Below, one piece after another: positions 1-60,758 of a stretch of DNA of 60,758 nt. The stretch spans positions 1 through 60,758 of the forward strand of contig JAOAPV010000083.1 in assembly GCA_025463055.1 (NCBI GenBank), in the 5' to 3' direction. Below the pieces are notes generated by a model, which worked only from the letters and a program-made list of their open reading frames with translations, had not been told where the DNA came from and ran no database searches. The position numbers and the translations under genes are program-made. This DNA is from Candidatus Acidiferrum typicum (lineage in GTDB: Bacteria > Acidobacteriota > Terriglobia > Acidiferrales > UBA7541). Every line of letters starts with the position of its first letter. The first letter of the stretch is position 1.

Positions 1-201
1 AACGCAGTCGCAGCGCGCGGAACGCAGAAAAACACGACCTCGGCCCGTGGACTGGAACGCCTAACGTTGCGCCGGACGAAGCGTGCAACTAGCGCGAACG
101 CGGCGCACGACGGCAACAAAACGCAAGTGCAGCGCGCGCAGCTGAAAGAACCCGCGAACGCAGCAGGTAATAACGCGAACGCAGCACGGCCGTAACGCGA
201 A
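1..201. repeat. degenerate GCGAACGCAG-type repeat stretch
   Basis: About eight imperfect copies of a short element around the core AACGCAG or GCGAACGCAGC recur at irregular spacing (near 1, 21, 54, 97, 118, 154, 176 and 193). No reading frame with gene-like features covers the stretch. It looks like decayed intergenic repeat DNA, of unknown role. Confidence 0.45.
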
Positions 202-260
202 AAGTTTTTGCAGCTTTCTCACAAGTTTCTTGCTCGCTCACTGCGGAGGCGGGCAGGATA

Positions 261-308
261 AGCCGGGGTACCTCGGCCCCTCAGCGGAGACCCCGGCTCT
301 AATTTTTT
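261..308 (+). terminator. possible rho-independent terminator
   Basis: A 9-bp perfect stem, AGCCGGGGT (261-269) with ACCCCGGCT (290-298), encloses a 20-nt loop and is followed by six T at 303-308. It would end a plus-strand transcript entering from left of the window. The large loop and the four-base gap before the T-run lower confidence. Confidence 0.45.
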
Positions 309-607
309 GCGTCGATGTGAAGTTCCATTCGCTCTCACCCTGACGAAATCCGTAACGGCTGAAAATCCAAGTAATTAGACGAGAAGAAGTTCGCGAGTTG
401 GCGTGAGGTTACCTCTACGCAGCCCTGTCCCTCGGAGCAGGAGATTTCCACAGTGTTTTTGGGCGAGGATGTAGCTGCTCAGTGGCATCTCTTAATTGCG
501 GGAAAACTTAAGCACCGGTCGGGCCCCAGCCCAACATTGCATTGGCCAGAAAGGTCGCGCGGCTACCACTGCGCCGTTTAGCGACGTTTTACGGGGGAGC
601 AATCCGA
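309..607. other. intergenic leader, nothing recognised
   Basis: No gene-like frame or clear promoter pair was found here. It presumably holds the promoter and leader of the following pentapeptide-repeat gene. Confidence 0.4.
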
Positions 608-2626
608 ATGGCATCGGAACTTAAATCAATGCCCGCGGAAATTTCGGCGGCAGATGAGTCTCGTGGGATTACGCTTCTCGACCTCGCGGAGGTCTTGGAC
701 CAGCACAAGATATGGGTGGAATCGGGCGGCGAGTCCGGGATTAAGGCGGATTTATGCGGGGTGAACCTCGCGCACGCAGATTTGACGGGTGTCAACCTGC
801 AAGCCGCCTTTCTGAACAAGGCTAACTTTCGCGGCGCTGACCTTTCCTTGGCTAATCTCCGCGGCGCGTCATTAGTGCAAGCCGATCTGCGCGACACAAA
901 CTTGCTTGGCACGGAACTGCGCGGCGCGAACCTGATGGGCGCGACGCTCTATGGTGCGGAGGGATTGTGGGTCGGGCGCCTTGGTGGTACGAATCTTTTT
1001 GACGCCATGCTGCCGGAAGCGGTGGCGACGTTCGATGGTGCCAAGGCGATTGGTCAGGCTACAAAATTTTCGCGTTTTATCTACTTTCTGATTCTCGCGG
1101 CGTGCGCCCTTTGCGCTGTGGTGATCGCTTTCACCACGGACGTTCGCCTGGTCCTGAATTCTTCCGCGATCCCCATCGCGCGGTTTTCCAATGCCGTGCC
1201 TATGAGCGGCTTCTATTTGGGCGCGCCGTTGTTCATCGTCCTTGTCTATTTGCGATTTCATTTCCTGCTGCTGCGGTTGTGGGGCAACATGGCCGCGCTG
1301 CCCGCGGTATTCATCGACGGGAACACACCCGAAAAGGATGGCCCCTGGTTTCTGATGGCGCTGGTGCGCAGGCATTTTCGCTGGATGCGGGATAGCCGTT
1401 CGCCACAAGCGACTATCGAGGCCGTGGTGGCTTCGGTTCTTGCTTACTGGGTCGCGCCGGTCACACTGTTTTTCTTTTGGCTGCGCTACCTGGCGCGGCA
1501 GGACATGCGCGGAACGTTGCTGCATGTGCTGCTGGTCTCTCTTTCGGTGGCTGCGGCTAGTTGTCTTCCGACAGTTGTTTCGCGCGCTCTGCGGCCGGGC
1601 GATTTGCCTCGAAAATCAAAAGCGATTCTCCCGGTTGTACTTTCGACTTTGAAAGTCACGCTCCTGGCGGGCTGCTTGCTGTTGCTTCTCTCGTTTGGCG
1701 TTATTCGCGGAATGCCCGCGGACAGTTCCATCGCGCCGGAGATGAGCAGCTCTGATATTCGCCGCTGGGCCGCGCAGGGTCTGCAGTTCGTGGGATACCG
1801 CCCTTATGCCGATGTTACGGAGGCATCGTTTTCTCCGCTGCCTGCTCGTGGCGATTGGTCCGAGGAAGGAATCGCAGCTATCCGCGGCGTGCGGCTCAAT
1901 CAGATGAGCTTGCGATATGCACGCGGTTACCACACGTTTTGGATCAATGCGCGATTGTGGCGTGCAAACCTGGAAGGTGCGTATCTATCGGAGGCTGATC
2001 TCCGCGGCGCCAACTTGCGCGAGGCGCGGCTGCACAATGCGGTGCTGGACCGCGTCCAAGGTGGGCATGCAGTCTTCGTTTCGGCAGACGCCCGTTCTAT
2101 AAATCTGTCCTCAGCGGACCTGCGTGGCGCCGATTTGTCGTATGGGATTTTTGAGGGTGCTACCCTCTCAAACGCCAAGCTCTCGAGTGCTTCGATGTAT
2201 GCGATCGATCTGCGTGACGCGCAACTGCTGCGCACCGATCTTTCGCGCGCCGACGTTCGCGATGCGAAGCTCGAGCGAGCCGTCCTATCGCTGGCCGATC
2301 TGCACGATGCGGATTTCTCGGCTGCGAAACTTGTGGGAGCCAATCTGACCGGTGCACAGTTCAAAGGCGGCATCTTCTTAGACACGAATTTTAAAAATGC
2401 CGATCTGCGAGGCGCGGTGTTGACCGGAGCAGTCGTGCGCGACGCCAACTTTGAAGGTGCAAACTTTGAAGGTGCTGATTTGCGCGGCGCCATTGGGTTA
2501 AGTGTTGAGCAGCTTTGCTCGGCAGCGCGATGGCGCGGTGCGCTGCTCGATGCAGATGTACAAGCGGCGGCGCAAGCGCGCTGTGGCGCTTCGCAGGGCC
2601 CGATCGTTGGGCCACCTCGGCCATAG
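608..2626 (+). CDS. pentapeptide-repeat membrane protein
   Basis: The 672-residue product has two blocks of A(D/N)LxG-type pentapeptide repeats, at roughly residues 45-120 and 435-640. Between them lies a hydrophobic region (about 155-370) with five or so membrane segments, some of them rich in Trp and Phe. Pentapeptide repeats fold as a right-handed quadrilateral beta-helix, so the protein is probably a membrane anchor carrying two beta-helical domains. The ATG at 608 is chosen because GGGGGAG sits eight bases upstream; a TTG at 542 would add 22 poorly hydrophobic residues and lacks such a site. No catalytic motif was seen, so the function is unknown. It converges on the acetyl-CoA synthetase gene, whose stop lies 37 bp away. 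Confidence 0.85.
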   Translation: MASELKSMPAEISAADESRGITLLDLAEVLDQHKIWVESGGESGIKADLCGVNLAHADLTGVNLQAAFLNKANFRGADLSLANLRGASLVQADLRDTNLLGTELRGANLMGATLYGAEGLWVGRLGGTNLFDAMLPEAVATFDGAKAIGQATKFSRFIYFLILAACALCAVVIAFTTDVRLVLNSSAIPIARFSNAVPMSGFYLGAPLFIVLVYLRFHFLLLRLWGNMAALPAVFIDGNTPEKDGPWFLMALVRRHFRWMRDSRSPQATIEAVVASVLAYWVAPVTLFFFWLRYLARQDMRGTLLHVLLVSLSVAAASCLPTVVSRALRPGDLPRKSKAILPVVLSTLKVTLLAGCLLLLLSFGVIRGMPADSSIAPEMSSSDIRRWAAQGLQFVGYRPYADVTEASFSPLPARGDWSEEGIAAIRGVRLNQMSLRYARGYHTFWINARLWRANLEGAYLSEADLRGANLREARLHNAVLDRVQGGHAVFVSADARSINLSSADLRGADLSYGIFEGATLSNAKLSSASMYAIDLRDAQLLRTDLSRADVRDAKLERAVLSLADLHDADFSAAKLVGANLTGAQFKGGIFLDTNFKNADLRGAVLTGAVVRDANFEGANFEGADLRGAIGLSVEQLCSAARWRGALLDADVQAAAQARCGASQGPIVGPPRP

Positions 2627-2663
2627 CTGAGCTCTGCCACCAGATCTGGGCTATTCGTCCTAT

Positions 2664-4871
2664 TTAGCGCTCGTCGCCGAACATTTTTATGTCTTCGGGG
2701 CCTTCTTTTACAGGCCCACGATTGCGGCCCTGCACTTGTATGCGGATTTGCTCAACGATGTCGGGATTGGCTAGCGTGGTGATATCGCCGGTATCCATTT
2801 GATTGGAGATGGCGGCTAGCACGCGGCGCATGATTTTGCCGGAGCGGGTCTTGGGCATATCCGGAACAATGTGAATTGTCTTTGGGCGCGCGATTTTGCC
2901 GATCATGGTCTCGATCGTGAGCGTCACTTTGTCCTGCACCTGCTTTGACGGCGACACTCCCGGTTTGAGCGAAACATAAACTACTGGCACGCGGCCTTTG
3001 ACGTCGTCCACTGCAGGAACGACGGCCGCCTCCGCGATCTCCGGCAAACTCAGGCAGGCAGATTCAACTTCTTTCGTTCCGAGGCGATGGCCGGCAACGT
3101 TGATCACGTCGTCGACGCGGCCAAGAATTCGGTAATAGCCGTCCGCCGAAAGCATGGCGCCATCCGCGGCGTAATAGGGCCAGTCGCGCCAATCCTTGCT
3201 TTGCGGATTCTTGTTGTACTTCGTGTAGTACTGGGTGACGAATCGCTGCGGATCGCCCCAGATGGTTTGCATGATCCCGGGCCACGGATTGCGGATACAA
3301 ATGTTTCCGGCCGCGCCGGAGCCGGCGCGCACTTCTTTTCCTTCTTCATCCCAAATAATCGGATAGATGCCGAGCGCGGGCGGGCCGGCACTGCCTGGCT
3401 TCATGGGATCGAGCGCGGGTTTCGTGGTGCAGAGGAAACCACCTGTTTCAGTCTGCCACCAGGTGTCGACAATCACGGCTTCCTTTTTACCAACGACCTC
3501 GTAATACCAGCGCCACACTTCGGGTTCGATTGGCTCGCCGACCGTGGTCATGTGCTTGAAGTGGTAGTTGTATTTCTTGGGCTCGTCGCCGCCCGCCTTG
3601 CGCAACATGCGAATCGCGGTGGGTGAAGTGTGGAAGATATTTACATCGAGGCGTTCGGCGATGCGCCAGGGGCGGCCGGCGTCCGGGAACTGCGGCACGC
3701 CTTCGTAGAGCACGCTTGTCGCGGCGAGCGCGAGCGGCCCATAGACGATGTACGAGTGCCCGGTGATCCAACCTATATCGGCCATGCACCAATAGACGTC
3801 GTTAGGATGAATGTCCTGATAGTACTTGGAGGTGCCGGTGACGTAAGCAAGATAGCCGCCGGTGCGATGCTGGCAGCCCTTAGGCTTTCCCGTCGTGCCG
3901 CTGGTGTACATCAGAAACAGCGGCGCTTCGGCATCTTGCGAGACGGGCTCAACGATGTGATTGCGATAGTCCTTTAGAACTTCATCGACAAAGAAGTCGC
4001 GGCCCATGATCATCGGCGACTCCGAGCGGAAATGACCGGGGTAGCGCTTCCAGATCAGCACTTTGTCGACCGTCTGGCCCTCTTTCTTTGCCGTTTCCAC
4101 CGCGATATCCGCACTGGCTTTGTGGTCCACCCACTTGCCGTTGCGGTGGTAGCCGTCGGCGTAGATCAGAACGCGGCTGCCGGAGTCTGCTGCGCGCATT
4201 CCGCAGGCTTCACCGCTGAACCCGCCGAAGACCACCGAGTGCACCACGCCAAGCCGCGCGCACGCCAGCATGGTGATGGGCAGCTCTGGAATCATGGGCA
4301 TGTGAATCGTGACGCGGTCGCCGGTCTTGAGGCCGGCAAAATCACGGAGCATCGCGGCGACTTCATTCACCCGTCGATAGAGTTCCTGGTAGGTGATGAC
4401 AGTGGCGGCTTCGCTTTCTGGCTCTGGGACGAAAATGAGAGCTGCTTTGTTCTTGTGTTCGGTGAGATGCCGGTCCACGCAGTTGTAGCAGGCGTTGAGC
4501 TTGCCGCCGACAAACCATTTCCAGAACGGCGGATTGCTCGTGTCCAGCGTGGTGTGCCAATACTGATCCCAATCCAATAGCTCGGCGTAGTCTCGGAAGC
4601 ACTCGGGAAAATTCTTTTCGCTAAAGCGCTCGACGACCGCGGGGTCGTTCAGGTTGGCCTGTCCAATGAATTTCGGGGAAGGATGAAAATACTCTTCCTC
4701 TTTCCAGTGGACGGCAATCTGCGCTTCGTTGTCTTTGCGCGCGGCTGGCTTCGGCTGCGCGTCCCTGATTGAGGCGCTTTTCGCGAGCGGAGCGTTGCCT
4801 TCCGCAGATTTCGGTTTGCCATTGGGCTTGTTGCCGGATTTCTGGGATTTGCTCTTTTTGGCGACGGCCAT
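2664..4871 (-). CDS. acsA: acetyl-coenzyme A synthetase
   Basis: Activates acetate to acetyl-CoA through acetyl-AMP in the cytoplasm. The 735-residue product carries the AMP-binding loop YTSGTTGKPKG (residues 322-332), the motif TWWQTETGG, the hinge/adenine motif GRVDDVINVAGHR and the C-terminal KTRSGKIMRR, whose lysine before IMRR is the catalytic residue controlled by acetylation in this family. It is longer than the usual ~650 residues because of a Lys/Ala/Pro-rich, probably disordered N-terminal tail of about 50 residues. The ATG at 4871 has AGGAG seven bases upstream. The frame stays open to 5393, but that extension runs through repeat DNA and is not believed. The gene stands alone. Confidence 0.96.
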   Translation of the reverse strand: MAVAKKSKSQKSGNKPNGKPKSAEGNAPLAKSASIRDAQPKPAARKDNEAQIAVHWKEEEYFHPSPKFIGQANLNDPAVVERFSEKNFPECFRDYAELLDWDQYWHTTLDTSNPPFWKWFVGGKLNACYNCVDRHLTEHKNKAALIFVPEPESEAATVITYQELYRRVNEVAAMLRDFAGLKTGDRVTIHMPMIPELPITMLACARLGVVHSVVFGGFSGEACGMRAADSGSRVLIYADGYHRNGKWVDHKASADIAVETAKKEGQTVDKVLIWKRYPGHFRSESPMIMGRDFFVDEVLKDYRNHIVEPVSQDAEAPLFLMYTSGTTGKPKGCQHRTGGYLAYVTGTSKYYQDIHPNDVYWCMADIGWITGHSYIVYGPLALAATSVLYEGVPQFPDAGRPWRIAERLDVNIFHTSPTAIRMLRKAGGDEPKKYNYHFKHMTTVGEPIEPEVWRWYYEVVGKKEAVIVDTWWQTETGGFLCTTKPALDPMKPGSAGPPALGIYPIIWDEEGKEVRAGSGAAGNICIRNPWPGIMQTIWGDPQRFVTQYYTKYNKNPQSKDWRDWPYYAADGAMLSADGYYRILGRVDDVINVAGHRLGTKEVESACLSLPEIAEAAVVPAVDDVKGRVPVVYVSLKPGVSPSKQVQDKVTLTIETMIGKIARPKTIHIVPDMPKTRSGKIMRRVLAAISNQMDTGDITTLANPDIVEQIRIQVQGRNRGPVKEGPEDIKMFGDER

Positions 4872-5773
4872 GATGGGCTCCTGAGATGGGTGACGGGAGA
4901 TTATACGTCGCGTTTTTAGGGACTGCGAGGGAGAGGTTGAGGTTAGCGCCGAACGGAGGCGTAAGCAGTAGATCGCTGAAAGGGGGTGGTTCGACACCGC
5001 GGACGGTTGGAACTGGGAGGGGGTAAGGTTATGAAAACAAGGCCGATGAAACGGCAGGGAAGTGATAACGCAGAGAGCGCTGAATTGGCGCAGAGATACC
5101 CCACCCCCCCGGTGTGTTTGCGTAAATGCGGTAGATAAAGGGGTTAGCGGGCGATTCGGCGTAAAAGCGGTAGATAAAGGACTTACGGTGCTAATCGGCG
5201 TACCCCTCGGCTTCGCTCGGGGCAAGAAAGCGGTAGATAAAGCACTTAAACGGGAAACAGGCCGCAAAGCGAGAGACAAAGGAGTTAGACGGACGTTGAC
5301 AGTCGACAGTTTAGGGTTGAAAGCGGGGGCGGGGAATCCAGAGCTGTGCGCAGGAACGGGAAAGCGATCGCGATGGCAGGCTGGAGACTGCATGTTGCCC
5401 TTTTTTCGGCCGCGAAGTGGACGTGGGCGGCAGGGGCGAACTCAGGGAGTAATGCCGCGTTCGGTTTTACCGAGGGCAGCCCTGAGGGCCAAACGGAGAA
5501 AAGAATACCAAGGCGGGAGTGAGTTGTCAAGTATTATTAGTAACGGATTGGGTACTCGTTCGAACGGATGGGAAAAGTCAAAACCCGCACGCTTCACAAA
5601 AACCGAAGCATGCGGCACCCTGTCGTACTTTCGTGGTCGAACAATTTCAATGAAGTGAATAGGTCGATTGTGTGCCGCACCCGGCGGCAGAGACTACCGA
5701 TTAAAGCGAATAATTTTGCACTACACTTTGAAAATACATGCTATCAAGTTCGAGGGGCTCAAAAAAGAATCGA
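4872..5773. other. long noncoding region with degenerate repeats
   Basis: About 900 bp without a convincing gene. The middle carries four degenerate copies of a 21-bp element (5126-5291). Open frames on both strands here translate only to low-complexity echoes of that repeat. No RNA gene or clear promoter was recognised. Confidence 0.5.
5126..5291. repeat. four degenerate copies of AAGCGGTAGATAAAGG-type element
   Basis: Copies begin near 5126, 5165, 5228 and 5266, with the shared core GCGGTAGATAAAGGxxTTA; the fourth has drifted to GCGAGAGACAAAGGAGTTA. Spacing is irregular (39, 63 and 38 bp). The spacers are unlike each other, so this is neither a CRISPR array nor a clean tandem repeat. Confidence 0.65.
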
Positions 5774-6127
5774 ATGGACGCAACACAACTGTTCAAGAAC
5801 CTGTCTCTCGACACTTGGTATAAAGCATTAATCTACGTTGGCGGCGCTGTGTTCGTGGCTTCCCTTTTTGTGGATGTGAAGGGGCTAACAAATTCGCAGT
5901 TGCAACTGCTATCGGGTGGCGCGCTGTTACTTGGCCTTGGAGAGTGGAAAAAGCACAAAGAGCATTCGTGGATTAAGCCACCAAACGCCTACACTGGACC
6001 TGCCGCCATCATTACGGAGACGGTTCGGTCACCCGACTTCGTTGGAACACTCTTTGATGTCGTGGGTGTCGCGCTCATCCTGTTCGGTATCGTTAGAATT
6101 CTTAAAGCCTTTCTTTTTCAGCACTGA
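5774..6127 (+). CDS. small membrane protein of unknown function
   Basis: The 117-residue product has hydrophobic segments near residues 17-35, 43-55 and 92-112, suggesting two or three membrane spans, with a short charged loop (EWKKHKEH) between them. No family is recognised. Two starts are possible, ATG 5738 and ATG 5774. The second begins closer to the conserved-looking hydrophobic part, and neither has a strong ribosome-binding site. The gene is more AT-rich than its neighbours and lies in an accessory-looking region beside repeats, so recent acquisition is possible. Confidence 0.55.
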   Translation: MDATQLFKNLSLDTWYKALIYVGGAVFVASLFVDVKGLTNSQLQLLSGGALLLGLGEWKKHKEHSWIKPPNAYTGPAAIITETVRSPDFVGTLFDVVGVALILFGIVRILKAFLFQH

Positions 6128-6224
6128 ATCGTTCCTACACGGACTGTGTAAGTTTAGAAGTTGGGCACGTCCCGCTTTCCTACTGGCCAAGCTTGATAGA
6201 CTCTGTGAGTGGGAGGGTCATTTC

Positions 6225-6455
6225 ATGGCATCAAAACGGATACCGCGATTGATGAGGGCTGATGACTTCGTAGCCGAAACGTTGGAGTCGATGGCTGCCA
6301 AGCTGCCGCCTTCCGAAAAGGTCCAGGCAGAGCACATGCGTGAATCTGCAAAAAGGTTCCGTGAATCCGGTAGGCCCGGCATGATTCGGTTCTGGGAAAC
6401 TGTCAAGGAAGCAGAAGGCTTCATTCATCCAGACAATGCTGCTGTGCAACGGTGA
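6225..6455 (+). CDS. small hypothetical protein
   Basis: Encodes 76 residues, mostly charged and helical, with no membrane segment: it starts MASKRIPRLMRADDF and continues into an E/K/R-rich body. The ATG is preceded by GGGAGGG with seven bases of spacing, the best ribosome-binding site in this stretch. No family is recognised. Its stop overlaps a possible GTG start of a tiny hydrophobic peptide, suggesting translational coupling. Confidence 0.5.
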   Translation: MASKRIPRLMRADDFVAETLESMAAKLPPSEKVQAEHMRESAKRFRESGRPGMIRFWETVKEAEGFIHPDNAAVQR

Positions 6456-6550
6456 AGCCCACAATTGCAATCGCGTTGTTGTTGGCTGCTCTGGTGCTGT
6501 TGCTCACGTCCTACATGTACGATTCTGCTGTGGGCCGGAAAGTTCCTTGA
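6452..6550 (+). CDS. possible tiny signal-anchor peptide or frameshifted remnant
   Basis: A GTG start overlaps the previous stop by four bases and opens a 32-residue peptide, almost entirely a signal-anchor (a run of I/A/L/V, then TSYMYDSAVG). It ends at TGA 6548. From about 6535 the adjacent frame continues as GKFLEYQNHADE and on to a stop at 6680. That would make a natural C-terminal part, so a one-base frameshift within a roughly 75-residue secreted protein is plausible. It could equally be noncoding. Confidence 0.25.
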   Translation: MKPTIAIALLLAALVLLLTSYMYDSAVGRKVP

Positions 6551-6935
6551 GTACCAAAACCACGCCGATGAGTGTACGGCAGTGGAAGCCCTTGCAGAAA
6601 GATATAGACCCGCGCCACAAGCTCCACCCGCCGCGCCGGGCGCGACGCGTTCAGTGAATCCGCTTCTTGCCGAACCGTGATAGAAAACGTTTGAAGCTGG
6701 CTGCGCGGTCAAGTAATTCAAATACTGTCTCATCCGGCACCTCACAGCATCATCAGGACAACTTCGCCCGCGACGGTCCGCTGAAGCGCTGCTACAAAGA
6801 AACGGCTCCGGACTGAAGCCGGCCGGTACGTAGGGGCCAACATCGCACCCGGTCAACGGGGGACGGCGGGGGCTGGCGACTACGCCGGGCTTCAGCAGTG
6901 GGGCGATGGCGTGTGGGGAACCGGGCACGATCGTT
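6551..6935. other. noncoding, partly palindromic stretch
   Basis: No supported gene. The sequence holds scattered inverted elements, for example CTGAAGCCGG near 6813 and CCGGGCTTCAG near 6888. These resemble the GC-rich hairpins that accumulate around RAYT genes. Confidence 0.35.
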
Positions 6936-7003
6936 GATGTGCGAGTTTGCGGCTGGGCTATGTGAAGTGGGTGGCTGCACAGCCAGGAGTGTCTGTGCTA
7001 CTT
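6936..7003 (+). repeat. REP-like hairpin repeat, copy 1
   Basis: This 68-bp element is identical to the copy at 7057-7124 except for one base. It contains GGCTATG and CACAGCC, which pair with one mismatch, and the small palindrome GGCTGCACAGCC. It lies downstream of the RAYT gene in the transcription sense. Confidence 0.75.
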
Positions 7004-7056
7004 GAAGCGAATGACAGGAGATAAGCACAAGAATTTCTGGGCGCGGCACGCTTGTC

Positions 7057-7124
7057 GATGTGCGAGTTTGCGGCTGGGCTATGTGAAGTGGGTGGCTGCA
7101 CAGCCAGGAGTGTCTGTGCCACTT
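7057..7124 (+). repeat. REP-like hairpin repeat, copy 2
   Basis: Second 68-bp copy, 121 bp from copy 1 and in the same orientation. It ends exactly at the stop codon of the RAYT gene. Confidence 0.8.
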
Positions 7125-7696
7125 TAGCTGAAGATGGCGGTGCAGCTGGACCAGGGCCAGTCCTCGGGATGGGCGGCCAAGCCTGCCTTGACGGGATTGT
7201 TCTCGATGTAGGCGCGGATGGTGTCGAACTGTTCGGGAGAGCGGACCCAATGGTCGAAGGACTCGTCTTGCCAGAAATGTTTTTGTTCCAAGGCGAGGAT
7301 TGATTTTGCGCGACGCGAGGTAACGCCTTTGATGCCGTTGGTAATTCGAGACAGCGGAATCTTTGGCGAGATCAGGATATGCACGTGATTGGGCATGACG
7401 ACAAAAGAATGAAGAGAGTATTGGTGGAGAGCCGATTCTCCTTTGTGAAGTGTTTCGACGATGTAGGTAGCGACTAGCGGATCTCTCAGCCATAGAGGAC
7501 CCGTTGAAGCTTTATCGAGGACGGTGTCTAGGATTTGGAAGCGGCGGCCGGGGGGGATCTTGGTGGCACAGACACTCATGGCTGTGCGGGCTTGGTCTAC
7601 GACAGAGGCAGGGAGGGAATCGTAGAGCCTCCAAGTCAGGAAGATAGGCCGGTTTTCCGGATGCCAATGCGGGAGATTGCGGCGATAGAAGGTCAA
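7124..7696 (-). CDS. REP-associated tyrosine transposase (RAYT, Y1/IS200-like)
   Basis: The 190-residue product has the single-strand HUH nuclease hallmark in MPNHVHILI (around residue 100). It also has the family-typical FWQDESFDHWVRS and YIENNPVKAGL, and a C-terminal WPWSS. RAYTs are domesticated relatives of IS200/IS605 transposases that recognise hairpin-forming REP sequences. Here three copies of such a repeat flank the gene, two just downstream and one 63 bp upstream. No terminal inverted repeats or passenger genes are seen, so it looks like a single-copy REPtron and not an active insertion sequence. The start is a TTG at 7696; another start is possible. The catalytic Tyr was not pinned down. 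Confidence 0.88.
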   Translation of the reverse strand: MTFYRRNLPHWHPENRPIFLTWRLYDSLPASVVDQARTAMSVCATKIPPGRRFQILDTVLDKASTGPLWLRDPLVATYIVETLHKGESALHQYSLHSFVVMPNHVHILISPKIPLSRITNGIKGVTSRRAKSILALEQKHFWQDESFDHWVRSPEQFDTIRAYIENNPVKAGLAAHPEDWPWSSCTAIFS

Positions 7697-7758
7697 GGCG
7701 GGTTCTTAAGTATCAAAGTGTAATATACAAATCAATATAAAATTAGCCAGCGACTTGG

Positions 7759-7820
7759 CGAGTTGGCGGCTGGGCTGTGTAGGAGTGGGTGGCTGCACAG
7801 CCAAGAGTGTCTGTGCCACT
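7759..7820 (+). repeat. REP-like hairpin repeat, copy 3
   Basis: This diverged copy, in the same orientation, lies upstream of the RAYT gene. Here the stem is perfect: GGCTGTG (7773-7779) pairs with CACAGCC, and the flanking GCGAGTT and GAGTGTCTGTGCCACT are shared with copies 1 and 2. Confidence 0.75.
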
Positions 7821-7908
7821 GGAGGAGAAATGACGACGAGCGCTGGCCTTCGGCTCGCTGCGCCGGGCTGGAGTCAACCGCTACCTGACGGCGAACACAG
7901 CGCGGCGG

Positions 7909-9384
7909 TCAGCGGGTGGCTGCGGCGGGTTGGCCGCCGACTTCGTCCCAGATTTTCGTGCCGTGCGTTTCTTTCAGTAGGAGGCTGCCAACCACAAACG
8001 TGATCGAGGCGACGATCATGGGGTAATACAGACCGGCGTAAATGTTCTGTGTGCTCGCGCAAATATATACGCCAATAAGCGGCACCAAGCCCCCGAATAC
8101 GCCGTTTCCGATGTGATAGGGAAGAGAGAGCGACGTGTAGCGGATTCTCGCGGGGAAAGCTTCCACCAGGTAGGCTGCGATTGGCCCATAAATCATGCAA
8201 ACGTAGATCACTTGGATCAAGACGAGCAGGACCAGCATAGGTTCATTCGGGTTCGACGCTTCCTTTGCCGGTACTAACGCGCCGCTGGCGTCCGTAGTTA
8301 GCGGCGTAAGCGCGATGGCGCCTGTAGCTTTGTTCTTGGCGGATTTTACGGTTACCACGTTGTTTCCGGCAGCTTGCTGCATAGCGTGATAAATGGGGAG
8401 ATACGTGACGACGGCGAGGAGGCACGCGGCCATCATCAGCCACTTGCGGCCCACCTTGTCGGATAGTGACCCAAATAGAGTGAAGAACGGCATAGCGATC
8501 AGCAACGCAATGGCGACGATGATCGATGCGGTCTTGACGTTCACCTTCAAAATCGTTTGCAGGTAGAAGAGCGCGTAGAACTGGCCGGTGTACCAAACCA
8601 CGCCTTGGCCCGCGGTCGCACCGAACAACGAAATTAGCACGCGCTTGGCGTTCTCCCATTTTGCGAACGCCTCTTTAAGCGGCTGCGCCGAAGTCATGCC
8701 CGCAGCCTTGATGGATGTGAAGATGGGCGACTCTTTCATCTTCAGGCGGATGTAGAGCGAAATGCTGACCAGAACGATGGAGATGAGGAAAGGAACGCGC
8801 CAACCCCAATCCGAGAAAGCTTCTTTGCTCATCCAAGACTGCGTGGCCAGCACGACGATGAGGGAAACGAACAGGCCCAGCGTCGCGGTGATTTGGATGA
8901 AGCTAGTGTAGAAGCCGCGCTTGCCATCGGGAACGTGCTCAGCGACATAAACCGCGGCGCCGCCGTACTCACCGCCCAGCGCCAAGCCCTGCAATACACG
9001 AATCGCCAGCAGTGCGATTGGCGCGAACCAGCCCGCCGTTTGATACGTGGGCAGAAAACCAATTAGGGCCGTTGCGCCTCCCATGATGCTAAGCGTCACG
9101 AGAAACGCGTACTTCCTGCCAACCAGGTCGCCGATCCGTCCGAAAAACAGTGCGCCAAAGGGTCGCACGACAAAGCCCACCGCGAACGTCGATAAGTATG
9201 CGATCAGCGCAAGTGTGTCATTTCCCGACGGATAAAACTTAGGAGAGAGGACGGCTGCCAGGCTGCCGAAGATGTAGAAGTCATACCATTCGATCATGGT
9301 GCCGACAGCGGAGGCCAGAATCACGCGCCAGATGCTGTAATCGGCGGTGTCGCCCACTGCGATTGCGTCTGCACGAGTCGCCAT
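7909..9384 (-). CDS. MFS transporter, metabolite:proton symporter (MHS) type
   Basis: The 491-residue, twelve-span inner-membrane protein imports an organic acid or osmolyte with protons. Family signatures are IEWYDFYIFG near the N-terminus, the loop 2-3 motif RPFGALFFGRIGDLVGRK, the GLALGGEYGGAAVYVAEH helix and GWRVPFLIS. MHS members carry shikimate, alpha-ketoglutarate, citrate or proline/betaine; the substrate cannot be told from sequence. An extra ~45-residue hydrophilic loop lies between the later spans, around residues 370-415. The ATG at 9384 has AGGAGG six bases upstream, which rules out a longer start. It is transcribed divergently from the TSUP exporter. Confidence 0.92.
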   Translation of the reverse strand: MATRADAIAVGDTADYSIWRVILASAVGTMIEWYDFYIFGSLAAVLSPKFYPSGNDTLALIAYLSTFAVGFVVRPFGALFFGRIGDLVGRKYAFLVTLSIMGGATALIGFLPTYQTAGWFAPIALLAIRVLQGLALGGEYGGAAVYVAEHVPDGKRGFYTSFIQITATLGLFVSLIVVLATQSWMSKEAFSDWGWRVPFLISIVLVSISLYIRLKMKESPIFTSIKAAGMTSAQPLKEAFAKWENAKRVLISLFGATAGQGVVWYTGQFYALFYLQTILKVNVKTASIIVAIALLIAMPFFTLFGSLSDKVGRKWLMMAACLLAVVTYLPIYHAMQQAAGNNVVTVKSAKNKATGAIALTPLTTDASGALVPAKEASNPNEPMLVLLVLIQVIYVCMIYGPIAAYLVEAFPARIRYTSLSLPYHIGNGVFGGLVPLIGVYICASTQNIYAGLYYPMIVASITFVVGSLLLKETHGTKIWDEVGGQPAAATR

Positions 9385-9452
9385 GTTTCCTCCTGTTGAG
9401 CTCGGCGCTGGTTGGAAGGCAACCTGCTGTTGTCTGACTGCGGTCCCGGAAT

Positions 9453-10379
9453 ATGAATGCCGCATTAATGCAAGTCTACAAGGCCCGTAGCAAGGATGAA
9501 ACCGCACGTTCATATACGCAGACTCGTGCGTTGTCAAGAAGGCTGTTATCTCCGCTCGCGAATACCGTCAAAACTGGAGCGCGTTGGCGCATTCGTGATA
9601 AAAGACTTGCCTTGACTCTTCCTCAGGCCATCTTCCTGTTTGCCGCCGGTGCTTTAGGCGGTGCGCTCAACGCTGTCGCCGGAGGCGGCAGTTTCATCGC
9701 CTTTCCGGCACTGCTATTCACCGGAGTCGGCCCTGTTGCCGCCAATGCGACCAATACACTGGCGCTTTGGGTTGGCGTCACCGCAAGCGGCGGCGCGTAT
9801 CGCAAGCACCTCAATATTTCCAGGCGCGTGATGATTCCGCTGATCGCCACCAGCGTCGTGGGCGGCTTGATGGGCGCGATACTCCTTATCAAGACGCCAG
9901 CGCAGACTTTTTTGCGTGTGCTCCCGTGGCTGCTGCTGGCCGCCACTCTGCTGTTTGCCTTCGGGAAACATCTTACTGGGCGCATCTCTGCCGGAATTTC
10001 GCATGAATCGAGCAACGCCGCCGTTGCCGGCGCCAGCATCTTCGAGTTTCTCGTGGCGATCTATGGCGGCTATTTCGGCGGCGGTATCGGCATCATGAAT
10101 CTAGCCATGCTCGCGGCCGTAGGCATGACGGACATGCACGCCATGAACGCGTTGAAGGTGGTGCTCGGCGGCGTTATAAATGGCGTCGCTACCTTAACCT
10201 TTATTGCTACTGGAGCGATTGCCTGGAGGCAAGCCGGCGTAATGACGCTGGGCGCCATTGTTGGCGGGTATTTCGCCGCGCATTATTCCCAGCGCTTGCC
10301 GCAAAGTTGGATTCGCGCGTTCGTCATCATCGTCGGCTCCGCGATGACCGTCTACTTCTTTGTCCGCGCATACCATTAG
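9453..10379 (+). CDS. TSUP/TauE-SafE family anion exporter
   Basis: A membrane protein of the TSUP family, which moves sulfite, sulfoacetate or other small sulfur or carboxylate anions. The first core helix holds GGALNAVAGGGSFIAFPALL and is followed by ANATNTLALWVG. The second half-repeat holds GGYFGGGIGIMNLAML, with a further helix after it, giving the expected two-fold pseudo-symmetry. The first ~50 residues from ATG 9453 are polar and unlike the family, and a TTG at 9612 gives a typical ~255-residue protein, so the true start may be there. The next gene begins 32 bp on, probably in one operon with the following MFS, dehydrogenase and FadB-like genes. Confidence 0.85.
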   Translation: MNAALMQVYKARSKDETARSYTQTRALSRRLLSPLANTVKTGARWRIRDKRLALTLPQAIFLFAAGALGGALNAVAGGGSFIAFPALLFTGVGPVAANATNTLALWVGVTASGGAYRKHLNISRRVMIPLIATSVVGGLMGAILLIKTPAQTFLRVLPWLLLAATLLFAFGKHLTGRISAGISHESSNAAVAGASIFEFLVAIYGGYFGGGIGIMNLAMLAAVGMTDMHAMNALKVVLGGVINGVATLTFIATGAIAWRQAGVMTLGAIVGGYFAAHYSQRLPQSWIRAFVIIVGSAMTVYFFVRAYH

Positions 10380-10411
10380 GGATGGGCAAACCTGATATAG
10401 TCCCGCCGCGT

Positions 10412-11728
10412 ATGTCGACAGCAACATTGAACGCGCCAAATTCTGGCGAAGTGCAACTGAATCGTAATCAGATTCGCGGATTCTGGGCCGCGTGGGGCGG
10501 CTGGGCGCTTGATGGCATGGATTCTTTCATCTACGCGCTTGTGCTCGTGCCGTCGTTGCGCGACCTGCTCCCGCGCTCTGGGATTCCTGCCACGAAGGGC
10601 AACATTGGCTTTTACGGGGGACTGCTGTTTGCGCTGTTTTTGGTCGGCTGGGGGCTGGCGTTCCTCTGGGGACCAATCGGAGATAAGTTCGGCCGTGTAC
10701 GTACGCTGATGATCACGATTGTCTGGTATTCAGTATTCACGTTCCTGAGCGCGGTGGTTACGACTGTTTCGCAGTTGGCGATCCTTCGCTTGCTCGCCGG
10801 TATCGGCATTGGCGGCGAGTGGGCCATGGGCGGCACCTTCGTTGCCGAAGAATGGCCGGAAGATCGGCGTCGAGCGGGCGCGGGCTACATGCACACCGGA
10901 TATTACGTTGGAATTTTTCTCGCCGCCATTGCCAACTACGCGATTGGCACCCGCTTTGGCCACAATGGATGGCGCGTGATGTTTGCGGTGGGCGGATTGC
11001 CGGCGCTATTGCTTGCGTGGGTGCGTCACGGTGTGAAAGAGCCTTCGCGCTGGAAGAAGAAGGTCACCATAGTGAGTTCCTGGCAAATCTGGAGGCCGTT
11101 TGCCGTTCTATTTTCAAAATCGCTGCGACGCCGCACTATTCTCAACACCTTGTTTATGCTGGCTTCCATTAGCGGGTTGTGGGCCGGCACAGTATATGTG
11201 CCTTCCGCAGTAACCGCTCTCGCGGAAGCGGCCGGCCGCGTCGGCCCCGCGGCCGCGCAACTCGCTTCGCGAGCCACCATGCTCGTCGCGTTCGCAACCA
11301 TCCTCGGCTGTCTTCTAATGCCGTGGCTCGCCGAGCGGCTCGGACGCCGTGGCGCGCTCGCGTCTTATTTCGCACTGATGTTGATTTTCGTCGTGCTTAC
11401 TTTTGGGAAGGTTTTCTACATGGGGCCGTCCGCACTGCCGCTCTTTTTCGTCTGCCTGTTTTTTCTTGGCTTCGGCGGCGCGAATTTCGCCGTGTATACG
11501 TTGTGGTTGCCCGAGCAGTATCCGACTGAATGCCGCGCCAGCGCCTTTGCCTTTTCCACTTCCTTTGCGCGGTTTGGTGGCGCGGCGATCACATTCTTGG
11601 TCGGGGCGGGTGTTCAGCATTACGGTTCACTTGGCATTCCCGTCGCGTTAACGGCTCTCGCTTTTGCCGTGGGCTTGCTGCTGATACCGTTCGGTGTGGA
11701 AACACGCGGGCAAGCTCTTCCCGCATAA
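10412..11728 (+). CDS. MFS transporter, aromatic/sugar-acid type
   Basis: This 438-residue major facilitator has GWALDGMDSFIYALVL in helix 1, the cytoplasmic loop motif WGPIGDKFGRVRTL and GIGIGGEWAMGGTFVAEEW in helix 4. These place it near the AAHS/sialic-acid group of proton symporters. The ATG at 10412 lies 32 bp after the TSUP stop, and the next gene starts 33 bp after its own stop, so it is inside an operon. A likely role is uptake of the hydroxy acid oxidised by the adjacent Ldh2-type dehydrogenase; this is inference from position. Confidence 0.88.
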   Translation: MSTATLNAPNSGEVQLNRNQIRGFWAAWGGWALDGMDSFIYALVLVPSLRDLLPRSGIPATKGNIGFYGGLLFALFLVGWGLAFLWGPIGDKFGRVRTLMITIVWYSVFTFLSAVVTTVSQLAILRLLAGIGIGGEWAMGGTFVAEEWPEDRRRAGAGYMHTGYYVGIFLAAIANYAIGTRFGHNGWRVMFAVGGLPALLLAWVRHGVKEPSRWKKKVTIVSSWQIWRPFAVLFSKSLRRRTILNTLFMLASISGLWAGTVYVPSAVTALAEAAGRVGPAAAQLASRATMLVAFATILGCLLMPWLAERLGRRGALASYFALMLIFVVLTFGKVFYMGPSALPLFFVCLFFLGFGGANFAVYTLWLPEQYPTECRASAFAFSTSFARFGGAAITFLVGAGVQHYGSLGIPVALTALAFAVGLLLIPFGVETRGQALPA

Positions 11729-11761
11729 TCGGCATCCGAATCACAGAAAGCAAGGAGGAGC

Positions 11762-12853
11762 ATGGCCACGATCGAGGCCAAAATCTTTCCAATCGAAGCT
11801 CTGCGCGAGTTCAGCACGCGCGTGTTTCTGCATTTTGGCGTGCCCAAGACTGACGCGGCGCAAGCGGCCGATGTGCTTGCATCAGCTGATCTGCGTGGCA
11901 TCGATTCCCACGGCGTAGCTCGTTTGACCAGCTACTCCGGTCTACTCAGCGAAGGCCTCATCAATCCCACACCGAAGATTAGAATCGTTCGCTCCACTCC
12001 AAGCACTGCGACCATCGATGGCGATAACGGGCTTGGCCTCGTGGTCGGTCCGCAAGCGAATGAGATCGCCATGGACATGGCCGCAAAAGCCGGCTCCGGC
12101 TGGGTCAGCATCGGCAACAGCAATCACTTTGGCATCGCCGGGTACTACGTCTTAAAGGCGCTCGAGCGCGACATGATCGGCATGGCCATGACTAACTCCA
12201 CGAAGCTGGTTACTCCGCTCTGGGGCGCGGAGCGCATGCTCGGTACGAACCCAATCGCCATCGCCTTTCCTGCGAAAGAGGAACCGCCGATCGTCGTCGA
12301 TATGGCCACTTGCGCGGCCGCGTACGGCAAAATCGAAATGGCGCGCCGCCGCGGCGAATCCATTCCCGACGGCTGGGGCATCGATAATCAGGGTCGCGGC
12401 ACCACCAATCCCGATGATGTTGTCGCTGGTGGTGCGCTCTTACCGCTTGGGTCCGATCGCGAGCGCGGCGGGCACAAAGGCTATGGACTCGGCATCATGG
12501 TCGACGTTCTCAGTGCCATGCTGAGCGGAGCGAACTGGGGACCCTTCGCGCCACCCTTCGCTCTACGCCAGGAAATCCCGTCGCGCAGCGTGGGGAAGGG
12601 AATTGGCCACTTCTTTGGCGCGCTGCGCATTGACGGCTTCATCGAGGCGGATGAGTTCAAGCGGCAAATGGACGACTTCATCCGCGTCTTCCGCGCCACC
12701 AAGCCTGCGCCCGGCACCGACGGCCCGCTCATCCCTGGCGATCCCGAACGCGACGCCGAGAAGTTGCGCAGCAAGCAAGGTGTGCCGCTGATCATGCCGG
12801 TCGTCGAAGAGCTGCGCGCCATTTCCAAGAAAACTGGCATCCCATTCTCCTGA
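11762..12853 (+). CDS. Ldh2/malate-lactate dehydrogenase family oxidoreductase
   Basis: A cytoplasmic NAD(P)-dependent 2-hydroxyacid dehydrogenase of the Ldh2/YlbC/ComC family (363 residues), which has its own fold and not a Rossmann fold. Recognisable blocks are ADLRGIDSHGVARL near residue 43, the active-site GNSNHFGIAGYY near 120, and GTNPIAIAFPA. The C-terminal blocks GHKGYGLGIMVDVLS and GHFFGALRIDGF are also family-typical. Members act on malate, L-lactate, ureidoglycolate, sulfolactate or 2,3-diketogulonate; the sequence alone does not decide. AAGGAGGAGC lies directly before the ATG. It is the third gene of the TSUP-MFS-Ldh2-FadB run. Confidence 0.9.
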   Translation: MATIEAKIFPIEALREFSTRVFLHFGVPKTDAAQAADVLASADLRGIDSHGVARLTSYSGLLSEGLINPTPKIRIVRSTPSTATIDGDNGLGLVVGPQANEIAMDMAAKAGSGWVSIGNSNHFGIAGYYVLKALERDMIGMAMTNSTKLVTPLWGAERMLGTNPIAIAFPAKEEPPIVVDMATCAAAYGKIEMARRRGESIPDGWGIDNQGRGTTNPDDVVAGGALLPLGSDRERGGHKGYGLGIMVDVLSAMLSGANWGPFAPPFALRQEIPSRSVGKGIGHFFGALRIDGFIEADEFKRQMDDFIRVFRATKPAPGTDGPLIPGDPERDAEKLRSKQGVPLIMPVVEELRAISKKTGIPFS

Positions 12854-12887
12854 TATCCTGCTGTACGGAGCAATCGACACAGAATTC

Positions 12888-15014
12888 ATGAGCGAATTGG
12901 TGCAATTCACGAAAGTTGACGGCATTGCCGTCGTCACGATCAACAATCCGCCCGTTAACGCCCTGAGCTCGGCGGTCTCCGCGGGCATCGCTACGGCCGT
13001 CGCGCAAATCGAGAACGACCCGAGCATCAAAGGGGTGGTGTTCATCGGCGCCGGCCGAACGTTTGTTGCGGGCGCCGATATTAAAGAATTCGGTGAGCTT
13101 ACCTCCGGAAAAATTATCTGCCGTGAAAGCCTGAAGCCGTTGCTGATGCGCATCGAGGATCTTCGCGTGCCCGTGGTCATGGCCATTCATGGCACGGCGT
13201 TTGGAGGAGGACTGGAGCTCGCGATGGCAGGTCACTATCGTATTGCGTTGCGTGATGCTCAGGTCGGGCAGCCCGAGGTGAAGCTGGGGATCATTCCGGG
13301 CGCGGCCGGAACGCAACGCTTGCCGCGGCTCGCGGGTGTCGCGAAAGCCGTTGAGATGTGCGCGGAAGGCGCTCCCGTCAAAGCTGAAGACGCGCTCAAG
13401 TCCGGCATCCTGGATCGCTTGGTGGAAGGGGATCTGCTCCAAGCAGCAATTGTGTTCGCCAAAGAAGTCGCCGCGAGACCCGCGCCGAAGACTCGTGAGC
13501 GGAACGATAAGCTAGGCAGGCCTGAGCAGACCTCACCGATTTTGGCTGCTGCGCGCGAGACGGCTCGCAAGAAGCAGCGCGGCTTGCTCGCGCCACTTGC
13601 CGCTATCGATGCCATCGAAGCCGCTACAAGGTTGCCGTTTGAGGAAGGCTGCCAAAAAGAAGAAGAGCTCTTTACGAAGTGCCTCTTCTCCGACCAGTCC
13701 AAGGCGCTCATTCATGCATTCTTTGGCGAGCGCGAAGTCGCGAAGATTCCCGACATACCAAAGGAGACGCCAATCGTTCCGGTAACCTCCGTGGGGATTG
13801 TTGGGGCGGGGACGATGGGTGGCGGCATCGCCATGGTGTTTGCAAACGCTGGGATTCCAGTGCTGCTTAAAGAGACTGATCAGGCCCCGATCGATCGCGG
13901 TCTCGCCAATATCCAGAAAAATTACGCGAACTCCGTAAAGCGCGGCCGCTTCACGCAACAATTCGTCGACGAGCGCCTGAAATTCATTCGGCCCACCCTG
14001 GACTATGGCGACTTCAGTGGCGTCGATATGGTGATCGAAGCCGTATTTGAAAGCATGGCCCTTAAGAAGGAAGTTTTTCGCGAGCTCGATCGGGTTTGCA
14101 AACAGGGGGCGATTCTTGCTACCAACACTTCCAGCCTCGATATCGACGAAATCGCTTCCGCGACCTCCCGACCGAAGTCCGTCATTGGCACACATTTCTT
14201 CAGTCCCGCGAATGTCATGCGGCTGCTCGAAATCGTTCGCGGTGCTGCTACGGGCAAAGAAGCGATCGCCACCTGCATGCAGCTCTCGAAGAAAATTGGC
14301 AAAGTTGGCGTACTGGTTGGCAATTGCATGGGGTTTGTCGGCAACCGGATGTTCGGGCCGTATCGGCGTGAAGCGCAGTTTCTTGTCGAAGAAGGAGCGA
14401 CCATCGAAGCAGTCGACAAAGCGCTCTATGAATTTGGCATGGCCATGGGTCCACTGGCCACCGGCGACCTCGCCGGTCTGGACGTCGGATGGCGCATTCG
14501 CAAGGAGCTTCGTCATCTGGAAAAGCCCGGAGTGCGCCAAGCGTTCATCGAGGATCGCCTCTGCGAGTTGGGCCGCTTCGGCCAGAAAACCGGCGCCGGC
14601 TGGTACAAGTACGACGAAAATCGCAAACCGTCACCCGACCCGGAAGTCGCGGCGCTTATTCGCCGGTGGACTTCTGAAGCCGGCATCCCCCAGCGCCAAA
14701 TCTCCGCCGAGGAAATCGTCGAGCGGTGCATCTACACGCTGGTGAACGAAGGCGCGCGCCTCCTCGAAGAAGGCATCGCGCTTCGTGCCGTGGACATCGA
14801 CATAATCTATCTCAATGGGTACGGATTTCCGGCGCATCGCGGCGGCGCTATGTGGTACGCCGACAGCGTGGGCCTGAGGAAAGTTTACGAGCGCATCTGC
14901 GATTTCCAGCGGCGTCTGGGTAGTTGGTGGGAACCTGCGCCTTTGCTGCAACGCCTGGCCGAGGAGGGCAAAACCTTCGCCGAATTCAGCAGCCGGCAAA
15001 GCGTGGCTGCCTAA
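12888..15014 (+). CDS. enoyl-CoA hydratase / 3-hydroxyacyl-CoA dehydrogenase fusion
   Basis: This bifunctional beta-oxidation enzyme of 708 residues hydrates enoyl-CoA and then oxidises 3-hydroxyacyl-CoA. Residues 1-190 form a crotonase domain, with oxyanion-hole blocks FVAGADIKEF and HGTAFGGGLELAMAG and the catalytic Glu in QPEVKLGIIPGAAGTQRLPR. From about 300 an NAD site reads GIVGAGTMGGGIA. The dehydrogenase His sits in GTHFFSPANVM, followed by VGNCMGFVGNRM and two C-terminal 3HCDH domains. The domain order matches FadJ and the peroxisomal bifunctional enzyme. No thiolase is adjacent. The 34-bp gap after the Ldh2-type gene suggests it belongs to the same transcript. Confidence 0.95.
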   Translation: MSELVQFTKVDGIAVVTINNPPVNALSSAVSAGIATAVAQIENDPSIKGVVFIGAGRTFVAGADIKEFGELTSGKIICRESLKPLLMRIEDLRVPVVMAIHGTAFGGGLELAMAGHYRIALRDAQVGQPEVKLGIIPGAAGTQRLPRLAGVAKAVEMCAEGAPVKAEDALKSGILDRLVEGDLLQAAIVFAKEVAARPAPKTRERNDKLGRPEQTSPILAAARETARKKQRGLLAPLAAIDAIEAATRLPFEEGCQKEEELFTKCLFSDQSKALIHAFFGEREVAKIPDIPKETPIVPVTSVGIVGAGTMGGGIAMVFANAGIPVLLKETDQAPIDRGLANIQKNYANSVKRGRFTQQFVDERLKFIRPTLDYGDFSGVDMVIEAVFESMALKKEVFRELDRVCKQGAILATNTSSLDIDEIASATSRPKSVIGTHFFSPANVMRLLEIVRGAATGKEAIATCMQLSKKIGKVGVLVGNCMGFVGNRMFGPYRREAQFLVEEGATIEAVDKALYEFGMAMGPLATGDLAGLDVGWRIRKELRHLEKPGVRQAFIEDRLCELGRFGQKTGAGWYKYDENRKPSPDPEVAALIRRWTSEAGIPQRQISAEEIVERCIYTLVNEGARLLEEGIALRAVDIDIIYLNGYGFPAHRGGAMWYADSVGLRKVYERICDFQRRLGSWWEPAPLLQRLAEEGKTFAEFSSRQSVAA

Positions 15015-15022
15015 ATCAGCAG

Positions 15023-15793
15023 CTAAATTGTCTTGTCCTTCGAATAGCAAATCGATTCCAGATTGCAATCGATGCATCGCGGCTTGCGCGCTACGCACAC
15101 GCGCCGCCCGTGCCAAATCAATTGATGCGAAAACGTGATCCATTTTTCCTTCGGGATCACACGCATCAAATCTTCTTCGATCTTCTTGGGATCTTCATGT
15201 TTCGTCAGGTCTAGCCGCCGGGAGAGCCGAATCACGTGCGTATCCACCACGACGCCGCTCGCAATTCCGTACGCCGTCCCGAGCACCACGTTGGCCGTCT
15301 TTCGCGCTACGCCAGGTAACGTCAGAATCTCGTCCATCGTCCGCGGCACTTGTCCGCCGAAATTTTCGATGATGCCTTTGCTCGCGCCCATGATCGATTT
15401 CGTCTTGTTGCGGAAAAATCCCGTGGGGCGAATCTCCTGCTCCAGTTCACTTGGATTTGCATGTGCAAAGGCTTCGGCACTTGGATATTTCTTGTAGAGA
15501 GTTTGGGTTACTTGGTTCACGCGCACGTCCGTGCACTGGGCGGAAAGAATCGTAGAGATCAGCAGTTGAAATGCATTTTCATGCTTCAATTCGCAAGTAG
15601 CGGTCGGATATGCCTCATCCAGTTTCGCCAAAATCGCTGCCACACGTTTGGGATCCGTTCCGCGCCCGACAGCCCGCGCGACTTTCGCGGCTTTTGCCGG
15701 TTTCGCGCCTGTTGAGCCGATGACCGCCAGCTTCGCTTGCTCGGAACGGCCGCGTGACTTAGGCGGACGCACTTTCTTCTTCGCTTTTTTCAT
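15023..15793 (-). CDS. nth: endonuclease III
   Basis: A base-excision DNA glycosylase/AP lyase that removes oxidised pyrimidines. The helix-hairpin-helix LPGVARKTANVV includes the catalytic lysine, the catalytic aspartate lies in VDTHVIRLSRR, and a 4Fe-4S cluster is bound by Cys in the C-x6-C-x2-C-x5-C pattern (CVARKPRCIDCNLESIC). A Lys/Arg/Ala-rich tail of about 45 residues precedes the catalytic domain, making it 256 residues against the usual ~210. It is the last gene of a tightly overlapping operon and its ATG overlaps the rdgB stop by four bases. Confidence 0.96.
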   Translation of the reverse strand: MKKAKKKVRPPKSRGRSEQAKLAVIGSTGAKPAKAAKVARAVGRGTDPKRVAAILAKLDEAYPTATCELKHENAFQLLISTILSAQCTDVRVNQVTQTLYKKYPSAEAFAHANPSELEQEIRPTGFFRNKTKSIMGASKGIIENFGGQVPRTMDEILTLPGVARKTANVVLGTAYGIASGVVVDTHVIRLSRRLDLTKHEDPKKIEEDLMRVIPKEKWITFSHQLIWHGRRVCVARKPRCIDCNLESICYSKDKTI

Positions 15794-16431
15794 GATTGGC
15801 CCATCCCACTATCATACGAGAGAAACGCCAGCAGTTTCCGAAACGCTCGTCCCCTATGGCTATGTGCGTTCTTCTCTTCGGCCGAAATCTCTGCAAATCC
15901 CTTCCTTAGTTCAGAAACATAGAAGGCCGGATCGTACCCGAATCCTCGATCCCCTCGCGGCGTCTCCAGAATTTCCCCGTCTACTCGTGCAGTGATAATG
16001 GTCTTCGCTCGCGCGCTTTGCGCCAATGCAATCGCGCAAACAAAGTATGCGGCGCGGTCCCGTCCGCTCCTGCCATGTAACTCGCGCAGCAATTTCGCAT
16101 TTCGCTCCGCGCTGCTCGCACCCGGCCCGGCGTAGCGTGCCGACAAGACTCCCGGCGCGCCGCCAAGCGCGGGAACGACCAATCCCGAATCATCGGCAAA
16201 GACTAACCCGTCGCAAAACCGCGAGTAATGCAGCGCCTTGCCCGCCGCGTTCTCCGCAAAGGTGGGCGCATTCTCCTCGAATGCCGGCAAAGATTCGAAT
16301 CCCGGCAGTAATTCCAACGCAATCTCTATGTGACCTGGCAAAGTTCGCTCCAGCGTCTGCGCCAGCACGCGGTATTCCGCAAGTTTTCCAGGATTAGAAG
16401 ACGCAAGAAAAAGTCTAACGGGCGCGCGCAC
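15790..16431 (-). CDS. rdgB: XTP/dITP pyrophosphatase (Ham1/RdgB)
   Basis: This 213-residue enzyme cleans the nucleotide pool by hydrolysing dITP, XTP and ITP to monophosphates. Family blocks are [12 protein letters not shown] near the N-terminus, [31 protein letters not shown], and a C-terminal [10 protein letters not shown]. It overlaps RNase PH by 17 bp and endonuclease III by 4 bp, so the three are co-translated. rph and rdgB are neighbours in many bacteria. Confidence 0.96.
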
Positions 16432-17197
16432 TGAATTTCACGGGCAGCACCGCGCGCTGTTCATCGGTAAGCCGCCGAATTCCGGCCGCGGCTAGCGCCA
16501 GCAGGTCCTGCATCTCGCTCCCGGTGAACGGTCGGCCTTCCGCGGTGGCCTGAATCTCCACAAAATGTCCGGTGCCCGTCATCACCACGTTCATGTCCAC
16601 TTCCGCGCGCGCGTCTTCTTCATACGCAAGATCGAGCAGTGCACGGTCATCCACAATTCCCACGCTCGTCGCCGCCACAGTATCGATCAGCGGCGAAGTC
16701 TTCAGCATTCCCGCGGCTACCATCCGTTCGAATGCCAGCGCCAGCGCCACAAACGCCCCGGTGATTGACGCCGTCCGCGTCCCGCCATCGGCCTGAATGA
16801 CATCGCAATCGAGCCACACCGTGCGCTCGCCCAGCGCTTCCTGATCCGTCACGGCGCGCAGCGATCGCCCAATCAGCCTTTGAATCTCCTGCGTGCGCCC
16901 CGACTGCTTTCCGCGCGTCGCTTCGCGCGCAGTACGTTCTTCCGTAGCGCGCGGCAGCATCCCGTATTCACTCGTGACCCAGCCTTTTCCACTGCCTTTC
17001 AGAAAGCCGGGGACGCCGTCATCCACCGTCGCCGTGCAAATCACGCGCGTGCTTCCCAGTTCGATCAGCACGCTGCCTTCCGCCGTGGAAATAAAATCCG
17101 GCGTGATCTTCAGCGTCCGCATTTGATCAGCGCTGCGTCCATCGACTCGCAATGTTCCTCCCGCCGTTGCTGCGCCTCGTTCACGCGTTCCGCTCAT
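16415..17197 (-). CDS. rph: ribonuclease PH
   Basis: This phosphorolytic 3'-5' exoribonuclease trims tRNA 3' ends and works as a hexameric ring. The 260-residue product shows [16 protein letters not shown], the basic RNA-binding block [29 protein letters not shown] and the phosphate site block [19 protein letters not shown]. The length is normal. It lies between GerMN and rdgB with overlaps of 4 and 17 bp. Confidence 0.97.
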
Positions 17198-17913
17198 GGT
17201 TTTGTTGCCGGTTTGTCTGGGGATGCCGCCAGTTTGACGGTGGTAGCGGCAGGTGTCAATTGCTGGGCCTCGCTCGTTGGAACAGGTGACGATGTCGCGG
17301 CACGCGGTCCAATTGGGGTATTGGCATTCACCACAAAAGCCTGGCTCAAATCCAAATGTCCTGCCAGCGTTTCCACTTCCTGCCCATGGATCAAAATCTT
17401 GAGCCGCCGCACCTGCGGCACATTTGCCTCCAGAGTTCTCGTGATGGAGTCCACCGCCATCTGCTCGCTCTCAATGCCCGACGGAATCGAAGTCCCCAGC
17501 GCCTCGGAAAAATCGGCAATTGCAGTTCCATCCGGCAATAAATAAAAAGCCAGCAGCGCCGCATCCGGCGGTAGTGTGCGCAGCTCCGTGTCGACTGGAC
17601 CCGCCAACAACGTGTTCAGAACTTGCTTCGACCGCAGTACCGGATCACTCGCCAGCGGCAACTCCACAACCACCGACGACAACGTTCCGTCATTCGCCCC
17701 CGATGCCCAAAATAATTTTGCCTTTACTTTCGGATCGCTCGGATTGATTACCGTGGGCTGAGTCAATTCCCGGCGGGCCTGCTCCTCGCTGCGCTGCTGC
17801 AGCTTCGCCGCTTGTTTGATATTGCGGCGCAAAATCGGCAGGTAAATCGCGGCGATCACCACCGCAAGGAACAAAGCTGCCAGAAACCACCAGCGCCACC
17901 GCGGCAGCATCAT
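17194..17913 (-). CDS. GerMN-domain membrane-anchored protein
   Basis: The 239-residue product has one N-terminal membrane span (residues 5-27), a short coiled linker rich in Q/E/R, then a GerMN domain (about 65-200) recognisable from [17 protein letters not shown] and [12 protein letters not shown] low-complexity Thr/Ala/Pro tail follows. GerMN domains occur in spore-germination GerM and in envelope lipoproteins, where the role is structural or peptidoglycan-related. No sporulation genes are nearby. Sitting directly after a cell-wall amidase with a 4-bp overlap, it probably works in envelope remodelling. No enzyme motif was seen. Confidence 0.85.
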
Positions 17914-18767
17914 GGCCGCTCTCCCGGGTTCGCCGGCACCACGTAGGTTGGACGAAACGCCGCCGCACCGCGCGCAATTGCGTCTGCGATACCCGGCGCC
18001 ATGTGGTCAAGCTGCGTACGATCCTCCACTGTCACGCTCGAAATCTCCACGGCGATCGCTGGAGCTGCCGTCGTGCGCAGTTGCCGGACGCTTGCCATTT
18101 GCGCCATAGGCGGTGATCCCTTGAATTTCTGCGCTAGTAACCCTTGCACCTGGTCGCCCAGTTTCCGGCTCAACGACACGAACGGCGCCTGCGCGCGATC
18201 CCACGGAATCAGCCCCGTCGCGTCCGCGCCCGGGGCCATATCGTTCATCACGTAAACGCGCGCGGTCCCCGGCGTACCTGTCGACGCAATGTGCAGCGTC
18301 ACGAAAATCGCCCCGCGCTGCGCATTCGCCATCGCCGACCGATCGTCAAACGATGGATTTGCGTTCCCCTGCCGTGTCTGCACCACCTGAAATCCTTGCG
18401 ACTCCAGCGCCGTACGCACTTGCGCCACAAATTCCAGCACAATGTCGCTCTCGTGAATCCCGCCCGTCCCGCGCGCGCCCAAATCCGTTCCGCCATGCGC
18501 CGGATCAAGCACGACAATATTCAGCGCAGCTCGCGGCGGAGTAGTTGCGGTCTGCGCCGGGGGCGATGGCGTAGCTGCTCCAGGTGGCGGCACCACGGCT
18601 GGCGATGTAGGAGGGTGTTGTGCCGCTGGCGGAGCGGAGCTCTGCTGCTGAGGAACCTGTGCCGCTGCCACTCGCATGGCAGCGAGGCAAGCAGCGAGCA
18701 CAAAAAGCGGCAGCCAAGGTTGGCGAGAAATAGTCTTTTGAACGAATCGTCCCACGTCGAGCAGCAT
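17910..18767 (-). CDS. N-acetylmuramoyl-L-alanine amidase (Amidase_3)
   Basis: A secreted zinc amidase that cuts the bond between MurNAc and the stem peptide. The start at 18767 gives a signal sequence (residues ~17-36), then a Pro/Ala/Gln-rich linker, then the catalytic domain. There DPAHGG, the Glu in GIHESD, the His in TLHIAST and a late Glu in VEIS match the zinc and catalytic positions. The second His motif is LHIAST where most relatives have IHAN. An ATG at 18863 would put 32 extra residues ahead of the signal peptide and is less likely. It is the first gene of the operon ending in nth. Confidence 0.9.
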   Translation of the reverse strand: MLLDVGRFVQKTISRQPWLPLFVLAACLAAMRVAAAQVPQQQSSAPPAAQHPPTSPAVVPPPGAATPSPPAQTATTPPRAALNIVVLDPAHGGTDLGARGTGGIHESDIVLEFVAQVRTALESQGFQVVQTRQGNANPSFDDRSAMANAQRGAIFVTLHIASTGTPGTARVYVMNDMAPGADATGLIPWDRAQAPFVSLSRKLGDQVQGLLAQKFKGSPPMAQMASVRQLRTTAAPAIAVEISSVTVEDRTQLDHMAPGIADAIARGAAAFRPTYVVPANPGERP

Positions 18768-18872
18768 ACCAAATCTTCCGAGTGCTCCGCGCCCGACCGT
18801 GCTGAGCTGCCACTCAACTGCAACGCCACCGATATGGAGCCTGCCGCCGCTCTCCGATTTCAAACTATAGAG

Positions 18873-21800
18873 CTACATACCCAACGGCTGTAGTTTTGCT
18901 TTCTGCAGCGCCGCATTCACCGCCGCTAAATCCGCGTCGACCGCCTTCCACCGGCCAAGTACGTCCGCTCCCGCCGCCTGCCACTTCTCCGCGGCCGTCC
19001 GCGTATCCGCAGTAGGCGGAGCATCCGCGCCATCCACGATCATCAGCAATCCCGTCAAAGCCGAAGTGACTCTGTGGAAGGTAACGGGCTCTCCACCCTG
19101 CAGCCTGAGCCCAAAAAATCCGAACTCCTCTTCACCCGCCGCGCCGTGCACCTCATCGATCTTGTGCGCAAGCTCAGCAAGTGCCGCGGAGACCTCCGCA
19201 TTGCCGCCCGCCTCTGTCTTCCGCGCAGCAATCTGCTTCTGCAAATCCTCCGCACGCTCCTGAGCCGCGGCCACTTCGCCCAACCGAGCCGAAATGCGCG
19301 AAGCCGCCACAAACTCCTGCCGCAACCCATCCTCTGCCGTGCTGATACGCGGATCCATTTTCACGGTAAGAGCCTGGGACGAACTCTTCCCATTTGCCGT
19401 CAGCTTCACCATGTAATTGCCCGGCAAGCTCCACACCCCCGCCGGTCCGTAAAACGATCGGCGGACGCTTTTCGGCAGCTCATAATGCAAATCCCACACG
19501 AACCGGTGCATCCCACCTTCCGCTGAAAGTGGCGCCGCCTCGCGCACCCACTCCATCGCGATCGGCAGGTTCTTGGGGTTTGTTTTCGGGAGCAAATCAT
19601 CGCTCGAGAATCGCCGGACCAGCACACCATCCGCATCGAAAATTTCCAACTCCACCGGACCGCGCGCCTTATCCTTCAGCCAATAATCCACCATCGCGCC
19701 CTCTGGAGGGTTCTCCGCCAGCGCCTCGTCCATCGGCACCGGCGTACCCTGATCCGATCCCGGCCGAACGCGATATGCAGTTGCCGGCTTGAACAGCCAC
19801 AAATCCGCCGCGCTCACCTGCGGGTTCATCTGCCGCAGCGGACTCGCGTCATCCAATATCCAAAACGAACGCCCATGCGTCGCTACCACCAAGTCGTCGC
19901 CATGCACCACCAAATCGCGAATCGAAGCCGCCGGCATATTGAGCTGCAGCGATTGCCACGAATCGCCGTCATTGAATGAAACGTACACGCCCAACTCCGT
20001 GCATGCGTACAGTAATCCCTTACGCAGCGGATCTTCGCGGACGCAATTCAGAAAACTGCCCTCCGGTATCCCGCTCGAAGCCTGCTGCCAGCTCTTGCCG
20101 AAATCTCGCGTGCGATACAGATAGGGATGCAGGTCCTCCAGACGGTGCCGGTCCACTGCCGCATAGGCTGTCCCGGCATGAAAATGCGAAGCCTCGATGT
20201 GCGTCACCTTGCTCCAGGGCGTCAACTCCGTGGGTGTGATGTTGCTCCACGCTTTTCCTTCATCGCGCGTCAACTGAATCTGCCCGTCATCCGTCCCAGC
20301 CCAAATTTCTCCGGCCTGTACGCTTGACGGTGCAATCGTATAAATTACGCCGCGCCGCTTTTCTGCCGGAGCGTCCGCCGCAGTTGTCGCATCGAGATTC
20401 GACGGTCCACCTGGATCCTCGCGCGTCAAATCGGGGCTGATCGCCTTCCACGAACCTCCGCCATCCGTGGTTCGAAACAATATCTGCGAACCGAAATAGA
20501 GCACGTGCGCATCGATCGGCGAGAATACCAGCGGCAGGGTCCAGGTACGACGCAGCTTTTCCGTCTGCGCCAATCCAGGCGGCACCTGCACAATTTGCTC
20601 GTTACGCAAATCCTGCCGCGTCACGAATCCGCCGTACACAACTTCGGGATTCAGAGGGTCCGGAGCCACATACCCGTTCTCATCGCCCACTTCTATCGGC
20701 CGCCAATCATGAAAATTCAGCGAACGATACTTACTGCGGCTCGGAGTCGCCGCCGCGCCACTATCCTGTTGCGCGCCATAAACCCAATACGGAAACCGAT
20801 TATCCGTAGCCACGTGATAGAACTGCCCAGTTGGTTGGTTGTACCAACTGCTCCAAGTCTCGCCGCCGTTGCGAGTCACGACTGCGCCCTGGTCGCTGCC
20901 CAGAATCATCCGCCGCGGCTCATCGGGATCAATCCACAGTTGGTGATAATCGTCGCCGCCCGGCGCTCCCTTGAGCACCGTAAAGCTCTTCCCGCCGTCG
21001 CCCGAACGATACAGCCCCGTGTTCGGCACATAAACCGTGTCCGCATCCTTCGGATCCACGCTTACTTCGCAAAAATACCAGCCACGTCCCCAGATTCGCT
21101 TGTCGTCAGAAACGAGTTGCCAATTTTCCGCGCCGTCATCGGAGCGATACAGCCCGCCTTCCTTCGCATCGACAATCAAATAAATCCGTCGAGGATTGCT
21201 CGGCGCAAATGCAATTCCCATCCGCCCCAATCCTTCCGAAGGCAATCCGTGCCCGCTCAACGGTTCCCAATGCTCTCCACCGTCTTTCGAGCGATATAAA
21301 CCTGTCCCCGGCCCTTTCGAGGGCGGATAGATATTCCACGGTGGGCGCCGCGTCTGCAGCAGCGCCGCAAAAATCGTTTTCGGATTTCCCGGCTCGAACG
21401 TTAAATCAATGGCGCCTGTATTTTCATCATGAAACAGCACGCGCTTCCACTTTTTCCCGCCATCCTTAGAATAAAAAACTCCGCGCTCCGAGTTAGGCTC
21501 GTACGCATGTCCCAGCGCCGCCACAAACACCTTCTCCGGGTCTTTCGGATCCACCAGAATCCGCGCAATCTGCCGCGAATCCTCTAGCCCGATATGCGTC
21601 CAACTCTTCCCGCCGTCCGCGGACCTGTACATCCCATTCCCATAAGCAATGTCTGAGCGCATGTCCGCCTCGCCCGTCCCCACATAGATGATCTGCGGAT
21701 TCGAAGGCGCCACCGCAATGGCCCCGATCGAAGCGATCCGTTCCGAATCAAATATCGGTTTCCACGTACGTCCAGCATCGTCGCTACGCCAAACGCCCCC

Positions 21801-22010
21801 GCCCACTGCGCCAAAATAAAAGACATCCGGCTGCCCGCGCACCCCGGTAACCGCCAGCGCCCTCCCACCTCGCGCAGGCCCAATCGACCTCCAGCGCAAC
21901 TCCTGAAACAATTTCGCGTCCAATTTCTGAGCAGTCTCAGGCGAAGCCATCACCTTCCACCCGCCAAATAAGCTCACGAACGAGAAAATAACGCCCAAAA
22001 AATATTTCAC
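18873..22010 (-). CDS. large secreted BNR/VPS10-like beta-propeller protein
   Basis: The product of about 1,045 residues opens with a signal sequence and then carries many BNR/Asp-box motifs of the S-x-D-x-G-x-(T/S)-W type (SDDAGRTWKPI, SADGGKSWTHI, SKDGGKKWKRV, TRNGGETWSSW, TRDFGKSWQQA). They form beta-propellers as in sialidases and VPS10 proteins. After residue ~720 comes a non-propeller C-terminal part with a helical segment near 930-960. Such proteins are common in Acidobacteriota and Bacteroidetes and are often loosely annotated as glycosyl hydrolases, but no catalytic residues are evident. The GTG at 22010 is preferred because GGAG lies eight bases upstream; TTG 22028 is the alternative. 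Confidence 0.88.
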   Translation of the reverse strand: MKYFLGVIFSFVSLFGGWKVMASPETAQKLDAKLFQELRWRSIGPARGGRALAVTGVRGQPDVFYFGAVGGGVWRSDDAGRTWKPIFDSERIASIGAIAVAPSNPQIIYVGTGEADMRSDIAYGNGMYRSADGGKSWTHIGLEDSRQIARILVDPKDPEKVFVAALGHAYEPNSERGVFYSKDGGKKWKRVLFHDENTGAIDLTFEPGNPKTIFAALLQTRRPPWNIYPPSKGPGTGLYRSKDGGEHWEPLSGHGLPSEGLGRMGIAFAPSNPRRIYLIVDAKEGGLYRSDDGAENWQLVSDDKRIWGRGWYFCEVSVDPKDADTVYVPNTGLYRSGDGGKSFTVLKGAPGGDDYHQLWIDPDEPRRMILGSDQGAVVTRNGGETWSSWYNQPTGQFYHVATDNRFPYWVYGAQQDSGAAATPSRSKYRSLNFHDWRPIEVGDENGYVAPDPLNPEVVYGGFVTRQDLRNEQIVQVPPGLAQTEKLRRTWTLPLVFSPIDAHVLYFGSQILFRTTDGGGSWKAISPDLTREDPGGPSNLDATTAADAPAEKRRGVIYTIAPSSVQAGEIWAGTDDGQIQLTRDEGKAWSNITPTELTPWSKVTHIEASHFHAGTAYAAVDRHRLEDLHPYLYRTRDFGKSWQQASSGIPEGSFLNCVREDPLRKGLLYACTELGVYVSFNDGDSWQSLQLNMPAASIRDLVVHGDDLVVATHGRSFWILDDASPLRQMNPQVSAADLWLFKPATAYRVRPGSDQGTPVPMDEALAENPPEGAMVDYWLKDKARGPVELEIFDADGVLVRRFSSDDLLPKTNPKNLPIAMEWVREAAPLSAEGGMHRFVWDLHYELPKSVRRSFYGPAGVWSLPGNYMVKLTANGKSSSQALTVKMDPRISTAEDGLRQEFVAASRISARLGEVAAAQERAEDLQKQIAARKTEAGGNAEVSAALAELAHKIDEVHGAAGEEEFGFFGLRLQGGEPVTFHRVTSALTGLLMIVDGADAPPTADTRTAAEKWQAAGADVLGRWKAVDADLAAVNAALQKAKLQPLGM

Positions 22011-22067
22011 GAGAGCATCTCCGACCAATCCGACTCAACCAAAGACCCGCGAGTATATATCACCATT

Positions 22068-22102
22068 AAAAAAAAACGCCCGGTTCCATTCGAACCGGAC
22101 GT
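22068..22102 (-). terminator. rho-independent terminator after APC permease
   Basis: Read on the minus strand, CCGGTTC and GAACCGG pair around a GAATG-type loop, with ACG/CGT extending the stem past one unpaired base per side. Nine T follow (22068-22076). It sits between the permease stop and the BNR gene start. Confidence 0.85.
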
Positions 22103-22124
22103 CATAGTTTCCCTCGATGCTTGT

Positions 22125-23549
22125 CTAAGCAGCTTCGACGCGTTTCACTATTCTTGGTCCGAACGCGCGCCGCCTCAATCTCCCGGTCGCCAAGTACACA
22201 ACAAACCCAGCCACAATAATCACCATTCCAAATACCAAGCCATTCATCCCCAGCACCGTCTCGCTCCCACCATGCAGAACAGCCAACCCCAGCAGCAGCA
22301 GCGGAAACACCCCTACCAAAACGGTGCCGACCACTCCACCGGGCACGCGGAATTCTCTTTTCAACTCCGGCTCCCGAATCCGCAGCACCACCAGCGTCAC
22401 AAACTCCAGCATCAAGCTCGCCCCGTACAAAATAATGTCCAGCGTAACCAGTCGCTCAAATCCCAATCCCAAGCAAAGAGCCCATCCCGTTGCCAACACC
22501 ACAATCGCCACCCACGGGGCTCGCGTCTTCGAGCGCGTTTTACCAAATACCTTCGGCAGCATCCCGTCCTGCGCCATCGCCAGCGGCAGCCGCGAATAAC
22601 TCATTACCAGCGCATTGAACATGCCAAACGCGCTCATCATTCCACCCAGCACCAGCAAAAATCCCAGCCAGTTTGCGCCGTGCCAGGTTCCACCAACGAG
22701 CCCGGCAACTTGCGCCCAGGCTCCGTCACCCGCAAACGCCGCCACCGGCACGCCTGCCAGATATACCGCCGCGAACGGCAGCACGTAGGTCAGCGAAACC
22801 AAAATCACCGCCGCGATCATTGCTTTCGGATAGGTTCTCTGCGGCCGTTCCACTTCGAGGGCAATCGTCGACGCGTTGTCCCACCCCATGTAATTCCACA
22901 TCGCAATTAACATCCCGCCAAGCAGTCCGACCGTACCCACCGCGGATCCAACCGGCGTCACTGATGCGCTACTTGCAGCCGCCAACTTGAACGGCGAAAG
23001 CAAAACGATCAGCGCAAACGGCATCGACAACAGGAAAAACAGCCATAGCGAAGTAATGCCCACAACCCGAATGCCCGCAATATTCAGAGCCGCGCACGCC
23101 ACAACGACGAACAAGCCGACCATCACCCCGCGATGCCCTTGGCGAAACCACGGCGCAACCTGGGTCAAGTACGCCACAAACAGCGTCGGATAGATCGCCA
23201 TATCGAAAATGCTCGCCACCAGCGATAGCCACGCTTCCTGGAATCCCCAGAAATTCCCCAGCCCTCGCCGCACCCAAGCGTAATACCCGCCCTCGGCAGG
23301 CAGGGCGCTCGAAAGCTCGCCGATCATAAACGCCGTCGGTAAGCTCCACAGCACTGGCGTCAGCAGCAAAATCAAAATCGCGCGCCCGTATCCGGCGCCT
23401 TGCACAATTTGTTCGGTGCCATAAGTGCCGCCCGACACCATGAAAAAGGTCGCAGCGACCAGCGGCCAGAGCGTTAGCTTGGCGATTCTTTTTTTCGCTT
23501 GGGGAATAGCGCGGGAAGGAAGTGGGGCGGGCAGCGATAACGTACTCAA
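22125..23549 (-). CDS. APC-superfamily amino acid permease
   Basis: A 474-residue, roughly twelve-span inner-membrane amino-acid transporter. Helix 1 carries ATFFMVSGGTYGTEQIV in place of the usual unwound GxGIFG-like segment. Helix 2 gives GELSSALPAEGGYYAWVRRGLG, the classic APC block, and mid-protein NYMGWDNASTIALEVERPQRTYPKA marks substrate-site helix 6 and the following loop. The substrate is unknown. A strong terminator follows the stop. The 268-bp gap to the divergent S9 peptidase probably holds both promoters; the pairing suggests use of released amino acids. Confidence 0.9.
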   Translation of the reverse strand: MSTLSLPAPLPSRAIPQAKKRIAKLTLWPLVAATFFMVSGGTYGTEQIVQGAGYGRAILILLLTPVLWSLPTAFMIGELSSALPAEGGYYAWVRRGLGNFWGFQEAWLSLVASIFDMAIYPTLFVAYLTQVAPWFRQGHRGVMVGLFVVVACAALNIAGIRVVGITSLWLFFLLSMPFALIVLLSPFKLAAASSASVTPVGSAVGTVGLLGGMLIAMWNYMGWDNASTIALEVERPQRTYPKAMIAAVILVSLTYVLPFAAVYLAGVPVAAFAGDGAWAQVAGLVGGTWHGANWLGFLLVLGGMMSAFGMFNALVMSYSRLPLAMAQDGMLPKVFGKTRSKTRAPWVAIVVLATGWALCLGLGFERLVTLDIILYGASLMLEFVTLVVLRIREPELKREFRVPGGVVGTVLVGVFPLLLLGLAVLHGGSETVLGMNGLVFGMVIIVAGFVVYLATGRLRRRAFGPRIVKRVEAA

Positions 23550-23817
23550 TGTTTACTCTCGATCCTCCTAGAGCGAACGCTCAATCTCACCGAACACGAG
23601 CAACTTCGCATTCGCAGAATACAAGGTCCATCTCCGCATGCAAGAATAAAATGCAACTACGGCAAAAATTTTCGCAGCGTCTAATGCAAGTCCCCTAACC
23701 CTCCTTACCTACCTGCACGGTCATCAGCTCGGTCTTCCGGCCGAGCCACTCGACCCTTATGCTAAACTCCCGCGTTCGTTTCGACAGTCACTAGCAATCA
23801 TCAGGAGTCTTCAGCAA

Positions 23818-25899
23818 ATGAAACCAGGTCCTTGCCTGACCGCCGCACTCCTCCTCGCTCTCGTGCCCCACGCAGCTGTCGCTCAAAAGCCTCCCATGCA
23901 GCCCCGCCCAATCACGGTCGACGACCTCTTCCAAATCCGCGAAGTCTCCGACCCCCAGCTCAGCCCCGACGCACAGTCCGTGGCCTACACCGTAAAGACC
24001 CTGCTTGTAAAAGAAGACAAGTCCGAAGAGCGCATCTGGTCTGTTCCCACCAACGGTGGCGATGCCATCCCTCTCAGTGCCGAAGCCGTCTCCTCGTCCC
24101 ACCCGCGCTGGAGTCCCGATGGCAAGTACCTCGCCTTCCTATCCGCTCGTAACGAAGGCAAAACACAGGTCTGGCTTCTCAACCGCGCCGGCGGCGAAGC
24201 TCAGCGCCTCACCGGCACGCCGCAAGATGTTGATGATTTCGCATGGTCGCCTGACAGCACCCGTCTGGTAGTAATCCTGCGCGACCCCTCCGAAGAGGAG
24301 CTGGCCGAAGCCAAGACCAAAGACAAAGAAAAGGACGACGATGGCAAGGACAAGAAACCCAAGACTCGCAAGCCCTGGGTCATCGATCGCCTGCAATTCA
24401 AAACCGATGAAGTCGGCTACCTTGACCGCCGCCGCGCCCACCTATACATCCTCGAACTCGCCACCAAAAACCTGACCCAAATCAGTTCCGGCGATTACGA
24501 TGACGCCCATCCCGTCTGGTCCCCGGACTCCAGTCTCATCGCCTTCGCGAGCAATCGCTCCAAGCCCGACCCCGATCGAACCTACAACACTGACATTTGG
24601 GTAGTCGCCGCCAACAACACCGACAAAGGCGCACAGCTAATTCAAGTAACGACCAATCCCGGCGACGACGACGTGCCTTCGTGGTCGCCCGACGGCAAGC
24701 TCATCACCTACATCACCCAGCTCGACCCGCGACTCTTCCAATACGCCACGCACCACATAGCCGTCTCACCGGCCTCGGGCGGAACGGTCCGCGTCCTCAC
24801 TCAATCCTTCGACCGCAACGCCACCGAGCCGCGATTCTCTCCCGACGGCAGGTCGATCTACTTCATCGCCGATGATGACGGCACGCAAATTCTCGGCAGC
24901 GTCCCCGTAAACGGTGGCCAAATCACCCGTGCCGTCGCCGGCCGTTTCATGCTCTACGCCTATTCGCTCGCGAAAAACGGCGACATCGCCGCCCAGATCG
25001 ACATGCCAGACCGTCCCAGCGAGATCTACTCGCAACCCGCCTCCACCAACAAACTCACGCGCCTCACCAAGACCAATGACGCCGTGATCACCCAACTAAA
25101 ACTCGTCCAGCCCGAATACATCCAGTTCAAAAGCAAAGACGGCACCCCCGTCCACGGTTATCTCTACAAGCCTCTCGATTACACTCCCGGCAAGAAATAT
25201 CCCGCTATCCTGCGTCCCCACGGCGGGCCCGTCTGGGCTTACTACGCCGAGTTCACACATCTCGCGCAACTCTTCGCCGCAAACGGCTACGCGGTCCTTC
25301 TCCCCAACCCGCGCGGCTCCACGGGGTACGGAGAAAATTTCGCCAAGGCGATTTTTGCGGATTGGGGCAACAAGGACTATCAGGACGACACGGCCATGGT
25401 CGACTACGCCATCGCGCAAGGCATAGCCGATCCCGAGAAGCTCGGCGTCGGCGGCTGGTCCTACGGCGGAATCTCAACGGATTTTATCATCGCGCAGACC
25501 ACGCGCTTCAAAGCGGCCATCTCCGGCGCCGGCGAAGCCAACAACACCAGCATGTACGGCCACGACCAATACCAGCGCGATTACGAAACCGAGCTAGGCG
25601 TACCTTGGGAAAAGCACGCGCTTTACGACAAGCTCTCCCCGTTCTACAGAGTCACCAACATCACCACGCCCACGCTCTTCATGGGCGGCGAGATCGACTG
25701 GAACGTGCCCATTCTCGGTGGCGAGCAAATGTACCAAGCCATGAAAAGCCTCGGCCGCGACACGCAGCTAGTCGTCTACCCCGGCGAGTACCACGAATTC
25801 AAGGCCCCCTCGCACCTGAAAGACCGTTTAGAGCGCTATCTCGCCTGGTACGCCCACTACATAAAGGGCGATCCGTCCCCCGCCACGCCGAAGTTGTAG
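23818..25899 (+). CDS. S9 family prolyl-oligopeptidase-type peptidase
   Basis: An exported serine peptidase of 693 residues. It has a signal peptide (residues 1-22, ending AAVAQ), an N-terminal TolB/WD40-like propeller with repeated WSPDG motifs to about residue 400, and an alpha/beta-hydrolase domain at the C-terminus. The nucleophile Ser lies in GGWSYGGIS, the Asp in GGEIDWNVP and the His in PGEYHEF. The fold and motifs fit dipeptidyl/acyl-aminoacyl peptidases acting on short peptides. A Lys/Asp/Glu-rich insert (around residues 160-185) interrupts the propeller. The ATG has AGGAG ten bases upstream. Confidence 0.95.
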   Translation: MKPGPCLTAALLLALVPHAAVAQKPPMQPRPITVDDLFQIREVSDPQLSPDAQSVAYTVKTLLVKEDKSEERIWSVPTNGGDAIPLSAEAVSSSHPRWSPDGKYLAFLSARNEGKTQVWLLNRAGGEAQRLTGTPQDVDDFAWSPDSTRLVVILRDPSEEELAEAKTKDKEKDDDGKDKKPKTRKPWVIDRLQFKTDEVGYLDRRRAHLYILELATKNLTQISSGDYDDAHPVWSPDSSLIAFASNRSKPDPDRTYNTDIWVVAANNTDKGAQLIQVTTNPGDDDVPSWSPDGKLITYITQLDPRLFQYATHHIAVSPASGGTVRVLTQSFDRNATEPRFSPDGRSIYFIADDDGTQILGSVPVNGGQITRAVAGRFMLYAYSLAKNGDIAAQIDMPDRPSEIYSQPASTNKLTRLTKTNDAVITQLKLVQPEYIQFKSKDGTPVHGYLYKPLDYTPGKKYPAILRPHGGPVWAYYAEFTHLAQLFAANGYAVLLPNPRGSTGYGENFAKAIFADWGNKDYQDDTAMVDYAIAQGIADPEKLGVGGWSYGGISTDFIIAQTTRFKAAISGAGEANNTSMYGHDQYQRDYETELGVPWEKHALYDKLSPFYRVTNITTPTLFMGGEIDWNVPILGGEQMYQAMKSLGRDTQLVVYPGEYHEFKAPSHLKDRLERYLAWYAHYIKGDPSPATPKL

Positions 25900-26028
25900 C
25901 GGTGCTCTTTTCCCAATTTATCTGGCGCCCTTCGACCCGGTAGCAATCGTCGTCGGAATTGTCGCTGACTTTGTGTTAGCCTTTGCCGTTGTCCAATGGC
26001 GCCTCAAACGCCGAGCAAAGGCCAAAAG

Positions 26029-26889
26029 ATGCCTGATACTTTGCGCGAGAACACGAACGCGCCCGAGCCCGCTCCTCCTCAGAGCGGCACTAGGCGCCGC
26101 CCGAACGCTTCGCTCTGGATTGGCTTCCTTCTGAGTGTTTTTGCGTTCCTGAGCTATATCCCCATCTTCGCGAAATATCCCATCACTCGCGACATGCCTT
26201 GGGCAAATTTCCTGATTTTCGCCCTCGGCTTGGTGTTCCTGTTCCTTGGCTTGCGCCGGGCGTTCCGTCAGCCGACTGTTTATCGCGGGAAGATCGCCGG
26301 TCCGATTCTGACCACCATCAGCGTGGCGGCTCTCGTCTTCTTCTGCTTCACGATATTTTCTTTAGGCAAGCATCTGCCGCTTTCAACTCAAGCCCCCAGG
26401 GTCGGCCAAAGAGCCCCCGAATTCGCTCTGGCCGACACGAACGGCGGAATCACCTCGCTCGCATCCCTTCTCTCCACGCCTGCAGCATCGCACCCGACTA
26501 AGGGTGTGCTCCTCGTTTTCTATCGTGGCTATTGGTGACCGTTCTGCAACTCCGAGTTACGGGGTATTCAGGATCGTTTGCAAGCCTTTGAGAAATTAGG
26601 CGTCAATCCGGTCGCCATTAGCGTCGACTCTCCATCGGAATCGCAAGATCTCTGCCGCAAAGCCGGTTATACGTACACGTTTCTCTCTGACCCTACTACC
26701 GAAGTAATCCGCCGCTACGATCTCCTCCACAAGGGCGCAGGCGTCAAAGGCCACGACATTGCGCGCCCGGCGGAGTTCCTGATCGACTCCTCCGGCACAA
26801 TTCGCTGGATCAACCTCACCGATGACCTTCGCGTCCGCGCCCGTCCCGACCAAATGCTCCAAGCCGCCAGCGCCTTGGCATCCCAGTAG
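26029..26889 (+). CDS. candidate selenocysteine-containing membrane-anchored peroxiredoxin
   Basis: Read through one in-frame TGA (26536-26538), this gives 286 residues. Three hydrophobic spans (about 28-49, 57-78 and 89-113) precede a thioredoxin-fold AhpC/TSA domain from about residue 122 (GQRAPEFALADTNGG). The TGA is codon 170, in FYRGYW-TGA-PFCNSEL. Relatives of the peroxiredoxin-like group have Cys there (W-C-P-x-C), the peroxidatic residue, so the product would carry a U-x-x-C motif. Homology continues in frame on both sides (AISVDSPSESQDLCRKAG, PAEFLIDSSGTIRW) with no other stop. A hairpin fitting bacterial SECIS rules follows. Without readthrough the protein would end before its catalytic site. 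It could instead be a nonsense mutation or sequencing error; no Sec machinery is in the window. ATG 25996 is an alternative start. Confidence 0.82.
26536..26565 (+). promoter_or_regulatory. putative bacterial SECIS element after in-frame TGA
   Basis: ACTCCG (26549-26554) pairs with CGGGGT (26560-26565), six pairs including one U-G, closing the five-base loop AGTTA (26555-26559). The loop starts 17 nt after the TGA (16 intervening bases) and has G in its first two positions, as in described bSECIS elements. The stem is short, and its function is inferred. Confidence 0.6.
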
Positions 26890-26971
26890 CACAGGGCTTT
26901 ACATCGCCTGTTATGCGGTCTACGTTACGCTCTGGCTCCGCGCGGCCGAAACCGAAAACACACCACGTTTT

Positions 26972-28624
26972 CTACGGCTGAACTGGCACATCTACGGTCT
27001 GCGTTGAGTCGGCGCTGACCTGCACCAGCTTCCCTCCGGGCAAATACTTCTGAATCACGCCAGGCGTGAACCAGTCCAGCTCCCATCCGTTCTCAATAGC
27101 CACCGCGGTGTACTTACCCGGGTGTACGGCGGGAAGATTGAACGAGCCGTCCGAGTCGCTCTGGTCGCGCCGAAACAGCTCAAGGTTACGTTCGGGATCT
27201 TCCGGAACGAGCACCACCATCACGCCGTCCATCGGCTTGCCGCCCTTCAGCGCGACACCTGAAATCTTCCCCGTCCCTCTCGAAAGCACCACACTTAGTT
27301 TTACGTCTTGCCCGGCGGCGATCTCCAGAGTGTGTCCGCTAACCTTTGCGCCGGTTGCCGATAACGCTCTGATCGCACCGGCCGGCGGTTGTCCAACGAG
27401 CAGATCGTAAGTCCCGGGAGGTACGGACCCCTTAAGGCTAAACTCGCCACGTTCGTCCGCTTGCATCAGATACTCTTCGTTGGCAGCTCCGCTGCTCAGC
27501 CGCAGACTCATTGGCGAAGTACGCTTAGCGTTATCGTCGAACTTCATCACGCCGCTCACGCTCGACGATGGCGCCGCGTCCGACGTGTTGATGTCCGTGT
27601 CTCCCGCAAGCTGAATGTTGTTCCATCGCGTATTCGACTCTCCGTCTTTTGAAGAAACCAAACCAAGCCGCAATTTGCCGGGAGGAAGTCCGGAGATTTC
27701 GAAAAGCCCCGGAGCGATCTGTTGGGTGTTGGTCTGCACTCCCATTTTCGATCCGTTGCTCAAGGTTTGTGACACTTGCGCCCACACGTTTTCGGGCTCC
27801 GAGGACGTCGCGGAATGAATGAGGACGTGCAGCGCCGGAACCGGCTGAAGCGAGAAATCGGCGACTTCAGCGTCGCCGGCATGCAAAGTAATAGGAACTG
27901 CTTCCGCGAGATTCTCTGCATGGGAGAAGAAAGTGACGGGATATACGACATCCAGCTCCGGCTCCCCGTTCGTGATTTCCTGATATGTCGTTTGCCCCGA
28001 CGAATCGGTTAACTGGATATGCTGGTGTGTTCTCCGTTGCGCGTACCAGGGTTGCGCGGAAACGGCCACGAAATAGACGCCGGGCAGCAGGTAGCCCAAG
28101 CGATAGCGGCCCCTGTCGTCCGTGTTTACCTCGCGCTCCCGCCAGGTTGTGTGCCGCCCAAAACGTATTGTCTGGTGAAAGAGAATTGCCTGCGCGTTGC
28201 GTACTGGCTCGTTGCGTTCGTCAAGTACTTGGCCGGAGATGGATGCTGTAGGGCGCAAATCGAATCGCAAGTGTTCGGTGTCCAGATCGGGTCCCACAAT
28301 GATAGCCGTCGAAAACTGTGCGTGCTGCTTGTAGACCTGCTGGATGTAGCCCTTATGGTTACCAAAGAGCACGTAGTGGCCTGGCGAAAGATTCTTGAAC
28401 CTGAACCGTCCGTCCTCCCCGGTCATCACGAATTGCTCCGAGTCGCGCACGCCCTGCGCGGTAAGAAATACCTGTGCCTGGGAGAGTGGCTGGCTGGTTA
28501 GAGCATCAACAACCGTCCCGCTAACGAGTAGATTCTGCGCCGAAGGTTGCGCCGTCGGCTTCACGTTCGATTGAGTAAACAAGCCAACGGCTAAAAGCAT
28601 CGCGCACGAATATCGTAAGATCAC
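26972..28624 (-). CDS. secreted protein with carboxypeptidase-regulatory-like domains (first)
   Basis: This 550-residue exported protein has a signal sequence (about 1-18) and several beta-sandwich modules of the carboxypeptidase-regulatory type. They are recognisable as VSGTVVDALTSQPLSQAQVFL followed by GEDGRFRFKNLSPGHYVL, then ISGQVLDERNEPVRNAQ with DDRGRYRLGYLLPGVYFV, and further copies near residues 390 and 460. No catalytic domain is seen, so it is probably an adhesive or binding protein of the envelope; the same modules front TonB-linked receptors in Acidobacteriota. It starts four bases after the stop of a sister gene of similar build, so the two are co-transcribed. Confidence 0.82.
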   Translation of the reverse strand: MILRYSCAMLLAVGLFTQSNVKPTAQPSAQNLLVSGTVVDALTSQPLSQAQVFLTAQGVRDSEQFVMTGEDGRFRFKNLSPGHYVLFGNHKGYIQQVYKQHAQFSTAIIVGPDLDTEHLRFDLRPTASISGQVLDERNEPVRNAQAILFHQTIRFGRHTTWREREVNTDDRGRYRLGYLLPGVYFVAVSAQPWYAQRRTHQHIQLTDSSGQTTYQEITNGEPELDVVYPVTFFSHAENLAEAVPITLHAGDAEVADFSLQPVPALHVLIHSATSSEPENVWAQVSQTLSNGSKMGVQTNTQQIAPGLFEISGLPPGKLRLGLVSSKDGESNTRWNNIQLAGDTDINTSDAAPSSSVSGVMKFDDNAKRTSPMSLRLSSGAANEEYLMQADERGEFSLKGSVPPGTYDLLVGQPPAGAIRALSATGAKVSGHTLEIAAGQDVKLSVVLSRGTGKISGVALKGGKPMDGVMVVLVPEDPERNLELFRRDQSDSDGSFNLPAVHPGKYTAVAIENGWELDWFTPGVIQKYLPGGKLVQVSADSTQTVDVPVQP

Positions 28625-28628
28625 GGCG

Positions 28629-30287
28629 TCAATCTCCGATGTGCACCACTTCCAGTTCGATTTTTGCTTTCTGGTTAGGCGTCAGGGAAACGTCCCGCGC
28701 TTTCGTCACATACTTGCGCACGACATCCGGGTTCCCGTATTCGAGTTCGTCAGGATTATCAACAGCTAAAATCTTGTACTCTCCGGGCGCGAGCTGCGGG
28801 ATTTGAAACGAATGCACAGTGTTTGTTAGGACCACGTTCCGCTGCGGCACCGCGTTCGGAGAGTTTGCCGAAATGACGATGATTGTGGCGGACTCGCTTC
28901 CGGGGCCGAAAGCAAGGCTTCCCTCGAGGGTGGCGAAGTCATCGCGCAACACAATCTCAATGGGCTGGTTGGAGCCTCCGGGCGCGACCGTCAAGCTTTG
29001 CTCGAGCAGATCGACCGAGCCGGAGCGCGCAGATTGCACGTAGGGCGGCCCGCTCGGATTGACCTCTACCGAGTACAACCCGGGAGGAACGTTGCGTATC
29101 GCGGGCGTGGGATCCTCGTCCGTAACGGATTGCGAGAATTCCTGTTGCTGCATAAACAGATGCTGCTGCGGCTTGAGCACCACGCGTGCAGGACTGTATT
29201 GCGGTGTGCGCATCTGGTTCCGCCCACCCGAAGAAAAGAAATAGCTTGTAGTATCGACCTGTGGCTCGTTGCGGGTTGTTTCTAACCTGATATTCACGGG
29301 AATCACCGCGCTCGGGAGCAGCGCCAAATGCACGCTGCCGAGGTCGGAAGTGATGTTCAGCCGTTGCGATGCATAACTCTGCTGGTTCGTCTTTGGGTCC
29401 TGCGATTCGGCCGTAACCGTGCACGCGCCGGCCGGCACCCACGAACTCCGGAACGTTCCCCGCGCCTCATCAAACTGAACTCCTGCTCCTATCGGCTGCC
29501 CCGAAGCGCTGACCATCTGCATAGTGACTCCCTGCTCTGGCCCATACCCGCTGACAGTTCCCGAAATGCGGTAAAACGGCTGCGAGGACAGGCTCAAGTT
29601 GATTTCGGCGTGCTTGCCTGGAGTAATTTCGACGCTTGCAGCAGAAGACAAATCCGGAGCACCTGGATAAAAAACGCCGGGATAACCGCGGGCACCCCCT
29701 TGCGAAAGCCTGGCGGGAAACGACGCGGGCCAAGAGCTTGGGCCCACGAACACAAAATACTTGCCGGGCTGCAGCTCGGCCTGCCGGAATTCGCCTTGCT
29801 CATCGGTGCGCACGTTGCGGCTGTTTTCGCGAGTCCTCTTGCCATTTTCAACGCGCTCCCAGAGTATTTGCACCGGCATATATCCCAATGGCTCCCCATT
29901 GTCACCAGTAATGCGGCCGTAGACGATTCCCTCCGGAATCAGCTTCAGCGTTACCGGACGTTCCTCCTCCGTATTAACCAACTTAAGAGGCGCGCCGTTG
30001 CGCCGAATCTGCTCCGGGGAAAAATAGCCCGGCTTCTGCACCGAAACCTGGAAGCTGCCGTTCGGCAGGCCTTCAAATTGGAATTTGCCGTCGGGTCCGG
30101 TGAGCATGGCACGTTGGCGCGCGCCGTAAAGCTGGACGAGCGCGCCGCTAACAGCTTCGCCCGTAACGGAATTTACAACTGTCCCACGAGCGTCGTAGGT
30201 GCGCGGCGCAGCCTGGAATTGTAGATTTGCAAACAGTGTGTTGGGTACGACCAAGAGGAGCAGGGCCGGCAGCATCCTGTCGAACAT
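28629..30287 (-). CDS. secreted protein with carboxypeptidase-regulatory-like domains (second)
   Basis: The 552-residue product has a signal peptide (about 5-22) and repeated regulatory-type beta-sandwich modules: ARGTVVNSVTGEAVSGALVQL with GPDGKFQFEGLPNGSFQV, VYGRITGDNGEPLGYMPVQIL with DEQGEFRQAELQPGKYFV, and later RNVPPGLYSVEV and QIPQLAPGEYKIL. It resembles the downstream gene in layout and probably arose by duplication. The ATG at 30287 is chosen because AGGTGGG precedes it; the longer start at 30335 adds 16 residues before the signal peptide. Function is unknown. Confidence 0.82.
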   Translation of the reverse strand: MFDRMLPALLLLVVPNTLFANLQFQAAPRTYDARGTVVNSVTGEAVSGALVQLYGARQRAMLTGPDGKFQFEGLPNGSFQVSVQKPGYFSPEQIRRNGAPLKLVNTEEERPVTLKLIPEGIVYGRITGDNGEPLGYMPVQILWERVENGKRTRENSRNVRTDEQGEFRQAELQPGKYFVFVGPSSWPASFPARLSQGGARGYPGVFYPGAPDLSSAASVEITPGKHAEINLSLSSQPFYRISGTVSGYGPEQGVTMQMVSASGQPIGAGVQFDEARGTFRSSWVPAGACTVTAESQDPKTNQQSYASQRLNITSDLGSVHLALLPSAVIPVNIRLETTRNEPQVDTTSYFFSSGGRNQMRTPQYSPARVVLKPQQHLFMQQQEFSQSVTDEDPTPAIRNVPPGLYSVEVNPSGPPYVQSARSGSVDLLEQSLTVAPGGSNQPIEIVLRDDFATLEGSLAFGPGSESATIIVISANSPNAVPQRNVVLTNTVHSFQIPQLAPGEYKILAVDNPDELEYGNPDVVRKYVTKARDVSLTPNQKAKIELEVVHIGD

Positions 30288-30375
30288 AAGCCCACCTACC
30301 GGGTTTAGGCATGTACTAACCAGTGCAGTGTACACCGCCTGAGATGCTCATTTGTTCGATAAATTTGCCTGACAC

Positions 30376-30409
30376 GGGTAGGGAATTGGGACTGGGTAGG
30401 GAATTGGGG
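30376..30409. repeat. short tandem repeat, 18-bp period
   Basis: GGGTAGGGAATTGGG occurs twice at an 18-bp period in the 243-bp gap between the second secreted-protein gene and the next plus-strand gene. No other feature was recognised in that gap. Confidence 0.6.
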
Positions 30410-30531
30410 CGTCGGGCTCTCTAGTCACGCCCGCAAAACTCGTCACGCCGACGATTGATCCCCAAAGGAAGTCTCGCACTTTATCCTGCTCGCCGTTCCG
30501 CCAAGTTGTCCTGTAAGCTCCAGGAATTCCT

Positions 30532-31242
30532 ATGCTCGGACCTGTGCTCGACACTTACAAGACGAACGTGCGTATGACCGCGTACACCGTAGTCTTGGGC
30601 GTGACCTTCTGCACACCGCTCTGGTTCGCCTTCCGGGAAACCAAAAGCCCCGCCGCGAGGATCACCTTCTTGGCTGTGCTCGCTTTCTTCGCTCTCCTGA
30701 TCGCCGAGCGCCTCACCGCCCGCGCCTACCTCCACGACAACGGCATTTCCTACCACAGTATTCTTAACCACAAGGAAATCCGCTGGGTCGAAGTCGAGCG
30801 GCTCTATTACGGCGCGCATCAAGTCTCGGCGCACGTGATTCCCTTGGGCACGTTCTATCAGCTCAAGTTGCTCGACCAAAACGGCCAAAAGCTCTCCTTA
30901 GGCGATCGCGTAGGACGCATCGCCCAACTCGCAGAAAAAATCGCGCAGTATACCTACGAACCTCTGCTGCAGAAAGCCACTCACAATTTCGATCGCGGCG
31001 AAGAACTCGATTTCGGTCTAGTTCGCGTAAGCCGTTCCGCCGGACTCAAGGTCAAGAGCTGGTCCAGCTACACCACAATCCCGTGGGCGGACCTGGCCGC
31101 CTATAAACTCGACGCCGGCAACTTCTATCTATGGCGCGTAGGACAAAAACACACCAATGGCATCCCCACAGAGCGCATCCCGAACGCCTGGGTTCTCCTC
31201 GGCCTGCTAAACACCGTCTCCAACCAGAAAAGTCGCGACTAG
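30532..31242 (+). CDS. hypothetical protein with two N-terminal membrane spans
   Basis: The 236-residue product has hydrophobic segments near residues 17-34 and 42-58, followed by a soluble part that looks like a repeated PH-like or bPH fold (DNGISYHSILNHKEIRWVEV, then VKSWSSYTTIPWADLAAYKL). A membrane-tethered sensor or scaffold would fit, but I do not recognise the family with certainty. The two W-containing strands preceded by IRW and IPW are the best clues. It appears monocistronic. Confidence 0.7.
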   Translation: MLGPVLDTYKTNVRMTAYTVVLGVTFCTPLWFAFRETKSPAARITFLAVLAFFALLIAERLTARAYLHDNGISYHSILNHKEIRWVEVERLYYGAHQVSAHVIPLGTFYQLKLLDQNGQKLSLGDRVGRIAQLAEKIAQYTYEPLLQKATHNFDRGEELDFGLVRVSRSAGLKVKSWSSYTTIPWADLAAYKLDAGNFYLWRVGQKHTNGIPTERIPNAWVLLGLLNTVSNQKSRD

Positions 31243-31387
31243 GAGATGCGAGAGTAAGTGGAGATTTAATTACGCTGTCACGCGTCTGCGGTTGCCCCGC
31301 ATTGAATCACGCCAAGCAGGAGACTTGATGCACAGTCAGTTTAGCTAGGTACGGTTTTGTGACGAGGGCGCCCATGTAACAGGCAAA

Positions 31388-31792
31388 CTACGCGGCGAGT
31401 AGCCTTTCCAGGGACTCGATTAGCGGAGCCAAGCCGTCCGTTTTGGAGACGATGATCGTGACGCCGAACCCCGGCGATATCGCTCCCCGCAGCTGCTCGG
31501 CGTAAAGCGTGAACAGGACGATGGGAACCTTGGGCATCGTGTTCCGCAGCACCATTGCCGCCTCCACTCCGTTCATTAGCGGCATGGCTAAATCCATGAT
31601 CACAAGATCCGGCTGGAGCTCCCTGGCTTTTTTGATCGCTTCCACGCCGTCCGAGGCCTCTCCACAAACGCGGAACTTCGTGAGAGCCTGCACAGCGGAG
31701 CGAATTACGGACCGCTCGAAGTGGCTGTCGTCAGCTATTAGGATTGTTCTGACCTGCGGGGCATCGTGCGGCTCTGCATGGTTGTCTTGCAG
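31388..31792 (-). CDS. single-domain response-regulator receiver, start unresolved
   Basis: The translated frame holds a whole receiver domain: the acidic pair in TILIADDSHFE, the phospho-acceptor Asp in DLVIMDLAMP, the switch Thr in VLFT and the Lys in SKTD. There is no output domain. The frame has no ATG ahead of the first strand; options are a CTG at 31792 or a GTG at 31693, and the latter would cut off the acidic pair. ATGs at 31779 and 31764 lie in another frame and would join by a one-base change near 31750. It may therefore be frameshifted or use a rare start. No kinase gene is adjacent. Confidence 0.6.
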   Translation of the reverse strand: MQDNHAEPHDAPQVRTILIADDSHFERSVIRSAVQALTKFRVCGEASDGVEAIKKARELQPDLVIMDLAMPLMNGVEAAMVLRNTMPKVPIVLFTLYAEQLRGAISPGFGVTIIVSKTDGLAPLIESLERLLAA

Positions 31793-31804
31793 GTTGGCGG
31801 CCTA

Positions 31805-32352
31805 GCACCAGACGGTTGGCCAATGAACGACTGGGCGGCGTTTGGCATCCTACGAACATTCCTACACCTTGTCTGCCGAATGCAATACAAGAAACACCCG
31901 AGCACCTTGGCTCCTCACCATGGCTCCTTGTGACCGGATCCTCGGCGTACCCGCAATCGGTTACGTTTTTCAATCGCTTGCAGCCTCTTTGGCCAAGACG
32001 TGGGGTGTGGGTATACCCTGCACCTCATCCCGCCTTCGTCCTTATGGACAAATGGTTTTGCGCGCCCTTGATTTCATGCTCTTACGAATTGCTCTTCGCG
32101 CAAACCCTTCCTTTTCAGAGCCATCCGCATTGCCCGGGGGCGTCACCCTCTCCGCTTTCCAAAACTTCCGACCTCGGATCGGCGCGCTCGCGCCGATCGT
32201 CCTCCATGCACCCGCCACTACTCCTCGCTAACCACCACCACTACCCCACTGCCCACTTCCTCTTCACGCTTGACTTTGCATCGCGAACAAAGTATTGCAG
32301 CAAATGCAAAACGCATCGATCACCCGCAGCTCCTGTCGCCGGAGGCTCGCCC
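31805..32352. other. long leader upstream of lactate/glycolate permease
   Basis: About 550 bp without a believable gene. The frame upstream of the permease stays open but translates to a Pro/His/Ser-rich, non-homologous string. A possible promoter lies near the 3' end; see the separate entry. Confidence 0.45.
32270..32298 (+). promoter_or_regulatory. possible sigma-70 promoter for permease
   Basis: TTGACT (32270-32275) and TATTGC (32293-32298) are 17 bp apart and end 54 bp before the proposed TTG start. The -35 match is good and the -10 match is weak. Confidence 0.3.
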
Positions 32353-34155
32353 TTGAACACTACCTGGACCCAAGTCTACGACCCCTTTGGCCACTGGTGG
32401 CTTTCCGCGCTCGTTGCCGCACTACCCATCATCGTACTCTTCACGTTGTTGGCCGGGCTTCGCGTCAAGCCGCATTGGTCCGCTCTCGCCGGAGCCGCAA
32501 CCGCCGTCCTCGTCGCCATCCTCGTCTTCCACATGCCGGCGTCCCTGGCTGGCGGTAGCTTTCTCTACGGTGTCGCCACCGGCTTGATGAATATCGTCTG
32601 GATCGTCGTAGCCGCTGTCTATCTCTACGACATCTCCGTCAGCACCGGCGATTTCGAGATCATGAAAGCCTCCGTGGGCGGTATCTCTTCGGATCGGCGC
32701 CTGCAATTACTACTCGTTGCTTTCTGCTTTGGCGCATTCATCGAGGGCTGCGCCGGATTCGGCTCTCCGGTCGCGATCGCCGGCGCCTTCATGATCGGTC
32801 TGGGATTCAAGCCGTTTCACGCCGCCGCGCTGAACCTCATTGCTAACACCGCGCCAGTGGCCTGGGGCGCGATCGGGACTCCGGTGCATATGCTCGCCGC
32901 CGTCACATTGCTTCCCGAAGCCGACATGAACGCGATGATTGGGCGCATTCTGCCAATCACCGCCCTGATCGTACCTTTCTGGCTGGTTCGCGCCATGGTT
33001 CCGTGGAAGGAAACATTTGAGGTTCTGCCCGCCATCCTTGTTGTCGGAATTTCGTTTGCGTCCATGCAATTTTTCTGGTCCAACCACATGGACAGCAACT
33101 TGGTGGATATCACCGCCGGCCTCTTCTCGTTGCTCTGTACGGTGATTTTCCTGCTCTTTTGGAAGCCAAAACGCATCTGGCGTTTTCCTGAAGATGTCGA
33201 GACGCCCGTGCCGGGAGCACCATTGCCCGCGGCTACAACCGCGCGGGCCATGAACACTGCACAGCCAGCGTCGGGCGCCGGTTCCGCGCAGCCCGCGCTC
33301 ACCTCCAGTTCCGCGCAGCCCGCGCTCACCTCCAGTTCCTCGTACACCACCGGCCAGATTTTCAAAGCGTGGATCCCGTTCCTGATTCTCTCCGTTTTTG
33401 TTTTTCTTTGGGGCTACAAGCCCGTCAAAGACTACATGAACGTGCACACCACCCCCGCTTGGCTCACCGCTGAGGGAAAACCCAACGGAGGATGGAACAC
33501 GCCGATGCATCGCAAGATTTCCCGCGACAAGCCCGTAGTCCCCAAACCAACTCCGGAAGGCGCCAAGTTTCCGTTCATTTGGTTCTCCGCCACCGGGACC
33601 GGCTGCTTCCTTGCGGCAATCGTCGGCGGACTGATTCGCGGCGTGCGGCCCGTAAAGCTTATAAAAATTTTCGGCTACACGCTTTTCCGAATGCGATTTG
33701 CGGTGCTGGCCATTTCCGCCATGCTCGGGCTCGGCTTTGTCACTAGATATTCGGGGACAGACGCCGTCTTGGGCCTCGCGTTCACGCATACGGGATGGTT
33801 CTACCCATTCTTCGGAACTTTTTTGGGCTGGCTCGGAGTCGCGCTGACCGGCAGCGACACTTCCTCGAACGCGTTGTTCGGCAGTTTGCAGCGCATCACG
33901 GCGGAACAACTTCACTTGGATCCAATTCTGATGACAGCGGCGAACAGCGCCGGGGGCGTGATGGGCAAAATGGTCGACGCGCAATCCATTTGCGTCGCTA
34001 CCGCCGCCACCAACCAACTCGGCAACGAAGGCATCATATTCCGCTTCGTGTTCTGGCATTCGATCGCGCTCGGCGCAATCGTCGGCATCATTGTCATGCT
34101 GTATGCGTACGTATTCCCGCACCTGGTTCCGCACGGTTTGACCTTCATCCGCTGA
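32353..34155 (+). CDS. L-lactate/glycolate permease (LctP family)
   Basis: This 600-residue, multi-span proton symporter belongs to the LctP family, which takes up lactate and glycolate. Family blocks include WTQVYDPFGHWWLSALVAALP at the N-terminus, GCAGFGSPVAIAGAFMIGLGF, NTAPVAWGAIGTP, and near the end SDTSSNALFGSLQ with NSAGGVMGKMVDAQSI. The TTG at 32353 is preferred: GGAGG lies seven bases upstream and the protein then begins where relatives do. Residues ~295-330 form an Ala/Ser/Thr/Gln-rich cytoplasmic insert with a duplicated nine-residue unit. The next three genes encode GlcDEF, as in the E. coli glc locus with its GlcA permease, so glycolate is a likely substrate. Confidence 0.93.
   Translation: MNTTWTQVYDPFGHWWLSALVAALPIIVLFTLLAGLRVKPHWSALAGAATAVLVAILVFHMPASLAGGSFLYGVATGLMNIVWIVVAAVYLYDISVSTGDFEIMKASVGGISSDRRLQLLLVAFCFGAFIEGCAGFGSPVAIAGAFMIGLGFKPFHAAALNLIANTAPVAWGAIGTPVHMLAAVTLLPEADMNAMIGRILPITALIVPFWLVRAMVPWKETFEVLPAILVVGISFASMQFFWSNHMDSNLVDITAGLFSLLCTVIFLLFWKPKRIWRFPEDVETPVPGAPLPAATTARAMNTAQPASGAGSAQPALTSSSAQPALTSSSSYTTGQIFKAWIPFLILSVFVFLWGYKPVKDYMNVHTTPAWLTAEGKPNGGWNTPMHRKISRDKPVVPKPTPEGAKFPFIWFSATGTGCFLAAIVGGLIRGVRPVKLIKIFGYTLFRMRFAVLAISAMLGLGFVTRYSGTDAVLGLAFTHTGWFYPFFGTFLGWLGVALTGSDTSSNALFGSLQRITAEQLHLDPILMTAANSAGGVMGKMVDAQSICVATAATNQLGNEGIIFRFVFWHSIALGAIVGIIVMLYAYVFPHLVPHGLTFIR
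33282..33335 (+). repeat. 27-bp in-frame tandem duplication inside permease gene
   Basis: Two perfect 27-bp units (33282-33308 and 33309-33335) encode SAQPALTSS twice in the linker loop of the permease. This is a likely slippage site that preserves the frame. Confidence 0.85.
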
Positions 34156-34204
34156 TGGGGCAAGCTTTTTCCAGGGAGCACCCCGCAGTCCCGGAAAGGC
34201 AACC

Positions 34205-35707
34205 GTGGCCACCGGCATTTCGCAACCGCGCGAAACGCACATTGTTGACGCGAGGATTGTTGATGCGAGGATTTTTGACGAGCTGCGCGAAATTGTCGGC
34301 CCGCGCGGCCTGATCACTTCGCGCGAAGAGCTGCACACCTATGAGTGCGACGGCCTGACAAATTTCCGCGTGCTGCCGCGCGCGGTCCTGCTGCCAGATT
34401 CCACCGAGCAAGTCCAAAAAATCGTGCGCGTGTGCCACCGCGAAAAAATTCCATTCGTCGCACGCGGCTCCGGCACAGGGCTGAGCGGCGGCGCGCTGCC
34501 CGTGGAAAATGGCGTGGTAATCAGCCTTACTCGCATGAATAAAATCTTGGAAGTAGACATTCCGAACGCGCGCGTTACTGTGGAACCGGGGGTGATTAAT
34601 TTGGATGTGACCGCGCGCGTTGCGCCGCAGGAATATTTTTACGCGCCCGATCCTTCTTCGCAGTCGGTGTGCAGCATCGGCGGAAACGTTGCGGAAAATT
34701 CCGGCGGCGCGCACTGCCTGAAATACGGATTTACCACCACTCATGTTCTGGGACTAGAAGTTGTGCTCGCGGACGGTTCGCTGGTGCATTTGGGCGGAAA
34801 GACTTTGGATGCGCCTGGATACGATTTGATGGGCGTTTTCGTCGGGTCGGAAGGGACGCTGGGGATCGCGACGAAAATTATTCTTCGCATTGTAAAACGG
34901 CCGGAATGCGTGCAGACCCTGCTCGCGGCTTTTCCTTCCACGAATGAAGCGGGCGCGGCGGTGAGCGACATGATCGCGGCGGGCATGCTGCCGGCTGCGA
35001 TCGAGATGATGGACAATTTGGCGATTCAGGCTGCGGAAGCGGCGGTACACGCGAACTATCCCAATTGCGGCGCGCTGCTGCTAGTAGAATTGGATGGCCC
35101 AGTGGCGGAAGTTGCGGCACTGATGGCGCACGTGAACGAAATTTGTAAGAAGAGTGGCGCGTGGGAAATTCGCGTGGCGCAATCGGATGCGGAGCGCGCG
35201 CTGGTGTGGAAGGGCCGGAAGGCGGCGTTCGCGGCGATGGGGCGAATTTCGCCGAATTATATTGTGCAAGACGGAGTGATTCCGCGCACGGAACTGCCGA
35301 ATGTGATGCGGGAAATCGGGCGGCTTAGCAACGAAGCGGGATTGCGCGTGGCGAATGTGTTTCACGCAGGAGATGGGAATTTGCATCCGCTGGTTTTGTA
35401 TGACCGCAGAATTTCCGGACAAGAAGAAGCGGCGGAAACACTTTCCGGCAAGATTTTGGAGTTGTGTATCGGGGCGGGCGGGTCGATTACCGGCGAGCAC
35501 GGCGTTGGCGAAGACAAGAAAAAGATGATGTCGAAAATGTACAGCGAGCCGGATTTGGAGACGATGCAGCGGGTGCGCTGCGCGTTTGATCCTCTGAATC
35601 TTTCGAATCCGAGCAAGGTTTTTCCGCGGCCGCGGCTGTGCGGAGAAAAGCCCGGCGAGTATGTAGCTCATCCTTTGGAAACGGCGGGAATCGCGGAGCG
35701 GTTCTGA
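34205..35707 (+). CDS. glcD: glycolate oxidase subunit GlcD
   Basis: The FAD-binding catalytic subunit oxidises glycolate (or D-lactate) to the 2-oxo acid, passing electrons through GlcE/GlcF to the respiratory chain. It has 500 residues. The FAD-PCMH fold shows VARGSGTGLSGGALP, PDPSSQSVCSIGGNVAENSGG and GYDLMGVFVGSEGTLGIAT. The C-terminal cap has FHAGDGNLHPLVLYD and GSITGEHGVGEDKKK. The GTG start has GGAAAGG five bases upstream. Near the N-terminus VDARIVDARIFD reflects a small in-frame DNA duplication. The glcE ATG follows the stop directly. Confidence 0.95.
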   Translation: MATGISQPRETHIVDARIVDARIFDELREIVGPRGLITSREELHTYECDGLTNFRVLPRAVLLPDSTEQVQKIVRVCHREKIPFVARGSGTGLSGGALPVENGVVISLTRMNKILEVDIPNARVTVEPGVINLDVTARVAPQEYFYAPDPSSQSVCSIGGNVAENSGGAHCLKYGFTTTHVLGLEVVLADGSLVHLGGKTLDAPGYDLMGVFVGSEGTLGIATKIILRIVKRPECVQTLLAAFPSTNEAGAAVSDMIAAGMLPAAIEMMDNLAIQAAEAAVHANYPNCGALLLVELDGPVAEVAALMAHVNEICKKSGAWEIRVAQSDAERALVWKGRKAAFAAMGRISPNYIVQDGVIPRTELPNVMREIGRLSNEAGLRVANVFHAGDGNLHPLVLYDRRISGQEEAAETLSGKILELCIGAGGSITGEHGVGEDKKKMMSKMYSEPDLETMQRVRCAFDPLNLSNPSKVFPRPRLCGEKPGEYVAHPLETAGIAERF

Positions 35708-37000
35708 ATGGACGCGAGCGCTTCCCCGAAAACGAGTCTGAGCAGCACATTTGAATCTGATGTTCGCAAGATTATTGCGGCCGAGCACGTTCGAACGGCT
35801 GGAGCAAGCGACGCCGTGGCGGGCGTGCAGCCGAGCCTTGTTGTGGAGCCCGGGAACGAGCAGGAATTGGCGAAAGTTTTGAAGCTGGCGAATGACGTAG
35901 GAATGGCAGTGATTCCGCGCGGCGGGGGAACGAAGCTGGAATGGGGAAACCGGCCGGCCCGCGCGGATTTGATTTTGTCCACCGCGCGGATGAATCGAGT
36001 AATCGAGCATGCATGGGCGGACTTGACGGTGAGCGCTGAGGCGGGTTGCACGATCGCGAAATTGCAGGACACGGTTGCCAAGCATGGGCAGCGGCTGGCG
36101 CTTGATCCGCTGTGGCCCGAGCGCGCGACTGTCGGAGGTGTGCTGTCGACAAATGATAGCGGAGTGCTGCGCTTGCGATTTGGTTCGCTTCGAGATTTGG
36201 TGATTGGCGCTACCGTGGCATTGGCAGATGGGACGGTGGCGAGCAGCGGCGGCAAAGTAGTGAAGAATGTGGCGGGGTACGATTTACCCAAGCTGGTCAC
36301 TGGCGCATTCGGGACCCTAGGAGTGATTACGCGCGCGATTTTTCGATTACACCCGCTGCCAAAGGAAAAGCGGACGATTTCCGTCGTAACGAGGGATTTG
36401 ACAGAGGCGCAGCGGCTGGTGCTTGCGATTCAAAATTCAAAACTGGCTCATTCGGCGTTGCAGATTCGCTGTGGAGCGGAGATGCAGCCGCGCGTCGATG
36501 TCCTATTCGAAGGTACGGAAACGGGGTTGAGCGCGCAGAGCGCACAACTGAAATTGATGGCCGGGGAAGCCAGAGAAGACGACGCGGGAGGGAAGGTGTG
36601 GAACAGACGGGAGGAGATATTGTCGAGAACAGAAAGCGACGGAGAGAATTGTGCGATGGGGAAATTCACTACGCTGCCGGTGGAGATTGCCGAGACGGTG
36701 GCGATGATCGGGAAGATTGCTGCGTCAGGTTTGCGATGGAGTGTGGTTGCGCAAGCGACGGGGATTGGATTGGTGCTCATCGACGGAGCGGTTTCGGAGA
36801 TTGCTGCGGCACTGCGAGGGCTGCGCGAATGGCTTGGAATCCGAGGAGGATCGCTGGTGGTTGTGCGGCGGCCTGCGGGCATGGCGGAGCTTGACGCGTG
36901 GGGAGATTCGGGCGATGCGCTTGGATTGATGCAAGCGGTTAAACGTCAATTTGATCAGCAGGGCACTTTGAACCCGGGACGGTTTGTGGGCGGAATTTAG
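35708..37000 (+). CDS. glcE: glycolate oxidase subunit GlcE
   Basis: The second FAD-binding subunit, 430 residues, with the PCMH core VIPRGGGTKLEWGN, LDPLWPERATVGGVLSTNDSG and NVAGYDLPKLVTGAFGTLGVIT. It lacks the long GlcD-type cap, as expected for GlcE. The ATG follows the glcD stop with no gap, indicating translational coupling. The C-terminus ends QQGTLNPGRFVGGI, typical of the family. Confidence 0.93.
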   Translation: MDASASPKTSLSSTFESDVRKIIAAEHVRTAGASDAVAGVQPSLVVEPGNEQELAKVLKLANDVGMAVIPRGGGTKLEWGNRPARADLILSTARMNRVIEHAWADLTVSAEAGCTIAKLQDTVAKHGQRLALDPLWPERATVGGVLSTNDSGVLRLRFGSLRDLVIGATVALADGTVASSGGKVVKNVAGYDLPKLVTGAFGTLGVITRAIFRLHPLPKEKRTISVVTRDLTEAQRLVLAIQNSKLAHSALQIRCGAEMQPRVDVLFEGTETGLSAQSAQLKLMAGEAREDDAGGKVWNRREEILSRTESDGENCAMGKFTTLPVEIAETVAMIGKIAASGLRWSVVAQATGIGLVLIDGAVSEIAAALRGLREWLGIRGGSLVVVRRPAGMAELDAWGDSGDALGLMQAVKRQFDQQGTLNPGRFVGGI

Positions 37001-37100
37001 ATGTGAACCGCGGACGGAGTGAAAGACGAGGCTTCTCACAGAGCGAATAGAGGAAAGCGCAGAGAGGGCACAGAGCAGGCAAGCAGAGGATGACCAGCAC

Positions 37101-38438
37101 TTGGTAGTAATCGAAGACAAAAAGCAAGCGTCTAGCGGAAGCGCGTTTGATGCGAAGCACCCGCCTTCGCGCGAGATTATCGATCAGTGCGTGCACTGCG
37201 GATTTTGCTTGCCGGTGTGTCCGACGTACGCTTTGTGGAACGAAGAGATGGATTCGCCGCGCGGGCGAATTTACTTGATGAAGCTGGCAGCGGACGGGCA
37301 AGCGACGATTAATTCGCAATGGGTGGGGCACTTCGATACTTGCCTGGGATGCATGGCATGCATGACGGCGTGCCCTTCGGGCGTGGATTACGGAAAATTG
37401 ATTGAGGCAACGCGCGCGCAGATTGAACGGAAGTATGACCGCGGGTGGCTCGAGAGATTCTACCGGCGATTGATCTTCGCGATTTTCACGCGGCCAGATC
37501 GATTGCACATGATGCGATTGCCGTTGCTGCTGTATCAGCGTTCTGGGCTGCAGAGGTTGGTACGACGCAGCGGTGCCCTGCAACTACTGCCGAAGCGCTT
37601 GCAGGCAATGGAAGCGCTGTTGCCGCAGTTGCCCCCATCGGAAGCGGTTGCGGAAGTGACGCCGGCGATTGGAGCAAAGCGCCGGCGAGTCGGGATGTTG
37701 CTCGGCTGCGTGCAGCGAGAATTTTTTCCGCAAGTGAATGCCGCGACGGCTCGAGTGCTGGCGGCGGAGGGCTGCGAGGTGGTCAGCCCGGCGGACCAGC
37801 CTTGTTGCGGCGCACTTCTGGTGCACGCCGGCGAGGAAGACGGTGCACTGGCGCTGGCGCGGCACTTGGTCAATGTTTTCGAGCGCGCAGAAGTGGACAC
37901 GATTGTGACGAACGCGGCGGGCTGTGGTTCGAACATGAAAGAGTACGGACATTTGTTGCGCGATGATCCGAACTATGCGGAGCGCGCGAAGAAATTCTCC
38001 GCAAAGTGCCAGGACATCAGCGAAGTCCTGGCCAACATGACGCCGTACGCCAAGCGCAATCCTCTGCGGCTGCGTGTAGCCTTTCACGATTCCTGCCATT
38101 TGCAACACGCGCAGGGCGTTCGCGCTGAGCCGCGAAGTTTGCTCGCGGGAATTCCCCAACTGGAGCTTCTGGAGATTCCGGAAGCCCCAATTTGCTGCGG
38201 CTCCGCGGGGATTTATAATTTGGTGCAACCGGACGCAGCGAACGCGCTAGGTGACCGCAAGGCGGGACTGATCGCGCCGCTCGATGCGGATGTGGTAGTC
38301 ACCGGAAATCCTGGCTGCATTCTGCAGTTGCAAGCGTCCCTTGAGCGCGCAGGAAAGAAAATTCCCGTAATACACACAATTCAGCTTCTAGACGCCTCGA
38401 TACGAGGCCAGTTGTTGCCGCGCGCTATTCGCGGCTAG
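37101..38438 (+). CDS. glcF: glycolate oxidase iron-sulfur subunit GlcF
   Basis: This subunit transfers electrons from GlcDE to the quinone pool. Of its 445 residues, the N-terminal part binds two 4Fe-4S clusters (CVHCGFCLPVCP and CLGCMACMTACP). Two cysteine-rich CCG domains follow, with GCVQREFFPQVN plus CCGALLVHAG, and FHDSCHLQHAQG plus CCGSAGIYNL. The start is uncertain: the frame opens with TTG at 37101 after a 100-bp gap from glcE that holds purine-rich repeat-like sequence, and an ATG at 37090 runs straight into a stop. Its 3' end overlaps the convergent M28 peptidase gene by 14 bp. Confidence 0.94.
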   Translation: MVVIEDKKQASSGSAFDAKHPPSREIIDQCVHCGFCLPVCPTYALWNEEMDSPRGRIYLMKLAADGQATINSQWVGHFDTCLGCMACMTACPSGVDYGKLIEATRAQIERKYDRGWLERFYRRLIFAIFTRPDRLHMMRLPLLLYQRSGLQRLVRRSGALQLLPKRLQAMEALLPQLPPSEAVAEVTPAIGAKRRRVGMLLGCVQREFFPQVNAATARVLAAEGCEVVSPADQPCCGALLVHAGEEDGALALARHLVNVFERAEVDTIVTNAAGCGSNMKEYGHLLRDDPNYAERAKKFSAKCQDISEVLANMTPYAKRNPLRLRVAFHDSCHLQHAQGVRAEPRSLLAGIPQLELLEIPEAPICCGSAGIYNLVQPDAANALGDRKAGLIAPLDADVVVTGNPGCILQLQASLERAGKKIPVIHTIQLLDASIRGQLLPRAIRG

Positions 38439-39294
38439 CGCGAGCCGGCACTTCCGGTGCAGTTGCGTCCAAGAAAGCGAGGTAGGCCGCAAGCAGGCGG
38501 TAGGTCTGGTAGTAATCGTCGAGGCGCATGACCGACAATTTATCCTTCGATGTGTGAAGAATTCGCGCGTTCCATGTTTCCTGACTCAGCGAGTGAATCG
38601 TAATACGAGGGATTTTGCGCACCGCGAATTGTTCCGCATCGCTGCTACCTACCTGCTCCACATTGACACCCGTGACCGGTAACTTTAACTGCCTAGCAAG
38701 GTAGACCAGTTCACCGGTCAAGCGTTTGTCCGAGTGGCTGGCCCAGACCTCGGTGGGCGCCAAACCTAGCGTGTCCATGTTTACCATCGCGTCCGTCGCA
38801 GCAACCTGTTCCTTGGTCATTTGTTGTACGTAGAAACGCGATCCGACTTCGCCTTTCTCTTCATCGGTAAACCCAATGAAAATGTATGTATGCCGACGTG
38901 GCTCGCCCCTTAACGCTTCGTAGAGCGAAGGCAACAGGGACGCCCCGCTCCAGTTATCTACAACGCCGTCACCTGCGGAGACTCGATCAAAATGTGCTCC
39001 AACGATGACGACTTTGTCCGAACTGCCCGGCAGAACGCAAATTACGTTTGGGACCTTCGATCCCTTCACTGGTTGTTCGGTAACGTTTTTGTCGCTGCAG
39101 CCAGCATCACTGAACAACTGCTTGAGTGTGATTTCGCGTTGCCTGTTGTCGCCTGGGTATTCTCGGAGGCGTGTTTCGATGACTTGGCGCCCGACGGGAT
39201 CGAACCGCAACTCGGTAGCAGCGGCGACTCGAAAGAGAAGCAGCGACACGGTGGCCGCCGCGCAAATGTTCGATCGCCGAATCAGGTGTAACAT
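38425..39294 (-). CDS. M28 family zinc aminopeptidase, secreted
   Basis: A 289-residue exported metallopeptidase. After a signal peptide (about 8-26) the M28 metal ligands appear in order: His in GAHFD, Asp in VDNWSGA, Glu pair in FTDEEKG, Asp in VNMDTLG and a late His in LHTSKD. This matches di-zinc aminopeptidases that trim N-terminal residues from peptides. Its gene converges on glcF. It lies 39 bp downstream of an M20 hydrolase gene in the same direction, so the two are probably co-transcribed. Confidence 0.92.
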   Translation of the reverse strand: MLHLIRRSNICAAATVSLLLFRVAAATELRFDPVGRQVIETRLREYPGDNRQREITLKQLFSDAGCSDKNVTEQPVKGSKVPNVICVLPGSSDKVVIVGAHFDRVSAGDGVVDNWSGASLLPSLYEALRGEPRRHTYIFIGFTDEEKGEVGSRFYVQQMTKEQVAATDAMVNMDTLGLAPTEVWASHSDKRLTGELVYLARQLKLPVTGVNVEQVGSSDAEQFAVRKIPRITIHSLSQETWNARILHTSKDKLSVMRLDDYYQTYRLLAAYLAFLDATAPEVPARASRE

Positions 39295-39333
39295 CTGGCT
39301 GTATTACTCCCGTACTTAATCTCGCTCGAAAGT

Positions 39334-40677
39334 CTATCGAGCGTCCACAAGCAGAAGTGAGCGGTAGAGAACCTCCGCGCCGTTCGCTACGTCGGGCCAG
39401 GAAGTGAACTCTTTGGGGGAATGGCTGATGCCGTCGCGGCTGGGAACGAAGATCATGCCGAATGGAGCGAGCTTGGCCATTTGTTGGGCGTCGTGGACTG
39501 CGCCGCTGGGCAGATCCATGGTGGCGAGTCCGAGTGACTTCGCGGCCTCTCGAATGGCGGCTTGGATGGAAGGGTCCGTGCGTGCCGCCGTTACATTATC
39601 GAATTCGGTGCAGCGGGTCTCCACGTTTTCCTCTTTGTCGATTTGCTTCAGCTTCTGCTGGACCTGGTCCCACATGCGCTCAATTTTGGCGGCGTCGAGA
39701 TCGCGCAGCTCAATGGGAAATTCAACGCGGCCGGGAATGACGTTGACCGCACCCGGTTCTGCCTTCACATAGCCCACGGTGCCGACTTGGCGGCCCTTTT
39801 CCGCACGCACGACCTCGCGCACTGCGAGCAAATCGCGCGATGCTGCCGCGAGAGCGTCTTTCCTTCGATCCATGGGCGTGGTGCCTGCATGATTCGCGAA
39901 ACCCGTCGCGACGCAGCGCCAGCGGTTTAGTCCGACGATTCCTTGCACGACCCCGATAGGAACTTTGGCCTCGTCGAGGTTCGGGCCCTGTTCAATGTGC
40001 AATTCGAGGTAACTGGCCAAAGCGCCGCGCGCAATCCGCGCATCCGTGAGATGAGCAGGATCCTGCCCATAGCGACGGAGCCAATCTGCGACGGTAAGGC
40101 CCTGCTCATCCTTCCGCTCGAGGATTTCCGATCCGATCAAACCCGCGGCGATCCCAGAGCCCATAGTGCCTACGCCGAAATGATTGCCTTCTTCGTTCAT
40201 CCAGATGACCACTTCGAGCGGGTGCCGAGTCTTGACGGCTCCCTGGTTCAGCGCATTTATCACTTCGATCGCGCCGAGGCTGCCGACATCGCCGTCGAAG
40301 TTTCCGCCTTTCAGGACGGAGTCGATGTGTGAACCAAAGAGGAGCACGGGTAGGTTCTCGGAGCCGGCGCGCCTGCCGAAAATGTTGGCGGCGGCATCCG
40401 TACGCACCTCGAGTCCGGCTTGCTTCATCAGCCCGATGACGTATTCACGCGCGGGTAGCTCGGTTTCTGAATACGCGAGGCGCGTGACGCCACCTTCCGG
40501 ATTGCGTCCAAACTCGCTTAGCTTTTCGAGCGTGCCTTGCAGGCGCTGCAAATTGATATGAAATTTCGAGGCGGCAGGAGTTTGAACAGGTGCGCCAGAG
40601 TTCGGGACCGATTGCGCCGAAGCGGAAGAAAAAAATGAGGACAGAATTGCTAGAACGATGAGGGCGCGCGGGCGCAT
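39334..40677 (-). CDS. M20 family hydantoinase/carbamoylase-type hydrolase, secreted
   Basis: The 447-residue product has a signal peptide (MRPRALIVLAILSSFFSSASA). Its M20 domain matches N-carbamoyl-L-amino-acid hydrolases and allantoate amidohydrolases: metal His/Asp in GSHIDSV and the GGNFDGDVG block, the Glu pair in WMNEEGNHFG, ELHIEQGPNL and the late His in DGISHSP. The dimerisation domain holds GFANHAGTTPMDRRKDA. Family members usually act in the cytoplasm, so the clear signal peptide points to a peptidase-like role outside. The ATG has AGGAG six bases upstream. It is first of a two-gene unit with the M28 peptidase. Confidence 0.9.
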   Translation of the reverse strand: MRPRALIVLAILSSFFSSASAQSVPNSGAPVQTPAASKFHINLQRLQGTLEKLSEFGRNPEGGVTRLAYSETELPAREYVIGLMKQAGLEVRTDAAANIFGRRAGSENLPVLLFGSHIDSVLKGGNFDGDVGSLGAIEVINALNQGAVKTRHPLEVVIWMNEEGNHFGVGTMGSGIAAGLIGSEILERKDEQGLTVADWLRRYGQDPAHLTDARIARGALASYLELHIEQGPNLDEAKVPIGVVQGIVGLNRWRCVATGFANHAGTTPMDRRKDALAAASRDLLAVREVVRAEKGRQVGTVGYVKAEPGAVNVIPGRVEFPIELRDLDAAKIERMWDQVQQKLKQIDKEENVETRCTEFDNVTAARTDPSIQAAIREAAKSLGLATMDLPSGAVHDAQQMAKLAPFGMIFVPSRDGISHSPKEFTSWPDVANGAEVLYRSLLLVDAR

Positions 40678-41015
40678 GAAGAGCTCCTAGCAGATCATAG
40701 GCTTGCGAACGGGAGATGGTAACAGTGCGACGACGTTGAGTCGAGTCAACGACTCGGACGCGGGGAATGATTCGTGATCGCGGGGGGCAAGTCGGCACAA
40801 ACGTGAAACAAACCTGACGCTATCGTACGCTAGCGTATCGAAGTCGTGCAAATAAAAAAGCGAAAAAAGAGAAGTCGGACGTGCGCGGAGCGGTGCCTAT
40901 ACGGCGCATCGCTAAGGAGGGTTTCGCCGCGACTAAAGCCCAGACTACGGTTTTCTAAGGATATGACTCGTATCGGCTTCCGCCTGATAGGGTCTTATTG
41001 TCCGGAAGGAGTCGC
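40678..41015. other. intergenic region with palindromes
   Basis: No gene is supported. A perfect 12-bp palindrome, TACGCTAGCGTA, lies at 40826-40837, and GAGTCG/CGACTC pair near 40738-40755. Either may be an operator for the plus-strand gene at 41016. Confidence 0.4.
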
Positions 41016-41792
41016 ATGTCTAAGGCGAAAACACGTTATGAGCAGGTGCCGCTTGAGGTAGTCCGAAAGAATGTTGAGGAAGAACTCCGTCTACAAGGCG
41101 GTTTTGAACAGGTTCGAGGAACCCTTACTAGGCTCGATATTTTCCAGGTGGAAAGCGGAGGCGGCGTGCGCTGGCTGAGAACCGCCGAAAACATTGGAGA
41201 AGCCAAGGCGCATGTGCAGGATTTGGGGCTACATTCACCGAGTGAGTACATCATCTTGGATCAACTAACAGGGAATAAACTCGTCATCCCGCCTGATGAA
41301 GGCGCTGGCGCTGCGACGTGGAGCCTCTCGCGATTGCGGATTTGGGAGACGCTTTACAAAGAGGCGCGCAGAGAAATTGACCCGCAAAAGTTAATGGAGC
41401 GAATCAGCGCCGCAGAGAGCGCAATATTTCAGAGGCTGCAAGAAATAGACGAATGGCCCGGCGGAAAATCCGAAATGATGGCGATCCTTGACGCTTTAGA
41501 AGCATTGTTCGCGATAAAGGATGAGAAGCTCAACTGGCAGCGGTTATTTGAGAACCTGCTCCTTGAGCATCGTCCGCAAGAACTTTCCGGCAAGATTCGA
41601 GTGACCGAAGCTGCCATCTATAAACGTCTGCAGGAGATGGCGCACGATTGGAGCGATCAGCTAGAGCGCGAAGCCATTGCCGATGCCATGTCTAACTTGC
41701 GAATACTTCAGCAAGACAGAATGTCAATTCCGGATGGGGTTGATTTCGAACAAATAGACCAATCCCAGTGGGACACAAATAAACTGGAGTAA
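41016..41792 (+). CDS. hypothetical protein with internal helical duplication
   Basis: The 258-residue product is soluble, acidic to neutral and mostly helical. Residues 1-110 hold a compact N-terminal part. Then two ~50-residue units repeat (122-170 and 186-235), sharing the pattern DPQKL/RPQEL, I-x-x-x-E-S/A-AI-F/Y-x-RLQE, and a second helix with a charged EREAI-type start. Each unit looks like a helical hairpin. I do not recognise the family. The ATG has AAGGAG five bases upstream, which makes the start secure. The next gene on the other strand is trxC, 16 bp away tail to tail. Confidence 0.7.
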   Translation: MSKAKTRYEQVPLEVVRKNVEEELRLQGGFEQVRGTLTRLDIFQVESGGGVRWLRTAENIGEAKAHVQDLGLHSPSEYIILDQLTGNKLVIPPDEGAGAATWSLSRLRIWETLYKEARREIDPQKLMERISAAESAIFQRLQEIDEWPGGKSEMMAILDALEALFAIKDEKLNWQRLFENLLLEHRPQELSGKIRVTEAAIYKRLQEMAHDWSDQLEREAIADAMSNLRILQQDRMSIPDGVDFEQIDQSQWDTNKLE

Positions 41793-41808
41793 GAAGCGGA
41801 ACGGCATG

Positions 41809-42252
41809 TCAGGCGGAGACGGGAGCGGCGGCCCGGAGCCACTGCTCCATTTGGTCGTGACCTACGACGCCAGGCTGCTGCATTACCATGCGGCCACCAT
41901 TGAGGACGACAAAGTTGGGTATACCGCGCACGTTGTAACGTTCGGCGAGCTGCGGATATTTTTCTGTGTCGACCTTTATCACTACGGCTTTGCCGGCCAT
42001 GTCGGCAGCGGTGCGCGCGACTTCAGGAGCGGCGGCGCGACACGGGCCGCACCAATCAGCCCAGAAATCTACGAGTACGGGAACAGGCGTGTTCCGAATA
42101 ATTTCGTCGAATTGCACATCGTCGACCGCCAGGGGCTCAGCGACGGGTGGCAGGGGCGATTTGCAAGCTCCGCAACGGCCAGTGCTGGCGAGATACTTGG
42201 CGGGGACCCGATTTTTTTGTCCGCAATTAGTGCAACCGCGAATGACAGGCAT
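41809..42252 (-). CDS. trxC: thioredoxin 2 (zinc-binding TrxC type)
   Basis: A cytoplasmic disulfide reductase of 147 residues. An N-terminal zinc finger is formed by Cys7-x2-Cys10 and Cys27-x2-Cys30, followed by a thioredoxin fold with the active site WCGPC (67-71) and the cis-Pro in RGIPNF. The zinc finger marks the TrxC subgroup, tied to oxidative stress in other bacteria. GGAGG lies six bases before the ATG. It sits 82 bp downstream of the DUF1931 gene in the same direction and may share its transcript. Confidence 0.95.
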   Translation of the reverse strand: MPVIRGCTNCGQKNRVPAKYLASTGRCGACKSPLPPVAEPLAVDDVQFDEIIRNTPVPVLVDFWADWCGPCRAAAPEVARTAADMAGKAVVIKVDTEKYPQLAERYNVRGIPNFVVLNGGRMVMQQPGVVGHDQMEQWLRAAAPVSA

Positions 42253-42334
42253 ACGGGACCTCCGTCACATTGAACTGGCGCTAAAGATAGGATGCAAGCG
42301 ATTGGTAAAAAGCCTTTCGTAGGGACGGAACGGT

Positions 42335-42832
42335 CTATAGCAGCAGGTGAAAGATTTGAAACGCGCGCTCCCAGTGTTCGGTTGCCGGATGCTTGGTTTG
42401 GGGATCGAGGATTTTAAATGCGCGCACGACCGCAAGAGTTAACCCACCCGCGATAGCCGGCAAATGAGCTTCCACTTCGTCGCTATAGGCAAGGTCGATC
42501 TCCGGCTCTGGAACGGCGCGGCTTAAGATGGGCTCGAGTCCGATGTCCAGGTCAAGCGCCTCGAAAGCGTGAATACTTTCCTGGAGTCCCTTGGTGATAG
42601 GTAGATCCCGCGGTTCTACCCGGATCCGGTCATTGGCCTTGGCCGTGCGCTGCGCCATTAGGAGCATGTCCGCTACCTTTTGGTCGACAAAGTCGTAGTA
42701 GCGCTTGATGTCCTCTTTGTCGACGTCCAAGCCCGCGGCGGCGCGAAAAAAATGCTCAATCTGGTGCGTGCCTTGGACGTGCTTATACGGCTTTATGTTG
42801 TGAACTGGTTGAAGTGGACCTGGAGTCTGCAT
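42335..42832 (-). CDS. DUF1931 histone-fold protein
   Basis: The 165-residue product matches the DUF1931 family as I know it: HQIEHFFRAAAGLDVDKEDI, RYYDFVDQKVADMLLMAQRT, then KANDRIRVEPRDLPITKGLQESI, then a second helical half (residues ~85-160). A structure from Aquifex showed that this family folds as a pseudo-dimer of two histone folds in one chain. DNA binding is likely by analogy but not proven from sequence. The ATG at 42832 is chosen because GGAAG lies upstream at good spacing; the start at 42871 adds 13 unrelated residues. It is followed by trxC. Confidence 0.85.
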   Translation of the reverse strand: MQTPGPLQPVHNIKPYKHVQGTHQIEHFFRAAAGLDVDKEDIKRYYDFVDQKVADMLLMAQRTAKANDRIRVEPRDLPITKGLQESIHAFEALDLDIGLEPILSRAVPEPEIDLAYSDEVEAHLPAIAGGLTLAVVRAFKILDPQTKHPATEHWERAFQIFHLLL

Positions 42833-43185
42833 AGTGATCTTCCTGATTGAGGGAAACGCCCACGGGAACACAGTCGAACGGCGATAGACTAAGCGTCAAT
42901 CGGGAGAAATGCTTAGAAAATTTCTGACACCGAATCATGCGATCACTCATAGCGTAGGCGACGAGGGAATTGACTTTGATTGGGCGGAGGGCACTTTGCT
43001 CTCAATTATGGAGAGGTTACTGCGGATCAATTTTCGCCGTGGGTTCGTGCTACGATTGCGGTCAGCGTAAAGGGACGCGTCCGTCCGCGGAAAGGGTAGA
43101 AGCCCACCCGTTTGCAACTCGTATTGGCGAACCTTCTTTCAGCCCGGCGTGCGGACAACGGGCGTTTTGTTGAAAGGAGGTCGCG
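42833..43185. other. intergenic region, divergent promoters presumed
   Basis: About 350 bp between two divergent genes. An imperfect inverted element, AGAAAT/ATTTCT, lies near 42905-42926. A 67-codon frame at 42970-43173 has no ribosome-binding site and an unlikely composition, so it is not called. Confidence 0.4.
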
Positions 43186-44400
43186 ATGCCGACCAATCCG
43201 CAAGAAGCTCCGCGTCCGCTTCCAGAACGTCCTAATCTCCGCCATTTGAAAGATCAAGCAAAGGATCTGCTTAAGTCCGGCGGAGCTGACTCGCTTACCG
43301 ACGCGCAATTCAAAATCGCTCGTGTTTATGGTTTCGCGAGCTGGTCCAAGCTCAAGAAGCATGTCGAAGCTGTTGAGGAGTTCGGCGAACTCAAGCGCGC
43401 CATTGATACAAATAACTTGGAGGGAGTGAAGACTCTGATGTCGGGTAACCCGGCGCTCCATCGCGCTCCGCTGGGCTACGGCAAAAACGGCCCGCTCACT
43501 TGGGTAGCGGAGTGCCGCGTGCCTTGGGAGCCCCCCGGCCCCAAGAGATTAGCGATAGCAAAGTGGATGATCGAAAACGGCTCGGACGTGCATCAGGGCG
43601 GCGACGGCCCGCTCATGCGAGCCGCTCTCGTCGGCCATCGCATTCCTATGATGGAGCTCCTGGTCTCAAACGGGGCCGACGTAAACGCGGAATGGAACGG
43701 CTACTACCCAATCATTTTCGCGCCCTGCGAGACGGTGCAGCCCGCGCCCTTGAAGTGGCTCCTCGACCACGGCGCAAATCCCAACTGCGCGAGGCCGGGT
43801 CGCAAGTATCCGGGCACGGCACTCGACCAGGTCATCGCCAGTTATGGCCGTTCACGAGAGCTGGGGGCCTGCATTGACATGCTTGTCGACGCCGGCGGCG
43901 TAACTAAGTACAACGTGCCGCCGGTGCTGGACTTGCTTCGCGGCCGTCTGGATCTTCTCGCTGAGCACCTCGATGCCGACCCCGCGCTCGTAAATCGTCG
44001 CTTCCCCGAATTGGACTTCGGCGTTACCGGCGCGCGCCAACTTACGCTGCAAGGCGCAACCTTGCTACATGTGGCAGCAGAGTATGGCAGCGTAGAAGCC
44101 GCCAGGCTCCTTCTCGATCGCGGCGCTGAGGTAAATGCCCCCGCAACGATCTCAGGGGAGGGAATCGGTGGGCAAACGCCGATCTTCCACGCAGTCACTC
44201 AGTACGGCGACTGGGGTTTGCCGGTTGCTCAGTTATTGGTAGAACGCGGCGCCGAACTATCGATACGAGTCGAGCTCCCCGGTCACTACGAGCGCGCAAG
44301 CGAAATCGTAGAATGCACGCCGATCGGGTACGCGAAGTTATTTCCCGGCAACGAAAAAAAGACCGTCGCATTCCTGCAAGGGCGAAGCGCGCCAGAATAA
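43186..44400 (+). CDS. ankyrin-repeat protein
   Basis: The 404-residue soluble protein has a short N-terminal helical region (PNLRHLKDQAKDLLKSG) followed by a YGFASWSKLKKHVE motif, often seen ahead of ankyrin arrays in bacterial proteins. Ankyrin repeats then run to the end: ARLLLDRGAEVNAP, KWLLDHGANPN, MELLVSNGADVNA and VAQLLVERGAELS are the clearest helix-turn-helix units. Such proteins bind partner proteins; no enzyme domain is present. AAGGAGG lies five bases before the ATG. No signal peptide is seen. Confidence 0.88.
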   Translation: MPTNPQEAPRPLPERPNLRHLKDQAKDLLKSGGADSLTDAQFKIARVYGFASWSKLKKHVEAVEEFGELKRAIDTNNLEGVKTLMSGNPALHRAPLGYGKNGPLTWVAECRVPWEPPGPKRLAIAKWMIENGSDVHQGGDGPLMRAALVGHRIPMMELLVSNGADVNAEWNGYYPIIFAPCETVQPAPLKWLLDHGANPNCARPGRKYPGTALDQVIASYGRSRELGACIDMLVDAGGVTKYNVPPVLDLLRGRLDLLAEHLDADPALVNRRFPELDFGVTGARQLTLQGATLLHVAAEYGSVEAARLLLDRGAEVNAPATISGEGIGGQTPIFHAVTQYGDWGLPVAQLLVERGAELSIRVELPGHYERASEIVECTPIGYAKLFPGNEKKTVAFLQGRSAPE

Positions 44401-44432
44401 CTGTGACATGGACAATTAGGAACAACGACTGA

Positions 44433-44837
44433 TCAGGGGAGAAGTAGGGGTCGGACTCGATTGTGCAGGCGGTACACGGAAAAGTCTTTCTGGTCGATTG
44501 TGAAGATTTTGCGGATGCCTTCGCGTTCCGCAACCCGCATCAATGCCGCGTCGGCGAAGTCCATCGGGCGATCAGCATACTTGCGCATCAGTTCCCGCAT
44601 ACGCGGCGCATCCGCCGAGTACAAAGGGAGTATCTGGATCGCGCCTCTTTCCAGCATTTCCCACAAACTGTCTTGGGCTTTCGGCACGTCGGCCAATAGG
44701 TACATCGCTTCGGTTACGGGCGGCCACACGGTAGCCAGAGGTTCGCGCAGGCTCTGCAGCGTCGACACACACTTTGCGTGATATTGGTCATCGGCGTCGA
44801 TCAGGGCGACAAGCGGGCCGGCGTCGACCAGGATCAA
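44433..44837 (-). CDS. PIN-domain toxin (VapC-like)
   Basis: This 134-residue PIN-domain ribonuclease is the likely toxin of a type II toxin-antitoxin pair. The acidic metal-binding residues are visible: Asp in ILVDAGPLVAL, Glu in PPVTEAMYLL, Asp in DFADAALMRVAE and a late Asp in FTIDQKDF. Its ATG overlaps the antitoxin stop by four bases, the normal order for such operons (antitoxin first). Confidence 0.9.
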   Translation of the reverse strand: MILVDAGPLVALIDADDQYHAKCVSTLQSLREPLATVWPPVTEAMYLLADVPKAQDSLWEMLERGAIQILPLYSADAPRMRELMRKYADRPMDFADAALMRVAEREGIRKIFTIDQKDFSVYRLHNRVRPLLLP

Positions 44838-45094
44838 CGCCGGCTCCGTCGGTTCTTCAGAAGCTCAGCAAAGCGGCGGCCTGTTTGCGCCGAACGGTCG
44901 GATTTTCCGCCGCGCACCACGCCGATGAGGTCGGCTAACATTTCGTAGGGTGAAGTGACCGGCTCCTGGCGATCCGCCCAGGCTTCGATCGCCTGGCGAA
45001 CTACCTCCGACTTGGATAGCTGTTTGCGCCGGGCGATGCGTTCGAGCCGCTGGCGAGTTTTGGGGTCGAGCCGGAGTGTCAGGGGAGACGCCAT
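44834..45094 (-). CDS. ribbon-helix-helix antitoxin
   Basis: The 86-residue product has an N-terminal ribbon-helix-helix DNA-binding domain: the strand PLTLRLDPKTRQRLERIA, then KQLSKSEVVRQAIEAWADR. The C-terminal tail is charged (RRFAELLKNRRSRR) and probably wraps the toxin. RHH antitoxins dimerise, bind their own promoter and neutralise the PIN partner. A promoter with a strong palindrome lies directly upstream. Confidence 0.9.
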   Translation of the reverse strand: MASPLTLRLDPKTRQRLERIARRKQLSKSEVVRQAIEAWADRQEPVTSPYEMLADLIGVVRGGKSDRSAQTGRRFAELLKNRRSRR

Positions 45095-45110
45095 GATATC
45101 ACCGGAAATG

Positions 45111-45139
45111 ATTGTAGCGTATTACGCTGTGTAATACAA
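45111..45139 (-). promoter_or_regulatory. toxin-antitoxin promoter with nested operator palindrome
   Basis: On the minus strand TTGTAT (45134-45139) and TACAAT (45111-45116) are 17 bp apart, a good sigma-70 match. Within and across the spacer GTATTAC (45119-45125) and GTAATAC (45131-45137) form a perfect inverted repeat, and AGCGT-ATT-ACGCT (45116-45128) forms a second. This is a natural binding site for the RHH antitoxin, giving autorepression. Confidence 0.7.
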
Positions 45140-45147
45140 TTGGCACC

Positions 45148-45540
45148 ATGAAATTTGCCAAGATCGTGTTCCGAGTGGCGGCGGTTTGGGGCGTGCTGAT
45201 GATCACGCCGCTGTATTTCATGTTTGATCTGATCGGCCGTCAGGATCCTCCACCGATCACGCATCCGGCATTTTTCTATGGATTCGTTGGACTGGCCTTG
45301 GCCTGGCAAATCGCATTCCTTTTCATCGCCAGCGACCCGGTGCGTTATCGGCCGCTGATGATCCCGTCGATCTTTGAGAAATTCAGTTATGGGACCGCCG
45401 TCGTCGTTATGGTCTTGCAAGCCCGGACCAGCCGGTCCGATCTCCTCTTTGCCGGCACGGACTTCCTGCTTGGCGTCTTGTTCGCTATCGCTTATTTCAA
45501 GACGCCATCTAGTGCTGACACACCCAGAATGGGTGGTTGA
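45148..45540 (+). CDS. small four-span membrane protein, unknown
   Basis: The 130-residue product has four hydrophobic segments (about 6-27, 41-61, 78-95 and 100-116) separated by short loops, with RQDPPPITHPAFFYG in the first. It is an inner-membrane protein of unknown role. It is transcribed away from the toxin-antitoxin pair, and the operator region lies within the 53-bp gap, so antitoxin binding might affect it too. The ribosome-binding site is weak. Confidence 0.65.
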   Translation: MKFAKIVFRVAAVWGVLMITPLYFMFDLIGRQDPPPITHPAFFYGFVGLALAWQIAFLFIASDPVRYRPLMIPSIFEKFSYGTAVVVMVLQARTSRSDLLFAGTDFLLGVLFAIAYFKTPSSADTPRMGG

Positions 45541-45617
45541 GAACATCAGCGTAGCAACAGCACCAGGATCCGCATCTACAGGGCGGCCCACTGCATCCTA
45601 AGGCCTGGAGGCACACC

Positions 45618-45950
45618 ATGAACAAATTCGGACTTTTGGCAATACTGAATGCAAAACCTGGAAAGGAAAAAGAAGTGGAAGCGTTCTTAAAATCCGCTCA
45701 GCCGCTTGCAGAGAAGGAGCAGGGCACCACCACATGGTTCGCGATTCACATAGGGGCTCAGAGGTACGCAATTTTCGACACCTTTACGGACGAAAAGGGC
45801 CGGGAGGCGCACCTGAACGGTGAAATTGCCAAAAACCTCTTCTCCAGAGCGCTGGAACTCTTCGAGAGTGAACCAGAAGTTCACAATGTGACGATCCTCG
45901 CGGAGAAGGCGCCCAGCGCGCAACAAGGAGCACGAGCTCACGCTTCGTGA
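45618..45950 (+). CDS. antibiotic-biosynthesis-monooxygenase-fold protein
   Basis: This 110-residue protein of the dimeric alpha/beta-barrel ABM fold begins FGLLAILNAKPGKEKEVEAFL and contains TTTWFAIHIGAQRYAIFDTF and AHLNGEIAKNL, the usual pattern of YgiN-like or ABM proteins. Members act as quinol or other small-molecule monooxygenases, or have unknown roles; no specific substrate can be named. CTGGAGG lies seven bases before the ATG. A short Ala/Gln/Ser tail follows the domain. Confidence 0.85.
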   Translation: MNKFGLLAILNAKPGKEKEVEAFLKSAQPLAEKEQGTTTWFAIHIGAQRYAIFDTFTDEKGREAHLNGEIAKNLFSRALELFESEPEVHNVTILAEKAPSAQQGARAHAS

Positions 45951-46039
45951 AGCAAGCGGAGGCAGCATCACCCGTTTTCCAAGAGACTTGAAAAGCGCGG
46001 AAGGATTCGGCACGATTCCGGGTCACAGGAGAGGTGGCC

Positions 46040-46873
46040 ATGTCGTGCAATCCGGAAGCGTTGAAGCATGTCCCGCTGTTTGCGCTGCTCGATGACGAAG
46101 AAACGGCTGTGCTGGCCGGGCAGGTCGAGCTAAAAAAGTTTGCGCCTCGCCAGCGCATATACAAAATGGGCGACTCGACTGGACAGGCATACGTGATGGT
46201 GTCCGGCCGCGTACGCGTCACCACGCTCGATGAGGATCACCAGGAAGTGGTGATCGATGAGCCGGCGCACGGTGAATTCTTCGGCTTCGCCTCCATGCTG
46301 GAGCAGACGCCGCACCAGACCACCGCGATTGCGCTCGAACAATCAGAGTGCATCGAAGTGGACCGCCAAGATATCGCGGTCCTGTTGCAGCGCAAGCCTA
46401 TGGCGGGCATGGACATGCTCACGGTTTTGGGCAAACAGTTTCACGCCTCGCAGCAGTTGGTGCGCGTGCGCGCAAATCGCAATCCGAATGAGGTCATCGA
46501 AAAAGAGGCTACGTTTGGTCAGCGTATCGCTGATAGAGTTGCCGGCTTCGGCGGTTCCTGGACATTCATCCTCACCTTTCTATCGGTTCTGGTGATCTAC
46601 ACCATAGTGAACATGGGTCTGGGGAAGTCCGCGTGGGATCCCTACCCATTCATACTTCTCAATTTGTTTTTGTCGATGCTGGCCGCGATTCAGGCGCCCG
46701 TAATTATGATGAGCCAAAATCGCCAGGATACGAAAGACCGCGTGCGCAGCGAGCTCGATTTTGACGTGAACAAGCGCGCGGAATCGGAGATTCAAGGATT
46801 GGCTCATAAATTGAATCTGCTCGGCGACAAAATCAACGACGTGGAAGATTTGTTACGGCAGAAATTGTCTTGA
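46040..46873 (+). CDS. cyclic-nucleotide-binding domain fused to DUF1003
   Basis: The product of about 277 residues has an N-terminal cNMP-binding beta-roll (HVPLFALLDDEETAVLAGQ, then GRVRVTTLDE and EFFGFASMLE), though the phosphate cassette lacks the classic Arg. A DUF1003 membrane domain follows (FGQRIADRVAGFGGSWTFI, then WDPYPFILLNLFLSMLAAIQ) with two transmembrane segments, and the C-terminus is a coiled coil. The combination suggests a ligand-gated membrane regulator, but ligand and output are unknown. The ATG at 46040 is favoured over GTG 46034 because AGGAGAGG then has proper spacing. Confidence 0.87.
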   Translation: MSCNPEALKHVPLFALLDDEETAVLAGQVELKKFAPRQRIYKMGDSTGQAYVMVSGRVRVTTLDEDHQEVVIDEPAHGEFFGFASMLEQTPHQTTAIALEQSECIEVDRQDIAVLLQRKPMAGMDMLTVLGKQFHASQQLVRVRANRNPNEVIEKEATFGQRIADRVAGFGGSWTFILTFLSVLVIYTIVNMGLGKSAWDPYPFILLNLFLSMLAAIQAPVIMMSQNRQDTKDRVRSELDFDVNKRAESEIQGLAHKLNLLGDKINDVEDLLRQKLS

Positions 46874-46904
46874 AGCCATCGCAAGGCGCCTGACCGCTGA
46901 ACGA

Positions 46905-47339
46905 TTATTGAGTCGATTTCTTCAGCGAGAGTTTCCGCCAGAGTGTTCCGTCCCGTAACGTCATAGCGCCTTCCATTCTGTTGCCATTGATATTGAATCG
47001 CGCGACGCCTCTCGGGAATTCGCAGCTGAGCGCCTGCTGCGCGGAGTTAAAGGCGCACTCCATCGTGCCCATCGTCACCGGCTTGCCGTCGACAATTCTG
47101 TCGAGCTTCATGGAAAACCAGCCAAGTTTGCCGGGCAGCATCGTGACCTGATACAGCGAGTCCTCATCATGGCAGGCGCTTTCTCGCACTACACAGATGG
47201 ATTGGCCACGCCAATCGCCGAGTAAGCGTAAGTCGTCCGCTGGAATTTGTTGCGCCGGTCGGCCGTCGACTTGCGCCGCCCCGATCATGCATACAGTCGT
47301 CATGAATACGCTAACGAGAAGAGACTTGGCAGGTTTCAT
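46905..47339 (-). CDS. small secreted hypothetical protein
   Basis: A 144-residue exported protein with a signal peptide (residues ~1-22, MKPAKSLLVSVFMTTVCMIG) and a single beta-rich domain containing LLGDWRGQSICVVRESACHDE and GTMECAFNSAQQALSCEFPRG. The four Cys may form two disulfides outside the cytoplasm. The pattern of a WRGxS-type strand followed by a V-rich sheet recalls small lipocalin-like or DUF domains, but no family is claimed. ATG 47339 has AGGAA upstream; a start at 47369 is also open. Confidence 0.65.
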   Translation of the reverse strand: MKPAKSLLVSVFMTTVCMIGAAQVDGRPAQQIPADDLRLLGDWRGQSICVVRESACHDEDSLYQVTMLPGKLGWFSMKLDRIVDGKPVTMGTMECAFNSAQQALSCEFPRGVARFNINGNRMEGAMTLRDGTLWRKLSLKKSTQ

Positions 47340-47393
47340 CGCTTTTATTCCTACTCTACGAGAGGGCACTCACCAGCTTTTTACGTTAACAGA

Positions 47394-48107
47394 TCAAGAT
47401 TGAACGGCCGCGAGACCGTGCGAATCGTAGAAATGTTTTGGCATCCAATTTTCGCGGCCTTCCGGAAGTAAATCGAGAAGGTTCCAAACCGGGCTGAACA
47501 GATCGATGCCGCGGTGATGGCCGCCGCCGAGCGATCCTTCCGTCGTATAGAAGTGATGGATCTCGCCATTGGACAGGCGCTTGAAAACGCTGACGGCTGG
47601 ATGCTGCTCATCGTCGCTGTTCTCGACATTGAAGTCGCGATTAAACGAGTTTGCGTAACTGGAAAGCAGACGGATCCTGCTCCAGCCGCGTCGCTGCCCC
47701 CAGACGCGAAGCTTTTCCAAAGGTGCTCGCGCTATCAGGACAAAGTTGACCTTATCTCCGACGTGATGCGCTATTGCATCGTAACCGTCCGCCCACATGC
47801 TGCACATAGGGCAGGCGCGGTCGTTTTTGGCCGCGTACATAAGATGATCAACGATCAGGCTATTCTTGCGATCCTGAAAGAGGCTGGAGAAGCGCGTATC
47901 AAAGAAGCGCGAAGCGTCATTGTCGCGCAGGTTACGCGGACCTTCGCGGAACACATAGTCCTGCTTGACGAGCGCTCCCATAGGCAGTTGGCGGCGGAGT
48001 TGGGCTACACGCTCGCGCTCATCCTTCAGCGCGATCTCTGCTGCGAGCAGTTCGTTGCGAACACGGCGGTATTCGGCGCTTTCACCCGGAATGGCACGTC
48101 CTTGCAT
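47394..48107 (-). CDS. DUF899 family thioredoxin-like protein
   Basis: The product of about 237 residues begins with an R/E-rich helix (NELLAAEIALKDERERVAQLRRQLP), typical of DUF899. A thioredoxin-like domain follows, holding CPMCSMWADG, LIARAPLEKLRVW, and PAVSVFKRLSNGEIHHFYTTEG with a late GIDLFSPVWNLLDLLPEG. The C-x-x-C of CPMC suggests a thiol or disulfide role, though the enzymatic activity is not known. ATG 48107 has GGAGG upstream. It lies near the strong groESL terminator and is probably transcribed on its own. Confidence 0.88.
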   Translation of the reverse strand: MQGRAIPGESAEYRRVRNELLAAEIALKDERERVAQLRRQLPMGALVKQDYVFREGPRNLRDNDASRFFDTRFSSLFQDRKNSLIVDHLMYAAKNDRACPMCSMWADGYDAIAHHVGDKVNFVLIARAPLEKLRVWGQRRGWSRIRLLSSYANSFNRDFNVENSDDEQHPAVSVFKRLSNGEIHHFYTTEGSLGGGHHRGIDLFSPVWNLLDLLPEGRENWMPKHFYDSHGLAAVQS

Positions 48108-48252
48108 GGAGACCTCCAACACTTTCTAGTCGAGAGAGAGTCACTATGTGGATGGCTATGCCGGAGTGTCAAGCTTAAGAATGTAAAATCGCGCGTTTCG
48201 CGCAGAGTGCTGCGGAGAATTGGCCACTAGAAAATCGAGGCGGCGCCAAAAC

Positions 48253-48286
48253 AAAAAAAAGGCGGGCCGATTGAAGTCGGCCCGCC
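48253..48286 (-). terminator. rho-independent terminator of groESL
   Basis: On the minus strand GGCGGGCCGA pairs perfectly with TCGGCCCGCC around the six-base loop CTTCAA and is followed by eight T (48253-48260). It lies 28 bp past the groEL stop. Confidence 0.95.
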
Positions 48287-48313
48287 GGAAAGATTCGCGT
48301 TTGCGAATCGAGT

Positions 48314-49984
<1,671 letters not shown>

Positions 49985-50074
49985 CTAATGCCTACGTATT
50001 TCGCCGGTCCCTGGACCGGCAACTACCTTACTAGCGGCCACGCTGAATCCAGCCGTGACCGTACGAGCTAAACC

Positions 50075-50395
50075 TTACTTGCGGGACCCTGCGGCCTTCG
50101 CGGCGCCGCCGAGCTTCGCGAGAATCTCCTCTTCGCGGAGGATCAGCAACTCTTGATCGTCAATGGTGATTTCCGTGCCGCTGTACTTGCCGAACAGAAC
50201 GCGGTCGCCGGGCTTAACGTCCAGGGGGATGAGCTCGCCCTTTTCGCGCTTGCCGGAACCGACGGCGATGACTTCGCCTTCCTGCTGCTTTTCTTTGGCT
50301 GTGTCCGGGATGATGATGCCTCCCTTGACGCTTTCCTTCTCTTCAATGCGCTTCACAACGACGCGGTCGTGGAGCGGGGTAAGATTCACTGCCAT
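50075..50395 (-). CDS. groS: co-chaperonin GroES
   Basis: This 106-residue lid of the GroEL chamber has [17 protein letters not shown], the mobile loop [13 protein letters not shown] and [14 protein letters not shown]. It is slightly longer than usual because of the C-terminal tail KAAGSRK. It is first in the operon and controlled by the promoter and CIRCE element just upstream. Confidence 0.98.
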
Positions 50396-50455
50396 CTTGG
50401 AAGAACCTCCGTGGATTTACGCTGCGATTTGAGTGGCTGGGAGAGCGAAAGGGGT

Positions 50456-50482
50456 TTAGCACTCCTCGAAGCCGAGTGCTAA
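50456..50482 (-). promoter_or_regulatory. CIRCE operator (HrcA binding site)
   Basis: TTAGCACTC (50456-50464), nine bases, then GAGTGCTAA (50474-50482) is a perfect match to the CIRCE consensus, the site bound by the heat-shock repressor HrcA. It lies immediately downstream of the -10 box and 61 bp before groES. Confidence 0.97.
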
Positions 50483-50508
50483 TATAGCAGATTCACCTGA
50501 CGTGTCAA
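50481..50508 (-). promoter_or_regulatory. sigma-70 promoter of groESL
   Basis: On the minus strand TTGACA (50503-50508) and TATATT (50481-50486) are separated by 16 bp, a near-consensus housekeeping promoter. Its -10 box overlaps the CIRCE operator by two bases, so bound HrcA would block initiation. Confidence 0.92.
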
Positions 50509-50681
50509 GCGAAAGCACAGCAAATTGAGCGTTTCACGCTCAAAGCACTTCCGATATAAGTCTTTGTATTTCAGTTGTCTACCTGGTGCAAGGAAAATCT
50601 GGCACTTGGGTATTGTCGTGCTCCTAGTAGGGACGGTAGAATTAGTGCTGAAAATTCGCAACTGGCACTCGGCACGTCGCT

Positions 50682-52730
50682 ATGCCCTCACTTGTCTATG
50701 TTCGGCTTATTACCTTCACGGCGGGAACGCTGTTACACCTCTTCTGGATTGTAGTGATTGTCGGCTACCGTCGGCAGCGCAACTTCGAGCGTGTCTTCTT
50801 CTTTCTCTCGGTTGCCCTGTTTCTATTTTATTCGGGCTCCCTGCTCGCATTAAACGCCCAAATCTACTATCTCGAGCCGCCGCCGCTTCTGACCGCGTTT
50901 GCTAAGACGCTGCTATGCGCCGGGCTTTGCTTCTTGCCCACGCTGCTGATCCATTTACACCTGGAATACGCGGATACGCTCGGTATGCTTCCCACCCGGC
51001 CGCGTTTGAAGCAAGCCGTGCTGCTGGCGGCGTACGCTCCAGCGCTTTATTTCGCTTTACATGTGTACCCTTTGCTGGCGAATTCACCGGGGTTTGACTT
51101 TCTAGTTCCCGGGAATGTGTTGGGCCGCCCCTATGGAGTGTGGCTGGCAGCGGCTATGGTGATCAGTGCCGGGTGGGAGATACGTTTTCACTTGCGCGCG
51201 CTGAAGCGATCGGAGTCCTTCTTTCACAGCCTGCTGGCAGGTGTGCTCGCTATCGGTGCCGCGATCGTAGTGCAGTTGCACGTGCTCAGTACGCCGTTGC
51301 CGCGTGATCTGTCGGAAGGCGTAAGTACGCTGCTCGCGCTGCTGGCCATCGTGCCCTCGGCGGTGCTGATCTATCTGGTACAACAGTTCAACTTTCTCCA
51401 GATCGGCCGGCAAAAGAACCTGATGTACGCCGTTTCCGCCACATTTATAGCGCTGCTCTATCTCGCATTGGTTCGTCGCGTCAGCACCTGGTTGGCCCCG
51501 GAAATCCCGCCGGAAGCATCGGCCGCCGTGCTCTTATTTCTTCTGGTGATTTTCATCGAGCCGCTGCAACGCATGCTGGGGAGGCGGTTGCAAGAGACAG
51601 CGCAGCGAGAAACAGATCGCGTACAGAGACTGATGGCAGAGATTCAACAGGAAGCTCGGCAAGGAAATTCGGAAAATCTCGCCCGTTTTATTGAGAAACG
51701 TGTGAAAGAAGTCTTTGAGCTCGCCGCGGTGCGGGTGACGTTCCAGAAACAAGGGGAGATTGGTGAGCATCAGGGCCTATTTGCGAAACAAGCAGGCTCG
51801 GCGACGCCGACACTCGGGAAGCCCAAGATTACGTTCTCGGAAGGTAAAATCTCGGAACCCTTTGTGACCTCAGGAAACGTTGTGGGAATTGTTCGCGCGC
51901 AGCCTCACGGATCCGCCTTGTCGGGGGAAACGCGGGCGACGCTCGAGTTTTTGTGCGAGCAATTGCCGGGGGCCTTGGATTTGTGCCGGTTGATCGACGA
52001 AAAAGTGCGGCTGGAAAGGGAATTGGCCGAGCGCGAGCGGCTCGCGCTGCTGGGGCAAATGGCAGCGAGCATTTCGCATAACTTAAAAAATCCACTCGGC
52101 TCCATCAAAACGATTCTGCAGGTGCAGATGGAAAATCCGGAACTCCCCGAATCCTTGCGTGGTGAGACCCAAATCGTGCTCGACGAGGTTGGGCGCCTTT
52201 CGGCCAAGCTCAACCAGTTGCTGCAATTCAGCAGGCCGACGGTGCTCGGAGGCAGCGCAGCGGTTACTTGTGACGCTGCTGCCGTCATCGAAGAAGTAGC
52301 GGGAGTTTTGCGGCATGAGGCGGAGCGGCGAGGAGTTGCGCTGGATCTGCGGCTTGGCATGAACGGCGCGAGAACCGCCGTGGCGGCCGATGCGGTAAGC
52401 GATATCGTTTCCAACCTCGTCGTGAACGCGCTGGAAGCGACCCCGCGCGGCGGCTGCGTCAACATCGCGGCGGCGGCAAAGAATGGCTTGTGCGTCGTGA
52501 CCGTTCAAGACAGCGGGCCGGGCATTTCGTCGGAGGCGCGGGCCAAACTCTTGCAGCCGTTTTTTACGACCAAAACGCAGGGCACTGGCCTGGGGCTGGC
52601 GATTGTTGCACGTCGCGTCACGGAGTTTGGCGGCAAACTGGAGTGGGAAAGTCCGGTGAGCGACGGCCGGGGAACAAGATTCGAGGTGATGTTGCCCATG
52701 GAAGAAACAGGTAAGGACACAACCAACTAA
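50682..52730 (+). CDS. membrane sensor histidine kinase
   Basis: The 682-residue product has nine or so hydrophobic segments (about 5-305), then a linker and a cytoplasmic kinase module. The dimerisation/His box is LGQMAASISHNLKNPLGSIK. The ATPase part has NLVVNALEATPRGG, VQDSGPGIS and TTKTQGTGLGLAIV. A weak GAF-like region lies between the two. The next gene, 5 bp on, encodes the NtrC-type regulator, so the two form a two-component pair. The membrane part resembles multi-span sensors with no obvious periplasmic domain, and the signal is unknown. Confidence 0.93.
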   Translation: MPSLVYVRLITFTAGTLLHLFWIVVIVGYRRQRNFERVFFFLSVALFLFYSGSLLALNAQIYYLEPPPLLTAFAKTLLCAGLCFLPTLLIHLHLEYADTLGMLPTRPRLKQAVLLAAYAPALYFALHVYPLLANSPGFDFLVPGNVLGRPYGVWLAAAMVISAGWEIRFHLRALKRSESFFHSLLAGVLAIGAAIVVQLHVLSTPLPRDLSEGVSTLLALLAIVPSAVLIYLVQQFNFLQIGRQKNLMYAVSATFIALLYLALVRRVSTWLAPEIPPEASAAVLLFLLVIFIEPLQRMLGRRLQETAQRETDRVQRLMAEIQQEARQGNSENLARFIEKRVKEVFELAAVRVTFQKQGEIGEHQGLFAKQAGSATPTLGKPKITFSEGKISEPFVTSGNVVGIVRAQPHGSALSGETRATLEFLCEQLPGALDLCRLIDEKVRLERELAERERLALLGQMAASISHNLKNPLGSIKTILQVQMENPELPESLRGETQIVLDEVGRLSAKLNQLLQFSRPTVLGGSAAVTCDAAAVIEEVAGVLRHEAERRGVALDLRLGMNGARTAVAADAVSDIVSNLVVNALEATPRGGCVNIAAAAKNGLCVVTVQDSGPGISSEARAKLLQPFFTTKTQGTGLGLAIVARRVTEFGGKLEWESPVSDGRGTRFEVMLPMEETGKDTTN

Positions 52731-52735
52731 ACGAA

Positions 52736-54145
52736 ATGAAAACGATCTTGATCGTCGACGACGAACCAGCCGCCCGCTACGGTTTGCGGCGGGCGCTGGA
52801 GTCAAAATATCGCGTCGCGGAGGCGGACTCTGCGGAAGCAGCGCGCGAGGCGCTGACGCGCGAACGGTCAGACTTACTGCTGCTGGACGTGGTGCTGCCA
52901 GGGCAAAGCGGAATCGAGTTCTTGCGATGGATGCGCGACCAGGGCAGCGAAACTCCAGTGCTTATCGTTTCGGCGCTGGACACGGCGAAAACCGCGGTGG
53001 AAGCGCTGCAGCTCGGGGCTGCGGATTATCTGGTGAAGGGATTTGAACTCGAAGAGTTGCGTCAGCGTGTGGCGAATCTTTTGAAGTTGGCTTCGCTAGA
53101 GAAAGAGAATGACGCGCTGCGGCGCCGGCTGACCAGCGAGGGACAGTTTGGGCAAATGATCGGGCGCACGGCGGAGATGCGTCACACCTTTGAAATTGCG
53201 GAACGAGTGGCCCCAACCGACACGACCGTGCTGATTCTTGGGGAAAGCGGCACGGGCAAAGATTTGCTTGCGCAGGAAATTCACGCGCGTTCCCCTAGAG
53301 CAGCAAAGGCGTTTGTGGCGGTGAATTGCGCGGCGCTACCCGAAACCTTGATCGAGTCGGAGCTGTTCGGCTACGAGCGCGGAGCCTTTACAGGCGCGGC
53401 CCAGCAGAAGAAGGGGAAATTCGAGCTGGCAACGGGAGGGACATTGTTTCTCGACGAAATCGGCGACATGAATCCGGTCACGCAGGCGAAAGTGTTGCGC
53501 GCGTTGGAGAATCGGACGATTGAGCGTCTGGGCGGCACGCAAACAATTCCCGTGGATGTGCGGGTGATCAGCGCGACACATCGCGATCTGCCGGCGGAAA
53601 TTCGCGCCGGAAAATTTCGCGAAGATCTGTTTTATCGGCTGCGCGTCGTGACCATAGAATTGCCGCCTCTGCGCTCACACAAGAGGGACCTTCCCGTGCT
53701 GGCGGAATCTTTTTTGCAGATGCACGCGGCTCGGCTCGGACGTGCGGCGCGGCTGACGCGGGAAGCCATCGCAGCAATCGAGCGCTACGATTGGCCGGGA
53801 AATGTTCGCGAGCTGAAGAATGCGCTCGAGCGCAGCCTGGTGCTGTGCCGCGGAGAAGAAATCGACGTCGCGGATTTACCGGAGGAGGTCGCGCGTGGCG
53901 AAGCCCTGGTGCAAAAGCATTCTGCAGATGGCCATGCTAGTGGGCTGGGCGAAAAGGATTTTCGCGAGGCCAAGCGCAAGTTCGAGGTAGCGTATTTGAC
54001 TAAACAGCTTACGGACCATCGGTGGAATGTTTCGCGAACGGCGGCGACCATTGGTTTGCACCGGCAAAGTTTGCAGGAAAAGCTGCGCGAGCTGGGAATT
54101 CGGCGGCCGGGACGCGAACCGATTGACGAAGAGGAAAAACAGTAA
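52736..54145 (+). CDS. NtrC-family sigma-54-dependent response regulator
   Basis: The 469-residue product has a receiver (acidic pair in ILIVDDEPAARYG, phospho-Asp in LLLLDVVLPGQSG, switch Ser in LIVSALD, Lys in YLVKGFE). An AAA+ domain follows with Walker A GESGTGKDLL, the sigma-54 contact loop GAFTGA and Walker B GTLFLDEIGD. The C-terminal Fis-type helix-turn-helix is RTAATIGLHRQSLQEKLRELGI-like. It activates sigma-54 promoters after phosphorylation by the kinase encoded 5 bp upstream. Target genes are unknown; no -24/-12 site was picked out by eye in the window. Confidence 0.95.
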   Translation: MKTILIVDDEPAARYGLRRALESKYRVAEADSAEAAREALTRERSDLLLLDVVLPGQSGIEFLRWMRDQGSETPVLIVSALDTAKTAVEALQLGAADYLVKGFELEELRQRVANLLKLASLEKENDALRRRLTSEGQFGQMIGRTAEMRHTFEIAERVAPTDTTVLILGESGTGKDLLAQEIHARSPRAAKAFVAVNCAALPETLIESELFGYERGAFTGAAQQKKGKFELATGGTLFLDEIGDMNPVTQAKVLRALENRTIERLGGTQTIPVDVRVISATHRDLPAEIRAGKFREDLFYRLRVVTIELPPLRSHKRDLPVLAESFLQMHAARLGRAARLTREAIAAIERYDWPGNVRELKNALERSLVLCRGEEIDVADLPEEVARGEALVQKHSADGHASGLGEKDFREAKRKFEVAYLTKQLTDHRWNVSRTAATIGLHRQSLQEKLRELGIRRPGREPIDEEEKQ

Positions 54146-54179
54146 GCGATCCAATCGTTCATTAAGGATCAGCCGCGGA

Positions 54180-54818
54180 GTGCACGAAGAAAACACAAGT
54201 GAAAGATTGGTGCACGGCTATGTCTTGGCTGGCGGCGGGAGCACGCGGTTTGGGCGCGATAAGGCATTAGTCGAGATGGACGCGACGCCTATGCTTTTGC
54301 GGATGCGCACCTTGCTGCTCGAGATCACGAAGGAAGTCAACGTGATTGCACCTCCCGAAAAATACGCCGCGCTTGGTATTACCGGCATCGGCGATCGCTG
54401 GGCCGGGCAGGGTCCACTCGCCGGAATCATCACCGCTCTTCTCACCACCCAAGAAGCTTCCAGCGAAGCGCAATGGAACTTGATTGTCGGATGCGACATG
54501 CCGTTTCTTACGCGCGAGTGGCTTGCGTATCTTGTGGTACGAGCCCAAGCGAGCAGCGCCGAAGTCGTGGCGCCACAGTCTGCGCAGGGACTCGAGCCGT
54601 TGTGCGCCTGCTGGAGAACCACTGCGGCAGGGAAGCTGCAGACTTCATTCGATGAAGGCGTCCGCAAAATCACTCACGCGATGAAGCGCTTGCAGATGGA
54701 AGTCCTTGACGAAGCGGATTGGAAGCGATTTGATGCCAGAGGGCGCCTGTTCTGGAATATGAATACGGCGGCTGATTACGACGAAGCAAAGCGCATTATG
54801 GAGGCACAGCGCGCGTGA
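54180..54818 (+). CDS. mobA: molybdenum cofactor guanylyltransferase
   Basis: The product of about 212 residues adds GMP to molybdopterin to form MGD, used by many molybdoenzymes. It has the nucleotide-binding start YVLAGGGSTRFGRDKALVEM, which has the LAGGxSxRMGxDKA pattern of MobA. The metal-binding Asp lies in VGCDMPFLT, and WNMNTAADYDEAK near the end is also family-typical. The GTG at 54180 is a guess; other GTG/TTG codons lie a few residues on, and the frame is open back to 54027 within the regulator gene. It overlaps the next gene by four bases. Confidence 0.88.
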   Translation: MHEENTSERLVHGYVLAGGGSTRFGRDKALVEMDATPMLLRMRTLLLEITKEVNVIAPPEKYAALGITGIGDRWAGQGPLAGIITALLTTQEASSEAQWNLIVGCDMPFLTREWLAYLVVRAQASSAEVVAPQSAQGLEPLCACWRTTAAGKLQTSFDEGVRKITHAMKRLQMEVLDEADWKRFDARGRLFWNMNTAADYDEAKRIMEAQRA

Positions 54819-55627
54819 GCGAAATTTCTATCCGTGAAGAGGAGCCAAAGGCAGACAGCGGCGAAGCTCCGAATTTCTTCGAATTTCGCGACGTGAGCAA
54901 GGGCTTTGACGGTCGGCCGGTCTTGGATCGGGTGAGCTTCACGGTCAAGCGTGGCGAAACCTGCGTGATCATGGGACGCAGCGGCGTAGGCAAGTCCGTA
55001 TCCCTGAAACACATCATGGGTTTTCTCAAGCCGGACTCCGGCCGCATTTTCATTGATGGCCAGGACGTCACCGATTTCAGCGAGAAACAGTTTGCGGAGA
55101 TTCGGCGCAAGGTCACCATGGTCTTTCAGTCCGGCGCGCTTTTCGATTCGCTGACCGTCGGGGACAACATCGGCTTTCCGTTGGAAGGGCAGCCCGGACT
55201 GACCGCGGACGATATTGATGCGACCGTCGACAAACTGGCGCACTTGCTGGAAGTTGACGAGGTGCTGGATAGATTGCCCGGCGAGCTATCGACGGGCATG
55301 CGCCGAGCAGTGGCCATCGCGCGCGCTCTCGCGCAAAATCCCGAAGCGATTTTGTACGACGAGCCGACAACCATGGTCGATCCCATCATGGCCGGGCACA
55401 TGGGCGGGTTGATTTTGCGGCTGAAAAACGCGTTTCACAAAACCTCGATTGTCGTTACGCACGACACGCATCTGGCCAAGCGCCTTGCGGACACCGTGGT
55501 CTTCTTGCAGGACGGCCGCGTGACCTTCTTTGGTTCCTGGAGTGACTTCGAAAACTCCGATGATCCCTTCCTCCAACACTTCCTGAAAGAAGACGAGCTA
55601 ATCCCCGCTCTGGATGTAACTTTGTGA
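54815..55627 (+). CDS. ABC transporter ATP-binding protein, MlaF/Ttg2A type
   Basis: The 270-residue ATPase has Walker A GRSGVGKS, Q-loop MVFQSGALFDSLTV, signature ELSTGMRRAVAIARAL, Walker B AILYDEPTT and the switch His in VVTHDTHLA. The SGALFDSLTV and TTMVDPI blocks place it with MlaF, the ATPase of MCE-type phospholipid transporters. No permease or MCE-domain gene is nearby, so its partner is elsewhere. The GTG start overlaps the mobA stop by four bases and its own stop overlaps the next start by four. Confidence 0.9.
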   Translation: MSEISIREEEPKADSGEAPNFFEFRDVSKGFDGRPVLDRVSFTVKRGETCVIMGRSGVGKSVSLKHIMGFLKPDSGRIFIDGQDVTDFSEKQFAEIRRKVTMVFQSGALFDSLTVGDNIGFPLEGQPGLTADDIDATVDKLAHLLEVDEVLDRLPGELSTGMRRAVAIARALAQNPEAILYDEPTTMVDPIMAGHMGGLILRLKNAFHKTSIVVTHDTHLAKRLADTVVFLQDGRVTFFGSWSDFENSDDPFLQHFLKEDELIPALDVTL

Positions 55628-57093
55628 GCCAACGAGGCTCGGGGGTAAACACAATCTCGGCAGCCGCCGCGAATCCCATCGCACAACTGCGCAAGGAAAT
55701 GGGCTTTTGGGATGTGCTGTTCTTCAACATCGCCACGGTGCTGGGGCCGCGATGGATTGCGGCCGCGGCGCACAACGGCACGTCATCGATCAGCCTGTGG
55801 GTAATCGCGGCAGTCTTCTTTTTTGTCCCGAGCGCGATGATTATCAACGAGCTGTCTTCGCGATTTCCCGAAGAGGGCGGTCTGTACGTTTGGGCCAAGG
55901 AAGCGTTCGGAGATTTTCACGGCTTTGTCGCCGGATGGAATTATTGGATCTACACGGTTTTTTATTTTCCGGGGCTGCTCCTCGCCAGTGCATCCATGAG
56001 CGCGTACATAATCGGCGAAGGTGGCGGCACGTTGGCGCAGAATCGCACGTTCCTGCTGCTAGTGTCCCTGGGCCTGCTGCTCGTTGCGGTGATTCTGAAC
56101 ATCATTGGCCTGAACATCGGCAAGTGGCTTCAGAATGCTGGCGGCGTTTCCACGTATGTACCGTTGCTGACTCTGGTACTCATTGCCGGAATTGTGTGGC
56201 TGCGCCATGGCTCCGTGACTCCGTTTACCTGGGCAAACATCTGGCCGGTATGGAATTGGGATACGGTCAATTTTTGGTCGCAGATTGCGTTTGCGTTTAC
56301 CGGGCTCGAGCTGGTTTCCGCGATGAGCGCGGAAGTTCGCGATCCGCGGCGCACGCTGCCTCGCGCGGTCTTTGCCGCGGGCGCACTAATCGCCCTGATG
56401 TACACCGCGGGCACCGTTGCGGTGTTGGTGCTGGTGCCGCCGCCGGATGTTTCCCCGACGTCTGGCGTGTTTCATGCGATTACGGTCGGTGCCATCGTCC
56501 TCAAAATTGGTTTCGTGGGCATTCTCGCTGCGATTCTCGTCACGGTAGGAAACGCAGGCGGTGTCGGCAGCACCGTCGCAGGAATCGCTCGCGTGCCGTT
56601 CGTCGTGGGCATCGATCGTTATTTGCCGAAGGCCTTCGGGAAAATCCATCCGCGCTGGAAGACGCCGTATGTTTCCATCATTGTGCAGGCGGTAGCTTCT
56701 GGTGCGATCCTGCTGCTCAGTCAAATCAGCGAAACGACACGCGGCGCATATCAAGGCTTGGTCGACGTTGCCATCATCCTTTACTTCATTCCATTTCTAT
56801 ACATGTTCGCCGCGGCGATTAAGCTCGCCAGCCGCAAGGACCGACTCGAAAATCCGCACGCTGTGCTGATCCCGGGAGGGAATCCAGGCGTGTGGATCGT
56901 GAGTGGCATGGCATTCGCCGTGACGCTACTGTCGATTATCGTTTCGCTGTTCCCGCCCGGCGATTCGTCCAACCGTGGGCTATTCCTGATAAAAGTAGTG
57001 GGCTCGACGCTGGCCGCAATGGCCTTGGGATTGACGCTGTATTATCGCGGCGTGCGAGCGAAGCGCAAAGATGCAGCGGACGCGACCGATTAA
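55624..57093 (+). CDS. APC-superfamily amino acid permease
   Basis: This 489-residue amino-acid/polyamine transporter has about twelve spans. Helix 1 is FWDVLFFNIATVLGPRWIAAAA, helix 2 gives NELSSRFPEEGGLYVWAKEAFG, helix 6 ends AFTGLELVSAMSAEVRDPRR and a later block is GNAGGVGSTVAGIAR. Substrate is unknown. The GTG start overlaps the ATPase stop by four bases, so all three genes (mobA, MlaF-like, permease) are translationally linked though functionally unlike. Its stop overlaps the convergent ribE stop by four bases. Confidence 0.9.
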   Translation: MSQRGSGVNTISAAAANPIAQLRKEMGFWDVLFFNIATVLGPRWIAAAAHNGTSSISLWVIAAVFFFVPSAMIINELSSRFPEEGGLYVWAKEAFGDFHGFVAGWNYWIYTVFYFPGLLLASASMSAYIIGEGGGTLAQNRTFLLLVSLGLLLVAVILNIIGLNIGKWLQNAGGVSTYVPLLTLVLIAGIVWLRHGSVTPFTWANIWPVWNWDTVNFWSQIAFAFTGLELVSAMSAEVRDPRRTLPRAVFAAGALIALMYTAGTVAVLVLVPPPDVSPTSGVFHAITVGAIVLKIGFVGILAAILVTVGNAGGVGSTVAGIARVPFVVGIDRYLPKAFGKIHPRWKTPYVSIIVQAVASGAILLLSQISETTRGAYQGLVDVAIILYFIPFLYMFAAAIKLASRKDRLENPHAVLIPGGNPGVWIVSGMAFAVTLLSIIVSLFPPGDSSNRGLFLIKVVGSTLAAMALGLTLYYRGVRAKRKDAADATD

Positions 57094-57749
57094 AAACCTT
57101 GTTCGGTGAGCTCGGCGAGCGAAATCTTTGTCATCGGTTTTGACGAGCGCGCTTCGAGATAACGCTCGACGTATTTCCCAAGAATATCGCCTTCGAGATT
57201 GACGGCGTCGCCGGGTTTGCGATCGCGGATGTTGGTGTGTTCGTAGGTATAGGGGATGACGGCGATCTCCGCAATGCCGTCGCGCCAGTCTGCGACAGTA
57301 AGACTGGCGCCGTCGATTGTAATCGAGCCCTTGGGCACAATGTAGCGCGCGAAGCTCTCGGGAACTTCCACGCCGTACCACCAGTTTTCGCCCTCAGGCC
57401 GCAGATGCGCTACGCGGCCGGTTCCATCCACATGACCCAGAACAAAGTGGCCGCCGAATTCCTTGCCTGCCGTGAGCGGCTGCTCGAGATTGACGCGCGC
57501 GCCTTTTCGCAGCGCCGCGCCACTGTTCACACCGAAAGACGTCTTGCGAACGGTTTCGCCGGAGAGATCAGCGGAGAAGCGGTCATTGTCGACGGAAACG
57601 ACGGTGAGGCAGCAGCCGTTCACGGCGATGCTGTTGGAAACAGCGAGCTTGCACACGAGCGTCGGAGCGTGAACAGTCACACGCCCGCCATCATTTTGCA
57701 GCGAGAGAGACTCGATCCTGCCAAGATGCTCAACAATTCCGGTGAACAT
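57090..57749 (-). CDS. ribE: riboflavin synthase alpha subunit
   Basis: This enzyme makes riboflavin from two 6,7-dimethyl-8-ribityllumazine molecules. The 219-residue chain has the duplicated lumazine-binding fold. It starts MFTGIVEHLGRIESL, the first barrel has SIAVNGCCLTVVSVD with the essential Cys region, and the second has GSITIDGASLTVADW, with GHFVLGHVDGTG between. A riboflavin-pathway neighbour, ribD, lies 63 bp upstream on the same strand. No FMN riboswitch was recognised in the short gap. Confidence 0.96.
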   Translation of the reverse strand: MFTGIVEHLGRIESLSLQNDGGRVTVHAPTLVCKLAVSNSIAVNGCCLTVVSVDNDRFSADLSGETVRKTSFGVNSGAALRKGARVNLEQPLTAGKEFGGHFVLGHVDGTGRVAHLRPEGENWWYGVEVPESFARYIVPKGSITIDGASLTVADWRDGIAEIAVIPYTYEHTNIRDRKPGDAVNLEGDILGKYVERYLEARSSKPMTKISLAELTEQGF

Positions 57750-57812
57750 CAGTCTGAGAATACCATTTCGCCTACCAAAATCGCGTTATGGACACTCAGA
57801 TGGTCGATAATT

Positions 57813-58922
57813 TCAGTTGCGATAAACATTTTGCAGATAGGCTTCGATCGCGACATCTGGCCCGAATTGCTCGACTCGCAGATTATGAAGCGGCCCGTGC
57901 GCAAGAGACGACATGTGCGCGAACGGAACACCAACATCGCCCGCAAATTTTGGCGCGTAGAAAAGCATTAGTTTGTGCACCAGGCCCGCCGAAAGCGCGG
58001 CGCCGTTCAGCGTGGGGCCGGCTTCGAGCAACGCACTCAGGATTTCGCGTCGGCCGAGTTCGGTAAGCACGGCGTTGAGATCGATGCAGCCGCGTGTCGC
58101 TCGGGCGCGAACGAGTTCAACGCCTTCCTTTTGTAGTCTGCGCGCCCTGATGGAATTAAGCGGCGCCGCCGTGAAGACGAGCAGGTCATCATCCGCGGTC
58201 TGCACGATTCGGGATTTCAGCGGCAGGCGCAGTTTCGTGTCGAGAATTACGCGCAGAAGGCGACGGCGCCGCGGCAAACCGGTGCGATCCGTAAGCAGCG
58301 GATCGTCCGCTAGAATCGTGCCAATGCCAGTGAGCAGCGCATCCGACGCATGCCGCATGCGATGAACTTCCGCCCGCGATTCCTCGGATGTCACCCATGT
58401 GGACCGGCCATGTTTTTTCGCCTGAAGCAGAGCCAGTTGACCGTCCAGGGTGAGTGCCGACTTTAACGTGACGAATGGTTTCTTCGCCCGAATCCAGCAA
58501 GCAAACGCCTCATTCAGCCGGCGCGCTTCCTCTTCAAGCGCTCCGCACGATGTTTCGATATTCGCCGCGCGCAGACGCTCGAATCCGCGGCCGGAAGTTG
58601 CCGGGTTGGGATCTTGCATCGCCGCGACCACTCGCTGTACGCCTGCGGCAATAATCGCTTCCGTACACGGTCCAGTGCGGCCGGTGTGGTTGCAAGGCTC
58701 AAGCGAAACGTACAGCGTCGCGCCTCGTGCTCTTTCTCCGGCGTATTTCAGCGCAACAATTTCCGCGTGATCGCGCCATTCATATTGATGAAAACCTTCG
58801 CCTACGATTTGGCCGTCGCGCACGATCACGCAGCCAACATGCGGATTCGGGCTGGCCAAGCCAACGCCTTTGTGAGCCAGGCTCAGCGCGTGTTCCATGA
58901 AACGGATGTCGTGTGCGTCCAC
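57813..58922 (-). CDS. ribD: bifunctional riboflavin deaminase/reductase RibD
   Basis: This enzyme performs the deamination and reduction steps of riboflavin synthesis. The N-terminal 150 residues are a CDA-fold deaminase with zinc ligands in HAEIVAL and PCNHTGRTGPC. The C-terminal reductase part has PFVTLKSALTLDGQLAL and LLEAGPTLNGAAL. The length (369) is normal. The start is four bases from the ftsY stop, so ftsY, ribD and ribE probably share a transcript. Confidence 0.96.
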   Translation of the reverse strand: MDAHDIRFMEHALSLAHKGVGLASPNPHVGCVIVRDGQIVGEGFHQYEWRDHAEIVALKYAGERARGATLYVSLEPCNHTGRTGPCTEAIIAAGVQRVVAAMQDPNPATSGRGFERLRAANIETSCGALEEEARRLNEAFACWIRAKKPFVTLKSALTLDGQLALLQAKKHGRSTWVTSEESRAEVHRMRHASDALLTGIGTILADDPLLTDRTGLPRRRRLLRVILDTKLRLPLKSRIVQTADDDLLVFTAAPLNSIRARRLQKEGVELVRARATRGCIDLNAVLTELGRREILSALLEAGPTLNGAALSAGLVHKLMLFYAPKFAGDVGVPFAHMSSLAHGPLHNLRVEQFGPDVAIEAYLQNVYRN

Positions 58923-58925
58923 GAA

Positions 58926-59891
58926 TCAGTCGAAGAGCGAGTTGGCGTAAGTTTCGGCGTCGAAGGGAATGAGGTCGTTGATTTGCTCGCCCGTGCCAAC
59001 GAAGCGAATGGGCAGCGCAAGCTCGCGCGAAATCGCCACCACGATGCCGCCTTTGGCGGTGCCGTCGAGCTTGGTGAGAATGATGCCGGTGACTCCAACC
59101 GTAGCAGTGAATTCGCGCGCCTGCGCCAGCCCATTCTGCCCGGTGGTCGCATCGAGAACGAGCAAGACATCATGCGGCGCGCCGGGAATCACTTTCGCTG
59201 CCGTGCGCTTCATCTTATCGAGCTCGGCCATTAGATTCGCTTTCGTGTGCAAGCGGCCGGCCGTGTCCACAATCACAGCGTCGGACGAGCGCGCCTTCGC
59301 GGCGGCAACTGCATCGTAGACCACGGCTGCGGGGTCGGCGCCGGATTTTTGCTTAATCACTTCAATGCCGTTGCGCTGCGCCCAAATTTCAAGCTGTTCG
59401 ACGGCGGCGGCGCGAAAGGTGTCCGCGGCGCAGAGAATCACGCTGGAGCCTTCTTTGCGCAAACGATTTGCCAGCTTGCCGATACTGGTGGTTTTCCCTG
59501 CGCCGTTAACTCCAACAACGAAGATAACCCGTGGGCCCTTCCCGTTCGTTGAGCCGGCAACAACACCGGGTTTCAAGCGTTTCGAGCCATCAGAAGCATT
59601 GAGGATTCGCACAATGTGCGACTTGATTTCGCCTTTGAGCTGCGATGCATCAGAGAGCGCATTGCGATCCATCTTTTCGCGCACGGCATCGAGAATTTCG
59701 CGCGTGGTCCCGACGCCAAGATCAGCCGAAAGCAGTGCATTCTCAAGCTGCTTCAGCAGCGCCGGATCAACCTTCTTTTCACCGAGGAAAATGGTGTCGA
59801 CGGTTTCCGACAGCGCTGCCTTGGTTTTGCTAACGCTCGCCTTGAGGCGTTCCGCTAGCGTCGGTTCCGGTTTGCCAAAAAGGGTGATCAT
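58926..59891 (-). CDS. ftsY: signal recognition particle receptor FtsY
   Basis: This GTPase docks SRP-ribosome complexes at the membrane. The product of about 321 residues has an N domain (KPEPTLAERLKASVSKTKAAL) and an NG GTPase with G1 GVNGAGKTTSIGKLA, the DTFRAAAVEQL block, G3 VDTAGRLHTKANLM and G4 TKLDGTAKGG. The long acidic N-terminal A domain of E. coli is absent, as in many bacteria. The Met at 59891 matches the usual start; a start at 59918 adds nine residues. Confidence 0.97.
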   Translation of the reverse strand: MITLFGKPEPTLAERLKASVSKTKAALSETVDTIFLGEKKVDPALLKQLENALLSADLGVGTTREILDAVREKMDRNALSDASQLKGEIKSHIVRILNASDGSKRLKPGVVAGSTNGKGPRVIFVVGVNGAGKTTSIGKLANRLRKEGSSVILCAADTFRAAAVEQLEIWAQRNGIEVIKQKSGADPAAVVYDAVAAAKARSSDAVIVDTAGRLHTKANLMAELDKMKRTAAKVIPGAPHDVLLVLDATTGQNGLAQAREFTATVGVTGIILTKLDGTAKGGIVVAISRELALPIRFVGTGEQINDLIPFDAETYANSLFD

Positions 59892-60023
59892 TTCATGCGC
59901 GCTCACGTGGAGCGCCAAACAAAAGTGTAACAGAAGAGCCGTCCGGCTATTTTGAAGGAGGGGAGGGCGATCCGAGTATTCCCGCTTTTGCGTTGGTGAT
60001 CAGCCCCAGGTTGCTTAGGGACT

Positions 60024-60758
60024 TTAGACCTGAACTTCGACAGCGCTAAGGCGGAGCTTGCCCGCCATCACGGCGGCTTCCAGTGCATTCACGACGATGG
60101 TGTCGAACTTACTGCCCGCGAGCGCTTTAATTTTGCCGAGCGCGTAGTCGAGGTCCATCGCGGATTGATACGGGCGATTGGTGGTCATCGCGTCAAGCGT
60201 GTCGGCAACACCGATGATGCGCGCCATCAGCGGAATCTGCGGAGCAGTCAAGCCATAAGGATAGCCGCGTCCGTCCATGTGTTCGTGGTGCAGCTCGATG
60301 CCCGGCAGCATGTTCTTGAGCTGCGAGACAGGGCGCATGATGTTCGCGCCTTTCACCGTGTGCTGCTTCATCAGCTCGAACTCTTCAGCTGTGAGCGCGC
60401 CCGGCTTCTTCAGCACGCGATCCTCGACGCCGATTTTGCCCACGTCGTGCAGAAGCGCGGAAATGCGCAGCGTGTCCAGGTCCCCGGGATTGAGCCCCAA
60501 CTCGCGGCCAATGAGCGTGGAATACTTCGCCACGCGGCCGGAGTGACCGCGCGTGTACGGATCCTTTTCGTCGATGGCCGCAGCAAGCATGCGGATGGAA
60601 CCAACGAACAGCTCGCGATTTTCCTCCGCGGATTCCTTCAGCCGCTCGATGTACTCTTCGATGTCGCCGGCCATTTTATTGAAGTTTTCGGCCAGCTCGC
60701 TGATTTCCGATGCGCCGCGCACCGGCGAGCGTTGATGAAATTCGCCGCGGCTGATAGC
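60024..60758 (-). CDS. HAMP/HD-GYP cyclic-di-GMP phosphodiesterase, 3' part
   Basis: The gene runs off the right edge, so only the last ~244 codons are seen. The fragment opens inside a HAMP domain (ASEISELAENFNKMAGDIEEYI) leading into a coiled helix. An HD-GYP domain follows, with the metal HD in LLHDVGKIG and the GYP region in HHEHMDGRGYPYG. HD-GYP proteins usually degrade c-di-GMP. The upstream sensor part lies outside the window. It ends 132 bp before the ftsY start, the same strand. Confidence 0.92.
   Translation of the reverse strand, partial: AISRGEFHQRSPVRGASEISELAENFNKMAGDIEEYIERLKESAEENRELFVGSIRMLAAAIDEKDPYTRGHSGRVAKYSTLIGRELGLNPGDLDTLRISALLHDVGKIGVEDRVLKKPGALTAEEFELMKQHTVKGANIMRPVSQLKNMLPGIELHHEHMDGRGYPYGLTAPQIPLMARIIGVADTLDAMTTNRPYQSAMDLDYALGKIKALAGSKFDTIVVNALEAAVMAGKLRLSAVEVQV

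Follow-up and report, generated by a model that had tools for sequence, protein, structure and literature searches.

Does the single in-frame TGA in a redoxin gene of Candidatus Acidiferrum typicum end translation, or does it encode selenocysteine (Sec), and what would the resulting protein do? We addressed these questions for a gene within a 60,758-nucleotide stretch of DNA, which in its entirety is referred to here as the window. Our best overall explanation, to which we assign a probability of roughly 0.8, is that the gene specifies a membrane-bound Sec-containing redox protein of thiol:disulfide exchange. As judged from sequence, Sec is almost certainly inserted at the UGA at positions 26536–26538.

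A redoxin frame with one internal TGA

Positions 26029–26889 of the forward strand translate into 286 codons followed by a terminal TAG, and the sole internal stop is the TGA at 26536–26538. This agrees with the earlier note, which had described a TGA within a W-x-P-x-C motif in an otherwise open frame of that length. Reading the TGA as Sec (U) generates the site FYRGYW-U-PFC. A second in-frame ATG is found upstream, at 25996, and ATG 26029 is the likelier start because AAAGG precedes it by 7 nt. With TGA read as a residue, a Pfam search returned a single AhpC-TSA domain that is continuous across the codon (101.2 bits against a cut-off of 26; residues 136–271, numbered from the ATG at 25996), bearing out the proposed redoxin homology on both sides, and PF08534 also matches the protein (59.4 bits). 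The further claim that the downstream part has no ribosome-binding site of its own held only in part: a TTG at 26578 is preceded, 4 nt upstream, by AGGA, but both are missing from the matching stretch of the nearest relative (L011). The features of the locus are as follows.

26029–26889, +, predicted selenoprotein gene, 286 residues with Sec at residue 170, stop TAG (translation; alternative start 25996)
26017–26021, +, AAAGG, likely ribosome-binding site 7 nt before ATG 26029 (inference from sequence)
26107–26154, +, predicted membrane helix 1, residues 27–42 (AlphaFold2 helix, hydropathy)
26200–26268, +, predicted membrane helix 2, residues 58–80 (AlphaFold2 helix, hydropathy)
26296–26370, +, predicted membrane helix 3, residues 90–114, followed by the redoxin domain (AlphaFold2 helix, hydropathy)
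26401–26808, +, AhpC-TSA/redoxin domain, PF00578 (Pfam; fold match to peroxiredoxins)
26536–26538, +, TGA, predicted Sec at residue 170, N-terminal place of UxxC (sequence, conserved TGA)
26545–26547, +, TGC, Cys173, second residue of UxxC, peroxidatic-Cys place of peroxiredoxins (alignments)
26549–26565, +, upper stem-loop, SECIS-type, 6 bp with loop AGUUA, 16 nt from TGA to loop (folding; published model)
26767–26769, +, CCG, Pro247, catalytic-Arg place of peroxiredoxins, equivalent to the thioredoxin cis-Pro place (alignments)

The host genome encodes the Sec machinery

The host assembly (G000; 98.9% complete, 146 contigs) contains the complete set of genes that the earlier note had named as a check. 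SelA (L001) scored 505.4 bits against a curated cut-off of 267.9, SelB (C47:39574–41454) 353.4 bits against 242.25, and SelD (C143:22670–23635) 348.7 bits against 125. A tRNA-Sec (L002) scored 65.2 bits against a gathering score of 47 and was assigned the anticodon tca by ARAGORN. When the same models were applied to 14 control genomes, SelA, SelB and SelD each exceeded their cut-offs in 2 and the tRNA-Sec model did so in 5, making the last the least specific of the four tests. In many genomes of the order (for example, L054) the SelD gene, too, carries an in-frame TGA; in the window's genome it does not.

Conservation of the TGA among relatives

Matches at 1e-10 were obtained in 66 of 95 genomes of the order. 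At the best 25 places (E≤1.2e-47, 24 genomes, the window's own included), exactly one TGA was present in 24, the exception being G003, which has none. Below these 25 places the search returned more remote redoxins, the majority with a single TGA and others without any, and few of their sites were read. In a sample of 396 genomes of the phylum, 22 matched at E≤1e-25 and all 22 carried the TGA, placed as W-U-x-x-C in each of the 21 new loci. The same TGA in related strains, another check that had been suggested, was therefore found in both searches. Across the 40 loci in which the site was read (30 from the order search and 10 from a pattern scan), 30 had U at WUxxC and 10 had Cys; L040, among the 30, duplicates the record L011. 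The nearest named relative, from the pattern scan, is a metagenome-assembled genome labelled Candidatus Acidoferrales. Lineages beyond Acidobacteriota were covered by one pattern scan and one plasmid search.

The gene was also expected to have relatives with Cys at this codon. These exist (L029, the distant L038, and eight homologues from Bacteroidota and Pseudomonadota), but the nearest relatives have TGA. In our tree, a grouping of 46 rows includes 45 with Sec, but the fork that joins it is weak (42/24); better supported forks unite 38 rows (37 U, 1 C; 92/93) and 7 rows (7 U; 98/93). Strong SelA matches (E≤1e-100) were present in all 22 redoxin-bearing genomes of the phylum sample. SelA was detected in 276 of the 396 genomes at 1e-3, of which 24, counted by eye, were weaker than 1e-25, leaving 252 strong, and the co-occurrence of redoxin and SelA gave a hypergeometric probability of 3.4e-5 with kinship ignored.

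Two loci differ from this pattern. L029, from G003, is the subfamily's only member with Cys and has the site WCTYC; since its hairpin is lost and its genome has SelB and SelD, it is likely to represent a Sec-to-Cys replacement. The orthologue in G168 (C292:18762–19537; L066, L076) is split over two frames at 19055, reflecting either assembly error or decay.

The coding sequence on both sides of the TGA is also constrained. For the window gene and L011, dN/dS was 0.156 over the 175 codon pairs preceding the TGA and 0.052 over the 117 pairs from it onward, with the TGA left unscored. Three of 15 further pairs were saturated, and the other 12 gave values of 0.046–0.373 after the TGA. The sequence beyond the TGA is under purifying selection.

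A SECIS-type hairpin behind the TGA

The mRNA behind the TGA can form the hairpin ACUCCG-AGUUA-CGGGGU, in which the upper stem starts 10 nt behind the TGA and a 5-nt loop, with G second and then U, is reached 16 nt from the UGA. A published bacterial SECIS model specifies a loop of 3–9 nt, a stem of 4–16 bp, a spacing of 16–37 nt, G in the first two loop positions, and an energy of -7.5 kcal/mol or lower (PMC13188914). The window hairpin agrees with this model in the size of its loop, the length of its stem, the place of the G and the spacing; its energy is -6.4 kcal/mol for the contiguous stem alone and -12.4 to -13.4 kcal/mol for the longer fold (-12.4 over 48 nt), against the published limit of -7.5. 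Taken as stand-alone proof, the hairpin was rejected: an equally good stem-loop accompanies 64 of the 1557 TGA triplets of the window, counting this one. No known RNA family was matched in Rfam at 25900–27200.

Plain dinucleotide shuffling does not single the fold out (z -0.90; 36 of 200 shuffles as stable). Among 500 synonymous re-codings, only 3 were as stable as the window gene (z -2.43). The same measure averaged -1.53 over 51 Sec rows, a count that includes both L040 and L011; 34 rows fell below -1 and 17 were at -1 or above, four of these exceeding 0. The mean over 10 Cys rows was -0.31, with one below -1 (L038, -1.89), and these rows are imperfect controls because 8 of the 10 belong to other phyla, whose base composition differs.

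Covariation was evaluated in 35 rows sharing a common register, leaving out L040 (identical to L011), the remote redoxins L034–L039, L074 and L075, and the Cys rows L029 and L042–L049. Both-sided changes occurred at 4 of 7 pairs, a level reached in 9 of 500 shuffles, and in 11 cells overall, which was reached in none of 500. Only these both-sided changes count as evidence, and not the percentage paired, because the 35 rows were picked from 43 for forming the five inner pairs; of the two outer pairs, one fails to form in 11 of the 35 and the other in 18. In the clade comprising L015, L018, L027 and L067, a Ser-to-Leu codon change is matched across the stem by CGA in an Arg codon, so that the pairs are kept. 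The double changes at two inner pairs may represent a single event, since all come from this clade. In a more distant second clade of 8 rows the hairpin is shifted 7 nt downstream, with the loop AGGUU in 7 of 8, and there the covariation test was uninformative (118 of 500 shuffles) because almost no variation is present. The inner hairpin pairs are lost in the Cys-containing L029, and the Cys homologues from Bacteroidota and Pseudomonadota have no hairpin in the register of the window gene.

The proposal that this is a selenoprotein gene is strongly supported: the genome has the Sec machinery, the TGA is conserved and followed by a SECIS-type hairpin, and the coding sequence on either side of it is under purifying selection. 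SelB with Sec-tRNA(UCA) would decode the UGA at 26536–26538, aided by the stem-loop behind it.

A peroxiredoxin fold with a thioredoxin-type active site

An AlphaFold2 model with C in place of Sec had a mean pLDDT of 94.1 and a pTM of 0.86. Residues ~119–286 of the model match peroxiredoxins, the best being Bcp4 (Z 24.8, 1.9 Å over 158 residues) followed by AhpE (Z 24.5, 1.6 Å over 153 residues). In alignments with AhpE and with two TxxU peroxiredoxins from the same genome, U170 falls at the place of the peroxiredoxin Thr and Cys173 at the peroxidatic place, and Pro247 stands at the place of the peroxiredoxin Arg, Pro being found there in 47 of 48 aligned rows. The canonical peroxiredoxin signature of Thr or Ser three residues before the peroxidatic Cys or Sec is thus replaced at that place by Sec, and the active-site Arg of canonical peroxiredoxins, at the cis-Pro place, is replaced by Pro247. 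As described in PMC2757866, peroxiredoxin sites take the form TxxC, having lost the N-terminal thioredoxin Cys, and carry Arg at the cis-Pro place. Because Thr and Arg are both gone, the predicted active site (U170-P-F-C173 plus Pro247) is thioredoxin-like, and on these alignments and the model the window protein is a predicted peroxiredoxin fold with a thioredoxin-type site. The earlier note had put Sec at the peroxidatic cysteine. This part of it has to be withdrawn: Sec replaces the peroxiredoxin Thr, the peroxidatic place belongs to Cys173, and the catalytic Arg is Pro.

Three hydrophobic helices are predicted in front of the redoxin domain by AlphaFold2 and hydropathy. In the 36 of 48 rows that have the helices, Lys plus Arg averaged 2.5 in the last residues (up to 12) ahead of helix 1 and 3.0 in loop 2, compared with 1.7 in loop 1 and 1.2 behind helix 3. 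Applied to these counts, the positive-inside rule would put the N-terminus and loop 2 in the cytoplasm and the redoxin domain outside it. We infer an extracytoplasmic redoxin domain from these charges alone.

Disulfide reduction or peroxide reduction

The protein probably has an extracytoplasmic disulfide-reductase role, a suggestion that follows from its thioredoxin-type site, from fusions to DsbD_N in relatives with the same WUPFC site (L034, L037, L039), and from a DsbD_TM/CcdA-type membrane protein encoded in its own genome. The U170 selenolate would attack a disulfide, or possibly a peroxide or sulfenic acid; C173 would then resolve the bond as Se-S, and the site could be re-reduced through a CcdA/DsbD-type thiol relay in the membrane.

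A selenoprotein that mainly reduces peroxides, in effect a Sec peroxidase whose UxxC site is unusual, is the strongest competitor, although we consider it unlikely. Selenolates react fast with peroxides, and the closest solved folds are those of AhpE, BCP and other peroxiredoxins. The substitution of U and Pro for the peroxiredoxin Thr and Arg argues against it, as do the separate canonical TxxU peroxiredoxins of the same genome and the DsbD_N fusions of the WUPFC relatives. The neighbourhood of the gene varies. It is preceded by an S9 peptidase gene here and, by eye, in G040, and by an amidohydrolase-like gene in G033. Ten flanking frames from five further loci, picked mechanically by length, belong to varied families, two of them, both from L085, having no match. 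No constant gene partner was seen in these eight loci.

Alternative readings of the codon

If the TGA were an ordinary stop, the locus would be a pseudogene, or a truncated membrane protein followed by a dead redoxin remnant. The standard code does end the frame at this codon, and the G168 relative, split over two frames, would fit such decay. We nevertheless regard this as very improbable: dead sequence is at odds with a single TGA maintained across the order and phylum searches and with a dN/dS of 0.052 after it, the genome has the full Sec machinery, and the subfamily's one Cys member has lost the hairpin. A sequencing error, or decoding of TGA as Trp, Cys or Gly, a generic alternative for any draft genome for which we found no supporting point, is the least probable of all, given that the TGA is common to other assemblies, a tRNA-Sec with anticodon UCA is present, outside homologues have Cys here, and TGA serves as the terminal stop in 8 of 40 and 11 of 21 frames of relatives.

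Other redoxins with an in-frame TGA

Three more AhpC-TSA genes with an in-frame TGA occur in the host genome: C64:53380–53766 (L079), with the site TEGU; C75:44726–45109 (L080), with TSGU; and C116:23103–23441 (L081), with WASWUGC. Two of the three failed a contiguous-stem test at -5 kcal/mol (C64, -0.5; C75, none). Considered alongside the window gene, the three suggest a link between the supply of selenium and thiol redox chemistry in these bacteria. Within the window itself, a weak AhpC-TSA match at 41851–42117 on the minus strand fell below the cut-off (22.8 bits against 26).

The order also contains a second redoxin group of ~356–587 residues with the motif FFRSADWUPFCK, represented by L034, L035, L037 and L039, which have TGA, and by L038, which has Cys. 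DsbD_N was found in each member scanned (L034, L037, L038 and L039), and the group seems to be a further Sec redoxin with links to a disulfide relay.

Relationship to known selenoproteins

The closest solved folds, AhpE/BCP-type peroxiredoxins, differ from the window protein in that it has Sec for Thr, Pro for Arg and an added membrane part. The extracytoplasmic thiol-disulfide oxidoreductases ResA, TlpA and StoA have a CxxC-type site, a cis-Pro place and one membrane anchor; the window protein resembles them in the first two and departs from them in its three predicted helices. No NCBIfam model scored above its cut-off for the window protein (ResA, 42.7 bits against 170; PrxU, 35.4 against 270; the SelL-related NF040769, 43.3 against 120). 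Proteins named 'Peroxiredoxin-like family protein' from Bacteroidota, Pseudomonadota and plasmids, with WCPYC or WCPFC sites, are ~27–32% identical to it. The eight such loci that were read have FYRG-x-W-C-P-[FY]-C at the same place, with Cys where the window protein has Sec, and the N-terminal part is shorter and without the three helices in the 5 aligned.

Prx-like UxxC selenoproteins are already on record. A COG0450-like example from the Sargasso Sea has been known since 2005 (PMC1088965), others are given in PMC2398784, and a 'Prx-like thiol:disulfide oxidoreductase' family with PF00578 and UxxC or UxxU appears in PMC9312934 and PMC13188914, the latter placing its thiol:disulfide oxidoreductase activity under 'predicted'. 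These share with the window protein the PF00578 domain and UxxC in place of TxxU; going by their published descriptions, the window protein would be set apart by its three predicted helices, the FYRGYWUPFC motif and its occurrence in Acidobacteriota. A 'Redoxin family protein' selenoprotein (PF08534, UxxC; PMC13188914 Table 1) likewise has a redoxin domain and UxxC, again compared by description only. An earlier count for the phylum listed 3 families and 4 selenoproteins (PMC1794560), and 3 selenoprotein genes are known in Occallatibacter riparius (PMC12013277); in each case, one may belong to the window subfamily. In the open main texts of PubMed Central we found no account of the subfamily in Acidobacteriota. 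The description of the gene as a new selenoprotein therefore needs tempering: no NCBIfam model passes its cut-off, but Prx-like UxxC selenoproteins, the PF00578 family among them, are already published. The window gene is a Sec-retaining, membrane-anchored branch of that published kind.

Under the standard code, annotation would truncate the protein at the active site; given this cut and the absence of a passing NCBIfam model, genes of this type are probably annotated, wrongly, as short membrane proteins. With Sec in 45 of 46 rows, albeit across a weak fork, the subfamily is well suited to the question of why certain proteins retain Sec over long periods, and its Cys member without a hairpin (L029) provides a natural control. 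More speculatively, and with low odds in our estimation, this could be a nearly Sec-obligate branch of membrane redoxins in which the three helices pass membrane electrons, from quinone or through a CcdA-like relay, to the UxxC site outside. If that were true, envelope disulfide reduction in many Acidobacteriota would depend on selenium.
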